This document shows, piece by piece, positions 1 through 64,000 of a stretch of DNA of 64,000 nt. Source of the stretch: an uncultured Myxococcales bacterium. GTDB lineage: Bacteria; Myxococcota_A; UBA9042. The stretch is taken from positions 1-64,000 of the forward strand of contig CAJBNH010000137.1 of assembly GCA_903955385.1 (NCBI GenBank), read 5' to 3'. The notes under the pieces are model-generated. The model ran no database searches and was not told the origin of the DNA. It worked only from the letters and a program-made list of their open reading frames with translations. The translations under genes and the position numbers were made by a program. How positions within the stretch are numbered: the first letter of the stretch is position 1; each line of letters opens with the position of its first letter.

Positions 1-1098
1 AACGCCAGAGGCTGCCGCCAGAGCGCGCTCGACGGCCGCGACCCGGCCCTCGTGGCCCAGCCGCGGTGACGGCAGCACCACCCTGTGGGAGGCGACGTGG
101 GCGACCTTGGCGCGGGGTACTTGAAGAATTGTGCAGATCTGCTCCAGACGCACGGCCTCCGGGGTCTGAGCCTTGAAGTGGAAGGTGAACCCGCGCCAGG
201 CGGGGTCGGGCACGACGTCGCGCGTCACGGCGGAGTAGAACGTGTCGCGGGCGGCGACCAGAAAGGCCATCGGCCCGAGCGGTGTTGCGTCGGACGGCAC
301 CACTACACCCAGCGACTCGACCGGGGCGACCTCGAACGCGCCAAGCGCGGCGGAGAGGTCGGGGGCCACGTCGGCCATCAACAAGGCTCCCACGGACGGG
401 GGCAGTGCCAAGCCCAGGCGAGGAGCGAGGAAGGTGCGGCCATCGGCCGTCGTCACGGCGAACGCCTCGCCTTGTTTGGTGATCGCCGTCGCTGTGGCTC
501 CCGTGACCACCTGCACGCCCGGCGCAGCCGCCAACGCGTCCGTCAGCGTCTGCAAGCCGCCCTTGAGCGTGAAGCTCTTGGCGACGTCCTTGCGACGCTC
601 ACGCTTCTTGAAGATCAGGTCGGCGGGAAACTCGTCGGCGCACTGCGAGGGAACCGCAGCGAACATGGCCGACATCACGCGGTCGTAGTTGCCGTTGCCG
701 ACGATGCGGCCGTAGTAGTCGCGGACGCTATTCCCCTCCTTGCGGGCTCCGACGAAGCGCGGCGCCGACCACAGCAGCTCGCCGAACGAGAGCTGCGACG
801 TGATCGACACCACGCGGCCGTCCACCAGCATCCGGAAGGGAGCTTTCTGGCGGGGAAGAATTTCCTGTGTGATCCCCAAGTCTTCCACAAGGCCCAACAG
901 CGCCTGATAAGAGTTGTAGCAGGTGTGGGCACCCAACTCGAACCAGTAGCCGTTGTCCAAGCGCTCGCTGTGGACGCAACCGCCGGGCGAGTCCTGCGCC
1001 TCGAGCACGACGACGGTGCGCCCGGCGCGCGCCTGATGCCACGCCAGCGTCAGCCCGCTCAGCCCGCCGCCCACTACCAGCAAGTCCGTCTGTATCAT
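1..1098 (-). CDS. Protoporphyrinogen-oxidase-like FAD-dependent oxidoreductase (partial, 3' end off window)
   Basis: The frame stays open from the ATG at 1098 to the left edge (366 codons), so the C-terminus lies outside the window. Residues 6-15 hold the dinucleotide-binding glycines (VVGGGLSGLT), followed by an acidic strand end (VVVLEA) and a PGG motif, as in the amine oxidase/HemY family. A segment LGAHTCYNS and a middle domain follow. HemY-type enzymes oxidise protoporphyrinogen IX in haem synthesis and are usually about 460 residues, so roughly 100 residues are missing. The ATG overlaps the stop of the upstream hybrid kinase (ATGA), so the two are probably translated together. Family membership is firm. 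The substrate is an inference, and another flavin-dependent desaturase or amine oxidase is possible. Confidence 0.8.
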   Translation of the reverse strand, partial: MIQTDLLVVGGGLSGLTLAWHQARAGRTVVVLEAQDSPGGCVHSERLDNGYWFELGAHTCYNSYQALLGLVEDLGITQEILPRQKAPFRMLVDGRVVSITSQLSFGELLWSAPRFVGARKEGNSVRDYYGRIVGNGNYDRVMSAMFAAVPSQCADEFPADLIFKKRERRKDVAKSFTLKGGLQTLTDALAAAPGVQVVTGATATAITKQGEAFAVTTADGRTFLAPRLGLALPPSVGALLMADVAPDLSAALGAFEVAPVESLGVVVPSDATPLGPMAFLVAARDTFYSAVTRDVVPDPAWRGFTFHFKAQTPEAVRLEQICTILQVPRAKVAHVASHRVVLPSPRLGHEGRVAAVERALAAASGV

Positions 1099-3944
1099 GT
1101 CGTTTCCTCTTCGGTACCGGCCACTTCTTCAAGGGTCCGGCGTAGGGTCTGGGCCGAGACCGGCTTGTCGAGCCGGGGATTGTCGACCGCTTCCAGAAAG
1201 GCCCGCGAGCGGTCGGTGAAAGCGCCGCCCGACAGGAAGACCATGCGGCGGGCGTGTTTGGGGTGCCGCGTGACAAGCTCGGCGTGCAGATCCATGCCGG
1301 TCATCTCGGGCATCATCAGGTCGCACAGGATGACGTCGAATTCCCGGCCCGCATCCAGGGCACGCAGCGCGTCCTTCGCTGTCGTGACGGACATGACCTC
1401 ATGCTGGGTTCCGAGCACCCGCGTCACCATCTTGCCGATCAGCACCTCATCGTCGACCACCAGTACGCGGCGTCGCTTGGCCTCGTTCCCCAACAGGATC
1501 ACGGAGCTGCGTCCGGCGCCCGACTGCCGATGCGACCCACGCCACGGCCGCAGCGCCACCCGGACCTTCGTGCCGCGCCCCCGCTCGCTCTCGACCGAGA
1601 TCTCTCCCCCCAGGCCTGTCACGATGCCGTGGCAGATCGACAGGCCCAGACCCGTCCCCAAGCCCACCGGCTTGGTGGTGAAGAACGGCTCGAACACGTG
1701 CGGAAGGACGTCGGCATCGATGCCCACACCGGTGTCGGAGATCACGGCGACGAGCCACTGGGCCTCGCGGCGCAGCGACACACGGATCTCGTGCCGTTCC
1801 GGTGCCCCCTCTGGCACCGCGTGTGCGGCATTGACGAGCAAGTTGACGAAGACCTGCCCCAGCCGGGTCTCGCTCGCCTCGACCAACGCGTCCTCGCCGT
1901 CGACACTGGCCCAGTCGCGCATCAGGCGTGAGCGATGGCGGATCTCGTGCCACGCCATGCTGACGGAAACCTCCAGCACATCGCGCAGATCCACGGGGCC
2001 CGGGCGGTCCTCGTCAGGACGGGAGAAGGTTTTGAGATCTCTCACGATCTTGCGAACCCGCTCAGCACCGTCGGCCGCCGCCGCGACGGCCTCACCCAAC
2101 TCGGTCAGTCGAGGCGCAAGCTCCAGCGGCCGGTCCAGCGTGGCCAGTCGCTGCCGCAGTGCCGAAACCTCTGCGGCGACGAACTCGAGGTTGCCCATCA
2201 GGTAGGCCAGCGGGTTGTTGACCTCATGGGCGACGCCCGCGGCCAACCGCCCCACCGACACCATGCGGTCGGCAAACTGTAGACGGTGGGCGAGCTTGCG
2301 CTCCTCCGACACGTCCCGGGCGATGACCAGCACTGAGCGCACCCCGTCGAATGTCACGGGCATCGCCGCGACTTCGGCCAACGCGATGGTGCCATCGCGG
2401 CGAAGCAGTCGCTCTTCGCTGACCGGCAGGGGGCCCTCGCTGCTCCCCGCTCGCCCCAGGCGTTCTCGCACTGCCGAGTGGTCGTCGGGATGTACGAAGT
2501 CGAGCACCCTGCGGCCCAGCAGCTGGTCGGGCGAGGCCACAGCGAACATGCGAGCCGCCGCCGGGTTGACGTAGACCAGCAGACCGTCGTGGTGCACGAC
2601 CACGGCCTCGGGGGTCGCCTCCGTCAACATCCGGAAGTTGGTCTCCGACCGCCGCAGGGCCCGCTCCGTCTCCAACCGGGCAAAGTGCAACGTCAGGATT
2701 TCACTGGCGACCCGCAGCATCCGTTGTTCATCTTCGGTCCACTCGCGCGTCTCTCGCGTGTCGTCGAAGCCCACGTAGCCAGCCAGCCCGCCGCCCAGCG
2801 CGCGGATCGGCATCAACAGCATCGCCCGGATGCCCTGACGCTCGAAGATCACTTGCTCAGGTGCCGCTTCGACCGGCAGTTCGGCCACAGACGGCACCAC
2901 GATGGTCTGGAAGTTGGCCAGCTGCCGCATCGCCCACGGTGTGTTCGACGACCGCAGATTCTGCAGCACGTGCTTCAGGGGCGGCGAGCCGGGCGCGCAC
3001 CACTCGAAGGTGTTGTCGATCACCTCACCATGCTTGCGGAATTCGAAGATGTACGCGCGATCGACCCTTACGGCGCGGCCCAGGATGGCCAGGATTTCTT
3101 CCAGATCCACATCGCCGGGAACGAACCGCCGCGACACCTCGGCCATCGCCGCTTCGACATCCAGCCGTCGCCGCAGCCCCGCCTCGTCTCGCTTGCGGTC
3201 GGTGATTTCGCGAACGATCGCGAACACCTCGTCCGGACCGCTGGGCACCATGCGCGCCTCGAAGTGGCGGTCGTCGGCCATGGGGGCAAGCCGGTACTCG
3301 TAGTGGACCGTGTCTTGCTTGGCCAGCGCCTCGACGATGTGCTGATAGGTCAGGGCGCCCACCGGGTCTGGCATCACGTCTTGAATGCGACGGCCGATGA
3401 AGGCGTCAGGCGGGAGCACGGGACCGAGCTGGCGTCCGGGCTTGAAATCGAGTGTCGTCCCGTCGGCGTGGAACCGAAACACCATGTCTGGCATCGCGTC
3501 GAACAGCGTCCGACTGCGGGCTTCAGACCGTTGCAGCGCGCGCCGCAGGTCGGAGCGGGCGGCATACTCAGCCACCCGCCACTCCGCCACCATCACCCGC
3601 AGGTCCAACTCTGCCAGCGACACCGGCTGCAGCACACACGAGCTTGCGCCGGTATCCAGTGCGTTCTGGGCCTGGTCCGTGCAGGTCTGGTCCAGAATCA
3701 CCAACAGGTGCACAAGGTCGCCATCGGGCATCTGGCGCACCGCCCGGCAGAAATCCCAGGCGCCAAGCGGCGATGGCGCAGCGGGCGGGCAAGTGAGCGC
3801 GACGAAGTCGAATCGGCGTTGGCAATGGGACTGCAACGCCGCGGCGGTGGTCGGCCAAGTCTCGAGCGCGTGTCCGCGTCGGGTCGCCACCTGACCGAGT
3901 TGCTGTATCAGGTCGGGATTCGCGCCGACCAGCAGGATGTCCAT
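1095..3944 (-). CDS. Hybrid sensor histidine kinase (degenerate receiver-PAS-GAF-PAS-HisKA-HATPase-receiver)
   Basis: Soluble hybrid kinase of 949 residues. In order: a receiver-like N-terminal domain (about 1-120) whose phosphoacceptor strand reads ALTCP and lacks the usual Asp; PAS (about 145-250); GAF (about 265-420); PAS (about 435-550); HisKA with H573 in AHEVNNPL; HATPase with NAAHA, DTGVGI and GTGLGLS boxes; and a canonical C-terminal receiver (VVDDE, D875 in CDLMMP, K in DKPVS). No membrane segment is seen, so it should sense a cytoplasmic signal. The start at 3944 is chosen because GAGG lies just upstream; the same frame stays open to 3998. The stop overlaps the start of the flavoprotein. 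The C-terminal receiver could pass phosphate to an Hpt protein, and one is encoded at 55222-55581. Confidence 0.9.
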   Translation of the reverse strand: MDILLVGANPDLIQQLGQVATRRGHALETWPTTAAALQSHCQRRFDFVALTCPPAAPSPLGAWDFCRAVRQMPDGDLVHLLVILDQTCTDQAQNALDTGASSCVLQPVSLAELDLRVMVAEWRVAEYAARSDLRRALQRSEARSRTLFDAMPDMVFRFHADGTTLDFKPGRQLGPVLPPDAFIGRRIQDVMPDPVGALTYQHIVEALAKQDTVHYEYRLAPMADDRHFEARMVPSGPDEVFAIVREITDRKRDEAGLRRRLDVEAAMAEVSRRFVPGDVDLEEILAILGRAVRVDRAYIFEFRKHGEVIDNTFEWCAPGSPPLKHVLQNLRSSNTPWAMRQLANFQTIVVPSVAELPVEAAPEQVIFERQGIRAMLLMPIRALGGGLAGYVGFDDTRETREWTEDEQRMLRVASEILTLHFARLETERALRRSETNFRMLTEATPEAVVVHHDGLLVYVNPAAARMFAVASPDQLLGRRVLDFVHPDDHSAVRERLGRAGSSEGPLPVSEERLLRRDGTIALAEVAAMPVTFDGVRSVLVIARDVSEERKLAHRLQFADRMVSVGRLAAGVAHEVNNPLAYLMGNLEFVAAEVSALRQRLATLDRPLELAPRLTELGEAVAAAADGAERVRKIVRDLKTFSRPDEDRPGPVDLRDVLEVSVSMAWHEIRHRSRLMRDWASVDGEDALVEASETRLGQVFVNLLVNAAHAVPEGAPERHEIRVSLRREAQWLVAVISDTGVGIDADVLPHVFEPFFTTKPVGLGTGLGLSICHGIVTGLGGEISVESERGRGTKVRVALRPWRGSHRQSGAGRSSVILLGNEAKRRRVLVVDDEVLIGKMVTRVLGTQHEVMSVTTAKDALRALDAGREFDVILCDLMMPEMTGMDLHAELVTRHPKHARRMVFLSGGAFTDRSRAFLEAVDNPRLDKPVSAQTLRRTLEEVAGTEEETT

Positions 3945-4127
3945 GCGACCTCGACCGTGCCGAAGAGAGTCTCCGGCTGACGCACCGAATGCTAGCACTC
4001 AGAGCCGGTTCTGGTCACTGGCTCTTCCATACGGGAATCGTCTTGTGCTAGAAGCGTTCACACCAACAGGGGGCGCTCCGTTCCCAGTGGCCCATTTTGG
4101 GACGCTTGTAACGATTGGAGGAGTTCA

Positions 4128-4394
4128 ATGACACCCGGCGATTACGTTCTTTCCGTCCTGCGGCAGTTCTCTGACAACGAGATGTCGTGCGCCGACCTGG
4201 TCAACTGGGAAGGCAACGTGCAGAAGTATGAGAAGGTCGCAATTTACAACGCATTGGCGCATCTGTACGGCACCGGCAAGATCGTCAAGCAGACCGAAGG
4301 GCGCTCGACGTGGTGGGCGATTGCCCTCGAAGGTCCCAAGTCGTCGTCGCGGTCGAAAGGTTCGTCCAGAGACGCCTCGAAGGGCGCGGCCTGA
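4128..4394 (+). CDS. Small winged-helix-like protein, function unknown
   Basis: 88 residues with a strong ribosome binding site (GGAGGA) before the ATG. The first 65 residues look like a compact helical fold ending in a beta wing: helix (YVLSVLRQF), helix (SCADLVNW), a Tyr-rich turn (EKVAIYNALAHLY), then a wing-like segment (GKIVKQTEGRSTWWAI). The last 20 residues are Ser/Lys-rich and disordered. This resembles small winged-helix or HTH proteins, but I do not recognise a named family. It diverges from the hybrid kinase across about 180 bases and runs into the HAD lipoprotein gene. Possible DNA binding is an inference. Confidence 0.75.
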   Translation: MTPGDYVLSVLRQFSDNEMSCADLVNWEGNVQKYEKVAIYNALAHLYGTGKIVKQTEGRSTWWAIALEGPKSSSRSKGSSRDASKGAA

Positions 4395-4423
4395 CCGCTT
4401 CGCGACCGAACCGTCGAGGAACC

Positions 4424-5377
4424 CTGCGCTTCCGCTGCCTTGCCACGCAATGCGTGCTGGTGCTGGGGAGCGCATGGCTGCTCTTGGCCTGTGGCACTGC
4501 TCCGCCCGTGGCGAGCGACCCCGTTCGTCTGCAGGCAGGCACCGTCGGTGTTGCGGACCGTCCAGTGGACGGATTCTCGCCCGAAGCCAATGCCCAGCTC
4601 AATGACTTCTTCGCCCGCACCAGGACGCATGTAGGCCGCAAGGTCGCCGTGTTCGACGGAGACGGCACGGTTGTGGGGCAGGTCCCCCACTACTTGGCCG
4701 ACGAGTGCCTGTTCGCCTTCGCCCGCGAGCATCCCGACCGCAAACGTGATGTCATTGCTCGCATGGTGACGCAGTCCAATGTGTCGCTGCCGTATGTGCA
4801 GGACCGTGTGCACTTCTTTGCTGGCGAGACGGTGCAGGATCAGCGCGCGCTTGGCGAGCGGTGCTTTCGCAGCTGGTACCGCGGCAAGCTGTTTGAGCCG
4901 ATGCGGCAGCTGATCGCCCGACTGCACGCCAACGGTTTTGAGGTATGGATCATCACCGCGTCGCCAGAAGCGCTGTACCAGGGCTTTCTGGCCCGCGAGC
5001 TGGGGCTGCCCGTGACCCGGGTGGTCGGCGTGAAGTCAGTCGTCCGCCAAGGGAGGCTGACCGATGAAATCGTTCCTCCAGTGCCCCAGGACGAGGGCAA
5101 ACTGGCCGCCATCGAGACCTTCGTGCAAGCGACACCACTGCTTGCCGGTGGCAACAGTCGGGGCGACAAGGAGATGATCGAGGCCAGTCAGGGACTGCGC
5201 CTGATCGTCAACCCCGATGAGATTGTCGCGCCCGACCAGACACAGAGCATGGCAGACTACGCTCGCACTCAGGGCTGGCTGGTCGTCCGCATCCGCGACG
5301 TCGCCGAGCCCGGCTTTCCCGCGGTGACGTCCAAGGAATTCGGCGTGCGCCAAAACAAGGCCCACCCCGTGCCTTGA
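4424..5377 (+). CDS. Exported HAD-superfamily phosphatase, probable lipoprotein
   Basis: HAD phosphatase resembling the phosphoserine-phosphatase branch. Motif I is FDGDGT (nucleophile and acid Asp), motif II is ITASPEA, and motif IV is GGNSRGDKEM. The N-terminus has a hydrophobic stretch ending in a lipobox (LLLAC) and a low-complexity linker, which places the enzyme in the periplasm. The start is uncertain. A CTG at 4424 follows GAGGA and gives a normal signal peptide. A GTG at 4310 is also in frame but would overlap the preceding gene by 85 bases and give a 45-residue n-region. The organophosphate transporter starts 19 bases downstream, so the pair may hydrolyse and import phosphorylated compounds. 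The substrate is unknown. Confidence 0.85.
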   Translation: MRFRCLATQCVLVLGSAWLLLACGTAPPVASDPVRLQAGTVGVADRPVDGFSPEANAQLNDFFARTRTHVGRKVAVFDGDGTVVGQVPHYLADECLFAFAREHPDRKRDVIARMVTQSNVSLPYVQDRVHFFAGETVQDQRALGERCFRSWYRGKLFEPMRQLIARLHANGFEVWIITASPEALYQGFLARELGLPVTRVVGVKSVVRQGRLTDEIVPPVPQDEGKLAAIETFVQATPLLAGGNSRGDKEMIEASQGLRLIVNPDEIVAPDQTQSMADYARTQGWLVVRIRDVAEPGFPAVTSKEFGVRQNKAHPVP

Positions 5378-5396
5378 AGGTGCCGGAGGTCCGTGC

Positions 5397-6755
5397 GTGT
5401 CCAACTGGTTGAGATCACCGCGTTCATGGCTGTCTCCGCCCCCACCGGCACCGCCGTTGCCGGCCCACGAGATCGCGCGTCGCTATCCCTGGTTCCGTTG
5501 GGCCGTGCTCGAGTCCACCTTCCTGGGGTATGCGACCTTCTATGTCGTGCGCAACAACCTCTCGACGGTCGCCAAGGACGTCGGTGGGGCGCTGCACTAC
5601 GATCACGACATGATCGGCAGCATTTTGGCGGTCTCCGCGATCACGTACGGGATCGGCAAGTTCGTGATGGGCGCGGTGTCCGACCGCTCCAACGCTCGCA
5701 CCTTCATGGCGCTGGGGTTGGTGTTGACGGCACTGTGCAACTTCGCGTTTGGCGCGGTCGCCAGCTATCCGTTGCATCTCGCATTGTGGGCACTGAACGG
5801 CTTCGTGCAGGGCATGGGCTGGCCCCCTTGCGGGCGCGCGATGGGGCATTGGTTCAGCGTGCGCGAGCGCGGGTCGGTCTTTGCCGCCTGGAACATCGCC
5901 CACAACGTCGGCGGTGGCATCGCGGGGGTGATGGCGGCCTGGGCCGCAGGCAGCTGGGGCTGGCAATACGCCTTTCACATCCCGGCTGTGCTGGCCCTTG
6001 TGGGGGCCGGCTACATCCTGTTGCGCTTGCATGACACCCCGCAGTCCGTCGGTCTGCCGTCGATCGAGGTCTATCGCAACGACTTCACCGCGCACGAGCG
6101 CCATCACGGCACCGGCGAGATCGACCTTTCGTTCCGCGAGCTGTTGGTCGTGCACGTGTTGCGCAATCGCGCGCTGTGGTTCGTGGCGATTGCGAATTTC
6201 TTCGTGTACGTCGTTCGTTACAGCATGTTGGACTGGGGACCGACGTACCTGCGCGAGGTCAAGGGCGGCTCGCTCGAGTCCGGCGGTCTTGCGATCATGG
6301 TCATCGAGTTCGCGGGCATTCCCTCCACGTTGCTGATGGGCTGGCTGTCGGATCGCTTGGGCGGGCGGCGCGGCATGGTCAGTCTGCTGTGCATGATCCC
6401 GATTCTGTTCGCCTTCTGGGGTATCCTGCTGAATCCGCCCGGTCGGCTGTGGCTTGACTTCACGCTGCTGGGGGTCGTCGGCTTCTTCGTGTATCCACCC
6501 GTCATGCTGCTGGGTGTCTCGGCATTGGACCTGACCTCGAAGAAGGCGGTGGGCACAGCGGCCGGGTTCGTGGGACTGTTCGGCTACATGGGGCGCACGG
6601 CTCAAGCCAAGGGCTTTGGCTGGATGGTGCACCACTACCGCGACACGTTGGGACTGGTCGCGGGCTGGAATCTGGTGCTGTACGCGATCCTTGCCTGTAC
6701 CGTCGCCGCCATCCTCTTGCTGGCGCTGACCTGGAATCAACGACCGCGAGGGTGA
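5397..6755 (+). CDS. MFS organophosphate:phosphate antiporter, GlpT/UhpC family
   Basis: 452-residue major facilitator with about 12 membrane segments. The N-terminal half carries the features of the organophosphate:phosphate antiporter family: an Arg in FYVVRNN, YGIGKFVMG after helix 2, and SDRSNAR in the helix 2-3 loop. A matching loop (SDRLGGRRG) follows in the C-terminal half. Members import glycerol-3-phosphate or hexose phosphates in exchange for phosphate, or act as receptors (UhpC). The start is a GTG placed 6 bases after GGAGGT. The exported HAD phosphatase immediately upstream suggests coupled handling of phosphoesters. Which ester is moved cannot be read from the sequence. Confidence 0.9.
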   Translation: MSNWLRSPRSWLSPPPPAPPLPAHEIARRYPWFRWAVLESTFLGYATFYVVRNNLSTVAKDVGGALHYDHDMIGSILAVSAITYGIGKFVMGAVSDRSNARTFMALGLVLTALCNFAFGAVASYPLHLALWALNGFVQGMGWPPCGRAMGHWFSVRERGSVFAAWNIAHNVGGGIAGVMAAWAAGSWGWQYAFHIPAVLALVGAGYILLRLHDTPQSVGLPSIEVYRNDFTAHERHHGTGEIDLSFRELLVVHVLRNRALWFVAIANFFVYVVRYSMLDWGPTYLREVKGGSLESGGLAIMVIEFAGIPSTLLMGWLSDRLGGRRGMVSLLCMIPILFAFWGILLNPPGRLWLDFTLLGVVGFFVYPPVMLLGVSALDLTSKKAVGTAAGFVGLFGYMGRTAQAKGFGWMVHHYRDTLGLVAGWNLVLYAILACTVAAILLLALTWNQRPRG

Positions 6756-6843
6756 CCGTCCGATCTGGGCGCCCCAATCCGTCAGGTCGTTTGCCGCCGT
6801 TCGTGGTTCGGCCGTATCCTTGCCGCCTCCTCAGGAGTCGCCC

Positions 6844-8943
6844 ATGCCGGCACTGATGCCGCCGCCCGACCTGACAGCTGCTGCCCCCGCAAAGTCCCAG
6901 GCGCCTGCGCTTCTGGCACGGCGTCGCGGTGCGCTTGTGGTGCTCGGCCCCGGCATGATGGTGCTGCTGTCCTGGCTTTACGCACGACCTCTTGCGTGGG
7001 TCCCGCCGCCCGAGTGGTTCCATTGGGGGCAAGTCGCTGTTGGTGGCTTGGCCGCCCTGTACGTTCTGGGCGCGTGGTCGGCGTATCTGGGCGCCTCTCA
7101 GGGCCGCTGGCCGATGACGGTCGCGGCTCTGGGGCTCGGTACCCTGTCCATCCCCGCGCTTGCCGCCACGCCGTTCTTGACGCTGGGGCTGCTGCTCGCC
7201 AGTGCGTCGCTGCTCGTGTGGCTGTGGTCGCCTGGACGGCCGACGCCGGACCCCAAGGCACCTCGTCACCACGCCGAGTCGCTGCAAGGGGCTGCCATTG
7301 CCCTTGCCCTGATCTGGTTCGCTTCGGTGCCCAGCGGGTTTGCCCGCGGCACGCTGGGTTGGGCCGGAGCGTTCTCTGCGGCGGCGGTGGCCTCGCTGCT
7401 CACGCTGTTTTGGGCAGCAGCGTTGCCCTCGCGCCATCGCAAGCAGGCCATCGTCTTGGGCGCTGCGGGGTTGGCTGCGGCCGTGCTGGCGGTGCTGATG
7501 GCTCTGCTGGGTGCCGACCTGCGGATCGCGATGTCCCTTGCCAGCCTGCCGCCGGTGGTGGCGGCGCTGTTGGCGTTGCGGCTCGAGGCCGCCGCCGATG
7601 CCTCCGACGACACCTCCTGGTGGGAGTCGCTGGTGGACGATCCAGCCCGCACCCTCGTCGTCACCTTCGTGTTCCTGTGCGCGTTCGGTGGGTTGCTGTT
7701 GGCCTTGCCGATCAGCGCCACCGGTCCGCACGGCGTACCGGCCATCGACGCCCTGTTCACCGCCGTCAGCGCCACTTGTGTCACCGGCCTGAACACGCTT
7801 GATCCTGGCAAGGATTTCAGCGGCTTGGGCCAAGTCTTCATCGTCATCCTCATCCAGACCGGCGGCTTGGGGATCATGACCTTTTCGACCGCCGCGTTCT
7901 CGCTGTTGGGGCGGCGTCTTAGCCTGCGACACGAGGCGAGCCTGGTCGAGCTGCTGAGCGCCGACGACCGCAGCCGCTTGCAGGACTCGCTGCGCAAGGT
8001 GTTGATCGTCACGTTCGCGACCGAAGCCGCCGGCGCCGCGCTGCTGTTTCCCATGCTGCTGTTCGAAGGACACGATGTCGGTTCGGCGGCGTGGGAGGCG
8101 ACGTTCACCTCGGTGTCGGCCTTCTGCAACGCCGGGTTCGGGCTGCAGACCCTGAATCTCGTACCGTACCAGCACAACGAGTTGATTCTTCAAGTCGTTT
8201 CGGCCCTGATCATCGTCGGTGGCATGGGGCCTGCCGTGGTCTGGGCGTTGCCCGACTTCGCCCGACGCAGACGTACCACGCTGCACTTCAAGCTGGTCGT
8301 CTCCGTGACGGCCGCGCTGCTGGTCGTGCCCGCCGTCTTCATTGCCGTCTCAGAGTGGTCCAACACCCTGGCCGGCATGGACGTCATCGATCGCTTGTCG
8401 AATGCGTGGTTGCAGTCGGTCACACCGCGCACGGCGGGCTTCAACTCCGTCGACCTGACGGCGATTCGTCCGGCCACCGTCACCACCTTGATTGTCCTGA
8501 TGTTCATCGGCGGCAGTCCGGCCTCTACCGCGGGCGGTATCAAGACCACCACCCTGGCCCTGTTGCTGCTGGCCGTGGTGGCCGCCCTGCGAGGACGCTC
8601 CAAGGTGACGGCGTTCGGCTTCACCATCGGTCAGGGGTCGATCTACAAGGCGACTGCGGTTGCGACGCTGGGGCTGATGTCGGTGTTCGGCGGCTTCTTC
8701 GCGCTGCAGCTGACGCAGAACTTGTCGTTCGAAAGTGCAGTGTTCGAGGTCGTGTCGGCGCTCGGCACCGTCGGCCTGACGATCGGAGCGACGCCGCAGC
8801 TGGACAGCGTCGGCAAGGTCGTCGTGATGATCTGCATGTTCATGGGCCGGGTGGGGCCGCTGACGCTCTTCATCCTGGTGGCGCGCTCCCGTGGCGAACG
8901 GGGCGATTGGGAACGGCCGACGCGCGAAGTGGCGGTGGGCTAG
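6844..8943 (+). CDS. TrkH/KtrB-type potassium transporter subunit with N-terminal membrane extension
   Basis: 699-residue integral membrane protein. The C-terminal 480 residues contain the four filter segments typical of Trk/Ktr/HKT transporters: TCVTGLN, NAGFGLQ, RTAGFNS and GTVGLTI. Before this core come about 200 extra residues with several hydrophobic segments, absent from short KtrB proteins. The ATG at 6844 is preferred over an in-frame TTG at 6820 because AGGAG lies 7 bases upstream of it. The gating subunit gene follows 21 bases later. The complex should take up K+ (or Na+) across the inner membrane under nucleotide control. Confidence 0.93.
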   Translation: MPALMPPPDLTAAAPAKSQAPALLARRRGALVVLGPGMMVLLSWLYARPLAWVPPPEWFHWGQVAVGGLAALYVLGAWSAYLGASQGRWPMTVAALGLGTLSIPALAATPFLTLGLLLASASLLVWLWSPGRPTPDPKAPRHHAESLQGAAIALALIWFASVPSGFARGTLGWAGAFSAAAVASLLTLFWAAALPSRHRKQAIVLGAAGLAAAVLAVLMALLGADLRIAMSLASLPPVVAALLALRLEAAADASDDTSWWESLVDDPARTLVVTFVFLCAFGGLLLALPISATGPHGVPAIDALFTAVSATCVTGLNTLDPGKDFSGLGQVFIVILIQTGGLGIMTFSTAAFSLLGRRLSLRHEASLVELLSADDRSRLQDSLRKVLIVTFATEAAGAALLFPMLLFEGHDVGSAAWEATFTSVSAFCNAGFGLQTLNLVPYQHNELILQVVSALIIVGGMGPAVVWALPDFARRRRTTLHFKLVVSVTAALLVVPAVFIAVSEWSNTLAGMDVIDRLSNAWLQSVTPRTAGFNSVDLTAIRPATVTTLIVLMFIGGSPASTAGGIKTTTLALLLLAVVAALRGRSKVTAFGFTIGQGSIYKATAVATLGLMSVFGGFFALQLTQNLSFESAVFEVVSALGTVGLTIGATPQLDSVGKVVVMICMFMGRVGPLTLFILVARSRGERGDWERPTREVAVG

Positions 8944-8964
8944 ACGACGACGGTGGGAGGCTGG

Positions 8965-9630
8965 ATGCGCAAGCAAGCGATGGTGATTGGACTTGGACAG
9001 TTCGGCATGGCGGTGGCGAGATCGCTGTCACGCATGGGTGTCGATGTGCTGGCCGTCGACAAGCGCAAGGAGGCGGTCGAGTACGCATCGACCTTTGCCG
9101 CAGAGGCGGCGGCTTTCAATGCGACCGATGAGGACGCCTTGGCCCGTGCCGTACCCGCCCAGCGCGACATGTGCATCTGCGCCATCGGCGACGAGTCGCG
9201 CGAAGGGGCCATTGTCGTCACGGCATTGCTGCGCAAGCTGGGCGCCCCCCGCGTGATTGCGCGCGCCAACGACGAGCTGCTCGAGCGCATCCTGCGGTTG
9301 GTCGGCGCGCACGAGGTCGTCAATCCTGAGCGTGCGTTCGGCGAGCGATTCGCCACCCGGCTGCTCTATGACGGCATTCTTGAAGAGGTTCCGCTGGGCG
9401 AGGACCTGGTCATCAGCGAGCTGATGCCGCCGCCCGCGATGATCGGCCGCTCCCTCATCGAGCTGGCGCTTCCTCGCACGTTCGGCATCACGGTCGTGGC
9501 GATTCGTCACGTGGTTGACGGCAAGGGCTCGGTGGTCCAGCCCGACCCGCAGGCTCCGCTGCGCAAGGACGATATCCTGGTCGTGGTCTCCGCGCCGGGA
9601 GCGACCCGCAACATCGCAGGACGGACGTAA
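8965..9630 (+). CDS. TrkA/KtrA-type RCK gating subunit
   Basis: 221 residues. The N-terminal RCK domain has the Rossmann motif GLGQFG near residue 10 and an acidic residue at the end of strand 2 (LAVDKRKE), as expected for NAD(H) or ATP/ADP binding. An RCK_C domain occupies about residues 135-221. The peripheral ring it forms gates the TrkH/KtrB partner encoded just upstream. The ATG at 8965 is chosen because GGGAGG ends 4 bases before it. The kinase-less sensor gene begins 3 bases after the stop, so the three are almost certainly co-transcribed. Confidence 0.93.
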   Translation: MRKQAMVIGLGQFGMAVARSLSRMGVDVLAVDKRKEAVEYASTFAAEAAAFNATDEDALARAVPAQRDMCICAIGDESREGAIVVTALLRKLGAPRVIARANDELLERILRLVGAHEVVNPERAFGERFATRLLYDGILEEVPLGEDLVISELMPPPAMIGRSLIELALPRTFGITVVAIRHVVDGKGSVVQPDPQAPLRKDDILVVVSAPGATRNIAGRT

Positions 9631-9633
9631 GCC

Positions 9634-10581
9634 ATGTGGAGCATCCGCACTGAAATTCGCTTGGCCATCCTGACGTTTCTGGTTGTCCAGGTCATGACGT
9701 CGTTCGGCGCTATCGCGCTGTTGACGCGGGTGACCGGGTCAATGGACCGCGTGGTCGCCCACAATGTGGCGGCGATCGAGTCGGTCGAGGACCTGCGCGC
9801 CACCCTTGCCGCCGTGCCCAGCACCGGGGCGACCCCAGAGCAGCGCCGCGTGTTTCGCAAGGGCCTGCAAGTCGCTGGCGCACACTTCATCGGCGGGCAG
9901 CGACCGAAGGCCCTTTCCTCTGCCACGCTTCTGCAGGATGTTGCGCTGGCCGGGGAGCCCACGGCGGTGACGGCCATGCATCAGGCGCTCACCGACCTGA
10001 CCGACGCGCACCGGACGGCGATGGTGGCCGAGGAAGATGATGCAGGCCGTCTGGGGCGCGCGGGAGCCTGGGCGGCGGTGCTGCTGGCCATGTTCGGCTT
10101 CGCGCTCAGCGTGGTGGTCATTCGTCGGCTGACCCGGCAACTGGTTGACCCGTTGCATGAATTGAACGCCACTGTTGTGGCCTTCCGTTCCGGCGACCAC
10201 TTCCGACGCTGCCGGACCAGCGATGCGCCCGTCGAGTTCCACGCGGCCGCCGAGACCTTCAACAACCTGCTGGACGCGACGCTGGTGGACCGTGCGCGCG
10301 AGCACCGGGGGCAGGACATCGACCGACTGGCTCTGCTGCATCTGCTGGACGATCTGCCCAAGTCGGTCCTGGTGATCGATGCGGAAGGGCGCATTACGGC
10401 TGCGAATTCGGTGGGAATGCAGGCGCTTGCCGTCGATGCCGAGGGGCGCTTGCGGCAGCAGGCTCGCCTTCACGCCAAGGGTGGCGGACCGGACGTGTTT
10501 GGCCCCGGCGCGACCGTGACGCCCTTGGGACACGACGGCTGGCTGGTCGAACTGGACCCGCCCGCCGCGCCCGAGGCATAG
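9634..10581 (+). CDS. Membrane HAMP-PAS sensor protein without a kinase domain
   Basis: 315 residues. A first membrane helix (about 9-30), a helical periplasmic domain of about 100 residues, a second membrane helix (about 145-165), a HAMP-like linker and a PAS domain (about 230-310, LVIDAEGRITAANS). This is the layout of a sensor histidine kinase, but the protein stops after PAS: no H-box and no ATPase domain follow, and the next gene is convergent. The gene begins 3 bases after the TrkA/KtrA stop, so it may report ion or osmotic state to the transporter or to a separate kinase. That role is inferred from position only. A frameshifted kinase remnant is not visible downstream. Confidence 0.8.
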   Translation: MWSIRTEIRLAILTFLVVQVMTSFGAIALLTRVTGSMDRVVAHNVAAIESVEDLRATLAAVPSTGATPEQRRVFRKGLQVAGAHFIGGQRPKALSSATLLQDVALAGEPTAVTAMHQALTDLTDAHRTAMVAEEDDAGRLGRAGAWAAVLLAMFGFALSVVVIRRLTRQLVDPLHELNATVVAFRSGDHFRRCRTSDAPVEFHAAAETFNNLLDATLVDRAREHRGQDIDRLALLHLLDDLPKSVLVIDAEGRITAANSVGMQALAVDAEGRLRQQARLHAKGGGPDVFGPGATVTPLGHDGWLVELDPPAAPEA

Positions 10582-10603
10582 CCCGGAATCGCCGCAGCAG
10601 GGG

Positions 10604-12244
10604 TCAGGCCGCGCGTCGGCGCCGAAGGACCCCAAGCGCCGTCAAGCCCAGCAGACCAGCGATTCCTGAGGCACCGCCCGCCCCTGCGTTGCAGCCGCTC
10701 GATCCACCTTGCTGGATCACGACGACCTGCACTGTATCGCGCTCGACGTCGGGACGCTCCAGACCGTCGGCAGTGTCGTCCGATACGGCGTCCGAGTCCG
10801 ACGTGACGTCGGGCTGAACGGCAACGGGGCAAGCATCGCCCACGCCGTCGCCGTCGGTGTCTTCCTGCCCCGAATTGACCACCTTCTGGCAGTTGTCGCA
10901 GGGGTCGCCCACGCCGTCGCCGTCCTGATCGGTCTGGCTGGGGTTGGCCATGACTTGGCAGTTGTCCTGGCCGTCGGGGACCAAGTCTCCGTCGGCGTCC
11001 GGGGGCTCGCAGACATCGCCAACCCCGTTGTTGTTTTTGTCTTCCTGCAACGGGTTGGCAATGGTGGGGCAGTTGTCCTGCGCGTCGGGCTTGCCGTCGG
11101 CGTCGGCGTCGGGCGGGGGCTCGCAGGCGTCGCCGGGACCCTTGCCGTCCGTGTTCAACTGGTCTGGGTTGGGGGTGGTGGGGCAGTTGTCGCTGCTGTC
11201 GGGGATGCCGTCCTTGTCCTGATCGGGCGGGGCCTCGCACGCGTCGCCTTCGGCCGTTCCCCAAGTGTTGGCTTGGCTGGGATTGAACTTGGTCGGGCAG
11301 TTGTCGGTCGCATCGGGCACGCCGTCGCTGTCTTGGTCGGCAGGGGGTACCACCACCTCGGGTGACAGGCCGATGCTGCCCCAGATCTCCTTGTCTGCCT
11401 CGACGACCTTGGTCGAGCTGTTGGGCGCGAAGCCGGCTTTGGTTGCGGTCGCGGTGTACGTTCCCGGCTTGAGGGTGAACTGCCAGAAGCCGGTATCGGA
11501 CGAGGTCGTGGTTTCGCCGGTGTTCAGCTTGACGGTGGCGCCCGGGATGCGGTTGGCCGAGTCGGGGTTCTTGTAGACCACGCCCTTCAAGACGCCCGTG
11601 GGCGTAGGCGGGTCGATCGGACCACCGCCCGAGCAGGTCTTGCCGAAATAGGCGCAGATGCCTTGAGCCACGGCGCCGCCGATCTTTGCCTGGCCGTCGC
11701 CGCTCTTCAGGAAGGCAGCCTCAGACGGCGGGTGGCCCTGGTAGCCCGATGCAGAGCCGCAGTCGTGGAACAGCGACTCGGTCAGTGTCGCCGGCATGTT
11801 CGAGCCCTTGAGCACCCAGAACGTGCTGTTCGCCTTCACGCCGCGGTTGAAGTAGGGCAGCGCCGCGATTTGGGCATTCTGCACCGCGGTGGCGATCTTC
11901 TTGTCGGCGTCGTTTTGCTGAAACGACTCGGTCCCGTGCCCGCCGCCCGCATTGGTGTGCATGCTGACGAAGACGTCGGCGCCCCAGGAGTTTGCGTTGC
12001 CCGGGGCGTTGTCGAAGCTTTGATCGACCTTGACCGAGAAGCCGGCCGCTTGGAGGATGCCCGCGACGATATTGGCATTGATCAAGGCGTATTGGGCCTC
12101 GTTGCCACCGCCGGAGACGGCGTTGTTGACCTGGTTGCTGGGGTTGATCATCACCTTCTGCGCGGCGGCGGGGGCGGCGAGGGTCGCTCCCAGCGCGAGG
12201 GCGGCGATGCACACGAAGGAGGGGAGGTTGCGGGTGCGGGCCAT
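10604..12244 (-). CDS. Secreted N-acetylmuramoyl-L-alanine amidase with TSP3 repeats and MYXO-CTERM tail
   Basis: 546 residues: signal peptide (1-29), Amidase_3 domain (30-210), a carboxypeptidase-regulatory-like beta domain (about 222-300), calcium-binding thrombospondin type 3 repeats (about 305-465, units like DQDKDGIPDSSDNCP), and a C-terminal sorting signal made of Cys, a Gly/Ala/Leu helix and RRRR. The amidase part keeps a Glu (GNEAQ), a His (SMHTNA) and the late Glu (TESLFHD). The usual first zinc-ligand His (DPGHGG) is replaced in NPSNQ. It should cleave the stem peptide from muramic acid if active. GGAGGT overlaps the stop of the upstream TolB-like gene, so the two are translationally coupled. 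Confidence 0.9.
   Translation of the reverse strand: MARTRNLPSFVCIAALALGATLAAPAAAQKVMINPSNQVNNAVSGGGNEAQYALINANIVAGILQAAGFSVKVDQSFDNAPGNANSWGADVFVSMHTNAGGGHGTESFQQNDADKKIATAVQNAQIAALPYFNRGVKANSTFWVLKGSNMPATLTESLFHDCGSASGYQGHPPSEAAFLKSGDGQAKIGGAVAQGICAYFGKTCSGGGPIDPPTPTGVLKGVVYKNPDSANRIPGATVKLNTGETTTSSDTGFWQFTLKPGTYTATATKAGFAPNSSTKVVEADKEIWGSIGLSPEVVVPPADQDSDGVPDATDNCPTKFNPSQANTWGTAEGDACEAPPDQDKDGIPDSSDNCPTTPNPDQLNTDGKGPGDACEPPPDADADGKPDAQDNCPTIANPLQEDKNNNGVGDVCEPPDADGDLVPDGQDNCQVMANPSQTDQDGDGVGDPCDNCQKVVNSGQEDTDGDGVGDACPVAVQPDVTSDSDAVSDDTADGLERPDVERDTVQVVVIQQGGSSGCNAGAGGASGIAGLLGLTALGVLRRRRAA
10806..11340 (-). repeat. Thrombospondin type 3 repeat array within the amidase gene
   Basis: About six tandem coding units with the core D-x-D-x-D-G-x-x-D and C-P or C-Q, separated by linkers of varying length. 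Asp spacing matches calcium-binding TSP3 units. The units vary in DNA sequence, so they look old rather than recently duplicated. Confidence 0.85.
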
Positions 12245-12247
12245 GGG

Positions 12248-13105
12248 CTACCTCCTCGCCAGCGGAAAGGCTGCGACGCACAAATCGCCTGTAGCGTCGT
12301 CGACATAGGCCAGCCAGCGGCCGTCGGGCGATGGCGTTGGATTCATCTCGCGAACGCCAGGCGTCGCCGTCACCCTTTCTTCGCGCGCGGAAGCGACGTC
12401 GATCTGCCACAGGTCGCTCGCCGTCACCCGGTAGCCGTCGTTCTCGGCCCGTTGGAACACGACACGACGGCCGTCCGGATGCCAGGCAGCGCCGCTGCCA
12501 CGGGTCTGGGCGACGGTCCGCCCCGTCAGGTCGACCACCTTGAACCAACTCTCGCCCTGGCGGCTCTCGGCGACGAGAATCCGCGTGCCGTCGGCTGAGA
12601 AGCGCGGGTGGAAGAACTCGCCGCGCAGCAACACCGTTCGAGCCGAGCCGGGCACGCCAAAACGGTGCAGCACGATGCGGTCGTCGGGTTCGCGCGACAC
12701 GGCAAGACCGCGGGCGGCCCGCACGTCCACGTCGGTGCCCTGAACTCCCTGTGCGACAACCGGAAGCCGGCCGTCGGCGTCGACGCGCACCACAGCGCCG
12801 ACTGCCGCCGCATACCAAGCGAGCGTCGAGGGGTCGTACACGGCCGCACCGGAGCGCTCGGCCTTGGCCAGACCGCGCCAGCGCACCGGAGCGTTGGCGA
12901 ACACGCCCTCGGGCGTCCACACGGGCGACCGCCCAGCGTCGGGAGCGACCGCAAGGCGCTCTGGCGCCTGGAATGTGGGCGTGGGCCTCTGCGCGGAGAC
13001 GCGCCACTGCACGGGCGCGGGTTCTGCCGCCTGTGGGGCAGCAACAGCCGCAGACGGCAGGGCGACGAGCCCCCACGCGGCGAGCCTGACCAGTGTGCGC
13101 AACAT
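12248..13105 (-). CDS. Exported TolB-like beta-propeller protein
   Basis: 285 residues with a Sec signal peptide (residues 1-22, ending AAVAA). The rest consists of WD40/TolB-type blades, recognisable by repeated turns such as HPRFSADGTRI, AAWHPDGRRV and NPTPSPDGRWLAYV. It is too short for full TolB, lacks the TolB N-terminal domain, and more likely serves as a periplasmic propeller of unknown partner. The ATG at 13105 has GGAGGT five bases upstream; the frame is open well into alaS but that part is antisense shadow. The downstream amidase starts 3 bases after the stop, so the products may work together at the cell wall. Confidence 0.82.
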   Translation of the reverse strand: MLRTLVRLAAWGLVALPSAAVAAPQAAEPAPVQWRVSAQRPTPTFQAPERLAVAPDAGRSPVWTPEGVFANAPVRWRGLAKAERSGAAVYDPSTLAWYAAAVGAVVRVDADGRLPVVAQGVQGTDVDVRAARGLAVSREPDDRIVLHRFGVPGSARTVLLRGEFFHPRFSADGTRILVAESRQGESWFKVVDLTGRTVAQTRGSGAAWHPDGRRVVFQRAENDGYRVTASDLWQIDVASAREERVTATPGVREMNPTPSPDGRWLAYVDDATGDLCVAAFPLARR

Positions 13106-13220
13106 TCGACCTCCGCGCGACGCCCCCACCCGCGCCGCTTGATGTGAGGCGGGGATGCTACGGTTCGCGCGGACGCGTGCGCAAGGACTGGATGCGGGAA
13201 GAGGGGTCGGGCAGAGGCTT

Positions 13221-13236
13221 GACCGCCCCCACGGTC
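13221..13236 (-). terminator. Possible hairpin downstream of alaS
   Basis: GACCG and CGGTC flank a 6-base loop just beyond the alaS stop. There is no T-run, so this is only a weak terminator candidate. The remaining bases of the 137-base gap to the TolB-like gene show nothing else. Confidence 0.25.
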
Positions 13237-13242
13237 GGCCGG

Positions 13243-15996
13243 CTAGCCGAGCTTCTCGGCCAGCAGGGCGAAGAACGCCTGAGCGACCGTGTTCGGATCG
13301 TCGGGGGTGTTGCCGCCCGCCTGGGCCATGTCGGGCCGTCCGCCGCCGCGCCCGCCCATCAGGGGCGCCAGGGCACCGACCACCGCGCCGGCCTGCACCT
13401 TGGCGGTCAGGTCCTTGGTCACGGCAACGAGCAGCAGCGCCTTGCCGCCGTCCAGCCGCGACAGCAGCGCGACCACGCCGGAACCGAGCTGGTCGCGGAT
13501 CTGGTCGGCCAGCGTCCGCAGCGGACCCGCGTCGGCACCGTCGACGACCCGGAAGGCCGCCTTGACGTTGCCGAAAGCCTGCTCCTGCGCCTGCGCGCCG
13601 CCGCCGCCGGCCGCCGCCGTCAGCGCCTTGGCCTTCCACTGCTCGATCTCGACGGCCGCGGCCTTGGCGCCGTCCAGCAGCTTCTCCAGGCGGTCCCCCA
13701 GCACCTCCGGACCGACGCCGAGCCGGCGCGCCAGACCATCGAGCGTTGCGGCCTGCTGCTGCACGACCGTGACGGCCGCGAGATGGCACACCGCCTCGAC
13801 CCGCCGCACACCGGCCGACACTGCAGAATCGCTGAGGATCTTGATCAGTCCGATGTCGCCCGTGCGCGACACGTGGGTGCCGCCGCACAGCTCGGTCGAG
13901 TCGCCGAGTTGCACCACCCGCACCACGTCGCCGTACTTGTCGCCGAAGAACGCCAGCGCGCCCTTGGCCACTGCCTCGTCCATCGACGACTGTGACACCT
14001 CGGCGGCTTGATTCGCCACGACCCTTGCGTTTGCGCGGGCCTCGACGGTGCGGATCTCGTCGGGCGTCAGGGCCGCGTAGTGCGAGAAGTCGAAACGCAG
14101 TCTTCCGGGGGCCACGTACGACCCGCGCTGCTTCACATGTGCGCCCAAGACGTCGCGCAGTGCCTTGTGCAGCAGGTGGGTTGCCGAGTGGTGCGCGCGA
14201 ATGCTGGCGCGGCGCTCGGACTCGACCTCGACGTGAACCGTGTCGCCCGGCTGCAGGACGCCAGCGTCCACCTCGACCCTGTGCAAGTGCAGGCCCTGAG
14301 CGGTCTTCTGCGTGTCCTCGATGCGTCCGCGGCCATGGGCGCCCCACGTCAGCGTCCCCAGGTCACCCACCTGACCGCCGCCCTCGCCGTACAGCGGCGT
14401 GCGGTCCAGCACGACCAGCACGGTCTCGCCCGGGGTCGCCTGCACCACCCGACCGCCATCGCGCACCAGTGCCAGAACCTTGCCCTCGGCCTGATCCTGG
14501 TCGTAGCCCAGGAACTGAGTCGACATGCCCTCTTGCGCAAGCTCGGCGGCGATCGCTGCCGTCGCGTCGGCACCGCTCTTCCACGACGCGCGGCCTCGCG
14601 CCCGCTGCTCGGCCATAGCCTTGTCGAACCCCGGCATGTCCAAGGTGAATCCGCGCTCGGCGGCGATCAGCGCAGTCAGGTCGGTCGGGAAGCCGTGTGT
14701 GTCGTGCAACGCGAACACCAGCCTGCCGTCCAGCACCCGCGCCGCACCCTCGGACTCGACGCGCGCCATCTCCGTCGACAGGAGCCGCTCGCCGTCGACC
14801 AGCGTCTGGCCAAAGCGCTCCTCCTCCTGCTTCGCGATCCGCACGATCAGCGCCCGCGACGCCTGCAGTTCCGGGAACACGTCGCCCAGCAGATCCGCGA
14901 CCTTGGCCGCGACCTCGGCGAAGAACGGCTGCTCCATGCCCAATTTGCGGCCAAAACGGATCGCGCGGCGCATCACCCGACGCAGCACGAAGCCGCGGCC
15001 CTCCGAGTCGGGGTAGATCCCCTCGGCAATCAGAAAAGCGGTGGCGCGGGCGTGGTCGGCGATGACGCGAAACGCCACGTCTTGCTCAACGTCGGGCTTG
15101 CGCGAGATCACGTTCTCGGGGTCGAACTTGCCGGTGTACGTGCGGCCGCTCAGCTGCTCGGTCAGCGCGATGAGGTCGTGGAACAGGTCGGTGTCGTAGT
15201 TCGAGCCGACGCCTTGGCAGACGGACGCGATACGCTCAAGGCCCATGCCAGTGTCGACGCAGGGCGCGGGCAGGGGCGTCAGAACGCCATCCTGGCGATC
15301 GTACTGCATGAACACGAGGTTCCAGATCTCCATGTACCGGCCATCGTCGTCGGCCAGCGTGACCTTGGGGCCCTGGCTGGGGTCGAGGTCGAAGTAGATC
15401 TCGGTGCAGGGGCCGCAGGGACCCGACTCGCCCATGGCCCAGAAGTTGTCCTTCTCTCCCAGAGGGACGACGCGCTCAGCCGGCAGCCCGGCGACCTTGA
15501 TCCACAGATCGCGCGCTTCGAGATCGGCCGGCACTGACGCATTGCCGCCGAAGTACGTGGTCACCAGCCGTGACTTGTCCAGCTGCACGACGTCGGTCAG
15601 GAACTCCCAGGCAAAGCGGACCGCGTCCTCCTTGAAGTAGTCGCCAAACGAGAAATTGCCCAGCATCTCGAACAACGTGTGGTGGCGGGCGGTGCGGCCG
15701 ACATTCTCGAGATCGTTGTGCTTGCCCGAGACGCGCAGGCACTTCTGCGTGGTGGTCGCCGTCTTGTAGGGCGCGGGGCGGGCGCCGGTGAAGTAGTCCT
15801 TGAACTGGACCATGCCGGCGTTGACGAACAGCAGCGTCGGGTCCGCAGGCGGCAGCAGCGAGTGGCTGGCGACTCGGACGTGGCCGTGGCGGGCAAAGTA
15901 GGCCAGAAAAGCCTCGCGGATGGCGGCGACGCTGCGCGGGGGATGTTCATTCCGCGGCGAGGAGGCGAGGACGGGTGCGGTCGGCTGGCTGTTCAT
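13243..15996 (-). CDS. alaS: Alanyl-tRNA synthetase
   Basis: 917 residues, a normal length for this class II synthetase, which charges tRNA-Ala in the cytoplasm. The catalytic core shows motif 2 (RVSGKHNDLENVG), CGPCTEIYFD and motif 3 (GMGLERI). The editing domain has the zinc-binding HSATH and CGGTHV motifs, and the C-terminal DHHA1 domain has the Gly-rich GGGRGGGRPDMAQAGG segment. The ATG at 15996 is chosen because homology begins about 25 residues later. The frame is open upstream but that extension is Arg/Pro-rich and unlike the family. The gene diverges from the 16216 lipoprotein. Confidence 0.97.
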   Translation of the reverse strand: MNSQPTAPVLASSPRNEHPPRSVAAIREAFLAYFARHGHVRVASHSLLPPADPTLLFVNAGMVQFKDYFTGARPAPYKTATTTQKCLRVSGKHNDLENVGRTARHHTLFEMLGNFSFGDYFKEDAVRFAWEFLTDVVQLDKSRLVTTYFGGNASVPADLEARDLWIKVAGLPAERVVPLGEKDNFWAMGESGPCGPCTEIYFDLDPSQGPKVTLADDDGRYMEIWNLVFMQYDRQDGVLTPLPAPCVDTGMGLERIASVCQGVGSNYDTDLFHDLIALTEQLSGRTYTGKFDPENVISRKPDVEQDVAFRVIADHARATAFLIAEGIYPDSEGRGFVLRRVMRRAIRFGRKLGMEQPFFAEVAAKVADLLGDVFPELQASRALIVRIAKQEEERFGQTLVDGERLLSTEMARVESEGAARVLDGRLVFALHDTHGFPTDLTALIAAERGFTLDMPGFDKAMAEQRARGRASWKSGADATAAIAAELAQEGMSTQFLGYDQDQAEGKVLALVRDGGRVVQATPGETVLVVLDRTPLYGEGGGQVGDLGTLTWGAHGRGRIEDTQKTAQGLHLHRVEVDAGVLQPGDTVHVEVESERRASIRAHHSATHLLHKALRDVLGAHVKQRGSYVAPGRLRFDFSHYAALTPDEIRTVEARANARVVANQAAEVSQSSMDEAVAKGALAFFGDKYGDVVRVVQLGDSTELCGGTHVSRTGDIGLIKILSDSAVSAGVRRVEAVCHLAAVTVVQQQAATLDGLARRLGVGPEVLGDRLEKLLDGAKAAAVEIEQWKAKALTAAAGGGGAQAQEQAFGNVKAAFRVVDGADAGPLRTLADQIRDQLGSGVVALLSRLDGGKALLLVAVTKDLTAKVQAGAVVGALAPLMGGRGGGRPDMAQAGGNTPDDPNTVAQAFFALLAEKLG

Positions 15997-16135
15997 GGCG
16001 TCGGCTGCTCGATTTCTTGAGGGTTTTCTGCGTCTATCGCGGGCATTGGGGCCGCGGGAAAGGGGCGGTAGTCTACTGCGCCCCGGTCCCGATGGGTAGA
16101 GGATGCGGTCTTGCATCGGCATTGTCCGCGTGGCC

Positions 16136-16151
16136 TCGATTTCAGCATCGA
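16136..16151. promoter_or_regulatory. Short inverted repeat in the alaS / lipoprotein divergent region
   Basis: TCGAT and ATCGA flank 6 bases, 65 bases upstream of the lipoprotein start, in the 219-base divergent gap 15997-16215. Possibly an operator; no clear promoter hexamers are seen on either strand. Confidence 0.2.
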
Positions 16152-16215
16152 TTCGTGGCATTCTGTCGGATCAGGCCGGGACCCGACCGGTCACGCTGCC
16201 CGTGGGGGATGCCGC

Positions 16216-19200
16216 ATGAAGCCGACCGTTGTGCTCGTGTTCTTGATGATGCTAGCGGCCTGTACGCAGGAAGTGCCTGGCGAGAACAAGTTCGCGCCCC
16301 TCGACGGCGCCGCCGACACGACCGTCGACCCCGACGGCGTGACCGATGACGGCACCGTTGACCCGGACACGCTGGCGGACGGCGACGGCACCATCGGTAG
16401 CGACGCGGACGTCGACACGGATGCGACCGACATCGACGCCACCGACGTCGAAGACGGCAGTGACTCCGACACCCAAGGCGACGCCGACGCGGAAGACGTC
16501 GACACGACCCCGGACATCGACATCACCCCGACCTGTCCCGGCGGCACCGGCTGCGCTTGCGAATTGGAAACCGATTGCGATTCCGGGTTGTGTGCCGCCC
16601 CTTCCGAAGGCGAGCCCAAGATCTGTGCCAAAGGCTGTGTCAAGGGTTGCGATGACGGCAACGCCTGCACCCAGGACACCTGCGACATCTTCGGCGGATC
16701 GTGCGTGTCCCTGCCGCAAGAGGCCACCTGCGACGACGCCAATGTCTGCACCGAGAACGACCTCTGCGCCGACGGTACCTGCAAGGGAACACCGGCCGTC
16801 GCGGCTGTGGCGTGCGACGACGGCAGCTCGTGCACCGGGGACGACGCTTGCGCCGACGGCATCTGCACGGGCAAGGCAAAAGACTGCGACGACGGCAAGC
16901 CCTGCACGCAGGACAGCTGCGACCCGGCCACCGGCGAATGCGCCCACGCAGCGATGGCTGAGGGCGCCTGCAACGACGGCGACCCTTGCACGCTGGCCGA
17001 CCACTGTGACGCGGGCGACTGCCTGCCGGGCCTGATGAAGACCTGCAACGACGGCAACCTGTGCACCAGCGATGCCTGCGATGGCGTCAAGAACCCGATC
17101 GACGGATGCGTGTTCGACCATCAGGACGGGCCGTGCGACGACGGTCAGGCGTGCACGTCGGGCGACCTGTGCATCGCGTCGACCTGCAAGGCCGGCGCGT
17201 CGCTGCTGAACGAGTGGGCCTTGGGCACCGACGGCGACGAGGTGCTGTACAGCGTGGTCGGCTTGGTGGATGGCGGATTGGTCGCGGCGGGCACCAGCAA
17301 GAAGGACGACCCGGCAGGCGATCCGTGGATTCTCAAGGCAGCGGGCATGGCCTCGGTCCCGGCAGAGACCGTGTTCGCCAATCACCCGGCGGTTGGGCTC
17401 AAGGCGCTGCGCAAGGCACCCAACGGCAAGTGGATTGCGGTCGGTGAGGTCGTGCAGCCCGGCACAGGTCGCGACCTGTTCATGGCCCGACTCAGTGCGG
17501 ACATGGCGGTCGAGTGGACGCTGACGGTGGCTGGCGCGCTGGACGACTACGCAGGGGACGTCGTGGCGATGCCCGCAACGGGCGCCGATGGAGCGGGTTA
17601 CGTCGCGGTCGGTCGCACTGGCGTTGCCGGCGGCAAGACCCGCGGCTGGGTCGTGCGGGTCGACGAGTCCGGCGCCCTGGTCGATACGCAGCAGCTCGGG
17701 TCGGTCGATGGTCGTCTGTCGTCGGTGGTCGTGCTGTCCGACGGCAGCCTGATTGTGGCCGGCCAGACCCAGCTGCCGTCGGCCTCCCATCCCGACGGCT
17801 GGGCCTTGCGTGTCGACCCCGCGCACCACGTGGTGTGGGAGAAGTCGTTCGGCGGCTCGTGGCCCGACGGTCTCAACCGCATTGTTGCGCTTGCGGACGG
17901 CTCCTACGGCGCGGTGGGCTTCACCGAGACGGCCAGCAGCAGCCGCGACTTCTGGTTCGTGCGCCTGGACGGCTCGGGCAAAGTCCTGACCAAGCTCTCG
18001 ATTCCCACCACGTCGGCAGCGTCGGCGTGGGGCCTGGCAGAGCTGTCCGACGGTGGCTACGTCCTTGCAGGGCAGAAGCAACTCGACGCCACCAACATCG
18101 ACGGCATGATGGTTCGACTCGACGCCACGCAGCAGGTGGTCTGGACGCGCACGTACGGCGGCAACCTCTCCGACGGATTCAACGACGTCGTGTCCCTGCC
18201 CGGTGGCCGCCTTGCGGTGGTCGGCTGGACCCGGTCGATGGGCAAGTCCCTCAGCGAAGACGGCTGGATCCTGCGCACCGATGGCTGGGGCAATCCCGAG
18301 TGCGGCGCGTCAGGCGAGTGTCTGGGCATGGCGCGGGCCCTGTGCAACGACGACGCTTCTTGCACGTTCGACACCTGCTCGGCCGGGTTGGGCTGCGGGC
18401 ACGCGCCGGTCGTGACGGGAACCACTTGCGCCGTGGGCGGTTGCACCGGGCTCACCCGGACGCTGGGCAGCGTGTGCACGGCAGAGGGCAACTGCGAAGC
18501 GGTCGCCAACCCGCAGAACTGCAACGACGGCGACGCCTGCACCACCGACGAGTGCGACGTGGATCAGGGCTGCACGCATCAGGCGTTCACCGGGCTTTGC
18601 CCCGGGCCGAAGGCTTGCGACTCCGCCGTGTGCCAGTCGGGCCAGTGCGTTCCGCAAGGCAGCGACCGCCTGTTCTCCAAGACCTGGGGCACGTATGACA
18701 TGACGGCCGACCCGGTCAGCCTGGTCAACGCTCCCGATGGGGGCTTGGTCGTCCTGTACCCCAAAGGCTCGGCGGCCAATCCGGACATCGGTTTTGCGCG
18801 TTTCTATGCCGACGGTTCCCTCTACTTCACCAAGACGCTGGGCGGCGGCGCGACCAGTGAGGTACCACGTGGCATGGTGCGTCGGCCCGATTCGGGCTTC
18901 GCCATCATCGGCCGCACCAACCAGACCAGCCAAGGCGACACCGATCTGGTGCTGTGGCGGGTGTCTCCGTCAGGCATCGTCTTGCCGCCGACGATGTATG
19001 GCGGCACGGGCGCCGAGCTCGCCGGGGCGCTGGCGGCGATTCCCGAGGGCCCCGCCGGACCTGCGGGCTATCTGCTGACCGGCAGCACGGCCTCGCAGGG
19101 CGAGACGGGAGCGGGTGCGGGCGACGCCTACGTGGTGCGCACGGACATCGACGGCAAGCTGATGTGGCACAAGTGGTACGGCGACGGCTCATCCGAGCAC

Positions 19201-19971
19201 GCGCGCGCGGTGGTGTGGCTGGACGGACTGATGCCGGGCGGGTTCGGTTCGCTGATCGCGGCTCGCACTGGCCCCACCGGTCAAGAGGACGTCTGGCTCG
19301 TGCGGACGGACGCCACCGGCAAGGTGCGTTGGACCAAGCAACTTGGCGAAGTCGGCAAGTCCGAGATCCCCAACGCAGTCGCAGTGTTGCCAGCGAATAC
19401 GCCCGGTGGCTGGGGCTTCGTGGTGGTGGGCACGACGACGCTGGCGGATCAGACGACCCAAGGTTGGGCGACCCGTCTGGACGTCGCCGGTCAGGTCGTG
19501 TGGACGCGCACACTGACGGCAGCTGGACTTGAAGTGGCCAGTGCGCTGGCGGTGCTGCCGGGCGGTGACTTGCTGGTGTCCGGCAAGGGTGGCAAGCCGT
19601 CCGACGGCAGGTTGGTGCGACTCGACTCCAGCGGGAACACGGTTTGGAAGCGCAGCTACGATCAGGGCAAGGGCGCCGACGAGTCCGCCAGCGTGATGAC
19701 CGTGCTTTCCGACGGCGGCATCGCTTTGGGCCTGTCGGGTCCCGGCGACATCGGCTACGCCGCAGGCTTGTGGGTCATTCGCACCGATGCTTGGGGCGAG
19801 CTCTCGTGCTCCATGTCCAGCAACTGTGCGGCCAAGCAGCCGGTCGACTGCAACGACAACAACCCCTGCACGGCCGACCTCTGCACCGCCGGAGAGTGTC
19901 TGGCGCAGAACCTGCCCGACGGCATGATCTGCGGCACCAACAAGACGTGCCTTGCCGGCAAGTGCAACTAG
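16216..19971 (+). CDS. Giant Cys-rich surface lipoprotein with two beta-propellers
   Basis: 1251 residues. The signal peptide ends in a lipobox (LAAC, C16). An Asp/Thr-rich linker (25-105) follows, then Cys-rich repeats (110-330, cores like CDDGNACTQDTC), a first propeller (330-690, blades with LVDGGLVAAG or LSDGSLIVAGQT), a second Cys-rich block (690-815), a second propeller (815-1190) and a Cys-rich tail. The blades resemble the delta-60-type repeats of myxobacterial surface proteins. It should be anchored in the outer membrane and extend from the cell. The ATG at 16216 follows GGGGGA; the upstream open frame is not coding-like. Adhesion or ligand capture is an inference. Confidence 0.88.
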   Translation: MKPTVVLVFLMMLAACTQEVPGENKFAPLDGAADTTVDPDGVTDDGTVDPDTLADGDGTIGSDADVDTDATDIDATDVEDGSDSDTQGDADAEDVDTTPDIDITPTCPGGTGCACELETDCDSGLCAAPSEGEPKICAKGCVKGCDDGNACTQDTCDIFGGSCVSLPQEATCDDANVCTENDLCADGTCKGTPAVAAVACDDGSSCTGDDACADGICTGKAKDCDDGKPCTQDSCDPATGECAHAAMAEGACNDGDPCTLADHCDAGDCLPGLMKTCNDGNLCTSDACDGVKNPIDGCVFDHQDGPCDDGQACTSGDLCIASTCKAGASLLNEWALGTDGDEVLYSVVGLVDGGLVAAGTSKKDDPAGDPWILKAAGMASVPAETVFANHPAVGLKALRKAPNGKWIAVGEVVQPGTGRDLFMARLSADMAVEWTLTVAGALDDYAGDVVAMPATGADGAGYVAVGRTGVAGGKTRGWVVRVDESGALVDTQQLGSVDGRLSSVVVLSDGSLIVAGQTQLPSASHPDGWALRVDPAHHVVWEKSFGGSWPDGLNRIVALADGSYGAVGFTETASSSRDFWFVRLDGSGKVLTKLSIPTTSAASAWGLAELSDGGYVLAGQKQLDATNIDGMMVRLDATQQVVWTRTYGGNLSDGFNDVVSLPGGRLAVVGWTRSMGKSLSEDGWILRTDGWGNPECGASGECLGMARALCNDDASCTFDTCSAGLGCGHAPVVTGTTCAVGGCTGLTRTLGSVCTAEGNCEAVANPQNCNDGDACTTDECDVDQGCTHQAFTGLCPGPKACDSAVCQSGQCVPQGSDRLFSKTWGTYDMTADPVSLVNAPDGGLVVLYPKGSAANPDIGFARFYADGSLYFTKTLGGGATSEVPRGMVRRPDSGFAIIGRTNQTSQGDTDLVLWRVSPSGIVLPPTMYGGTGAELAGALAAIPEGPAGPAGYLLTGSTASQGETGAGAGDAYVVRTDIDGKLMWHKWYGDGSSEHARAVVWLDGLMPGGFGSLIAARTGPTGQEDVWLVRTDATGKVRWTKQLGEVGKSEIPNAVAVLPANTPGGWGFVVVGTTTLADQTTQGWATRLDVAGQVVWTRTLTAAGLEVASALAVLPGGDLLVSGKGGKPSDGRLVRLDSSGNTVWKRSYDQGKGADESASVMTVLSDGGIALGLSGPGDIGYAAGLWVIRTDAWGELSCSMSSNCAAKQPVDCNDNNPCTADLCTAGECLAQNLPDGMICGTNKTCLAGKCN
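16621..17190 (+). repeat. Cys-rich repeat array (first block) in the 16216 lipoprotein
   Basis: About ten tandem units, each roughly 18-40 codons, built on C-D-D-G-x-x-C-T followed by D-x-C and a GxC. The recurring DNA core is near tgcgacgacggc. The same unit family recurs in the genes at 22748 and 26055. Confidence 0.8.
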
Positions 19972-20008
19972 GCAGCGCGCCTGCGGGATGACGAGAGCGG
20001 AGGCAGCC

Positions 20009-20320
20009 GTGGCGTACGCATCGCGATCGAGACGCTCCTTCTTGGTTGAGATCCTGAACAAGTCTGCGGCTTTGTGGGCGGTTGCCACGGTTGGGGCTGC
20101 CGCTGCCACGCTTCCTGGGTGTTGCGGCACAGGGCACAAGGACGAACCCGCTGATCCCGCACCGGATCCAGGCCTTGCGGCCAAGTACGGCGGTCCCGAG
20201 CCGGACCCGCAGCCCACGCCAGATCCCGTCCCCGCCGAGAAGTACGGTGGTCTGCCAGACGAGCCTGAGGCTCCGCCCGAGCCGGCCACGAAGTACGGCG
20301 GGCCATTCCGCAAGAACTAA
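20009..20320 (+). CDS. Small Tat-type lipoprotein with three KYGG repeats
   Basis: 103 residues. The N-terminus has a twin-arginine motif (SRRSFL), a hydrophobic stretch and a lipobox-like end (TLPGC). The mature part is Pro/Asp/Glu-rich and carries three KYGG cores: AAKYGGPEP, AEKYGGLPD and TKYGGPFRKN at the C-terminus, spaced 19-22 residues apart. I do not recognise a named family. The GTG at 20009 is chosen because GGAGG lies 5 bases before it and it yields a standard Tat n-region; an ATG at 19988 is the alternative. The gene starts 37 bases after the giant lipoprotein and 113 bases before the fibrinogen-like gene. The regularly spaced Tyr-Gly-Gly could be binding sites or targets of modification. 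Confidence 0.72.
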   Translation: MAYASRSRRSFLVEILNKSAALWAVATVGAAAATLPGCCGTGHKDEPADPAPDPGLAAKYGGPEPDPQPTPDPVPAEKYGGLPDEPEAPPEPATKYGGPFRKN

Positions 20321-20363
20321 TCGCGGACCAGATGGTATGATTCTTCCAGACTTTTTCGCGATT
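20319..20363 (+). promoter_or_regulatory. Extended -10 box inside a 7-bp inverted repeat
   Basis: TGG-TATGAT at 20333-20341 fits an extended -10 element (5 of 6 in the hexamer). It sits between AATCGCG (20319-20325) and CGCGATT (20357-20363). The arrangement suggests a regulated promoter for the gene at 20434. No good -35 is visible. Confidence 0.35.
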
Positions 20364-20433
20364 GCGGCGCGATAGTGTACGGTTTAGGCTGATTCCAAAC
20401 CTCGGCGCTGCGCCGTCCCCATGGAGTTTTCCG

Positions 20434-22680
20434 ATGGCCAAGAGGCAACGGTTCGCTCGGCACATGCCTTCCCTCGTCCTTGCAGTCCTGGTCGCGGGGG
20501 CATCGGCGGTTCCGGCGCACGCCGCAGTGCCCACCTTTGTTCAGGTGGAGGGTGCGCTGTTCGCCACAGGGGGCGGGCCGGTCGCCGACGGAAACTATGC
20601 ATTGACCTTCAAGCTCTTCGCCGTCGAGTCGGGCGGCCAGGCCGTGTGGTCCGAGGGCCCCGTTCAGGCCGCCGTGAAGGGCGGCAGCTTCAGCCACGCG
20701 CTTGGCAGTCAGGAGGCCCTGACCCCACAAGTTCTGGCGCAGCAAGCGGTCTGGCTGGCGGTGCAGGTCGGCGCCGACCCCGAATTGGCGCGCAAGCCGA
20801 TGTCCGCCTCACCCTTCGCGCTGCGGGCGGCCCTGGCCGAAGGGCTTGACTGCTCGGGGTGTGTCGCGCTGTCGCACTTGTCTGCGGACGTACTGGCGCC
20901 GTATGCGAAGTCGGCGTCGCTGGCCAAGGTCGCGGCTACTGGCAACTACGCGGATCTTGCGGGGGCGCCCGACCTCACCGTGTTTGCGAAGACGTCGGCT
21001 CTTGCGACGGTTGCCCTGACGGGCAAGTTCGCCGACCTGGACGGTGGTCCCGACCTGTCGGCCTACACGAAGACCTCTGCACTGGCGGCGGTGGCGCTGT
21101 CCGGAGCATACGCGGACCTCGATGGCCTGCCGAATCAGGCCAAGCTGGGCGTGTCGTGTGGAACAGGTTTGGTGATCAAGGGGTTGAAGGCGGACGGCTC
21201 GTACGAATGCGTCGTCGCGATGGACCCGACCGCGCTGCCTGGCGACGGCCTCGACGAGATCTCGTCGGGTGCGCTGACCAACCAGTTCACGGACGTCGTG
21301 AAGTCCGCCAAGACCGGCATCGGCATCCCCGACAACAACCCGGTGGGCGTCAGCGATTCGGTCGACGTGCCCGACCTGGGTATCGCGCAGGCATTGACGG
21401 TTTCGGTGGACCTGGCGAACAGCGACACCGCCAATCTGAAGATCCTGCTGCTCGACCCGACGGGGGCCAAGTACACGCTGTGGGACAAGTCTGCCAAGGG
21501 GACCGCCGTGAAGACGACCTGGCCGTCGCCCACCAAGACCGTGTCCGGCGACCTGACCAGCTGGGTAGGTCAGAACCCCAAGGGAAAGTGGTACTTGCAG
21601 GTCATCGACTCCGGCTTCCTGAACAACGCGATCGACGGTCAGTTGAACGGCTGGAGCCTGAACGTCTCGACCATGTCGGGCAAGAAGGTGGCCGCGACCG
21701 GGACCCTTCTGGTGCAGGGCATGTTCGGGTTGCCGACCGCCGAGAGCGCGCCGGAGGCCTGCGACGCCACCAAATTCGGCTACATGTACGCGAACACCAA
21801 AGACAAATCGGTCTACTTCTGCAACGGCAAGTTCTGGTTTGCAATGGCCATCGACTTGGCGCCCAAGAATTGCAAAGAGGCGCTGGCTCAGGATCCGTCG
21901 GCCAAGGATGGCGTGTATGCCATCGACCCCGACGGTCCGTTCGGCAACGGCTCGATTCAGGTCTACTGCGACATGACGACCGACGGCGGCGGGTGGACGC
22001 TGTTGCGCAACATCGCCCCCAACGACGGCAACAGCGTCGGCTACAACAATCAGCAGTTCTGGACCACGCAGACCGAGTACGGTGTCTTCTCCGACCGCTT
22101 CGCCAAGGACTACAAGAGCCCGGCGGATTGGCTGGTCCAAGGCACGCAGCTGATGATTCAGTCGACCAACACCGGCGCGAGCGGGTCCGTCTTGGGCTGG
22201 CGCCGCTGGCCAATGCTGAACAGTCAGGCGCGAGCGTTCAGCACGTTCTTCTCCACCGGCATCGTCAGCGTGCACGGCACCGATGCCTGTGAGACCGGCA
22301 ACGCGGACGGGGGCGACGCCGGAACCTCGAATGCTTGGGACGACATCTTGCGGCGCGGCACCTGCCTGTACGCCGACGTGAATCCGAGCAGCAGCGGCGA
22401 AGGCGACACGATCCGCCTGACCACGATCCCCGGAAACGGCACCGACAACATGATGTCGGGATTCGCCAGCTGCATTGATTGCGGCGCCTCGCCGTGGCAG
22501 GGATCCGGCGCGTACATGGGCTTGGACCGCGCCGGGTGCAACTCGACGGGCTGTGGCTACAACCAGATCTGCCGCATGCCGGGGCCTCCGGCTGCCGACT
22601 GCCAGGGCAATTACTGCAACGGCACGTACTCGAACGCGTCCTGCGGATCGAACTGGAATGCGCGCTTCTACGTGCGCTGA
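20434..22680 (+). CDS. Secreted fibre-repeat / P-domain / fibrinogen-like protein
   Basis: 748 residues with a cleavable signal peptide (about 1-30, ending AHA). After a beta-sandwich-like N-terminal region come three 27-residue repeats (about 158-235, pattern KTSALA-VALTG-YADLDG-PDL), similar to tail-fibre or trimeric-stalk repeats. A proprotein-convertase P-like beta-sandwich follows (about 272-410, ending in NGWSLNVS), then a fibrinogen C-terminal-like domain (about 475-748) marked by YCDMTTDGGGWTLL and many Cys. No protease domain is present, so the P-like domain is stand-alone. The ATG has GGAG 7 bases upstream. It probably acts outside the cell as a multimeric binding protein; the ligand is unknown. 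Confidence 0.85.
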   Translation: MAKRQRFARHMPSLVLAVLVAGASAVPAHAAVPTFVQVEGALFATGGGPVADGNYALTFKLFAVESGGQAVWSEGPVQAAVKGGSFSHALGSQEALTPQVLAQQAVWLAVQVGADPELARKPMSASPFALRAALAEGLDCSGCVALSHLSADVLAPYAKSASLAKVAATGNYADLAGAPDLTVFAKTSALATVALTGKFADLDGGPDLSAYTKTSALAAVALSGAYADLDGLPNQAKLGVSCGTGLVIKGLKADGSYECVVAMDPTALPGDGLDEISSGALTNQFTDVVKSAKTGIGIPDNNPVGVSDSVDVPDLGIAQALTVSVDLANSDTANLKILLLDPTGAKYTLWDKSAKGTAVKTTWPSPTKTVSGDLTSWVGQNPKGKWYLQVIDSGFLNNAIDGQLNGWSLNVSTMSGKKVAATGTLLVQGMFGLPTAESAPEACDATKFGYMYANTKDKSVYFCNGKFWFAMAIDLAPKNCKEALAQDPSAKDGVYAIDPDGPFGNGSIQVYCDMTTDGGGWTLLRNIAPNDGNSVGYNNQQFWTTQTEYGVFSDRFAKDYKSPADWLVQGTQLMIQSTNTGASGSVLGWRRWPMLNSQARAFSTFFSTGIVSVHGTDACETGNADGGDAGTSNAWDDILRRGTCLYADVNPSSSGEGDTIRLTTIPGNGTDNMMSGFASCIDCGASPWQGSGAYMGLDRAGCNSTGCGYNQICRMPGPPAADCQGNYCNGTYSNASCGSNWNARFYVR
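20905..21140 (+). repeat. Three 81-bp coding repeats (fibre-like) in the fibrinogen-like gene
   Basis: Units begin at 20905, 20986 and 21067, exactly 81 bases apart, each encoding about 27 residues with core LA-VA-(T/S)G-(Y/F)ADL-G-P. The exact spacing and strong protein similarity indicate tandem duplication. Confidence 0.85.
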
Positions 22681-22747
22681 TGGGCGAGGGGCCCGCGGCG
22701 CCACCAAGGCTGCCTGACCTGAGGCGGACCGGACGCGCGCGGCATCG

Positions 22748-25700
22748 CTACAGGCAGGCGGGGTTGGCGCTGCCGGGCGTGCCCAGATCCTTGTTGGCTC
22801 CGAACGGAACTGTGCCCAGGCACCAGCTGCCGCCCACCTTGCTCTGGGCGTTGGTGGTCTTCCCGGGGTCGAGCGACAGGCTGCTGCCGGTGGCGGTCTT
22901 GGGCCAAGCGCCCGAGACGCCGTACGTGACCGCAGCGATGGCCTTGGTCGTGCAGATGCCGGACGCGGCCGTCCCCAAGCACACGGAGTCGCCGTTGTTG
23001 CCGAACTGCACGCCGCCATTGGGGTTGTAGCCATAGGCGTAGTCTGCCGTCGGTCCCCCGGCTCCGCCCGGAGTGGCGGACGCGGCGATGATGACGACAG
23101 CACCGGGTTGCACCACGAAGCCGGGCTTGGCGAGCTTGACGCTGTTGCCGTCGCCGTCGCCAAAGTACAGGCCCTCGAGCAACAGGGGCTTCGACGTGAT
23201 GTTGCGCACTTCTGCCCACTCGTTCGCCTGTGACACGTTGGGTGCGTACATGATCTCGGTGATGACCAGCTCGCCCGCCACCGGCTTGACCGCCACCTCG
23301 GACTGGCAGGTTGCACTGCAGCCGTCGCCGTCGATGTGGTTGCCGTCGTCGCACTGCTCAGCGGGCTTGTCGACGACCGTGTCGCCGCAGGATGGCGCCT
23401 TGACGCACACCCCTGTCGCACACCACATCCCGACGCCGCAGCTGGTCTGGTCGGCCGCGTTGGCTGGCTGGCATCCCATGATGGGGTGACACGCGTCGAT
23501 GGTGCACGCGTTGCCGTCGTCACACGCAAGTGCGCCTCCCGCCTGGCATACGCCCCCGTCGCAGCTGTCGTCGACCGAACAGACGCTGCCGTCGGCGTCG
23601 CAGGCCTGACCCTGTTGGGCGCCACCCGCGAAGATGCATGTGCCGGTCGCCGCAACGCAGCTGTCGACCGTGCAGAACTTGCCGTCGTCACAGACCTTTG
23701 CGCTGCCGGCCACGCAGACGCCGGCCTTGCAGGTGTCCGGCGTCGTGCAGCCGTTGCCGTCGGCGTCGCAGGCGGCAGAGTTGGCGACATTCTGGCAGCC
23801 GGTCTTGGCGTTGCACGCGTCGTTGGTGCAGGGGTTGCCGTCGTTGCAGGTCTGGGCGGCTCCTGCCACGCACAGGCCGGACTTGCACGCGTCGTTTGCG
23901 GTGCAGACGCTGCCGTCGGCGTCGCAGACCTTGCCGTCGGCCGCGGGGACGGGACCGCACTTGCCCGACAGCGTATTGCAGGTCGTTGCAGCGCAAGGGC
24001 CGTCGCCCGCAGTGTTGCACGTCACGACCGTGGCCGGGTTGACCTTGCACTGGAACGGGGCGCTGGACTTGTCGCAGTAGAACGTGCCGTTGCACAAATT
24101 GCCGTCGTCCTTGCAGTCCACGTCCTGCTGGCACTGGCAGGTGTTGCTGCCGGGCACGCACGCCTTGTCCTTGCAGGTGTCGCCGGCGGTGCAGGGGTTG
24201 CCGTCGTCACAGACGGCCTGGTTGGCCAAGTGGGTGCAGCCGGTCTTCGGGTCGCAACCATCTGAGGTGCAAGGGTTTGCGTCGTCGCAGGTGGACGGGG
24301 GCTTGGCCTTGCCTTGGCAAGTGCCCTCCAGACACGTGTCCTGGTCGGTGCAGGCGTTGCCGTCGTCACAAGCCGCCGTCGACGCGGTGTGCTGGCAGCC
24401 CTTGGTGGGGTCGCAGGTGTCGAGGGTGCACGCTGCGCCATCGTTGCAGTCCACGGCCTCGCCGGTGCACTTGCCCGCCTTGCACGCGTCGGCTTGGGTG
24501 CAGGCGCTGCCGTCGTCACAGGCGATGCCGTCCGCCTTGGGGTCCAGCAAGCACTGTCCGGTCGAGGGGTTGCACGCGGGCGTCTGACACGCGCTGCCCG
24601 TCGTGCAGTTCTTGGGGACGCCCGCGTCGCACTGCGCCTGATGGCAGACGTCGCCCACCGTGCACAGGTCACCGTCGTCACAGCCCAAGCCATCGTCAGC
24701 CTTCGCGGTGCAGCCCTGGGCCGGGTCGCACGCGTCCAATGTGCAGGGGTTGCCGTCGTTGCAGGTCTTGCCGCCACCCGGGACGCACTTGCCGTCGGCG
24801 CACGAGTCGCCTTCGGTGCAGGCGTTGCCGTCGGCGTCGCAGCCGCCGGCGGTTGCCGTGTGGCCGCACGTCAGGGTCGCTGCGTCGCAAGCGTCTGTGG
24901 TGCAAGGGTTTCCGTCGTCGCACGCAAGCTCGTCGGTGTCGCCGTCGCAGTCGTCGTCCTGGCCGTTGCAGACCTCCAGCGCGACGATCGCTGAGCACGC
25001 GGACAGTCCCTTTTCGCCGCACTGCCGCACGCCGACGCAGTGGTTGCCACCGCCTTCGACGTCCGCACTGCACGTCGTGCCCAGCTGGGCCGCGATCGCT
25101 GCGGGAGAGCAGTCGCAGTCGGTCGGGACACCCTGCTCGGTGGGACGCGGCACGCACTGCTTGGCCTGCTTGCCGTTCGCCGACACGATCGATTGGCAAG
25201 AGTGGTCGCCGGGGCAGTCGGCATCCTTGTCGCACGCAGCACCGCAGAAGCGTCCGAGCGGTCCGCGATCGACGCAGAGGGCCTTGGCCGCGCTCACCGC
25301 GGCGCAATCGGCGTCGGAGTCGCACGGGTTGCAGAGAACAGGCCACTGCGGCAAACACAAGTAGACGAGATCACTGCCTGAATTGGGGATGCAGACGTAG
25401 CCCGCCGGACAACTCGACGTGCAGGGCTGGCCGCAGATGCGTCCGTCGGCGGGCGTGTCGATGCAGTAACCGCTGTTGCAGTCGTCGCCCGTCTCGCACG
25501 CACAGCCGGGACCACCCTCAGCGTCGCAGGTCCAAGGGGGCAGCACCGCGTCCGACCCGTCGGCGGCATCGGCGTCCTGAGCGGACACGTCCTCGGGCGG
25601 CAGCACGTCCACATCGGTGCCGCCCAGATCCGGCAGCCCGCCGAAGTCCAGAAGAATTGTCACGTCTTGCGCGGCGTCGGAAGTGACGTCGTCGTCGACG

Positions 25701-25795
25701 GCGGGCGACGGATCCCCGCACGCGCTGGCCAGAACCAGGCAGGCCAGCCAAGCGAGGGAGAGGAAGCTGCGGTCGGTGCGTGCGGTGGGCGCCAT
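22748..25795 (-). CDS. Cys-rich lipoprotein with Myxococcus disulfide repeat and lamin-tail domain
   Basis: 1015 residues. The lipobox is LASAC (C26), followed by an Asp-rich linker, then about 20 Cys-rich units (65-800) of the CDDGNPCT-DxC type. A Myxococcus-type disulfide repeat follows (about 800-828: CGDTVVD, EQCDDGN, DGDGCSATC), then a C-terminal lamin-tail domain (840-1015, starting LVITEIMYAP), a fold common at the end of secreted bacterial proteins. The ATG at 25795 follows an AGGA; the open frame beyond it is upstream noise. It diverges from a second Cys-rich lipoprotein with the same repeat family. It is likely displayed on the outer membrane; the function is not known. Confidence 0.87.
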   Translation of the reverse strand: MAPTARTDRSFLSLAWLACLVLASACGDPSPAVDDDVTSDAAQDVTILLDFGGLPDLGGTDVDVLPPEDVSAQDADAADGSDAVLPPWTCDAEGGPGCACETGDDCNSGYCIDTPADGRICGQPCTSSCPAGYVCIPNSGSDLVYLCLPQWPVLCNPCDSDADCAAVSAAKALCVDRGPLGRFCGAACDKDADCPGDHSCQSIVSANGKQAKQCVPRPTEQGVPTDCDCSPAAIAAQLGTTCSADVEGGGNHCVGVRQCGEKGLSACSAIVALEVCNGQDDDCDGDTDELACDDGNPCTTDACDAATLTCGHTATAGGCDADGNACTEGDSCADGKCVPGGGKTCNDGNPCTLDACDPAQGCTAKADDGLGCDDGDLCTVGDVCHQAQCDAGVPKNCTTGSACQTPACNPSTGQCLLDPKADGIACDDGSACTQADACKAGKCTGEAVDCNDGAACTLDTCDPTKGCQHTASTAACDDGNACTDQDTCLEGTCQGKAKPPSTCDDANPCTSDGCDPKTGCTHLANQAVCDDGNPCTAGDTCKDKACVPGSNTCQCQQDVDCKDDGNLCNGTFYCDKSSAPFQCKVNPATVVTCNTAGDGPCAATTCNTLSGKCGPVPAADGKVCDADGSVCTANDACKSGLCVAGAAQTCNDGNPCTNDACNAKTGCQNVANSAACDADGNGCTTPDTCKAGVCVAGSAKVCDDGKFCTVDSCVAATGTCIFAGGAQQGQACDADGSVCSVDDSCDGGVCQAGGALACDDGNACTIDACHPIMGCQPANAADQTSCGVGMWCATGVCVKAPSCGDTVVDKPAEQCDDGNHIDGDGCSATCQSEVAVKPVAGELVITEIMYAPNVSQANEWAEVRNITSKPLLLEGLYFGDGDGNSVKLAKPGFVVQPGAVVIIAASATPGGAGGPTADYAYGYNPNGGVQFGNNGDSVCLGTAASGICTTKAIAAVTYGVSGAWPKTATGSSLSLDPGKTTNAQSKVGGSWCLGTVPFGANKDLGTPGSANPACL
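23336..24960 (-). repeat. Long Cys-rich coding repeat array
   Basis: About 20 tandem units, mostly 35-42 codons, on the minus strand. The plus-strand text shows the recurring motif gttgccgtcgtcacag or close variants. Units are diverged but share enough DNA to recombine with those at 16621-17190 and 26818-27720. Confidence 0.8.
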
Positions 25796-25937
25796 GGGTT
25801 CCTGAGTCTGGCGGGCGGGGGTCCCGCTGGCCACGATGCTGAAGGTCACGACGCGCAGCGTCAACTCAGCGGCTGTGCGGAGTTGGGACGCTGGGGCAAA
25901 CGGCAGCGGTAGCAGCTCCGGCCGGGTGGGGCGAGCG

Positions 25938-25966
25938 TTGACCCGTTTGACGGCTTGGAGTACCAG
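25938..25966 (+). promoter_or_regulatory. Possible sigma-70 promoter for the 26055 lipoprotein
   Basis: TTGACC and TACCAG are separated by 17 bases, about 90 bases before the start codon, in the 259-base gap between two divergent lipoprotein genes (25796-26054). The -10 matches poorly (3 of 6), so this is tentative. Confidence 0.3.
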
Positions 25967-26054
25967 CAACGTTGGAAACGCTCGACCGGGTCCAGACTTG
26001 GCCAAAGACCCGGAGACCACGCAAGGTGTTTTCGCGCCTTGCCCCGGAGAACCC

Positions 26055-28712
26055 ATGAAGATCCGTTCCTTGGCGGTTGCGATCACAAGCCTTGTGTGGC
26101 TTGCCGGTGCTTGCGGCTCTCCAGAGCAGGATCAGGACATCGCGTTGCCCCAAGACACCAGCCCCGACCTCGGCGGGGATGACGCGACCGATGACGTATC
26201 GGATGCCGTCGTCGACGTGGTGACCGACACTGTGGCGCCGGACGTCGAGCCAGACGTGCCCGCTCCCGTCTGTCCCGGTGGCCCCGGATGCACCTGCGAG
26301 CAGAATCTGGACTGCGACTACGGCCTGTGTCTCGACACGCCCCAAGGGTGGTTGTGCGCGCAGCCGTGCGTCGGCAACTGCCCCGTGGATTTCAAGTGCG
26401 CCCAGATCAGCACTGGTTCCGGCGGCGACACGGAGAGCGTCTGCGTGCCCCGTTTCGGTTGGCGCTGTGACCCCTGCTCCAGTTCTGCGCAGTGCGCCGG
26501 CCCCGGTCATTCGGACGCCAAGTGCATCAAGCGCGGGCTGGACGGGGCCTTCTGCGGCTCGTCATGCGCGGTCGATGCGGACTGCGGCGACGGCTTCTCG
26601 TGCCGGACGGTCGACGTGGTCGAGGGGGGCACCGCCAAGCAGTGCGTGCTGTCGGACGAGGCATCGCTGTGCCCGTGCTCGCCTCGCGCGGCGGTCAAGG
26701 GGCTGTCCACCACGTGTCAGATCTCCTATCCCGGCCAAGGTGACCCCGCGGTCTGCTCTGGCACACGGAGCTGCACGGCGCAGGGCCTGCTGTCGGACTG
26801 CTCGGCCCCTGCACCCGCGATCGAAACCTGCAACACCGTGGACGACGACTGCGACGGCAAGACCGACGAGGCCACCTGCGACGACCAGAACCTTTGCACG
26901 CTGGACGCCTGCGATCCCAAGGGGCCGGGATCCGGTCAGGACGGCTGCACCCACACGCCCAATCCGGGCCTTGCGTGCGACGATGGCGACGTCTGCACCG
27001 CCGGCGACTTGTGCAAGGACGGGCAGTGCGTGGCCGGTCCCGATGTCTGCGACTGCACCAAGAACAGCGATTGTGCCGAGTTCGAGGACGGTGACCTGTG
27101 CAACGGCACACTGGTTTGCGACACCGCCGTCTATCCCCACAAGTGCAAGGTCGACGCGCCGACGGTCAAGAGCTGCGACCCATCGGCCGATACCGTCTGC
27201 CTCAAGAGCCAATGTGCCCCGGCGACCGGCCTTTGTTCGCCCAAACCGGCCAGCGACCTGACGCTGTGCACCGATGGCAACGCCTGCACCAAGGACGACG
27301 TCTGCAAGACCGGCCAGTGCATCGGCTCCACGCTTGTCTGCAACGACAACAACCCGTGCACCAACGACTCGTGCGATTCCGGCAGCGGCTGCATTTATGC
27401 CAATAACTCCGCGGCTTGCGACGACGGCAACGCGTGCACCTTCGGCGACGCCTGCAGCGGCGGTCAGTGCAAGGCGGGACCGCCGCCTGCCTGCAACGAC
27501 GGCAAGCAAAACGGCAACGAGACCGACATCGACTGCGGCGGGGCGGGCACTTGCAGCCTGCCCGCGTGCGGAACCTGCGGCTCGAACGCAACGTGCAAGG
27601 GCAACGGCGACTGCGCGAGCCTCTCGTGCAAGCTGGGGCACTGTCAGGCACCCTCTTGCGTGGACGGCCTCAAGAACGGTGACGAGGAAGGCGTCGACTG
27701 CGGCGGGTCGTGCAACATGTGCCCCAGCCTGTTCCTGCTGGCGGGTGGAGCCAACTCGTTCGGTGCGCGGCTGATGAAGGGGGGCACTTGGGAGAAGAGC
27801 GACCTGGGTGTTCCGACGGTCGACGGAGTGGGTCTGGCGCTGTTGAGCGCCGGCGGCTCCGGGACGGTCGTGGGTGCGATCCGCTACACCAAGCTGCAGG
27901 ATCCGCTGGACAACACGCTGCAAGTCACGATGTACGCAGACCATGTCTGGTCGCAACCCAAGATTCTGGCCGCGGGCATCACCACCCTGTCCGCTCCGGA
28001 GCTGGTCGCCCTGACCGGCAAGGTCCAGATCGCGTTCCACGGTCTCGATCACTGGTATTACTTCAGCGAATTCAACGGCAACGTCTGGTCTCCAGTCGAA
28101 ACGGTCGGTTCGCCCGTGCACTACGGGCCGGTCGGCCCAGCGCTGGCGTCCAAGTCCGGGGTCACGACCCTGGCCTTTCTCGACGGGGCTTCCAGCAACG
28201 ATCTGAAGGTCATCGACCGCTCCGCCTCTTGGGGAGCCGCCAAATACGTCGGCAACGGCCTGAATTTCGGCCTGTCTCCCACCGCCGTCGTTCCCACCAG
28301 CGGCCCCGACCTGATGCTGGCGGCCGTCAAGCCCGACCAGCAGATCGTCTACTCTCAGCGCACAAGCGGCACTTGGACCTCAGCGGCCCTCTCGTCGGCG
28401 TGGACGACCCACCGCGTCGCCATGGCTGCCGACAACGGCCAGGTCGCTCTTGCGTTCCGCGGCCAGGACAGCAAGGTCTACGTGACGGTTTGGGCCAGCG
28501 TCTCAGGCCAGTGGACCGTCCCCGCCACCGTTGGCAGCACCCCGGCCACCACCAAGACGACGCCGGCCATCGCAAAGGGCATCGGCAGCGGTTGGGAACT
28601 GGCCTGGGTCGCCACCGACGGCACCGTGTTTCACAGCAGCCAGGTCGGGGGCGTCTGGAGTCAGCCTGTGGCGGTCGGCGTCAACGCAAACTCCGTGACA
28701 CTGACGCGCTGA
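26055..28712 (+). CDS. Cys-rich lipoprotein with C-terminal beta-propeller
   Basis: 885 residues. The lipobox is LAGAC (C20), followed by an Asp-rich linker, then Cys-rich units (75-555) similar to those of the divergent neighbour, including NGNETDIDCGG and NGDEEGVDCGG units. A C-terminal propeller (about 560-885) has blades like VWSQPKI, VWSPVET and TWTSAAL, resembling sialidase-type or fucolectin-like folds. The catalytic residues of sialidases are not apparent, so sugar binding rather than cleavage is the better guess. The ATG follows CCGGAGA. It shares a divergent promoter region with the lamin-tail lipoprotein. Confidence 0.85.
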   Translation: MKIRSLAVAITSLVWLAGACGSPEQDQDIALPQDTSPDLGGDDATDDVSDAVVDVVTDTVAPDVEPDVPAPVCPGGPGCTCEQNLDCDYGLCLDTPQGWLCAQPCVGNCPVDFKCAQISTGSGGDTESVCVPRFGWRCDPCSSSAQCAGPGHSDAKCIKRGLDGAFCGSSCAVDADCGDGFSCRTVDVVEGGTAKQCVLSDEASLCPCSPRAAVKGLSTTCQISYPGQGDPAVCSGTRSCTAQGLLSDCSAPAPAIETCNTVDDDCDGKTDEATCDDQNLCTLDACDPKGPGSGQDGCTHTPNPGLACDDGDVCTAGDLCKDGQCVAGPDVCDCTKNSDCAEFEDGDLCNGTLVCDTAVYPHKCKVDAPTVKSCDPSADTVCLKSQCAPATGLCSPKPASDLTLCTDGNACTKDDVCKTGQCIGSTLVCNDNNPCTNDSCDSGSGCIYANNSAACDDGNACTFGDACSGGQCKAGPPPACNDGKQNGNETDIDCGGAGTCSLPACGTCGSNATCKGNGDCASLSCKLGHCQAPSCVDGLKNGDEEGVDCGGSCNMCPSLFLLAGGANSFGARLMKGGTWEKSDLGVPTVDGVGLALLSAGGSGTVVGAIRYTKLQDPLDNTLQVTMYADHVWSQPKILAAGITTLSAPELVALTGKVQIAFHGLDHWYYFSEFNGNVWSPVETVGSPVHYGPVGPALASKSGVTTLAFLDGASSNDLKVIDRSASWGAAKYVGNGLNFGLSPTAVVPTSGPDLMLAAVKPDQQIVYSQRTSGTWTSAALSSAWTTHRVAMAADNGQVALAFRGQDSKVYVTVWASVSGQWTVPATVGSTPATTKTTPAIAKGIGSGWELAWVATDGTVFHSSQVGGVWSQPVAVGVNANSVTLTR
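26818..27720 (+). repeat. Cys-rich coding repeat array in the 26055 lipoprotein
   Basis: Tandem units with core tgcgacgacggcaacgc or near variants, coding for CDDGNACT and related segments, plus two units with IDCGG or VDCGG cores. Same family as in the two neighbouring giant lipoproteins. Confidence 0.75.
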
Positions 28713-28728
28713 CCGAAAGGGCGGTTTT
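28712..28728 (+). terminator. Weak stem-loop with T-run after the 26055 lipoprotein
   Basis: ACCG and CGGT enclose a 6-base loop directly after the stop codon, and the stem runs into TTTT. The short stem makes it a modest candidate. The rest of the gap to 28921 is partly AT-rich (around 28775-28815) with a possible TTGACG at 28831 but no clear -10. Confidence 0.35.
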
Positions 28729-28921
28729 CCAGTCTTGTGAGGCCACTCGGAGAACGTTGCGCGCGAATGCCAAGAATCAATTGATATTGCAGCCACATGT
28801 TGATTTGCCGCATCGGTACGCGGTTGACGTCGGCCGCGCTCTCGCCCAACATGATTTCACGCGGGCCAGCCGTGTCCGTGTCGGCTTGCCGTCTCCGCTG
28901 CCCTGAAGCGAGCTCGCGTCG

Positions 28922-31870
<2,949 letters not shown>

Positions 31871-31873
31871 GGC

Positions 31874-31887
31874 CGGCCCGCGGGCCG
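31874..31887. terminator. Perfect palindrome between convergent genes
   Basis: A 14-base perfect GC palindrome (cggcccgcgggccg) fills most of the 18-base gap between the convergent kinase and SDR stop codons. It could form a short hairpin in both transcripts; no T-run follows. Confidence 0.35.
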
Positions 31888-31888
31888 A

Positions 31889-32722
31889 TCAGAACTCAGA
31901 CCAGCGATCGTGCAGCTCTTGCGCCGTCCAGCGGTCGCCGCCGGTCGGGGCCACGCCCTCGCCCTGCACGCTGCGGATCAGCGCCACGCGGGGTCCCTGC
32001 ACATCGACAACCTGACCAGTGATTTCGCGGGCTTGCGGCGACGCGAGGTACACCGCCACATCCGCGATGTAGTCCGGCGCCAGCAGCTCGGCGGCATTCG
32101 GCACGTCGGCAAACATCGGCTCGGTCAGCCGGGTGTAGGCAAGCGGGCTGATCACGTTGACGGAGATGTTGTGGGGCTTGAGCTCCATCGACGCCGACTT
32201 GCAGAACCCGATGATGCCTGCCTTCGCCGCTGCGTATGTCGCCAGACCCGCGCTGCCGTGGATGCCGATCAGACTGGTCGTTGCGAGGATCTGGCCGGGA
32301 GCCTTGCGCGCCAGCAGGTGGTTGGACACGGCCTGCACGGTCAGGAAGGTGCTGCCCAGCAAGCCCTTGATGGAGGCAGCCCACTTCAGATCGTCGATCT
32401 CGGGGATCGGCGAGTCGTTCACGAAGCCTGCGTTGTGCACCAGCACATCCACCTGCCCAAAGCGAGCGATGGCGGCGGCCATCAGCGACTCGACGCCCGT
32501 GCGCGTGGACACGTCGTCGGCGTTGGCCAGCGCGACGTCGGCGCCAAGCTCGTCCGCGATCGCCTGTGCGATGGAGGGGTCGTGTCCCGTGCCGTCAGGC
32601 GCCGTGCCGTAATCGTTCAGGACCAGGCGGGCACCCGCGCGCGCAAATGCCCTTGCGTGGGACAGACCAATACCGCGACCAGCTCCAGTGATGATGACGA
32701 CCTTTCCTGCAAGCACTGCCAT
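31889..32722 (-). CDS. Short-chain dehydrogenase, similar to (3R)-hydroxyacyl-CoA dehydrogenases
   Basis: 277 residues with TGAGRGIG for NAD(P) binding, NADDV and NAG motifs, a Ser in TTSLIG and the YAAAK catalytic pair. The insert after strand 2 (LNDYGTAPDGTGHDPS) is typical of the dehydrogenase unit of peroxisomal multifunctional enzyme 2 and its bacterial relatives, which oxidise 3-hydroxyacyl-CoA in beta-oxidation. The ATG at 32722 has GAGG upstream; homology does not extend further. The gene diverges from ftcD across 277 bases containing an inverted repeat. The substrate is inferred. Confidence 0.88.
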   Translation of the reverse strand: MAVLAGKVVIITGAGRGIGLSHARAFARAGARLVLNDYGTAPDGTGHDPSIAQAIADELGADVALANADDVSTRTGVESLMAAAIARFGQVDVLVHNAGFVNDSPIPEIDDLKWAASIKGLLGSTFLTVQAVSNHLLARKAPGQILATTSLIGIHGSAGLATYAAAKAGIIGFCKSASMELKPHNISVNVISPLAYTRLTEPMFADVPNAAELLAPDYIADVAVYLASPQAREITGQVVDVQGPRVALIRSVQGEGVAPTGGDRWTAQELHDRWSEF

Positions 32723-32876
32723 GACGACCTCGATTCTTCCTGTATTTTCAACTTTTCCAGCGGGGGGACCGGGCGCTGGAGGCGTGCAGGATTCACCAAC
32801 GCACGGTCCTTCGTCAAGGGTCACTCGCGCGGCAGCCCATCGGATTCGTTGAAGAAGTATCAAAATGGAGCGAGAC

Positions 32877-32891
32877 GTCCCGTTATGGGAC
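32877..32891. promoter_or_regulatory. Inverted repeat GTCCC-N5-GGGAC in the SDR / ftcD divergent region
   Basis: Perfect 5-base arms around GTTAT. A further TGGGAC follows 6 bases later (32896-32901), giving three half-sites in 25 bases. It lies about 110 bases before the ftcD start and 155 before the SDR start, as expected for an operator serving one or both. No convincing -35/-10 pair is seen. Confidence 0.4.
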
Positions 32892-32999
32892 ATGGTGGGA
32901 CGGTGGGGGCTGATGGGGCGCGTTGCCACCACTTCCGCTTGGTCCTACGCTTGCAACGCGCGGCCACGAACCTCACCGGCCGCGCAAAGGAACGACCGC

Positions 33000-34832
33000 A
33001 TGGACCCCCGCGTCGTCGAGTGCGTACCCAATTTCTCTGAAGGTCGCGATCGCGCCAAGATCGACCAGATCAGCCAAGCGATTGCTTCGGTCGCCGGCGT
33101 GCGCCTGCTGGACGTCGATGTCGGCGCCGATACGAACCGGACGGTCGTTACGTTCATCGGTGCCCCAGAGGCGGTGCTGGAGGCGGCCTTCCGCGCGATC
33201 GCCAAGGCCGCGCAGATCCTGGACATGTCGACGCACCACGGTGCCCATCCTCGCATCGGCGCGACCGACGTTTGCCCACTGGTGCCGGTGTCGGGGATCA
33301 CGCTGCAGGAGTGCGCGGCACTGTCCCGCACCTTGGCCGCGCGCGTCGGCCGCGAGCTCGACATTCCTGTCTACTTGTACGAAGCCGCCGCCACACGTGC
33401 CGAGCGCAAGAATTTGGCCACCATCCGCAAGGGCGAGTACGAGGGGTTGGCCGACAAGCTTGCCGACCCTGACTGGGCGCCTGATTTCGGACCTGCCAAG
33501 TTCAACGCCGGTGCAGGGGCGACGGTCATCGGTGCCCGCGAGTTTCTGGTCGCCTACAACATTACGCTGAACACCCGTGACAAGGCCTTGGCGACCGACA
33601 TCGCGTTCGAACTGCGCGAGAAGGGGCGGGTGGCCCGGGCGCCGTCGGGCAGCGCGGTCTACGGCAAAGGCGCGATCCTGACGTACCGCGAGGGCGCATT
33701 TCCCTGCGGCAACTGCGCGTTCGTGGGGGCGACGCTTCAGGCGACGGCGGACCACTGCCGGCATGAACACGGCTACGACCTGGCTGAGCTGCTGGCAGCG
33801 AACGACCTTGATGTCGCCAAGGGCGTCGTGGGCCAGAAGGTTTATCGCGCCGGCAAGTTCTTGTTCTGCAAAGCAATCGGTTGGTATGTCGAGGAGTATC
33901 GCCGAGCGCAGATCTCGATCAACCTGACCAACTACCGCGTCACACCGCCGCACGTGGTGTTGGACGAGGCCCGGCGGCTGGCGGCTGAGCGGGGGCTGGT
34001 CGTCACCGGCAGCGAGGTCGTGGGACTGGTCCCGTTCCCCGCGCTGTACGAGGCCGGTCGTCACTACCTGCGTGCTCAGGGCAAGTCGCCGTTCGTGCCC
34101 GTCGCCGACGTGCTGGAAGCCGCCGTGTTTTCGATGGGTTTAGCGGATGTGCAGCCGTTCGACCTCAAGAAGAAGGTGCTCGGGCTGCCGCGTGAGGTCG
34201 AGAACGGGCTGGCATCGCTGTCGGTGCGCGCGCTTGCCGACGAGGTCTCGCGAGACACCCCGGCGCCGGGCGGCGGCTCGATCGCGGCGCTGTCGGGGGC
34301 GCTGGGGGCCGGTCTCGCCTCGATGGTCGCCAACCTCTCGTACGGCAAGGGTGAACCCGAACACGACGTGCCGTTGCTGCACGCCGCACAAGCCGCCCAG
34401 ACCGCCAAGGACGCGTTGTTGCTGGCAATAGACGACGATACCCAAGCCTTCAACGCGTACATGGACGCACGTCGGCTGCCCTCAGGGACAGAGGCCGAGA
34501 AGGCCGATCGCGAAGCAGCGATGCAGCACGGGTTGCAGGTGGCGGTCGATGTGCCGCTGGAGACAGCGCGTGCCAGCCTGCGCGCCATGCACGCGGCATG
34601 GGCGACCGGCCAGCACGGCAATCCCAAGTCGCTGACGGACTCGGCGGTGGGTGTGCAGATGGGCTTTGCGGGTGTCTGCGGCGGCGTGTGGAACGCCTGG
34701 ATCAACCTGGCAGACATCCACGACCCGGCGTACGTGGCGCGCGTGCGAACGGAGTGCGAGGTGTTGCTGGCCGACGCCAAGGCCCTGTCGCTGCAGTGCG
34801 AGGCTTGGGTGCGCGAGCGGATTGGCGGCTAG
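33000..34832 (+). CDS. ftcD: Fused glutamate formimidoyltransferase-formimidoyl-THF cyclodeaminase
   Basis: 610 residues. The N-terminal formiminotransferase part (1-300) starts VECVPNFSEGRD and carries STHHGAHPRIGATDVCPLV, including the family's active-site His region. The C-terminal cyclodeaminase (about 400-605) starts with SVRALADEVS and PAPGGGSIAAL. Together they move the formimino group from formiminoglutamate (histidine breakdown) to tetrahydrofolate and release ammonia, giving methenyl-THF. The ATG at 33000 follows AAAGGA. No other histidine-degradation gene is in the window. The same fusion is known from animals and some bacteria. Confidence 0.93.
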   Translation: MDPRVVECVPNFSEGRDRAKIDQISQAIASVAGVRLLDVDVGADTNRTVVTFIGAPEAVLEAAFRAIAKAAQILDMSTHHGAHPRIGATDVCPLVPVSGITLQECAALSRTLAARVGRELDIPVYLYEAAATRAERKNLATIRKGEYEGLADKLADPDWAPDFGPAKFNAGAGATVIGAREFLVAYNITLNTRDKALATDIAFELREKGRVARAPSGSAVYGKGAILTYREGAFPCGNCAFVGATLQATADHCRHEHGYDLAELLAANDLDVAKGVVGQKVYRAGKFLFCKAIGWYVEEYRRAQISINLTNYRVTPPHVVLDEARRLAAERGLVVTGSEVVGLVPFPALYEAGRHYLRAQGKSPFVPVADVLEAAVFSMGLADVQPFDLKKKVLGLPREVENGLASLSVRALADEVSRDTPAPGGGSIAALSGALGAGLASMVANLSYGKGEPEHDVPLLHAAQAAQTAKDALLLAIDDDTQAFNAYMDARRLPSGTEAEKADREAAMQHGLQVAVDVPLETARASLRAMHAAWATGQHGNPKSLTDSAVGVQMGFAGVCGGVWNAWINLADIHDPAYVARVRTECEVLLADAKALSLQCEAWVRERIGG

Positions 34833-34907
34833 TTGCGCGTGCCTTTGGGCGCACGTGGCGCCGTTGCGTTCGCCCGTGTGCCGTGATCTGCTAGGCGCCG
34901 CGGGCCG

Positions 34908-35864
34908 ATGACCCGCCCCAGGTATGCCATGCCCCGCCGATCCCGCCCCCTGCCGTCCACGCGCCGCGTCGCTGTGTTCGTCGTCGGCATGGTGGTCCTG
35001 CCCGCGATCCTGTCGCTGTCCGTCGGCATCGTCGCGCTGACCTTGTGGCGTGAGGGGTTCGACATTGCCTTCGGTGTGCTGGTCCTGAGCTTTGGCGCCA
35101 TGGCCATTGCGGGTGGCGTGCTGTCGATCGCGTGGCTGCGGCAGACGACGCGAATCGCCAGGCTGCAGGCTGAGTTCGTGGGCAACGTGTCGCACGAGCT
35201 GAAGACACCGCTGGCCGGCATCCGCCTGATGGCCGAGACGCTGGCCCTGGGGCGAGCAGACGACGCCGAGCATCGCCGCGACGTGCTGGAGGCGATGGAG
35301 GCCGAGATCGGTCGCCTTGAGGCATTGGTCGACCGGCTGTTGCGCTGGCGGCGCATCGAAGAGGCCGCGCAGCCGCTGGGTCGCACGCCGCAGCCGGTCG
35401 AGGAGCTGGTCGAGGCAGCCGTCGACCGCTGCCAGCGGATGCTGCGAGAGCAAGGCACCAAGGTTGTCGTGCAGGTGCGAGAGGCAACGCCGGCCGTGAT
35501 GGGCGACCGCGACACGCTGGTCGACGCGCTGGGCAATCTGGTCGAGAACGCCCTGAAATTCGGCGGAGATCGCGGTCCGGTCGAGGTGATTGTCCGCCCC
35601 GATGGCGACGACGTCGTGTTCGAGGTGCGTGACCAGGGGCCCGGCATCGCGCCGGCCGAACGCAAGCGAATCTTCGACCGGTTCTATCGGTCGCCGGTGC
35701 ATCTGAGGTCGCGTCAGGGCTCCGGGCTGGGTCTGGCCATCGTGCGAGGCACGGTGCTGGCCCACGGCGGTCGGTTGCATGTGGAGAGCGTGCCCGGCAT
35801 CGGCTCGGTCTTCTTCGTGCGTCTGCCGGCGGCACCGGTCAAGGAGGGTCGCGATGGCCAGTGA
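34908..35864 (+). CDS. Two-component sensor histidine kinase
   Basis: 318 residues. Two membrane helices near the N-terminus (about 22-45 and 52-78) with almost no periplasmic loop, then HisKA with H95 in VSHELKTPLAG, and an HATPase domain with N in ENALKF, DQGPGI, FDRFYR and GSGLGLAI. Such short-loop kinases tend to sense membrane or cytoplasmic signals. An ATG at 34929 is an equally plausible start. The stop overlaps the response regulator by 11 bases, so they form one two-component system. Confidence 0.93.
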   Translation: MTRPRYAMPRRSRPLPSTRRVAVFVVGMVVLPAILSLSVGIVALTLWREGFDIAFGVLVLSFGAMAIAGGVLSIAWLRQTTRIARLQAEFVGNVSHELKTPLAGIRLMAETLALGRADDAEHRRDVLEAMEAEIGRLEALVDRLLRWRRIEEAAQPLGRTPQPVEELVEAAVDRCQRMLREQGTKVVVQVREATPAVMGDRDTLVDALGNLVENALKFGGDRGPVEVIVRPDGDDVVFEVRDQGPGIAPAERKRIFDRFYRSPVHLRSRQGSGLGLAIVRGTVLAHGGRLHVESVPGIGSVFFVRLPAAPVKEGRDGQ

Positions 35865-36543
35865 GCGCCCGACGATTCTGGTGGTCGAGGATGACGCCAC
35901 GCTGGTGCTGGGGCTGGAGATCAACCTGCGCGCCGAGGGTTTTCGCGTCCTCAGCGCTCGCGACGGCCAGACCGGTCTGCGCATGGGTCTGGAGCAGAAT
36001 CCCGACCTTGCTGTGCTGGATCTGGGGCTGCCGGGCATGGACGGTCTGGACGTCCTGGCCGAGTGGCGCAGGCGGGGCCGCGAGCTGCCGGTCATCGTGC
36101 TGACGGCGCGGGCGACCTTGGACGACAAGGTGCTTGGGCTGGGTCAGGGTGCCGACGACTACCTGACCAAGCCATTTCGCATCAAGGAGTTGACGGCACG
36201 GATCCGGGCGGCGCTGCGGCGAGCTGGTCTGGGTCGAGGGCCGCGCCGGGTGCAGCTGGGCGAGGTCGAAGTCGATCTGGATGCGCGCAGGGTCTCGCGG
36301 GCGGGAGCGGAAATGGCCTTGACGGCCAAAGAGTTCGACCTGCTGGCTTTCCTGATCGAGCGCCCCGGGCGGGTGTTCTCGCGTGAGCGGTTGCTCGAGG
36401 CCGTGTGGGGCATGGACTACGACGGCACCGACCGCACGGTCGACAACTTCGTGCGGTCGCTGCGCGTCAAGGTCGAGGCGGACCCGGCCGAACCCCGGCA
36501 CGTCGTGACCGTGCGCGGGGCAGGCTATCGGTTTGAGGCGTGA
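35854..36543 (+). CDS. OmpR-family response regulator
   Basis: 229 residues. Receiver domain with VVEDD, phosphoacceptor D54 in VLDLGLPG, T in VLTAR and K in TKPF, followed by an OmpR/PhoB winged helix (about 130-228, ending VRGAGYRFEA). The ATG at 35854 is preceded by AGGAGGG and overlaps the kinase gene, which indicates translational coupling. Targets are unknown; the neighbouring genes offer no obvious regulon. Confidence 0.95.
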   Translation: MASERPTILVVEDDATLVLGLEINLRAEGFRVLSARDGQTGLRMGLEQNPDLAVLDLGLPGMDGLDVLAEWRRRGRELPVIVLTARATLDDKVLGLGQGADDYLTKPFRIKELTARIRAALRRAGLGRGPRRVQLGEVEVDLDARRVSRAGAEMALTAKEFDLLAFLIERPGRVFSRERLLEAVWGMDYDGTDRTVDNFVRSLRVKVEADPAEPRHVVTVRGAGYRFEA

Positions 36544-36574
36544 TGCGAGAAGACCAAGCACCGAGCGGGGTTGG

Positions 36575-37993
36575 CTAGCTCGCCGTGAGCTTCTCGACGT
36601 CCAGCTTGCGCTTCAATAGCAACAGCGCGATGGGCGACACCAGCGTCGAGAGACCCACAATCAGCCACATCAGCTCGGTGTTGCGCGGTCCAGTGGCGGG
36701 CGCGAGATGGGCCAACAGAATCCCGGCCATCGGTCCTGCTCCCACCTTGGCGACGAACATCGGCGCCATCGAATACGACATGTAGGTCGCCTCGCGTCCC
36801 GGAGGCGCAATCGACGCGGTGTAGTCGTACAGCCGAGGCGACCACAACGCCTCGCCAAAGCTGAGGAAGACCTGAAACGCGACGATGAGCCAGATGCTCT
36901 CGCCGAGCGTCATGAACAGCACCGAGCTGGCCGAGACGAAGGTGCCGAGAATGATGACGTTGTAGGCGCGCATCCGCCGGGTGAAGGCCGTGACGACGGG
37001 CACCAGGAAGATGATGATGAAGGGGTTGATCGCATAGAGCTTGCCCGTCCACGCCTTCAGCCCGATGCGGTCCATGTACAGCGGATACAGCAAGTTGTTG
37101 TACTGGAAGATCATCTTGACCAGCACACACAGCCCGATGAAGGCGATGAACAGCCAGAACGCCTTTTCGCGCATGATGTCGCGGGCGATGGTCAGGGCGC
37201 TCTCTTTGTGCCCCGCCTTGGGCGCCTCTTTGCCCGCGGCTGAGGCCCGTGCCAGCGCCGCCGCATGTTCCTCGGCCTCCTTGCGCTCCGTGAAGCCGGG
37301 CACCCGCTTGCGCAGCGCCAGGGCCGCGATGAGCAGCGACACCACCGTCAGACCGACGCTCATCAGGAACACCACTTGCGTGGGCCGCACCGTCAGCACG
37401 TGGCTGGCGACCTGCACGTCGAAGGGCTTGGTGAAGGTGGTCCGAAGGGCGTCGATGGTCAGGCCGGCCACCAAGGCGCCGACGTTCATCATCACGTAAT
37501 ACCAAGAGAATCCATACGATTGGGTCGACTTGTCGGTGTACTGCTTCACCGCGGCGGTCAACAGCGGAATCAGCGAAGCAAAGCCGATGGACAGGCAGAA
37601 GAGGCCCGGAAACACGATGCGAGGGTCTGTCGAAAAGCTGATGGCGATGCGACCCACCAGCGCCACGACAAAGCCGGCCAGGATCGCCCGCTTGACCCCC
37701 AAGGCGTCGCCGACGAAACCGATGAACAGCATGAAGAACGAGAACGAGGCCGAGAAGATGCCGGCGATGGTGCCAGCGGTCACATCGTCGTAGCCCATGT
37801 CCTTGGTCAGGAAGGGCATCAGCATCAGCACGGCAGAGAAATAGCACAGCGATTCAATGATCTTCAGCAGGTACACGACCCAGATCTCTCGCGGGCAGCC
37901 CAGAAGACCCTTGAAGCCGCGGACATAGTCCAGCGCAGCTTCGCGGATGGCCTTGCCGGGCGAGAAAGGGGGGGACACGGCGGAGGTCGTCAT
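36575..37993 (-). CDS. MFS transporter, POT-like
   Basis: 472 residues with about 12 membrane segments. The sequence around WYYVMMNVGALVAG resembles the helix motif of proton-dependent oligopeptide transporters, but the usual E-x-x-E-R motif in helix 1 is not obvious, so substrate prediction is weak. A central cytoplasmic loop is rich in charged residues. The ATG at 37993 has CAGGAG seven bases upstream. An outer-membrane lipoprotein gene ends 64 bases before it on the same strand, so the two could handle the same compound. Confidence 0.85.
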   Translation of the reverse strand: MTTSAVSPPFSPGKAIREAALDYVRGFKGLLGCPREIWVVYLLKIIESLCYFSAVLMLMPFLTKDMGYDDVTAGTIAGIFSASFSFFMLFIGFVGDALGVKRAILAGFVVALVGRIAISFSTDPRIVFPGLFCLSIGFASLIPLLTAAVKQYTDKSTQSYGFSWYYVMMNVGALVAGLTIDALRTTFTKPFDVQVASHVLTVRPTQVVFLMSVGLTVVSLLIAALALRKRVPGFTERKEAEEHAAALARASAAGKEAPKAGHKESALTIARDIMREKAFWLFIAFIGLCVLVKMIFQYNNLLYPLYMDRIGLKAWTGKLYAINPFIIIFLVPVVTAFTRRMRAYNVIILGTFVSASSVLFMTLGESIWLIVAFQVFLSFGEALWSPRLYDYTASIAPPGREATYMSYSMAPMFVAKVGAGPMAGILLAHLAPATGPRNTELMWLIVGLSTLVSPIALLLLKRKLDVEKLTAS

Positions 37994-38057
37994 GGGTGCG
38001 CTCCTGGGGGTGTGGGGGGGGGAAACGAGGCGGGTCGACCGCAAGCAGCAGGGTGAC

Positions 38058-38813
38058 CTACTCGTCCGTCGCGCGGTCGTGGGGCCTGCCGCCGCCGCCG
38101 TAGCCGACCGTGACGGTCAGGATGAGGAAGCTGTCCTCGCTGGTACTGCCGGTCTGAACGTTCTGCCACACCGTCTGCAGCCAGTCGACCGACGGCATGA
38201 CGTGCAAGCCGCCGGCGCGCAGCTCGATGCCGGCACTTGCCCCGGTCGTCATCAGGTTGCCTTCCAGACCGCGCAGGTCGGAGTTGGTCTGGTTGCCAGC
38301 GATCGAAAGGTTGGACCAGCCGACGTAGGGGGCGAGGTTGAGGGCGAGATGGTCGTTCAGGTCGAAGGTCGCGATGAGCGGCAGCGTGACCGAGGGCCCC
38401 TCGTACAGCAGCAGCGCCCGGTAGGCGACGGCGGGGGCGAGGGCAAGGTGCAGGCCTCCCTCGTGAAAGAATCGGTACTTGGCGTCCAACTCGGCCATCA
38501 TGCTGCCGAATCCAAAGCGACCGCCGATCTCCAGATCGTCGTCGGCGCCCACGTGGATCGAGACCTCGGGGAAGATGTTGGGCAGGAAGGTCGACTCGCC
38601 GCCGGACGTGTCGATCGAGCCGTCCGGGTTGGTCACCGTCACGCTGGGCGTCTGGTAGCGGGTGGCCGACATCGACAGGGCCATATCGACGGCGCCCGGG
38701 TCGAGGGTGCGGGCGGTGCGGTACACGCCGGAGGTCAGACAGCCTGGCAACAGCGCGGCGGCCAATAGCAGTGCACACATCGGGGTGAGGGGGCGCAGCG
38801 GGGCGAGGTGCAT
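38058..38813 (-). CDS. Lipoprotein with outer-membrane beta-barrel-like domain
   Basis: 251 residues. The signal peptide ends in a lipobox (LLPGC). The mature part has alternating hydrophobic strands separated by turns (EIGGRFGFGS, LALAPAVAYRALL, LALNLAPYVGW, AGIELRAGG) and ends with strands LILTVTVGYG, consistent with a small barrel. No named family is recognised. The ATG at 38813 follows CAGGAG. It precedes the MFS gene on the same strand and diverges from the M3 peptidase. Confidence 0.78.
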   Translation of the reverse strand: MHLAPLRPLTPMCALLLAAALLPGCLTSGVYRTARTLDPGAVDMALSMSATRYQTPSVTVTNPDGSIDTSGGESTFLPNIFPEVSIHVGADDDLEIGGRFGFGSMMAELDAKYRFFHEGGLHLALAPAVAYRALLLYEGPSVTLPLIATFDLNDHLALNLAPYVGWSNLSIAGNQTNSDLRGLEGNLMTTGASAGIELRAGGLHVMPSVDWLQTVWQNVQTGSTSEDSFLILTVTVGYGGGGRPHDRATDE

Positions 38814-38970
38814 GGGGCTCCTGGGCCGAAGAGTGTGTGGGCCGCAGCGTAGGCGGGGCCGACGGCCGGCACAAGGGAGCACGTCTTGCTGCGTGCGTCG
38901 CGCTTGCCAGTCGCCGCGGCCGCGGCTACGGTCCCGGAGGTTCGCCCCTTTCCACGCCCGGAGGCCCCCC

Positions 38971-40797
38971 ATGACCGCGCTGACGCTTGCTGATTTCAAT
39001 CGAGACTACCTGACGTTGCATGTGGCGAAAGAGGACCTCTTCTGGACGACCTACATGGGCACAGAGGCGGACGGCAGCAAGCTGGAGGTCGCCGAGGGGG
39101 CCTACAAGGCGTGGATCTCGGACCCGGCGCGGCTGCGCGAGGTGCGCGAGGCACTGGCGGTGACGGCGGCGACCGACGCGGACGAAGTGCAGGGCCTGAC
39201 CGGCTGGCAGCACTTCTTCGAGGCCAACGGCATCGACAGCGACGAAGGGCGGCGGCTGCAGGGCAAGCTGATCGAGTTGGAGAGCCAGCTATTCCAGAAG
39301 CGCTCGAAATTCCAGATGTTCTACGAGGACGCCAAGGGTGAGCGGCACCAAGGCTCGACCAACGTCATGGCCGCCCACATCGCGGCGAATGCCGACGAGA
39401 CGGTGCGCAGGACGTCGCACCAAGCGCTGCGCACGCTGGAGCAGTGGGTGCTCGACAACGGCTTTCTGGACATCGTGCGCGAGCGCAACGCGTTCGCCCG
39501 CGCGCTCGGGTTCCCCGACTACTTCGAGTACAAGATCCAGAAGAACGAGCAGATGTCGCGCGCCCGACTGTTCCAGATCCTGGACGAATTCGAGGCGATG
39601 ACGCGCGACACGCACCTGGCCGCCCTGCGCCGGTTGGGCAACGAGAAGGGCCTCCAAGCGCTGGAGCCCTGGAACCTGAAGTACGCCGTCGCGGGCAGCG
39701 TGCAGCAGGAGCTGGACCCGTACCTGCCGTTCGAGCACTCGCTGCAGAGGTGGGCCAAGAGCTTTGCGCGTCTGGGCATCGGCTACCGCGGCGCCAGTCT
39801 GGTGCTGGACCTGTGCGACCGCCCCGGCAAGTACGAGAACGGCTTCATGCACGGCCCGCAGCCCTGCTTCTTCGACAAGGGCACCTGGCGGCCGGCGCGC
39901 ATCCACTTCACAAGCAACGCCACGCCGTCGCAGGTCGGCAGCGGTCGCGCGGGGCTGACGACGCTGTTCCACGAGGGCGGCCACGCCGCGCACTTTGCCA
40001 ACATCACGGGCAACGCGCCGTGTTTCTCGCAAGAGTACCCGCCGACGTCGATGGCGTTGGCCGAGACCCAGTCGATGTTCTGCGACTCGCTGATCGGCGA
40101 TGCGGACTGGCTGGCCCTGTACGCGCGTGACCTGAACGGCAAGCCCGTCCCCGAGGCCCTGTTGCAGGCCGTGGTGACCGCCGACCAGCCGTTCCGCGCC
40201 TTCAACGAGCGGATGTTGCTGCTGGTGCCGACGTTTGAGAGCCGCCTGTATGCCATGGACGACGCGGCGCGGACGCCTGAGGCGGTGCTGGAGCTGGCGC
40301 GCATGTGCGAGCGCGAGGTGTTGGGCATCGCTGGTTCGCCGCGCCCGCTGCTGGCGATCCCGCACCTGTTGTCGGGCGAGGGGGCGGCGTCGTACCAAGG
40401 CTACCTGCTGGCGCACATGGGGGTGTACCAGACCCGCGCCTTCTTCCAGCAGCGCGACGGACAGTTGACAGATAATCCGCGCATCGGACCGGATCTGGCC
40501 AAGCACTACTGGAACCCCGGCAACTCCCAGAGTCACGACCAGACGTTGCACGGCCTGACCGGACAGGGGCTGTCGGGGCGGGCGCTGGCGGAGTTCTGCA
40601 ACGTCGCCCCCGACACCCTGTGGCAGCACGCCCGCGAGGAGATGCTCGAAGCGATGGCGCGCCCGAAGACCGAGACGCAGGCCGACTTGCACGCGAGCAT
40701 CCGCATCGTGCACGGCGCGCAGTTGATCGCCGACAACACCGTGTCGATGCAGGCCATGTGGGACGCGTTCGCGGCCTGGGTGACCGGGCTGCGGTGA
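38971..40797 (+). CDS. M3-family metallopeptidase (oligopeptidase)
   Basis: 608 residues, no signal peptide, so cytoplasmic. The zinc motif HEGGH lies near residue 333 in TLFHEGGHAAHF, with a downstream Glu in MALAETQSMF. The C-terminal half is helical as in thimet oligopeptidase and PepF. It should cleave short peptides. The ATG at 38971 has GGAGG six bases before it; the longer open frame upstream reaches into the divergent gap and is unlikely to be translated. The gene diverges from the barrel-like lipoprotein. Confidence 0.9.
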   Translation: MTALTLADFNRDYLTLHVAKEDLFWTTYMGTEADGSKLEVAEGAYKAWISDPARLREVREALAVTAATDADEVQGLTGWQHFFEANGIDSDEGRRLQGKLIELESQLFQKRSKFQMFYEDAKGERHQGSTNVMAAHIAANADETVRRTSHQALRTLEQWVLDNGFLDIVRERNAFARALGFPDYFEYKIQKNEQMSRARLFQILDEFEAMTRDTHLAALRRLGNEKGLQALEPWNLKYAVAGSVQQELDPYLPFEHSLQRWAKSFARLGIGYRGASLVLDLCDRPGKYENGFMHGPQPCFFDKGTWRPARIHFTSNATPSQVGSGRAGLTTLFHEGGHAAHFANITGNAPCFSQEYPPTSMALAETQSMFCDSLIGDADWLALYARDLNGKPVPEALLQAVVTADQPFRAFNERMLLLVPTFESRLYAMDDAARTPEAVLELARMCEREVLGIAGSPRPLLAIPHLLSGEGAASYQGYLLAHMGVYQTRAFFQQRDGQLTDNPRIGPDLAKHYWNPGNSQSHDQTLHGLTGQGLSGRALAEFCNVAPDTLWQHAREEMLEAMARPKTETQADLHASIRIVHGAQLIADNTVSMQAMWDAFAAWVTGLR

Positions 40798-40838
40798 GGC
40801 AGCCGTCGGGTTTCGCTGCTCTTGCGGCGCGCGATGCT

Positions 40839-41720
40839 CTAGGGCAGCTGGCAAGTTCCCGACTGGCAGGACTGGCCCACCGCACAAGCAACCGGGGGCA
40901 AATAGCCCGTGCCGCAGGCGTCGCAGGTCGCCACGCCCTTCTGGATGCAGACCGAGCCGTCCGGCACACACACGGCGTCGGGCGATGCGAACTGCGTGAA
41001 CTCCAGCGCGAATTGGACCTTCGTCTCGCCGCCACCCACAGGCGCCACCGCCAGCACCTCGACCTCACCGCCCGCGCCGACGCCCAGATGCGGAGCCTGG
41101 ACGGCCCCCGTGCCCATGCGATGCAGTGTCGCCAGCGGCACGGGATAGCCGTACGTCAGCTTGCCGACCGTCAGCGCTTGCGGCAGCAGCAGCACCAGGT
41201 TCACATCGCCCACAGGCCCTAGCGTCAGCGCCGCCTGCAGACTCAGGACGGCCGAGCCCTTCCACTGGTTCGGCTGAAGGATCGCGGCGTTGAGCTTGAC
41301 CGCCAGACCGGCGAATGTGCCCGTGACCGTGCCGGTGCACTTCGAGACCGCCTCGCCGGAGACGACCTCGCAGCTCACCTCGCCCGACAACGCACCTGCC
41401 GTCGGCAGGCAGGCGGAGCGCCCGACCTCGTACCCCACACACCGCGCGTCGGGCAGGCAAGTGCCGCCTTCGCTGCCGCACTTCGGACGGCAGATGCCGG
41501 TGGTGGGCGTGGACGCGGGGCGGACGCACAGGCCGTTGCCGCAGTCGGTGTCGTCGGAGCAAGCCGCACAGGTGGCCGGTGTGGTGTCGGGCAAGGCCTG
41601 CACGTCGGCCGAGTCTGTCGCCGTGTCGGCGGGGCTTGCGGGCAGCGAGGACCCGTCGCAGGCGGAAAGGGCCAGCAGCGAAAACAACGCGAGGGGTCCA
41701 AAAAACTGCTGCGGGTTCAT
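40839..41720 (-). CDS. Cys-rich lipoprotein, unknown function
   Basis: 293 residues. The lipobox is LSAC within the first 20 residues. A short Asp/Thr linker leads to a Cys-rich N-terminal segment (CAACSDDTDCGNGLC, GGTCLPDARC), then a beta-rich middle domain (about 115-245), then a short Cys-rich tail (CVPDGSVC, CDACGTGY, SCQSGTC). The Cys-rich parts resemble the units of the giant lipoproteins but are fewer. The ATG at 41720 follows AGGAG. It diverges from a membrane protein across 211 bases with no clear promoter. Confidence 0.83.
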   Translation of the reverse strand: MNPQQFFGPLALFSLLALSACDGSSLPASPADTATDSADVQALPDTTPATCAACSDDTDCGNGLCVRPASTPTTGICRPKCGSEGGTCLPDARCVGYEVGRSACLPTAGALSGEVSCEVVSGEAVSKCTGTVTGTFAGLAVKLNAAILQPNQWKGSAVLSLQAALTLGPVGDVNLVLLLPQALTVGKLTYGYPVPLATLHRMGTGAVQAPHLGVGAGGEVEVLAVAPVGGGETKVQFALEFTQFASPDAVCVPDGSVCIQKGVATCDACGTGYLPPVACAVGQSCQSGTCQLP

Positions 41721-41931
41721 GGGGTTCTCCTGCCCGGCAGGCGCGATCTGGTTTGGGGGGGGCGGTGCCAGCCCCGACGGAGCCAAGCGAGGCGCGGTCG
41801 CGCAGGCCATTCTGTTCCACATCGAACCGCGAGCCAACCTGTTGAAGTGCCTGGCGGCATCGGCAATGAGTCCGCGGCAGGGATCGACTTGACCGGTCCA
41901 ACTTGCTAGAAGTGCTTGCGTGGAGGGCACC

Positions 41932-42585
41932 GTGGTCGACGATTCGAACATTTCGCGCAGGCGCTGGGTATGGCCGACCGTGGCGATCCTTGTCGTGCTT
42001 GCGACGTTGGGCACCCGGGCAACGCTTCAGCAGCAAGCGGCGTGGACCGAAGGCGTCACACTGGAGCAACAGGGCGACATCGCCGGTGCCGTCGCGGCCT
42101 ATCGGTCCACCCTGCGTTGGTACACCCCGTGGGGTCCTGTCTGGCAGGACGCTGCCGAAGCTCTGGTCGATCTGGCCAACCGCTCGCAGGGACAGGAGCC
42201 CGAGCGCGCGCTGCTGGCCCTCGAAGCCCTGCGCTCGGGCCTTGTCGCGGCCCGGTCCCTGTGGCAGCCGCGCGCGGACCTGCTGGACAACGCCAACCGC
42301 ACGCTGCCCGAGCTGATGGTGCGCGTGGCCGAACGCCAAGGGGACACCCGCAACACCAAGCAACTGCTCGCCAAGTTCCAGGCAGACTACGAGCGTCCGG
42401 TGGGGGTTGGTCCGTTGGCCTCGCTGGCGGTGTTGCTGGGTTTCCTGACGTGGGCCGGGTGTCTGGTCGCGGCCTTCTGGCGTGGGGTCGATGACAAGGG
42501 CCGCCTGACCCGTGCCGCGTGGACATGGGGCGCGGGGTCATTGGCGGGTCTCGCGGTCTGGCTGCTGGCGATGGGGTTGGCTTGA
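41932..42585 (+). CDS. Three-TM membrane protein with a helical soluble domain
   Basis: 217 residues. An N-terminal membrane helix (about 13-31), a soluble helical region resembling one or two TPR-like helices (TLEQQGDIAGAVAAYRST), and two C-terminal membrane helices. No named family is recognised. The GTG at 41932 is preferred to the one at 41920 because GGAGGG lies 4 bases before it. The glycosyltransferase starts 22 bases after the stop, so it may assist glycan assembly. Confidence 0.78.
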   Translation: MVDDSNISRRRWVWPTVAILVVLATLGTRATLQQQAAWTEGVTLEQQGDIAGAVAAYRSTLRWYTPWGPVWQDAAEALVDLANRSQGQEPERALLALEALRSGLVAARSLWQPRADLLDNANRTLPELMVRVAERQGDTRNTKQLLAKFQADYERPVGVGPLASLAVLLGFLTWAGCLVAAFWRGVDDKGRLTRAAWTWGAGSLAGLAVWLLAMGLA

Positions 42586-42607
42586 GCTTGGGTTGTTCGG
42601 GGGCAAC

Positions 42608-43927
42608 ATGCCTAGTCTGCTTCTGATGACAGCTACTTTTGCCCCGTCGCGTGTCATCGGAGGCCGACGCGCAGAGCGGATCGCTGTGCACCTGTCGCGG
42701 GCAGGCTGGCAGGTCACCGTCCTGACGTTGCACCCGCAGTACATGGCGCCGTTCGACCCCGACTTTCGCGTGGAAGGCGACTTCGAGGTGCTGACCACCC
42801 ACGCGCTGATGCCCCGCGTGCACGCCAGAACGCTGCTGCAGTCTCTGCGCAAGGGCGGGTCGGCCACTCCTCCCGGCACAGGGTCCTCTCAGGTTCCCGC
42901 GGCTCAGGGTCCGGTCGGCCAATTCCGCAAGGTCCTTGCCACCAAGGCTCGCAAGCTGCGACCCGGCATCGAGAAGTCCCTGTCGCTGCTGGAATTCCCG
43001 GATATGTGGATGGGCTGGGGGCCGTTTGCCCGTCGCGCGGTGCGGGGGCGGAAGTTCGACGTGGTGCTGGGGACGATGCCGCCGTTTTCGACCGCGCCCA
43101 TCGCCCGCCGCATCGCCCGCGACGTGGGCGCCAAGCTGGTGCTCGATTACCGCGACCCCTGGTGCGAGATCCTGTCGCTGAGCACGCCGAACCCCAAGGT
43201 GGCCGGTCTGGACCAGCACCGCCGCCACCGCGAGCTCGAAGATGCGTGTCTGGCAGCGGCGGACCTCGTCATCGGCGTCACGCCGACGATATGCGAGTGG
43301 TTGCGGCAGCGCTGCCGGTGCGAGGTCGCTCTGGTCACCAACGCCTTTGCTTCGCCAGAGCGCCCGCCCGCTCCACCCGATGCTGCACGGCGCCCCCAGC
43401 GGTTGGTTTACGCCGGGTCGCTTGCCTATGGCCGTGACTTGACGCCGATTCTGCTCGCGATGGCTCAGCTGCGGCCGGCATTCGGCCCCGGCGACCTGCG
43501 CCTCGAGCACGCCGGTCCTCACGGTCAGGTGCTGCGCGAACAGGCGGTGGCACTGGGCGTGGACGACGCGGTGGACGATTTGGGAGAGGTGTCGTCGGCC
43601 CGTGCCCTGCAGATGCTGGACGGAGCGCTCGCCGGCGTCGTGCTGGTGCCGCCGGTCGTCGAGTACGGCTACCCGGGGAAGATCTTCGAGATTTTGGGGC
43701 GTGGCCGTCCTTTGCTGTTGGTTGCGCGTCAGGGCTCGGACTCGGCGCGGTTGGTCGACCGCCACCAGCTGGGCTGGACGCATGATGCGGCCGACGTGGA
43801 CGGTTTGGCCGCCACCCTGCGCCGCGCGCTGGCTGGCGAGGCGCCGGTGCCCCAAGACCTGGACCAGCTGCAGGCGGACACGGTGATGGCCGACATGCAG
43901 CGGCGGCTGGCGGCGCTGGTCGGCTAG
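42608..43927 (+). CDS. GT-B fold glycosyltransferase (GT4-like)
   Basis: 439 residues. The N-terminal Rossmann-like half has a Gly-Gly-Arg-Arg turn (VIGGRRAERIA) and DYRDPW. The C-terminal half has the nucleotide-sugar site typical of family 4: YAGSLAYGRDL, and EYGYPGKIFEILGRGRPLL with the conserved Glu. It should transfer a sugar from a nucleotide donor to a lipid or glycan acceptor on the cytoplasmic face. The ATG follows GGGGG. It is co-directional with the three-TM protein; the Wzy-like gene lies 5 kb downstream. Confidence 0.9.
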   Translation: MPSLLLMTATFAPSRVIGGRRAERIAVHLSRAGWQVTVLTLHPQYMAPFDPDFRVEGDFEVLTTHALMPRVHARTLLQSLRKGGSATPPGTGSSQVPAAQGPVGQFRKVLATKARKLRPGIEKSLSLLEFPDMWMGWGPFARRAVRGRKFDVVLGTMPPFSTAPIARRIARDVGAKLVLDYRDPWCEILSLSTPNPKVAGLDQHRRHRELEDACLAAADLVIGVTPTICEWLRQRCRCEVALVTNAFASPERPPAPPDAARRPQRLVYAGSLAYGRDLTPILLAMAQLRPAFGPGDLRLEHAGPHGQVLREQAVALGVDDAVDDLGEVSSARALQMLDGALAGVVLVPPVVEYGYPGKIFEILGRGRPLLLVARQGSDSARLVDRHQLGWTHDAADVDGLAATLRRALAGEAPVPQDLDQLQADTVMADMQRRLAALVG

Positions 43928-43949
43928 GGTCGACGGTAACCTTGGACGA

Positions 43950-44717
43950 TTACAGCTCGATCCGCACCTGAGCGCGCGGGTCTCCCACCGCTTCCAGTGT
44001 CGCGCGACGGCCTTCGAGCTTCAGGCGTTCGTCGATGTCGGCCGGCAGCTCGATGCGCGCCTCACCCGACTCGTTGGCCTGAGCCTCCAGCTGCGAGCCG
44101 TCCGAGAGCGTCAGCCGCACCTGTCCGGCGGCCGCCGGCTTGCGCGCGCACACGAAGGCGGCGCCACGCTTCTGCATCTCGCGTTCGCCCAACGGCGTCT
44201 CATGGACACCCAGGCTGAGCTGCTGCCAGGCCGCGCCCGCAAGCAGCGCCACCCCTACCGCCGTGATGCCGCCAGAGTAGGCCCACCCGGAGGCTTGCGG
44301 CATGCTCAACTCGCCCTCTACCTCCTGCGTGGGTCTGGTGAACGCCGTGTAGGCCAGCAGCCCTGAGCCGGTCGCCGTCAGCAGGCCTCCGAACAGCCAC
44401 TCGACCGTCAGCGAGTTGCCGACGGCCGTTCGCTCTGTGATGCGCACGCCGTCGGCGCGCTGCAGCTGCTCGATGGCGCACCAGTCCACGACCTCGACCT
44501 TGGCAACCACGACGGGTCCCTGCCGCTCGCCCTGCACGGCCAGACCGGGCCCGAGTGGCACGCGGTGGGTGCGCGGCGCTTCCAACGGGTTGGCGCGAAC
44601 CCGCGACGTCTGCTCGATGGCGGCGCAGCCCGGCACGACCCCGTTCAACAGGCAGACGATCAGTCCAACGCCGCTCGTTCGCTTCAGAAAACCGACCAGT
44701 CGTGAACCGCGGTTCAT
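43950..44717 (-). CDS. Lipoprotein with two membrane helices, unknown function
   Basis: 255 residues. The signal sequence ends VVPGC, a near-lipobox. The middle contains two hydrophobic helices (LFGGLLTATGSGLLAYTAF and SGGITAVGVALLAGAAW), followed by a beta-rich tail (VRLTLSDGSQLEA, ARIELPADI). I recognise no family. The ATG overlaps the chorismate synthase stop (ATGA) with GGAGGGGG upstream, so translation is coupled to aroC. A function in aromatic synthesis is not implied by its envelope location. Confidence 0.75.
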   Translation of the reverse strand: MNRGSRLVGFLKRTSGVGLIVCLLNGVVPGCAAIEQTSRVRANPLEAPRTHRVPLGPGLAVQGERQGPVVVAKVEVVDWCAIEQLQRADGVRITERTAVGNSLTVEWLFGGLLTATGSGLLAYTAFTRPTQEVEGELSMPQASGWAYSGGITAVGVALLAGAAWQQLSLGVHETPLGEREMQKRGAAFVCARKPAAAGQVRLTLSDGSQLEAQANESGEARIELPADIDERLKLEGRRATLEAVGDPRAQVRIEL

Positions 44718-45892
44718 GCCCCCTCCAGCCCGGCGACGACCTCGATGCGTGCCGGGCGCAGGGCGTGGTCGGCCAGCACCAGCGCAACGGCTGCCTCGAC
44801 GATGGCGACGGCCCGCGGCAACACACACGGGTCGTGGCGGCCGGTCACCGTTGTCGCTTGAGGCGGTCCTTCGGGGCCAATCGCTTGCTGCGGCTGCGGG
44901 ATCGTGGCGACGGGCTTGAACGCGACATCGACGACCAGCGGCATGCCGGTCGAGATCCCGCCCAACAGGCCGCCCGCGTAGTTGGTGGCGGTGCCGACCG
45001 CGCCGGAATTCTGCCGTACGAACGGATCGTTGTGCTGGCTGCCCCGCATCGACGCGGCGGCAAATCCGCTGCCGAAGGCGACGCCCTTGACGGCCGGCAG
45101 CGACCCCAGCGCGTGCGCCAGGCTGCCCGACAGCTTGTCGAACACGGGGTCCCCCCAGCCCGCCGGCACACCAAACACCACGCAACGGATGACGCCGCCC
45201 AAGCTGTCGCGGTCGCGCCGTGCGTCGTCCAGTGCCGCGAGCATCCGGTCGCTCGCCGCCGCATCGGGGCAGCGCACCGGACTCGCATCGACCTGCTCAC
45301 GCGTCAGCGTCCACGGGTCGACCGCGTGGTCCATCGGCTCGGGTCGCTGAACCGTCAGCTGCGCCGGATCTGGCGAGTCGGCGGTCACCGGCCCCATTTG
45401 CTGCACCCACGCCACGATCCGCACGGGAGGTCGCCGACTCGCCGTCGCCAGCGCTTCCAGCACGGCCTCTGCCACCGCTCCCGCCGCCACACGCCCGACG
45501 GTCTCTCTGGCGCTGGCCCGACCGCCGCCCCGTGGGTCTCGATGTCCATAACGGGCGTGCCAGGTGAAGTCGGCGTGGCCCGGCCGAAACACATCGGCCA
45601 ACCCCTCGTAGTCTTGAGACTTTGCGTCCGTGTTTTCGACCATCACCGCGATCGGCGTGCCGAGCGTCCGGCCCTGGTAGACACCACTCAGGATGCGCGG
45701 TTCATCGGCTTCCGCGCGTGCGGACGTGTGCGGTCCTTGCCCCGGGCGTCGCCGCGCCAGCCAAGCAGAGATTCGCGAGGCATCCAGCGGGACGCCCGCC
45801 GGGCAGCCGTCGACCACGCAGCCCACCGCCACCCCGTGGGACTCGCCAAACGTGGTTACCCGCAACGCGTGTCCGAAGCTCGAACCCGGCAT
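44714..45892 (-). CDS. aroC: Chorismate synthase
   Basis: 392 residues. Converts 5-enolpyruvylshikimate-3-phosphate to chorismate using reduced FMN, the last step of the shikimate route. Signature segments: TFGESHGVAVGCVVDG at the N-terminus, RPGHADFTWHARYGHRDPRGGGRASARET, and the C-terminal GRHDPCVLPRAVAI. The ATG at 45892 lies just after a GGAGGGAG stretch. It starts 23 bases after the SpoIID-like gene and overlaps the following lipoprotein gene, an unusual operon for this enzyme. Confidence 0.97.
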   Translation of the reverse strand: MPGSSFGHALRVTTFGESHGVAVGCVVDGCPAGVPLDASRISAWLARRRPGQGPHTSARAEADEPRILSGVYQGRTLGTPIAVMVENTDAKSQDYEGLADVFRPGHADFTWHARYGHRDPRGGGRASARETVGRVAAGAVAEAVLEALATASRRPPVRIVAWVQQMGPVTADSPDPAQLTVQRPEPMDHAVDPWTLTREQVDASPVRCPDAAASDRMLAALDDARRDRDSLGGVIRCVVFGVPAGWGDPVFDKLSGSLAHALGSLPAVKGVAFGSGFAAASMRGSQHNDPFVRQNSGAVGTATNYAGGLLGGISTGMPLVVDVAFKPVATIPQPQQAIGPEGPPQATTVTGRHDPCVLPRAVAIVEAAVALVLADHALRPARIEVVAGLEGA

Positions 45893-45915
45893 ATCTCCCT
45901 CCTCGCACTCAACCG

Positions 45916-47643
45916 TCAGTACAGCTTCTCGAGTCGTGCGCCGCCGTAGTAGTGGCCCAGAATTTCCCTGAAGTCTTGCCCGGCCTTGGCCCGCCCCACC
46001 GCACCTGTCTGGCACATGCCGACGCCGTGGCCGAAGCCTGCTCCCCGAAACGTCCATTCTCGCGGCAGGCCATCAGGTCCTGGCGCACCAGCCTGGACCA
46101 GGAACAGCGACGACCGCAAGCCGGCTGGCCCCGCAGAGCCGCCTAGAGCCTTGCGAATCCGCAGCTCGCCGTCCAGCGCGACCGTCTTGCCGTCGTCCAT
46201 GTCCAGCGCCACCCGGACCGCCCGTCCCGATACCCCGCGCTGCAACACGCGAATCGCCCGGACGTGGCCCGCGATGCCCTGATCGGCCAGCGACCGACCC
46301 AGCTCTGCGGCGGTCCGCACGACTGTCCACCGCAGCGCGGCGGCATTCTCGCCTGCCCTCGCCGCCCAGCTGGCGTCCGGCGCTTGAATCAGCGCGGCCA
46401 CCGCCCGCTCGGTCGCACCGTTCTGTAGCGGGTCTGCGACGTTCGGGGGCAAGTCGGCGCGGCCGCGCAGCTCTGGCTGGGGCAGACCGGGCCAGACGAG
46501 CTCGTTGTGCTCGGTGTGGCCGCCGCTGACCGCGTGGTAGTAGGCGTCGAGCAGGCGTCCGTCCTGACCGATCAGCACCACGCCGCGCGTCGCGGCAACC
46601 GCCTGCGCGATGTCGGGACTGACCCGCTCAACCCCCCGATAAGCCTGACAATGCACCTGATTGCACAGCGCGTAGGGGTCTGACGCGTGGCGCGTTCCCA
46701 GCTTGGCCAGCATGTCGGTGCGGGCAGCGACGGCCTGAGCGCGCATGGCCTCCGGGGGCGCGTCGCGGAAGATCTCAGCGGCCACGACGCCCTGCAGGAT
46801 CCGCTCGACCTCTGCCTCGTTGACGACCTCGAGCCCCCCGCGCGGCCCCGGCACGACGTACACGCGTCCGGGAAGCGAGAGTTGGGTCTTGCGGCCGTTG
46901 CGCGTGCCGGCGACCAGCAACAGCGACTGCCGGTTTTTCGGCACGTCGGCCTCGAGCCAAACGGCATCGGCCACGCGGGCTTCGGCCGCCCCGCTGCGCA
47001 CGCGCAGGGTTCCGGAGGGAGGACGGCCGACCACCGACTGCACCGTCAGCTCGGCGGCGAACTTGCGTCCCAATTCCATCGCCTGGTCTCGCGCTTCACC
47101 TTCGGTCGCGAACACCTCTCGCAGACACAGCAACGTTCGCCGCGTGTCCAGCGTCCGGTTGCCCAGGCTGAAGGTGGTGCCGCTGCCCAGTGCCTCGACC
47201 GCGACGCCTCGTCCCTGCCACAGCGCGCGCAGGCGACGCAGCGACTCGAGGTCGTTTGCCGCTGCTTGGGCGAGCACAACGTGGTGCTCCGACGTCCCCA
47301 CCGACGTGTCCAGCCCGTCAATCCGCACCGTGCGACCCGCAGGCACCGTCAGCACCAGCGGCCCGTCGACGCCGGCAAGCACACGCAGCCCCTGCGGCGC
47401 CGACACCACGACTTCGCCCTGCCGCTCCAACACCGACATCGGCAGCAGAGGTGTGCCCGATTCATCCAGATGCACATCGGTTCGGTACAGCGACGCCGCG
47501 CGATCGGCGGGTCCCAGCAGATCGGCCCGGGCCAGCGCACCGGGAGTCGCCAGCAGCACGCACGTCACGGCACACGCCAACCATGCCCCGGGCGTGCGGG
47601 GATTGCGGCGGCGAGAGGCGGCGATCGGCAGCGTGTGGGGCAT
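45916..47643 (-). CDS. SpoIID/LytB-domain protein
   Basis: 575 residues with an N-terminal hydrophobic signal. The SpoIID domain spans about 280-570: VAAEIFRDAPPEAMRAQAVAARTD, YHAVSGGHTE, and the end GAGFGHGVGMCQTGA. SpoIID is a lytic transglycosylase that cuts denuded peptidoglycan strands; the Glu in VAAEIF matches the expected catalytic position. The family is also found outside spore formers. The ATG at 47643 is chosen over a GTG at 47670; neither has a good ribosome binding site. It leads an operon with aroC and a lipoprotein and diverges from a Ser/Thr kinase. Confidence 0.88.
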   Translation of the reverse strand: MPHTLPIAASRRRNPRTPGAWLACAVTCVLLATPGALARADLLGPADRAASLYRTDVHLDESGTPLLPMSVLERQGEVVVSAPQGLRVLAGVDGPLVLTVPAGRTVRIDGLDTSVGTSEHHVVLAQAAANDLESLRRLRALWQGRGVAVEALGSGTTFSLGNRTLDTRRTLLCLREVFATEGEARDQAMELGRKFAAELTVQSVVGRPPSGTLRVRSGAAEARVADAVWLEADVPKNRQSLLLVAGTRNGRKTQLSLPGRVYVVPGPRGGLEVVNEAEVERILQGVVAAEIFRDAPPEAMRAQAVAARTDMLAKLGTRHASDPYALCNQVHCQAYRGVERVSPDIAQAVAATRGVVLIGQDGRLLDAYYHAVSGGHTEHNELVWPGLPQPELRGRADLPPNVADPLQNGATERAVAALIQAPDASWAARAGENAAALRWTVVRTAAELGRSLADQGIAGHVRAIRVLQRGVSGRAVRVALDMDDGKTVALDGELRIRKALGGSAGPAGLRSSLFLVQAGAPGPDGLPREWTFRGAGFGHGVGMCQTGAVGRAKAGQDFREILGHYYGGARLEKLY

Positions 47644-47799
47644 GACCAGCAGGTCGCGGGAAAGGGGCACGCGCGTGGGCGGGCAGAGGTGCGGCGGAGG
47701 GTGCGCGTCCCGGTCGATCTATGCAAGTCAGCCCTAGTCAAGCATACTCCGCGCGGGCATTGCCCCCCTTGGGCGTCTTTCCCCCGCCACGGAAGTTCG

Positions 47800-49089
47800 A
47801 TGGCCTCAGTCCACCAACGCTACCGCATCTTGTCGAAGCTCGACGCGGGCGGCATGGCGGAGATCTACCGCGGGGTGGCCATTTCCATCGAGGGCTTCGA
47901 GAAGCCCGTCGCGATCAAGCGCATCCTGCCGTCGCTGTGCCAAAACCAGAAGTTCGTCACGATGTTCCTGGACGAGGCGCGGCTGTCCATGCAGCTGAAC
48001 CACGCCAACATCGTGCAGATCTTCGATCTGGGCCAGGTGGGCGACACCTACTTCGTCGCGATGGAGATGGTCGAGGGCGCCAACCTGCGCCGCGTGATGC
48101 AGCGCTCCGTCGACCTTGGGTTGCACATTCCGGTGCCGATCGGCTGCTTCCTGATCATGGAGACGGCCAAGGCTCTTGCTTACGCCCACGAGAAGACCGG
48201 CCCGAACGACCAGCCTTTGGGCATCGTCCACCGCGACGTGTCGCCGCCAAACGTGCTGCTGTCACGTCAGGGCGAGGTCAAGCTGACGGACTTCGGTCTG
48301 GCGCGCGCGGCCACCAATGCTCAAGTGACCGATCAGGGCGTGGTGAAGGGCAAGTACGCGTACCTGTCACCCGAAGCCGCCGACGGCAAGCCGGTCGACC
48401 CTCGTGCGGACATCTACTCGTGCGGCATCATCCTGTGGGAGCTGCTGTGCGGCCGTCGCCTGTTCGCCGGCAAAAGCGACCCTGACACCGTCGAGCTGGT
48501 GAGGCAGGGCGTCATTCCCAAGCCCAGCTCGGTTCGGCCCGAGGTGGACGAGGAACTCGAGCGGATCGTGCTGCGTGCGCTGGCCAAGAACGTCAAGCGC
48601 CGCTACCAGAGCGCCCGCGAGCTGGAGCAGGACCTCGCCGCCTACCTCTTCAAGAACAACCTGCGCGTCACCGGCAACGATCTCGCGGCCTTCCTGCGCC
48701 TGACGGCCGGCGAGGGTCAACTGGGCGAGTCTCAGGTCGATATCGGCGCATTGTTGCGCGCGGAGCTGGACGAGCTGGCACGGGTCGGTCGTCTGGACAT
48801 GACGTTGGGCCAGGTGCCGCTGAAGCCCAGCGATCTGCAAGCGCAAAGCACGTCGACGCTGGGGGTGGCGGGACTGCTAGAGCGCCTGAACGAGGTGCCG
48901 CTCGACGACCTGGCCGATGACGCCAGCATGACGGTCAGTCTGGCCGAGCGGCTCGAGGGGCAGGTCGAAGCGTCGAAATCGGGGTCGAAGACGGTCGGCA
49001 AGCCGCAGCGGCTGCGGCGATGGGCCTATGCAGCTGCCGCGGCGGCGGTGGTCCTGCTCGCGGCCGTCGCCGTCTGGATCAGGGGCTGA
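47800..49089 (+). CDS. Membrane-anchored Ser/Thr protein kinase
   Basis: 429 residues. N-terminal eukaryote-like kinase domain (about 8-275): GGMAEIY, K40 in VAIKR, HRDVSPPNVLL, DFG, and a KGKYAYLSPE activation segment. A linker of about 120 residues follows, and a single membrane helix lies at the C-terminus (about 408-427), with almost nothing outside. Such kinases are common in myxobacteria, where they regulate development and cell surface. The ATG has GGAAG upstream. It diverges from the SpoIID-like gene across 156 bases and precedes the Wzy-like gene. Confidence 0.93.
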   Translation: MASVHQRYRILSKLDAGGMAEIYRGVAISIEGFEKPVAIKRILPSLCQNQKFVTMFLDEARLSMQLNHANIVQIFDLGQVGDTYFVAMEMVEGANLRRVMQRSVDLGLHIPVPIGCFLIMETAKALAYAHEKTGPNDQPLGIVHRDVSPPNVLLSRQGEVKLTDFGLARAATNAQVTDQGVVKGKYAYLSPEAADGKPVDPRADIYSCGIILWELLCGRRLFAGKSDPDTVELVRQGVIPKPSSVRPEVDEELERIVLRALAKNVKRRYQSARELEQDLAAYLFKNNLRVTGNDLAAFLRLTAGEGQLGESQVDIGALLRAELDELARVGRLDMTLGQVPLKPSDLQAQSTSTLGVAGLLERLNEVPLDDLADDASMTVSLAERLEGQVEASKSGSKTVGKPQRLRRWAYAAAAAAVVLLAAVAVWIRG

Positions 49090-49123
49090 CGAGAGATGAC
49101 AACTTTCTGGAAGTGTTGAAGTT

Positions 49124-49140
49124 TTTGTGGACGCCACAAA
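49124..49140. promoter_or_regulatory. Perfect 7-bp inverted repeat upstream of the Wzy-like gene
   Basis: TTTGTGG and CCACAAA flank ACG. The stretch is much more AT-rich than its surroundings and lies between the kinase stop and the next start. No T-run follows on the plus strand, so an operator is more likely than a terminator. A TTGAAG at 49116 could be a -35 overlapping it. Confidence 0.4.
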
Positions 49141-49215
49141 CATCGTCGAACGCTCACAGACATCGGCCGCGCGAAGTGTCCAACTGATGCGGAAACGGTT
49201 CCCGCGTGATCTTCC

Positions 49216-51816
49216 TTGCTCCGTGATACCGAGGTGGGCGTGCCGCTCGAAGCCAAGCAAGACGACCTGAGCCAGAAGACGCCACGGACCCTGCGAGACG
49301 ACTCGTGGGTCCGACGCACGTCGCGATGGGTTTCCCGTTCGTGCCTCGCTCTCGCGGTCCTCGTGGCTGTGCTGTGGCAGGGCGGGGTGTCTCTGGAGGC
49401 CGTCGCGTTGGTGGGTGCGCTGGTGACGGGGGCGTGGCTGTTTGCCTTCCCGGCGAAGCCGCACAAGCCGCCGCGCGTGAGATTTGCCCTGCCTTGGCTC
49501 GGGTTGGGGGCGGTGACGGCGCTACAGGTCATTCCCTTGCCCCGAGGTCTGGTGGCATGGCTGCACCCGCGGGCGGTCGAGATCATCGACGCCGGTCACC
49601 GCGCGATGGGCCTCGCCGTGCCGGACTTCATGCCGATTGCCCTTGCGCCCAGCGATGCGGCTTTGCAGGCGGCGCTGTTCCTGATCGCGGGCGTGGCTGG
49701 TGCGGTTGGATCGGTCGTCCTGATGGGTTCCGGCGGCCGCGAGTCAGTCGACCGGCTATCCACCGGCATCCTCGGCCTCGGGCTCTTGAGTTCCTTGTGC
49801 TGGGTCAGTTCGCACGACCCGGCACTGACAGAGCTCTTGGGCCTGACCCTGTCCGAGGGACTCGCGAAGGTCGCCTTCGTGAACCCCAACCATCAGGCAG
49901 GGCTTGCCAACGTCGCGCTGGCGCTGCTGCTTGGCCGCACGGTGAGGGCTCCGACCCTTGGTCTGCAGATGCTCTACGGCATCCTCGCGATGGGGCTTGG
50001 GGTGATGATCCTGGTCATCGCGTCGCGCGGCGGCATCGTCGTGTTGGGCGTCATTCTCGCCCTGACCGCGCTGGCGCTGCCGCAGCCCGCACCCGGCACC
50101 CGTCGTGACCCGCGCGAGGAGTGGCTTCGACAGCGCCAGACCCTTGCGGCCGGAGGGTTGGTCGTCCTGTTGCTGGCTACGCTCGTCGCGATGCCGGTTT
50201 TGGAACGCGAATTCAGTCAGTCGCCGGAGCTGCACGCAGAGCCCAAGATCCAAAGCATCATGCACCTGCCCGACTTGGTCGCTGGCAGCTTCATGTTCGG
50301 CATGGCTCCGGGCAGCCTTCCCGTAGTCGCCGGCCAGAATGCTGAGTTTGGCCCTGTGCGCTTCGAGTTTGCCGAGAACCTGATCGTGCAGCGGATCATC
50401 GACCAGGGCGTGTTCTTTGGGCCTCTCTTTCTGATCGTGCTGCTGTGGATCGTTTGGGGGATGGTGCGCCGACGGCAGGGCGTCCCGGAGGCGCCGGCTC
50501 TTCTCATCGCCGTTATCGCATTCCTGATGTCCAATCTGGTCGACTTCTCCAGCGAGATTGCCGGAGGTCTGCTCGTCGCCATTGCGCTCGCCACCGCGCT
50601 GGAGCGCATGCTGCCGTATCCGGGACAGATGCCGTCCCGTCCTGACCGCGCCAAGCACCGTATGCACCGACGGGTGCTCGTGGCTGGCGGCCTTGGCCTC
50701 GCGACCGCGGCAGGGATGCTGCTGGTAGCTCGGCAGGGCATGACACGGGATACTCCGGAGCGATTGCAAGGACTGAAGCCTGCGGCGATGGCCCACGAGA
50801 TAGGCCAGCATTACGCGCATCACCACCACGCCTTCTACCTGCTCGCCCGGGCAGCGTTGCTTGAGGGGGACCACAAGACGGCCCATGCGGCGCTCGACCG
50901 CGCCGTCGCCCTGCGCCCGGATAGCCGACACGCCCGGTTGTTCCGTCTGGCACTGTTCCTCAGCATCGGCCAGCCCCAAGCCGCCGTTGCCGACATGGTG
51001 TGGCTGCTGGATCACAGCCTCGGAATGAGCGGCGACCCAAACACCCCCGACCCGACCACCCGCGCGCTGAGGCTGTGCGCCGACTACCGAGGCGGAGACG
51101 AGGTCCTGCTGCAGGCGGTGCTGCTACGGCCTGAGAAGAGCTTGAGCGTGGGACAGTTCCTTCAGAATCAGCGGCCTGCGCTGGTCGAGACCATCGCGCT
51201 TGCCTTGCGCAAGAAGTATCCGCAGCGGCGCTACGGCATCGAGGTTGTGCGCGGCCGCATCTACGTCAAGCGTGGCAACTTCGAGCCGGCGCGCCAGATC
51301 GCCATGAAGCTGCTGTCCGACGAGTCCACACGGCTCGACGGCTATTCTCTGGAGGGCACCATCCAGGGCCACAGCGGCCACCCCGACATCGCCTATCACA
51401 TGTTCCGCGAGGTGTGTGAGCAGACGCCTGGCGACGTGGAGTCCTGCATGTTCGCGGTAGAGGCTATCCTGTCAGCAAACAAGCCTCAGGACGCTATTGA
51501 CTTTCTGACCAGCGTCCAGGGACGCTTGAACGGCGGCCCGGAAAACGCTGCGTTCTTCTGGGCTTCCATGGCCAGGGCGCAGCTTCAGCTCGAGCGAAAC
51601 GCCGATGCCCTCGTCTCTGCCGGGTTGGCACAGGGACTCGCCGGCGAGAAGAACAACGAAGTGGCCGTCCTGTTGGCCGAGTGCAACCTGAAGATGAGTC
51701 AGGTGCGCGAAGCCCGAGACCTGCTCGACGCCGTGCTGCGGCGCTCTCCCAAACATCCTGACGCGCTGCGGCTACGGGCGGAGATCGAGCAGGACGCGGG
51801 CCCCCTGAAGCCGTGA
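49216..51816 (+). CDS. O-antigen ligase/polymerase-like membrane protein with C-terminal TPR region
   Basis: 866 residues. About ten to twelve membrane helices in the first 500 residues with a periplasmic loop and an NHQAG segment (FVNPNHQAGLANVALALLLGR) typical of the Wzy/WaaL fold. From about 520 a soluble helical region with TPR-like repeats follows (AHAALDRAVALRPDSRHARLF and later units). Such proteins polymerise or ligate polysaccharide chains. The start is uncertain: the TTG at 49216 or GTG codons at 49234 and 49240 near a GAGG are all possible. The upstream kinase may control it. Confidence 0.85.
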   Translation: MLRDTEVGVPLEAKQDDLSQKTPRTLRDDSWVRRTSRWVSRSCLALAVLVAVLWQGGVSLEAVALVGALVTGAWLFAFPAKPHKPPRVRFALPWLGLGAVTALQVIPLPRGLVAWLHPRAVEIIDAGHRAMGLAVPDFMPIALAPSDAALQAALFLIAGVAGAVGSVVLMGSGGRESVDRLSTGILGLGLLSSLCWVSSHDPALTELLGLTLSEGLAKVAFVNPNHQAGLANVALALLLGRTVRAPTLGLQMLYGILAMGLGVMILVIASRGGIVVLGVILALTALALPQPAPGTRRDPREEWLRQRQTLAAGGLVVLLLATLVAMPVLEREFSQSPELHAEPKIQSIMHLPDLVAGSFMFGMAPGSLPVVAGQNAEFGPVRFEFAENLIVQRIIDQGVFFGPLFLIVLLWIVWGMVRRRQGVPEAPALLIAVIAFLMSNLVDFSSEIAGGLLVAIALATALERMLPYPGQMPSRPDRAKHRMHRRVLVAGGLGLATAAGMLLVARQGMTRDTPERLQGLKPAAMAHEIGQHYAHHHHAFYLLARAALLEGDHKTAHAALDRAVALRPDSRHARLFRLALFLSIGQPQAAVADMVWLLDHSLGMSGDPNTPDPTTRALRLCADYRGGDEVLLQAVLLRPEKSLSVGQFLQNQRPALVETIALALRKKYPQRRYGIEVVRGRIYVKRGNFEPARQIAMKLLSDESTRLDGYSLEGTIQGHSGHPDIAYHMFREVCEQTPGDVESCMFAVEAILSANKPQDAIDFLTSVQGRLNGGPENAAFFWASMARAQLQLERNADALVSAGLAQGLAGEKNNEVAVLLAECNLKMSQVREARDLLDAVLRRSPKHPDALRLRAEIEQDAGPLKP

Positions 51817-51861
51817 AGTCCGGCGCACCGGGGGCGGGAATACGCGACGGCGTCGGCTCCG

Positions 51862-51891
51862 TTGACACCGAAGGGCGTTCGCCATTAGCTT
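51862..51891 (+). promoter_or_regulatory. Probable sigma-70 promoter for etfBA
   Basis: A perfect -35 (TTGACA, 51862-51867) is followed 18 bases later by TAGCTT, a moderate -10. It lies about 130 bases before etfB, giving a leader that contains the hairpin at 51991-52005. Confidence 0.45.
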
Positions 51892-51990
51892 GCGCGCGGG
51901 CTGACGCGGCGCGTCATCGACGGGGGTCGCGGCCCATCCCGAGCAGACGATGCAAGTCTTCGCCGTGCGGCCATCGCGCGGCAGTCCAAC

Positions 51991-52005
51991 GGCCGACCCT
52001 CGGCC
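51991..52005 (+). promoter_or_regulatory. Hairpin abutting the etfB ribosome binding site
   Basis: GGCCGA and TCGGCC close over a 3-base loop, forming a stable GC stem that ends two bases before AGGAG (52008-52012). It could modulate translation or protect the mRNA 5' region. Confidence 0.4.
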
Positions 52006-52021
52006 ATAGGAGCGAGTACCG

Positions 52022-52777
52022 ATGAAGATCCTCGTGTCCGCCAAGCGCGTCAGCGATCCCAACGCCAGGCTGAACATCAGCCGCGACGGCAAGTGGATCG
52101 AAGGCGATGTCGAGTACATCCTGAATCCCTTCTGCGAAAATGCGATCGAGTGTGCGTTGCAGCTCGCCGAAGCCCATGACGGCACCGAGACGGTTGCCGT
52201 CGGCATCGGCGACGACGAGACGGCCCGCTTCATCCGCCAGGGGGCTCTGGCCCGCGGCGTCGACCGGGGCATCCTCGTCGAGGCCGATGAGGCCGTGATC
52301 GACTCGGACGTCATCGCCCGGATCTATCAGGGACTGTGCGAGCGAGAGCGCCCCGACATCCTGTTGCTGGGCAAGCAGGCCATCGACGGTGATTCGAATC
52401 AGGTGGGCCAGCTCGTGGCCGAGTATCTGGGCTGGCCGCAAGCGACGTTCGCCTCCAAGGTCGAGATCCAGGGCGACGAGGTCATCGTGCAGCGCGAGGT
52501 CGATGGCGGCCTCGAGACGATCGCCCTGACCATGCCCTGCGTCATCACGGCCGACCTGCGCCTGAACGAGCCACGCTATGCGTCGCTTGCGGGCATCATG
52601 AAGGCCAAGAAGAAGCCGTTGGACGAGCTGGAGATGGACGATCTGGACCTCGACAGCACGGACCCCAAGGTTCGCGTCGTTGCGATGTCGACGCCGGCCG
52701 GCCGCAAGGCGGGCGTCATGGTCAAGACCGTCGACGAGCTGGTCCACAAGCTGAAGACCGAGGCGCGCGTGGTGTGA
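52022..52777 (+). CDS. etfB: Electron transfer flavoprotein, beta subunit
   Basis: 251 residues. Family features: MKILVSAKRVSDP at the start, NPFCENAIECAL, GIGDDET, GKQAIDGDSNQVGQLVAEYLGWPQATFA, and a Lys-rich loop (KAKKKPLDEL) used in docking dehydrogenases. It binds AMP and, with EtfA, passes electrons from acyl-CoA and related dehydrogenases to the quinone pool. The ATG has AGGAG nine bases upstream. EtfA follows after 72 bases. Confidence 0.96.
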   Translation: MKILVSAKRVSDPNARLNISRDGKWIEGDVEYILNPFCENAIECALQLAEAHDGTETVAVGIGDDETARFIRQGALARGVDRGILVEADEAVIDSDVIARIYQGLCERERPDILLLGKQAIDGDSNQVGQLVAEYLGWPQATFASKVEIQGDEVIVQREVDGGLETIALTMPCVITADLRLNEPRYASLAGIMKAKKKPLDELEMDDLDLDSTDPKVRVVAMSTPAGRKAGVMVKTVDELVHKLKTEARVV

Positions 52778-52849
52778 TCGGACCCGGTGCCGCCTACGTC
52801 GATGGACGGACAGGGGCCGGCATCCGAACGCATGGAAGGAGCTGAACTC

Positions 52850-53830
52850 ATGAGCAAGATTCTGGTGTTGGCCGAGCATGACAAGGGCACGGTCAAGAAG
52901 CTCACCCTGAACACGCTGCTGTTTGCGCGCCAGCTCGCCCAGAAGACGGGGGGCAGCGTCGATATCGCCGTGCTCGGTCACGGCGTTGGCCCGGTCGCAG
53001 AGGCGTTGCGTGGCTTTGGCGCGGGGACCATCCACGTCGCGGACCACGCCGACCTCGCCTATCCGCTGGCGGGACCGTACGCCAAGGTGCTGGCCGACTT
53101 GGCCAAGTCGACGGGAGCCAAGGTCGTCGCCGCGACAGCCTCGTCGCTGGGCAAGGACGTGCTGCCGCGCGTGGCCGCCCGCTTGGGCGCCGGCATGGCA
53201 AGCGACGTCGTCGCGCTTGTGGATACCAAGGAAGGGACGGCCTATCGGCGACCGGTGTGGGCGGGCAGCCTGCTTGCCGACGTCGTCATCGATTCGCCCG
53301 TTCACGTTGTGTCGGTGCGCTCGTCCGCCTTCGATGCTGCAGAGGCGGTCGGTGGCGCGTCGCCGGTGCAAGCGTTTGCCGCGCAGCCCGACCTGGCCAA
53401 GGCCCGGGTCCGCTTCGTGAAGTTCGACGGCGTGCAGTCCACCCGCCCCGATCTGGCTGAGGCCAGCGTGGTGGTGGCCGGCGGTCGCGGTCTGAAGCCC
53501 GAGAAGGGCGGTTTTGGCGTCATCGAGCCCTTGGCCGACCTGTTGGGCGGCGCCATCGGTGCCTCGCGCGCGGCGGTTGACGACGGCTACTGCCCCAACG
53601 ACTACCAGATCGGCCAGACGGGCAAGGTGGTGGCGCCGCAGCTGTACTTCGCGATTGCGATCTCAGGCGCCGTGCAGCACCTGGCGGGCATGAAGAACTC
53701 CAAGGTCATCGTCGCCATCAACACCCGCGAGGACGAGCCCATCTTCAAGGTCGCCGACTACGGTCTGGTCGCGGACGCCTTCGTCGCCGTGCCGGAGCTC
53801 GTCGAGAAGCTCAAGGCGATCAAGAGCTAG
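52850..53830 (+). CDS. etfA: Electron transfer flavoprotein, alpha subunit
   Basis: 326 residues. The FAD-binding C-terminal half shows [43 protein letters not shown] and [17 protein letters not shown], all typical. Partner of EtfB encoded just upstream. The ATG at 52850 is chosen because AAGGAG lies 8 bases before it and the family starts with a strand like SKILVLAEH. The mnmE gene begins 16 bases after the stop. Confidence 0.96.
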
Positions 53831-53846
53831 GCGACCCCGGCCCCGG

Positions 53847-55217
53847 ATGAACCTGAACGACACCATCGTCGCTGCGGCTACCGCACCCATGCCGGCGGGC
53901 GTGGCGGTCGTGCGCGTGTCGGGTTCCCTGGCGGTGTCGATGGCCTGTGCCTTGACCGGCCGCTTGCCGGTCGATTTCCCGTCCGGGCACCTGCGGTTTG
54001 GTCCGCTTTGCTGGGAGGATCGGCTGCTCGATCGGGGCTATGCCGTCGTTTTCCGCGCACCGCGGTCGTTCACCGGCGAGGACGTCGCAGAGTTTCACGT
54101 GCACGGGTCGCTTGCGGTCGTCGACGCGCTGCTGGAGGCCGCCTGCCGCTTGGGCGCCCGTCCTGCCCAACCCGGTGAATTCACTTATCGCGCGCTGGAA
54201 CACGGCAAGCTGGACCTCGTGCAGGCAGAGGCCTTGGCCGATCTGGTCTCGGCCCGCAGCGAGACTGCCCGGCTGGCGGCGCTGGACCATCTGGACGGGC
54301 AGCTGAGCCGGCGTTTGCAGGACCTGCGCGCCCCGTTGCTCGAGCTGTTGGCTGAGGTGGAGGCGCATCTGGACTTCCCGGTCGAGACTGGCGACGCGGC
54401 ACCCGACGACGCGGCGTGGACGGCTCGGGCCTTGCAACTCGCGGATCAGGTGGCGCAGCTGCGGGCGACAGCCCGTGCCGGGCGCGTGCGGCTGCACGGG
54501 GCGCGCGTGGTGCTGTACGGTGCCCCGAACGCGGGCAAGTCCACGTTATTCAATGCCTTGATTGGCATCGACCGGGCGCTGGTCGACCCCCGGCCCGGCA
54601 CCACCCGCGACACCTTGGAAGTCACGACTGCTCCCGACGGCGTGCTGCTGACATGGGTCGACACGGCGGGCGTGCACGACGCCCAGGACCCGGTCGAGCG
54701 TGAGGGAACGCGTCGCGCGCAGGCTGAGGTCGCGCACGCCGATGTCGTGCTGTGGGTGCAGGACCAGAGCTCCGCCCCGGGACCGCTGCCTTCGCCGCAA
54801 GAGCTGGCCGTGGTCGAGGCGCCGGTCGTCGTGCGGGTGCGCGCCCAAGCCGACAAGCCGACCCATCCCGCGTTTTCGCAGAATGCCGAGCATTTACAGG
54901 ATGTTGTGGTGTCCGCCCAGAGTGGGCTGGGCCTCCGTGCGCTCAGGGATGCCATCGTGGCGGCGGTGCGCGGGCTGCAGGCGGAGGGGCCGGGAACGGC
55001 AGGGGTGGCCATTGCGCGTCAACGTCACGCCTTGGCGCTGGACCAAGCCCGCGAGGCGCTGGAGCGGGCCGTGGCGGCCTTGCAGTCCCGAAGTCCGCTG
55101 GAGCTCGCCGCTGCCGACCTGCGCGACGCCGCGGACGCGCTGGACGAGCTGGTGGGCACCGTGCGCAGCGACGACGTGCTGGGCCAGGTGTTCTCCACAT
55201 TCTGCATTGGCAAGTAG
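53847..55217 (+). CDS. mnmE: tRNA modification GTPase MnmE
   Basis: 456 residues. N-terminal folate-binding domain, helical domain and inserted G domain (about 218-380) with G1 GAPNAGKST, G2 PGTTRDT and G3 DTAG, and the C-terminal CIGK motif (Cys needed for activity). With MnmG it makes the 5-carboxymethylaminomethyl group on U34 of tRNAs. The G4 region reads VRAQADKPTH where NKxD is expected, so Asn and Lys appear to be replaced. The ATG has no strong ribosome binding site and lies 16 bases after etfA. Confidence 0.95.
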   Translation: MNLNDTIVAAATAPMPAGVAVVRVSGSLAVSMACALTGRLPVDFPSGHLRFGPLCWEDRLLDRGYAVVFRAPRSFTGEDVAEFHVHGSLAVVDALLEAACRLGARPAQPGEFTYRALEHGKLDLVQAEALADLVSARSETARLAALDHLDGQLSRRLQDLRAPLLELLAEVEAHLDFPVETGDAAPDDAAWTARALQLADQVAQLRATARAGRVRLHGARVVLYGAPNAGKSTLFNALIGIDRALVDPRPGTTRDTLEVTTAPDGVLLTWVDTAGVHDAQDPVEREGTRRAQAEVAHADVVLWVQDQSSAPGPLPSPQELAVVEAPVVVRVRAQADKPTHPAFSQNAEHLQDVVVSAQSGLGLRALRDAIVAAVRGLQAEGPGTAGVAIARQRHALALDQAREALERAVAALQSRSPLELAAADLRDAADALDELVGTVRSDDVLGQVFSTFCIGK

Positions 55218-55221
55218 GCGG

Positions 55222-55581
55222 TCAGAGCCAAGCGGCGACGGCGACGCGGTAGCGGCCGAAGTCCAGCTCGATGCGGGCCAGGTCCTCGCGGATGGCCGCG
55301 AGCTGACCGTCGCGGGCGTGCAACCACAGGTTATCGGCTGTGCTCGCCATCGTCTGGGCACCCAGGTTTGCCGCCGCACCTTTCAGCGTATGGGCTTGGC
55401 GGGAGATCTCAGCGGCGTCGCCGGTGGCCACCGCGTGTCGCAACAGCACCAGACGCTCCGCGGCGTCGGTCAGGAACAGCGGCAGCACGCTGCGAAACAT
55501 GTCCTCGTCATCCAGCATCCTCGCCATCGTACCCGGCAGGTCGAAGTCGACGTCCGCGGCAGTGGGGGGCAGCTGGGTCAT
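55222..55581 (-). CDS. Stand-alone Hpt phosphotransfer protein
   Basis: 119 residues forming a four-helix bundle with the phosphorylatable His in AHTLKGAAANLGA (about residue 63). Hpt proteins relay phosphate from a hybrid kinase receiver to a response regulator. No kinase or regulator is adjacent; the hybrid kinase at 1095-3944 has the required receiver. The gene converges with mnmE (4 bases between stops). The 189-base gap 55582-55770 upstream holds an inverted repeat (GTCACC/GGTGAC, 55640-55666) and the palindrome TGACCGGTCA (55732-55741), but no recognisable promoter. Confidence 0.87.
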   Translation of the reverse strand: MTQLPPTAADVDFDLPGTMARMLDDEDMFRSVLPLFLTDAAERLVLLRHAVATGDAAEISRQAHTLKGAAANLGAQTMASTADNLWLHARDGQLAAIREDLARIELDFGRYRVAVAAWL

Positions 55582-55770
55582 GGGGAGGATTCTCCGGCAT
55601 CAGCAGCGGGGAGGGAGGCGTCCCGTGGCGTGCGGGGAAGTCACCAGCGTAGTCACGCCCGGTGACGCGAACAAGAGACGTACGGGCTCATCGCGAAGAA
55701 AGCCAACGAAAAATGCTGGTTTGCGCGACCTTGACCGGTCACGTCGCGGTTCAGCGCGTGGGGGGGGCGG

Positions 55771-56112
55771 TCAGCGCCACAGGGTCCAGTCGGTCCGCGA
55801 CAGCACCAGATCTCGAACCGGCGGCTCTGCGGTGCCGGCCAGTAGGGAGTCGAGCTGATCCAGCACAAGATTCAGCACTTCCGGTGTTGCGACCGAGTGC
55901 AGCCGCACCGAAGCGTCCGCCGTCTCGACCATCGCCGTGGCCCCAATGGCGCAGCCGGACAGGCAGGACACGGGCGAGACGACCAACTCCCGTCCGTGCC
56001 GCTTGGCCCAAGCGTTGGCGGCGGCCATCATCGGGTGCAGCGGCGTGCAAGGCTGCGCGCCTTTGCCTTTTCGCCGGCAGGTGCCGCAGAGCTGCAGCGA
56101 GACGGTCGTCAT
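55771..56112 (-). CDS. DUF1636-like Cys-rich (metal- or Fe-S-binding) protein
   Basis: 113 residues. Cys pattern C-x2-C near residues 9-12 (LCGTCRR), a Cys at about 22, and CLSGC at about 50-54, matching small ferredoxin-like DUF1636 proteins thought to bind a metal or cluster. The ATG overlaps the threonine synthase stop (ATGA), so it is translated from the hom-thrC message. Family members are often seen near cobalt or cobalamin genes; this placement is unusual. Confidence 0.8.
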
Positions 56113-57161
56113 CCGAACACCCCGCGCACAAGCTCAGCCAACTCGGCGCGAATGGTGCGGAATTCGGGTGCCACCGCGATCGCCCGGTCGGGGTCCTTCA
56201 GGCCGTGGCCCGTCAGCACGCAGACGATGCGCTCGTCCTTGCGAAACGGCTCCAACTGGTTGCGTTGCAGGATGCCGGCGAACGACGCGGCCGATGCCGG
56301 CTCGCAGAACACACCTTCGACCCGCGCCAGCAGCTGCCACGCGGCCAGGATCTGTTCATCGGTCACCGCCTCGATGCGTCCGCCCGACTCGTCCCGCGCC
56401 GCAAGGGCCTGCTTCCAGCTGGCCGGGTTGCCGATGCGGATGGCGGTGGCCACCGTCTCGGGGTGCTCGACGGGATGGCCCAGCACGATGGGGGCGCTGC
56501 CCGCGGCTTGAAAGCCTTGCATCTTGGGTAGTTGCGTGCTGCGCCCCGCTTGAAGATAGCGCTGGAAGCCCAGCCAGTACGCCGTGATGTTGCCGGCGTT
56601 GCCGACGGGGATCGCCAGGTGGTCGGGGGCGTCACCCAGCTCGTCGCAGATCTCGAACGCGGCGGTCGTCTGGCCCTCGATACGGAATGGATTCACAGAG
56701 TTTACCAGCTCGATCGGGTACTGCTGGCTCAGCTGCCGCGCCAATTCCAGCGCCTCGTCGAAATTGCCGTCGACGGCCAGCACCTCAGCGCCGTGGATGA
56801 TCGCCTGGCTCAATTTCCCCAGCGCGACCTTGCCCTTGGGCAGCAGCACCACGGCCCGCATGCCCGCCCGTGCCGCGTAGGCCGCTGCCGACGCCGACGT
56901 GTTGCCGGTCGACGCACACAGCACCGCCTTGGCACCCTGCTCGGCGGCCTTCGAGATGGCCATCGTCATGCCGCGATCCTTGAAGGATCCCGTGGGGTTC
57001 AGACCCTCGAACTTCACCCACACCTGCGCCGCGATGCCCAGCTGGGCGCACAGGCGGGGGATCGGCAGCAGCGGCGTGTCGCCCTCGTGCAGCGTGATGA
57101 TCGGCGTGCGGTCGGTGACGGGAAGGAACTCTCGGTACTTGCGCAACAATCCCTGGGTCAT
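56109..57161 (-). CDS. thrC: Threonine synthase
   Basis: 350 residues, the short form of this PLP enzyme, which converts O-phosphohomoserine to threonine. The PLP lysine lies in [11 protein letters not shown], with [19 protein letters not shown] for phosphate binding, and [10 protein letters not shown]. The ATG overlaps the homoserine dehydrogenase stop, and the stop overlaps the DUF1636 start, so the three genes form one tightly coupled unit. No homoserine kinase is present in the window. Confidence 0.96.
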
Positions 57162-58453
57162 GCTTCCTCGCTCCCTTCCACGCGGATCACTTGGGCGATG
57201 CGCTCGACTTGCGGCAGGCCCGCGACTTCCTCAAGCGCGGCGAGCAGCTGCCGCTCGACCGCCTGATGCGTCACGAACAGCAGGTCCACCGGCGCGTCGC
57301 GGCGACCCTTCTGGATCATCGACGCGACGCTGACCTGGTGGCGGCCCAGCACGGTCGCGATGGCGCCCAGCACGCCCGGTTGGTCGGCGACCTGAATCGC
57401 GAGGTAGTACCGCGACGTCACCTCCGTCATCGGAAGCACCGCAAGTCTTCGAGAAGGCATCGGAATCCGCCCCGACACCCCGCGCCGCAGATCCTGGGCT
57501 GCGTCCACGATGTCGGCCAGTACTGCGCTGGCGGTCGGCATCCGCCCCGCGCCGCGTCCGTAGAACATCAGGTCGCCTACCGCATCCCCGTGCACGAACA
57601 CGGCATTGTAGGCGCCGTGGACAGCGGCCAGCGGGTGGTCGGCCGGGATCATGGTGGGGTGCACCCGCAGCTCGACCTGACCGTCGCGGTCCTTGGCGAT
57701 GGCGAGCAGCTTGATCACATGGCCCAGATCGGCCGCCGCTTGGATGTCGGTGGGCGTCAGGTGGCCGATGCCGGCGCGGTAGACGTCGTCCGACGCAAAC
57801 TCGGCGCCAAAGGCCAGACCCGCCAGAATCGCCAGCTTGCTGGCTGCGTCGTCGCCGTCTACGTCTGCTGCCGGATTCGCCTCGGCATAGCCCAGGTCCT
57901 GCGCCTGCTTCAGCGCCTCGGCAAACCCGACCTTGTCCTGCGTCATGCGCGTCAGGATGAAGTTCGTGGTGCCGTTGACGATGCCGTACAGCGCCTGCAC
58001 GCGGTTGCCCGACAGCGACTCGGCCAACGCCTTGACGATGGGGATGCCGCCCGCGACCGCAGCCTCGCAGTGCAGCCCCGCGCCGCCTTGCAGCGCCGCT
58101 TCCCGCAGCTCAGCCCCGTGCTTGGCCAGCAGCTCCTTGTTGGCCGTCACGACGTGCACGCCGCGTCGCAGCGCCTCGCACAGCAGCGTGCGCGCCGGCT
58201 CGATGCCGCCCATCACCTCGACCAGAACGTCGATCTCGGGGTCGGCCGCGACCAAGGTCGGGTCGCCGCACAGCAGGTCCGGGTCCAAGTCCACGTCGCG
58301 GGGCTTGTCGGGGTCGCGCACGGCCACGCGCCGCAGCTGCAACGGTCCGCCTGCCCGTTCCGCCAGCAATTCCGCATGGCGTTGAAGCAGTTCGGCGACT
58401 CCGGCGCCCACGGTGCCCAGGCCGAGCAGGGCGATCTCCAGGGGGCGCGTCAT
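57158..58453 (-). CDS. hom: Homoserine dehydrogenase with ACT domain
   Basis: 431 residues. N-terminal NAD(P) fold with GLGTVGAG, the TANKELLA segment, catalytic region [14 protein letters not shown] and [20 protein letters not shown], and a C-terminal ACT domain (about 350-431, [20 protein letters not shown]) for feedback by threonine. It reduces aspartate semialdehyde to homoserine. The ATG at 58453 follows AAGGAG. The gene leads the hom-thrC-DUF1636 operon and diverges from the Lys-rich micro-protein gene. Confidence 0.96.
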
Positions 58454-58638
58454 GGCAGGGCTCCTTGCGGATGCAGGGGCAGACTTGCAGGTCGGGGCGG
58501 GAAGGCGCAAAAAACTGGCCTTGCGTCCACCGCGGCCCGCATACTTTGCCCGCAGGTCGACAAGGCGCGCAACAGGACGCGTGCGATCAACCCGCCCCAA
58601 GCCTCTTGTGCAGGGGCTCGACAAAACGGAGGAAAGCC

Positions 58639-58758
58639 ATGCCGAAGGGTCAAGAGAAAACCGACAAGAACAACAAGCCCAAGCTGACCACCAAGGAGAA
58701 GCAGGCCAAGAAGAAGGACAAGAAGACCGCAAAGGGCAGCTCGGCCGCGACGCTGTGA
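58639..58758 (+). CDS. Lys-rich micro-protein (39 residues)
   Basis: Begins MPKGQEKTDK and contains TKEKQAKKKDKKT; about a third of residues are Lys. It is highly basic and probably unstructured unless bound to nucleic acid or acidic partners. A good ribosome binding site (GGAGGAAA) precedes the ATG. The stop overlaps the next start in GTGA, so the ChaN-like gene depends on its translation. I know no family for it. The 185-base divergent gap to hom shows nothing firm beyond a CATACT at 58551. Confidence 0.72.
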   Translation: MPKGQEKTDKNNKPKLTTKEKQAKKKDKKTAKGSSAATL

Positions 58759-59729
58759 CCCTTTCGCGTGTCTTTGTGCTCGGCGCGCTGCTGGCCGGCC
58801 TTGTGGGCTGCGGAGCTGGCGGTGCGAGCATGACCGACCCCGCTTGGCAGACCGACCTCGACCGGGACCATCCCTTGGTCGGTCGGATCTGGCATGGGCC
58901 GTCGCGTCGTTTCGTTGCGCCCGAAGAGATGCTGGCCGATCTGGCCGGCCGCGACTTCGTGTTGCTTGGCGAGAAACACGACCATCCCGACCACCACCAG
59001 CTTCAGGCGCTTGTCGTGCTGGAGCTGGCGGTGCGTGGTCGGCGGCCAGCGGTCGGGTTCGAGATGCTCGAGCCGAGCCAGCAGGCACCGCTCGACGCCT
59101 TTCTGGCACAGCACCCCACCGACGCGGCGCAGCTTGGCCCTGCCGTCAGCTGGCAGGACAGCAGCTGGCCGGATTGGGAGCTGTATCGGCCCATCGCGCA
59201 GGCCGCGCTGGACGCGGGATTGCCTTTGTTTGCCGCGAACTTGCCGGGGGCCGACGCCAAAGCGATCTCGCGCAACGGTCTGGCCGCGCTGGACGCAGAG
59301 AGCCGCAAGCGGTTTGCGCTGGACATGCCGTTCGACGCGACCACCGCAGCTGAGATGGAGCAGGAGGTGCTGGACAGCCACTGCGGCATGCTCCCGAAAC
59401 ACGCGGCCCCGCCGATGGCGATGGCCCAGCGCGCCCGCGATGCCGCAATGGCCGATGCCCTGCTGGCCCACGCAAGTCCGGGTGGCGCCGTGCTGATCAC
59501 CGGGAACGGTCACGCGCGCAAGGACCGCGGCGTGCCGTGGTGGCTGCGGCAGCGGGCGCCCGGCAAGTCGATCGCGTCGGTGGCGTTCGTCGAGGTGCGC
59601 GCGGGTCTCGATCCGCAACAGGGCGAGCCGGGGGCCGTTGCCGACTACGTCTGGTACACGCCGCGCTTGGACGACACCGACCCTTGCGCGGAATTCCGCG
59701 ACCAGCTTGAGAAAATGCGCGGGCGGTAG
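58755..59729 (+). CDS. ChaN-like haem/iron-regulated lipoprotein
   Basis: 324 residues. The lipobox is GLVGC within 20 residues of a GTG start that overlaps the preceding stop. The mature protein carries the hallmarks of the ChaN/DUF399 family: LLGEKHDHPDHH near the start, GFEMLEPSQQ, and ITGNGHARKDRGVPWWLR. ChaN of Campylobacter binds haem pairs and is outer-membrane attached. Iron or haem uptake is inferred from the family only; no receptor or transporter is nearby. Confidence 0.87.
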   Translation: MTLSRVFVLGALLAGLVGCGAGGASMTDPAWQTDLDRDHPLVGRIWHGPSRRFVAPEEMLADLAGRDFVLLGEKHDHPDHHQLQALVVLELAVRGRRPAVGFEMLEPSQQAPLDAFLAQHPTDAAQLGPAVSWQDSSWPDWELYRPIAQAALDAGLPLFAANLPGADAKAISRNGLAALDAESRKRFALDMPFDATTAAEMEQEVLDSHCGMLPKHAAPPMAMAQRARDAAMADALLAHASPGGAVLITGNGHARKDRGVPWWLRQRAPGKSIASVAFVEVRAGLDPQQGEPGAVADYVWYTPRLDDTDPCAEFRDQLEKMRGR

Positions 59730-59869
59730 CACCACGACCTCTCCCGCTGCCGATTCCCCCTTCCTCTTGAATCCCTTTCGACCCCTGAACTCAGGCTGGC
59801 CGACCGTTCACGTCTGGCGCAAGATAGTCCCGAGCCCGGCGGCGCGGTCGTGCCGGGGGAGAGGACATC

Positions 59870-60697
59870 ATGATCGAGCCGAAGCTGGCGAATTCGCTGC
59901 TGGAAGCGTGGCAGGCGCTGCGATCGGCGTCGGCAGAGCGCGGCTCGCCCTTCCTGCCCATCGACCCAGAGGATCTGCGGGCGCTGCAGCACCGCATCGA
60001 CGTGCCCGCCGTCCTGCTGGCCGTGTTGCGCGAGGGTACGCCGGTCGATCCCGTCGCCGTGGGTCCCCATCGGCTGCTGCCGACCTGGCACGACGCGAAC
60101 GAGAAGCTGCAGCGCCGCCCCGCCTGGCCCCGTCACCTGTTGCCGTTGGGCACTTCGGGGACGGGAGAAGTCGTGCTCGACACGCGCCAAGGGCACATCG
60201 GCTGGGCGGATTTGGCGGGTGGCGCAGGGCAGACCTCGGGCATTCCGATGCCGGTGCTGGCGCTGTATCCGGACCCCGCGGCGTTCATCGACGATCTGCG
60301 TGGCTGGGTCGAGGTCGTGCACCCGGAAGACGCCCGGGCCGTGCGTTCGTGGCAGGGCTTGCGGCAGGTGGCTTGGGATGCGTTGGAAGGGCACCTGGGC
60401 CCCGGCTGGCACACCCGCGCGCTGTTTGCCGAGGTCAGGCCGATGGCGGAGGTGTGCGTGCGGCTGCAGGTTGACCTGCGCCGCAACATTCGCCTGACGT
60501 ACGCGACCGCGGCCGCACTGGCCTTGTCGCCCGTGATCGGGGGCTGGGTGGCGGTGCAGACGGGGCTGGTGCCGCCGTGGCAGGGCGCGGTGGCCGGGTT
60601 GGGGCTGATCGGCATCGCGCCTGCGTGGCTGTTGGCGCAGCTACGGGCCGATGGCGCGCGTTTGGGGCGGTTGCTGCGGACGTTGCCGCGCGATTGA
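59870..60697 (+). CDS. Membrane protein with N-terminal SUKH-like region, unknown function
   Basis: 275 residues. The N-terminal 200 residues are soluble; LPLGTSGTGEVVLDTRQGHIGWADL faintly recalls SMI1/KNR4 (SUKH) proteins, some of which are immunity proteins, but the match is weak. Two membrane helices follow near the C-terminus (about 210-255). The ATG has GGGGGAGAGG upstream. The 140-base gap 59730-59869 before it has no convincing promoter. Confidence 0.72.
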   Translation: MIEPKLANSLLEAWQALRSASAERGSPFLPIDPEDLRALQHRIDVPAVLLAVLREGTPVDPVAVGPHRLLPTWHDANEKLQRRPAWPRHLLPLGTSGTGEVVLDTRQGHIGWADLAGGAGQTSGIPMPVLALYPDPAAFIDDLRGWVEVVHPEDARAVRSWQGLRQVAWDALEGHLGPGWHTRALFAEVRPMAEVCVRLQVDLRRNIRLTYATAAALALSPVIGGWVAVQTGLVPPWQGAVAGLGLIGIAPAWLLAQLRADGARLGRLLRTLPRD

Positions 60698-60718
60698 TTC
60701 CTGCGTTGTTCGGCGCCC

Positions 60719-62077
60719 CTACGTGGTCGCGCTTTCGGGGCCATGCGTCCACGGCCGACTGACAGCCATTGCCCACGTCATCGGCAACGCGCGCCACGCC
60801 ATCCGGTGCAGGTTCCTGCGCTTGAACCTGCGGATCTGCTGCAGCAGCCAGTCCTGCGGCGTGTCGGGCGAGACGTAGAACTTCGCGTCCCAGCCGTCGT
60901 CGTCCGCGCCGATCACGCCCTCGGCCACCGCGCGATCGTAAAGCGGCGTGCGGGGTTGGATGCGCCAGCCGACGCTGAAGTCGACCCACCACGAGCCGGC
61001 GTCCCAGCCGCCCTGCAGCGTCTCGAGCGCCGTCTCGCGCGTCTCGCCCGGTCCCCCCAGCGTCGGCATCAGCATGGTGCCCACGCCCGCGCGGTGCAGC
61101 CCGGCCATGTCGCGGTCGATCTCCTTGCGGGTAAACGACTTGCCCATCGCGCGCAGCACGGGGTCCGAGAAGCTCTCGGCGAACACCACCACCGCCGCGC
61201 CGCCCGCCCGCTTGTACAGCGCGAAGAACTCGTCGTCGGCCTGGCCCGGATCGAACACGGACCACAGCTGCAATTGCGCACCCTGCTTCAGGATCTCTCG
61301 CAGCACGTCCTTGGCGTGTTCCAGCGGCCGGTTGAAGCCGGCGTCGACCAGAAAGACGCTTTTGACCTTGCCGGTCCGCTTCAGCTTCAGCAGGTCGCCC
61401 GCCACCTCGGCCGGGTCGCGCAACACGAAGCGCTTGCCGAAGGTGTGGAAGGTGTCGCAGAACGCGCAGTTCTCGGGGCAGCCGGTGCGGGTGACGACGC
61501 CGGCCTGCCAGTAGCCGCGGCGGTAACGCGACAGATCGACCAGGTCCCAGTTGTCGAACGTGACGTCGCGGTACCCGACGATCTGGAAGGGGTTTTCGAC
61601 GACTTCGCCCGTCAGCGCGCGGTGGACCAGCCCGGGCGTCTCGCGGTCGGGGCTGCCGGCCGCCAGCGACTGCACGAACCGCGCGATCGGCTCCAGATCG
61701 TCGCCGCAATAGCCCCACTCTGCGCCCATCACGTCCAGCATTCGCTTGGGATAGGTCGTGAACGCGGTACCGCCCAGCAGCATCGGCGCCGGGCAGACCT
61801 GGCGAACCGCCTGTAGCATCGACGCAATTTCAGGGATGGGGTCGTAGAAGTCGCCGGGCGTCATGTTGTCGCGGTTGCGGATCGAGAAGCACAGCAGCTG
61901 GGGCTGGAACGACCGCGCGGCTTCGACCACGGCCTGGCGGGGCTTCTTTTCGACGTTGCAGTCGAGGAAGTGCACGTCGTGGCCGTCGCGCTTGAGCCGG
62001 GCGGCGACCAGCGACGCGCCGATGGGGCTGGGGGACAACAGGCGATAGGTGTTGGTGTTGGTGACGAGGATGCGCAT
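60719..62077 (-). CDS. B12-binding-type radical SAM enzyme
   Basis: 452 residues. An N-terminal Rossmann-like region typical of B12-binding radical SAM proteins (MRILVTNTNTYRLLSPSPIG; no DxHxxG motif seen), then the radical SAM core with CPENCAFC (CxxxCxxC cluster motif) near residue 205, and GGPGETRET. Such enzymes often methylate or rearrange unactivated carbons. The ATG at 62077 has GGAGG eight bases before it; the longer frame is upstream read-through. It follows two exported proteins on the same strand. Confidence 0.9.
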   Translation of the reverse strand: MRILVTNTNTYRLLSPSPIGASLVAARLKRDGHDVHFLDCNVEKKPRQAVVEAARSFQPQLLCFSIRNRDNMTPGDFYDPIPEIASMLQAVRQVCPAPMLLGGTAFTTYPKRMLDVMGAEWGYCGDDLEPIARFVQSLAAGSPDRETPGLVHRALTGEVVENPFQIVGYRDVTFDNWDLVDLSRYRRGYWQAGVVTRTGCPENCAFCDTFHTFGKRFVLRDPAEVAGDLLKLKRTGKVKSVFLVDAGFNRPLEHAKDVLREILKQGAQLQLWSVFDPGQADDEFFALYKRAGGAAVVVFAESFSDPVLRAMGKSFTRKEIDRDMAGLHRAGVGTMLMPTLGGPGETRETALETLQGGWDAGSWWVDFSVGWRIQPRTPLYDRAVAEGVIGADDDGWDAKFYVSPDTPQDWLLQQIRRFKRRNLHRMAWRALPMTWAMAVSRPWTHGPESATT

Positions 62078-62148
62078 GCGGGTTGCCTCCGGTCGCGCCG
62101 GATCGTGCACTGGCGTGGCGGGTGTGGCAACCGTTCCAAGCGGCGCGA

Positions 62149-63321
62149 CTAGTTGCCCGGATACACCCACTGCAGGCCGACGTTGTAGGCGCCGGTGCCC
62201 AGCTGGGCAATCGGAAAGCGGTACACGACCCACTCGCCCTCGACCTTTGCGTTCGGGTGACCTTGGGCGCCCGCCAGCACCGTCCCGCCTGCGATGGCCG
62301 TCGTGGCACCCGGAACCCTGAGCGACAACTCAGCAAACGCAGCGGGCAGGACGTCGAAGCGGATCGATGCGACCTCGGTCGGCACGCCATCGGTCGGGCT
62401 GGCCCCCTCGAGCACCGGCGACACCGCAATCGGCACGCCATCGACCAGCGCCTGCACTGCGGGCAGGGCCGAGAGCGACGCGCCCGACAGCGGCTCGGTG
62501 AACGAAAACACCAGGTAGCCCGCGCCGTTGCCCTTGTCGACCACCCGAGCCCTGTCGAGCATGGGCCGACTGGAGGTGTAGAAGTCGTGCACCGTCGGCG
62601 CGTCCAGGAAGTGGTTTGCAAGCGTCACGGTCCGGCAGTCCAGAAGCGACTGGCTTTCGCCGGGCAGGACTGTCACGCGGTAGGCCTTTCCGGTCAGCAG
62701 CGGGGTCTTGGGCGTCAGGAACAGGTCCTCGAGCCTGTCGTCCTTGGGAGAGGCAAACGGCGTGCCGATGTCGTAGTCGATCACTGCTCCCGTCGCCAGA
62801 TCGGTCAGCACGAACAGCGCCCGGATGGCCTGATGGCCCTTGACCGGATCCTTCAGCAGCGACGCGAACTTGGCCATCGGAGGGACCATGCCCACCCCTG
62901 CCGGCATTGCCCGCAGGACAAGCGGCGTTTCGGGATCGCGGTTCGTCTGCAGGGCTCCCGCCGGGTCGGCAAGCGCCACGCGCGGAAACGTCAGGGGCTT
63001 CAGGTACGCGCACTGGCCCACCAGCGCATGCCAGTCGGCCATGTCGAGGACGTAGCGGTCGCTCGTGCACTGCAGTTGGCCACCTTGGCACTTGGGCGGG
63101 GCCAGCGTGTCGCCGCCGCAGGTGCCGCAGGTGTACTTGCCGTCCCACGTGGTCGGCGGCTCGCTGCCGTCGCAGGGCACGATCGGCGCCCCGGCAGCAC
63201 CGTCGCCGACGGGCTTGACCACCTCGCCCAAGGGGGCGGTCTTGTCCGACGGTTCCGTGCTGCAGGCGGTCAAGAGCAGCGGTATAAAAACCATCAGGTA
63301 CAGGAAGTTGCGGGTGGGCAT
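62149..63321 (-). CDS. Ig-like lipoprotein, unknown function
   Basis: 390 residues. The lipobox is LLTAC (C20). A Thr/Pro-rich linker with four Cys (YTCGTCGG, KCQGGQLQC) leads to a largely beta region. Segments like LLTGKAYRVTVLPG and LVFSFTEPLSGASL are typical of bacterial Ig-like (Big_5-type) domains. It should be attached to the outer membrane. The radical SAM gene follows after 71 bases. Function unknown. Confidence 0.8.
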   Translation of the reverse strand: MPTRNFLYLMVFIPLLLTACSTEPSDKTAPLGEVVKPVGDGAAGAPIVPCDGSEPPTTWDGKYTCGTCGGDTLAPPKCQGGQLQCTSDRYVLDMADWHALVGQCAYLKPLTFPRVALADPAGALQTNRDPETPLVLRAMPAGVGMVPPMAKFASLLKDPVKGHQAIRALFVLTDLATGAVIDYDIGTPFASPKDDRLEDLFLTPKTPLLTGKAYRVTVLPGESQSLLDCRTVTLANHFLDAPTVHDFYTSSRPMLDRARVVDKGNGAGYLVFSFTEPLSGASLSALPAVQALVDGVPIAVSPVLEGASPTDGVPTEVASIRFDVLPAAFAELSLRVPGATTAIAGGTVLAGAQGHPNAKVEGEWVVYRFPIAQLGTGAYNVGLQWVYPGN

Positions 63322-63486
63322 GGGGGGAGCCTCCGGTGGATGCCTCCATGGTGCGCGTTACGCTGGGCAGGTGCAACAGTGCAGGTTCCACGAGAAATCG
63401 CCGTCGTTTGCCGCGGCGAATTCCGTCAGTCCATCATCAAGGTCTGGATTGCAGAGCGGCTGGAGCAGCGGATCGCCTGAACGACG

Positions 63487-64000
63487 TCACCGTCGCCGCC
63501 CCGGTCGCACCGGCCCGCACGTCGGCACTGCCGTCGCGGGCACGGTGCACGTGAGGATCGGCCCCTGTTCGTCCGAGACCTGCAGCCGCGAGTCGCCCAC
63601 GTCGCCAAGCCACCGCAGCTTGGACGACCGATACCCGTTCAATTCCAAGGTGTACCACCCCTTGGCCCCGCGCACCGCCACGAGCTTCCGTTCGATCGGC
63701 GTGCACCCCCGCCCGCCGTCCAGTCCCAACAGCCGCGCCTGCACACCCGTCCGTCGGTCGTCGAGCACCTGCAGCGTCTGCAACGGCCCAATCGCGATCG
63801 GCTCCTCACACGGCCGGTCCCAGCGCAGGCCCGCCCGCACTGCGTCCAGGTCCGGCGCGGGTCCTTCGAGCGGCACCGGGGCCAGCGGGTCCTGCCAGTC
63901 GGCAAGCGTGACCGAGGTCTTGGTTCGCAGTCGATACGCCAGTCGGTCGAACGGAAAGTACTTGCCGGGGCACAAGGTAAACGTGCCGTCGACGCGGGTG
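63487..64000 (-). CDS. Uncharacterised protein, 5' part off the right edge
   Basis: The frame is open to the window edge, so only the last 170 codons or so are seen. They read as a beta-rich extracytoplasmic-type protein with paired Cys (TLCPGKYF, PCEEP, GCTPIE, TCTVPATAVPTCG) and a basic end (RPGRRR). No family recognised. It stops 165 bases before the Ig-like lipoprotein, co-directional with it. Confidence 0.6.
   Translation of the reverse strand, partial: TRVDGTFTLCPGKYFPFDRLAYRLRTKTSVTLADWQDPLAPVPLEGPAPDLDAVRAGLRWDRPCEEPIAIGPLQTLQVLDDRRTGVQARLLGLDGGRGCTPIERKLVAVRGAKGWYTLELNGYRSSKLRWLGDVGDSRLQVSDEQGPILTCTVPATAVPTCGPVRPGRRR

Follow-up and report, generated by a model that had tools for sequence, protein, structure and literature searches.

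A lipoprotein-like protein with three KYGG sites in a Myxococcales genome belongs to a family paired with radical SAM/SPASM enzymes and is a candidate splicease substrate

The closest described systems to the one reported here are the PlpXY splicease, whose PlpX we take to belong to TIGR04103 (nif11-class peptide radical SAM maturase 3), and the systems of TIGR04133 (radical SAM/SPASM protein with lipoprotein, rSAM_w_lipo). According to the available sections of the published account, the natural targets of PlpXY are MYG and LYG, the leader of the precursor is dispensable, and the site can be transplanted into other proteins on a short tag, although most of those tried in FtsZ were not accepted (PMC10533398). 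One of these tags, RPLYGLPI, contains YGxP, and Lys in the X position is absent from the same sections, which also state that the group had reported 939 predicted splicease systems (PMC10533398). The products, spliceotides, are called protease inhibitors in the available part of another account (PMC11117315), and as of 2022 no natural spliceotide had been isolated and the role was unknown, as stated in the accessible text of a third (PMC8868522). Among the matches listed in a literature search for TIGR04133, TIGR04134 and TIGR04103 there was no paper using these identifiers, and among those listed for KYGG as a word there were only papers with off-subject titles; TIGR04133-like systems may already be among the 939 predicted splicease systems.

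We analysed a window of 64,000 nucleotides from the genome of an uncultured Myxococcales bacterium (201 contigs, 95.6% complete, 5.3 Mb). At 20009-20320 on the forward strand, as was all that follows in this paragraph, it carries a gene for a protein of 103 residues, with a GTG start at 20009, a TAA stop at 20318-20320 and a Shine-Dalgarno-like GGAGG (19999-20003) 5 bases ahead of the start codon; the gene is supported by its sequence, by a paralogue match and by dN/dS. The preliminary description of this gene holds up in most structural details. The twin-arginine signal that it reported is present as SRRSFL at residues 7-12 (20027-20044), the lipobox-like Cys as LPGC at residues 35-38 (20111-20122), from the pattern of which Cys38 is the predicted lipidated residue, and the background is rich in Pro and acidic residues (26% Pro and 18% Asp/Glu in the mature part). 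The three KYGG cores that it described are likewise present, at residue 59 followed by Pro (20183-20194), at residue 78 followed by Leu (20240-20251) and at residue 95 followed by Pro (20291-20302), the last being near the C-terminus, five residues from the end; the spacing, given as 19-22 residues, is 19 and 17. The window protein combines an SRRxFL motif, a hydrophobic stretch and a lipobox Cys, and the genome encodes TatC (213 bits), so that the sequence features looked for in a Tat-exported lipoprotein are present, and we predict it to be one.

Three KYGG sites in this protein are more than chance would give: three were found in none of 100,000 shuffles of its mature part. Across the 5.3 Mb genome the KYGGP DNA pattern occurs eight times, twice in the window gene and six times in its one paralogue, and the reversed pattern occurs twice. 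Pfam (at E≤1) and PHROGs returned no family for the window protein, and two NCBIfam matches (E 0.023 and 0.37), far under the cut-off, were judged to reflect composition. Over codons 2-38 the comparison with the paralogue gave a dN of approximately 0.22 with dS saturated; the window copy therefore looks selected rather than decayed, and decay was ruled out on this dN/dS result. Upstream, at 16216-19971 (forward strand, start codon picked by eye), lies a lipoprotein-like gene with Dicty_CTDC and delta-60-type repeats, identified from Pfam/NCBIfam domains, which ends 37 bases 5' of the KYGG gene and which we count as a neighbour, not as a part of the system. The downstream neighbour (20434-22680) is a P-domain/fibrinogen-like gene, and another such gene lies near the second KYGG gene of the genome (L018:12265-14559); with 65 P-domain matches in the genome, this shared context says little.

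The preliminary description had also proposed that the repeats might be a modified peptide and that radical SAM genes should be looked for nearby. No radical SAM gene lies beside the window locus, the nearest match on the same contig being approximately 41 kb away, and the pairing is therefore not visible from the window alone. It becomes visible at the paralogue. The genome has one further lipoprotein match (E 3.8e-18), on contig C81, encoding 182 residues with seven XYG (XYGG) sites, and a radical SAM gene of 378 codons starts 70 bases after its stop on the same strand. Pfam assigns Radical_SAM and SPASM domains to this C81 enzyme, which among the 42 Radical_SAM matches of the genome is the sole one of its TIGR04133-like type (search at E≤1e-80). 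This genome alone carries two lipoprotein copies; eight genomes searched for further copies gave one match each, apart from one with none by that profile, the alignment for which, as for the profile search below, contained one row (L019) lacking the signal peptide.

Among 52 genomes of the class, a protein search found the lipoprotein at E≤0.001 in five (G000, which is the window genome, G002, G009, G016 and G019), and the enzyme at E<1e-200 was found in the same five (Fisher p 4e-7); distant enzymes (1e-81 to 1e-88) were present in five more. Weaker lipoprotein matches (E 0.003-0.01) in eight genomes were attributed to composition and left out. A profile search at E≤0.001 gave seven genomes, the two extra ones with matches near 5e-4; one of these (G021, 5.2e-4) is a frame without YGxP and was also set aside as composition, and the other (G039, 5.3e-4) proved to be a zinc-ribbon protein that carries EYGMP repeats and AYGIP. 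A two-motif DNA pattern found 2 of the 52 genomes, fewer than the protein search, on which our counts are based, the pattern being left out. In four relatives the enzyme gene begins 0-7 bases after the lipoprotein gene or, with the first possible start, overlaps it. A scan of named genomes added five KYGGP loci in Myxococcota MAGs (L062-L066) with the same gene order. With duplicates merged (L062, L021 and the G009 locus are one, as are L066 and L169 from a phylum search), the enzyme directly follows the lipoprotein gene at all nine distinct KYGGP loci outside the window, namely the paralogue and eight others, all of the latter in Myxococcota or relatives of the window genome; the window copy is the only one seen without an adjacent enzyme. 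The KYGG lipoproteins are thus strongly tied to a radical SAM enzyme, as the preliminary description had anticipated in suggesting modification. The window gene is one of a family coding for lipoprotein-like proteins in which XYGG(P) is repeated, and in the other members a radical SAM/SPASM enzyme gene comes immediately downstream.

The sites themselves are highly regular. Of the 50 Tyr residues in ten family proteins (two of which are closely similar), 45 stand in XYG. At these 45 sites X is Lys 43 times and Met twice; YG is followed by Gly at 44 of them, and the position after that is Pro at 42. An A-x-x-W element was recognised by eye in all ten. The signal is less uniform, with a twin Arg in six of the ten signal peptides and SRRSFL in five.

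TIGR04133 was the top NCBIfam model for all five KYGG enzymes, with scores of 269.7, 290.6, 286.6, 273.9 and 277.4 bits, all under the 425-bit cut-off. These enzymes also match many other SPASM models at 120-148 bits, including mycofactocin and heme maturases, and TIGR04103 fits them no better than heme-synthesis models do. They form one clade with full support in two trees (9 and 7 rows, respectively), and this clade and the TIGR04133-like enzymes group together (29 rows, 100/99), opposite a sister group with ten TIGR04103-like rows and two control rows; a single clade of KYGG, TIGR04133-like and TIGR04103-like enzymes that leaves out the two control rows was rejected (p-AU 0.003). The label TIGR04133-like was assigned by scan rank and trees, and it includes one enzyme (L102) that the tree places apart. 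Seven of the enzymes so labelled were scanned with NCBIfam, of which four were above the cut-off and two were below, while for Anaeromyxobacter L085 there was no match at E≤1e-50. A PDB sequence search with the enzyme alignment (E≤1e-10) returned nine sequences, with no splicease among them. Of 282 genomes searched across the phylum, 95 have TIGR04103-like enzymes at E≤1e-80, and the TIGR04103 cut-off of 725 bits was reached in none of the 282, the best score being 687.

The YGxP element extends beyond the KYGG family. When small frames adjacent to the enzymes were examined in equal narrow windows, YGxP was present at 6 of 6 KYGG loci (five distinct), 36 of 57 TIGR04133-like loci, 15 of 20 TIGR04103-like loci and 3 of 38 other SPASM loci, the last being more distant hits of the same scan rather than a random draw. 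Reversed proteins gave 0, 3, 0 and 4, respectively. In wider windows the counts were 6, 39, 18 and 6 (reversed 0, 3, 1 and 6). Fisher tests on the narrow windows, in which related sequences were counted separately, gave p values of 3.7e-8 for the TIGR04133-like and 3e-7 for the TIGR04103-like loci. Beside TIGR04133-like enzymes the frames carry MYGVP in Alistipes, EYGSP or EYGTP in Cryptobacteroides, CYGPAP in Prevotella and other Bacteroidales, IYGPPP after a Cys in Planctomycetes and Lachnospiraceae, CYGMP in Treponema, CYGIP in a 333-residue frame in Anaeromyxobacter, and repeated LYGPP, MYGPP or VYGIW in other Myxococcota. The X residue thus differs between clades (K, M, E, L, V, C and I) and Tyr-Gly is constant. 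There were 21 of the 57 TIGR04133-like loci without YGxP in the counted frames, some of them with CYGPAP or YG[IV]W.

Several variants of this arrangement were also seen. At L057:2496-3513, two similar tandem proteins follow a TIGR04133-like enzyme and carry several [MLV]YG[IV][WF] motifs each, with Trp or Phe in place of Pro. At a number of loci in Bacteroidales, Planctomycetes and Lachnospiraceae (L070, L072, L077, L089, L094 and L096-L098) the XYG lies at the lipobox itself (CYGPAP, ACIYGPPP), and the modified residue would therefore be the lipidated Cys or its neighbour. Among the TIGR04103-like loci (L149-L168), the small frames at the 15 of 20 fetched that have the motif carry [LMAEV]YG[GAIV]P; several of the neighbouring proteins (L153, L162, L168) open with a CPxC...CPFC segment, and that of L149 ends in IQPLYGVVSDP.

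How, then, does the window locus compare with the described systems? It shares with TIGR04133 systems a small lipoprotein-like gene with XYG in the lipoprotein, which at the paralogue and the eight other distinct loci, and not at the window locus, adjoins the enzyme. The KYGG enzymes differ, however, in scoring 270-291 bits where four of the seven other enzymes scanned pass the 425-bit cut-off, in forming a separate clade, and in being paired with proteins that have several sites where one is usual. With PlpXY, as far as it is described in the available sections of PMC10533398, the likeness lies in the X-Tyr-Gly target (KYG three times in the window protein, XYG at 45 sites across the ten family proteins), the radical SAM partner and the YGxP of one tag. 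In contrast to Plp precursors, which have a Nif11 or nitrile-hydratase leader, KYGG proteins have a Tat/lipoprotein signal; no Pfam family, and hence neither leader, was found in the window protein (E≤1) or the paralogue (E≤0.01). Moreover, X is Lys. PlpX needs PlpY; Pfam revealed no PlpY-like domain in the three enzymes scanned. As for TIGR04103, the TIGR04103-like enzymes of Myxococcota likewise have XYGxP proteins as neighbours and are placed on the sister side of the tree, but they have their own clade and several of their substrates open with the CPxC...CPFC segment.

On balance we favour the reading that the window gene encodes a multi-site, Tat-exported splicease substrate that is modified in trans by a TIGR04133-like radical SAM/SPASM enzyme before export, a reading drawn from sequence that we consider somewhat probable. 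The C81 enzyme would act on the XYG sites in the cytoplasm, and the window copy would presumably be served by it in trans. From the motif we infer splice chemistry: splicing appears the most likely reaction because the constant element here, YGxP, matches the PlpXY tag RPLYGLPI. The radical enzyme would cut part of the Tyr from the protein backbone (tyramine excision at XYG, with a loss of 135.08 Da per site), leaving lysyl alpha-ketoamides at the Lys-Tyr-Gly sites, and the modified chain would then be exported by Tat and lipidated at Cys38. Such an order of events would ease a puzzle raised in the preliminary description, that Tat export is odd for so disordered a chain, because a radical SAM enzyme working in the cytosol must meet the chain before it is exported; Tat is not family-defining, however, given the twin Arg in only six of ten. 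Keto-amides trap serine and cysteine proteases. The lysyl ketoamides are predicted to be reversible covalent traps for trypsin-like proteases, which are the expected target because X is Lys. The full proposal would be a covalent protease trap with several heads, tethered to the cell surface and produced by splicing of the backbone, with one enzyme for an adjacent seven-site and a remote three-site substrate. It would belong to a broader set of spliced, membrane-anchored proteins spread over Myxococcota, Bacteroidota, Planctomycetota, Spirochaetota and Bacillota, with X setting the protease specificity; in this extended form it is a tentative proposal that we regard as possible but doubtful.

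The enzyme might instead alter XYG by another reaction, such as a Tyr or Lys crosslink, decarboxylation or epimerisation, and the product would then be an altered, unspliced surface peptide. We think this rather unlikely: sequence does not fix the chemistry and the many other SPASM models matched at 120-148 bits leave room for it, but the variation of X between clades with Tyr-Gly held constant is an argument against a link between Lys and Tyr and agrees with the XYG rule for PlpXY. Less likely still is that the family is modified and the window copy is not, being a duplicate without an enzyme that has kept its repeats for another use or works unmodified. The missing adjacent enzyme, seen at no other copy, and the position behind an unrelated repeat lipoprotein gene would suit such a duplicate, whereas all three sites have been kept, as have the lipobox and the Tat motif, and the dN of approximately 0.22 against saturated dS over codons 2-38 argues the same way. 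That the repeats are unmodified surface binding epitopes or spacers and that the enzyme acts on something else, a view to which gene order as the sole tie between lipoprotein and enzyme and the low-complexity, Pro- and acid-rich sequence lend some colour, seems very improbable in light of the pairing at nine of nine loci, the near confinement of Tyr to XYG and the recurrence of the motif next to related enzymes from other phyla, and the binding epitope offered in the preliminary description is not needed.

If the splicease reading is true, TIGR04133, a curated but chemically undefined family whose systems are met in many gut Bacteroidales, would be tied to one reaction, tyramine excision at XYG, and its role would be to produce anchored ketoamide inhibitors of proteases, with the key residue set by the gene. 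Lys-containing sites might also broaden the TyrEx labelling method, as it is described in the available sections of PMC10533398. Membrane-anchored substrates such as these would offer a direct route to finding a natural spliceotide.
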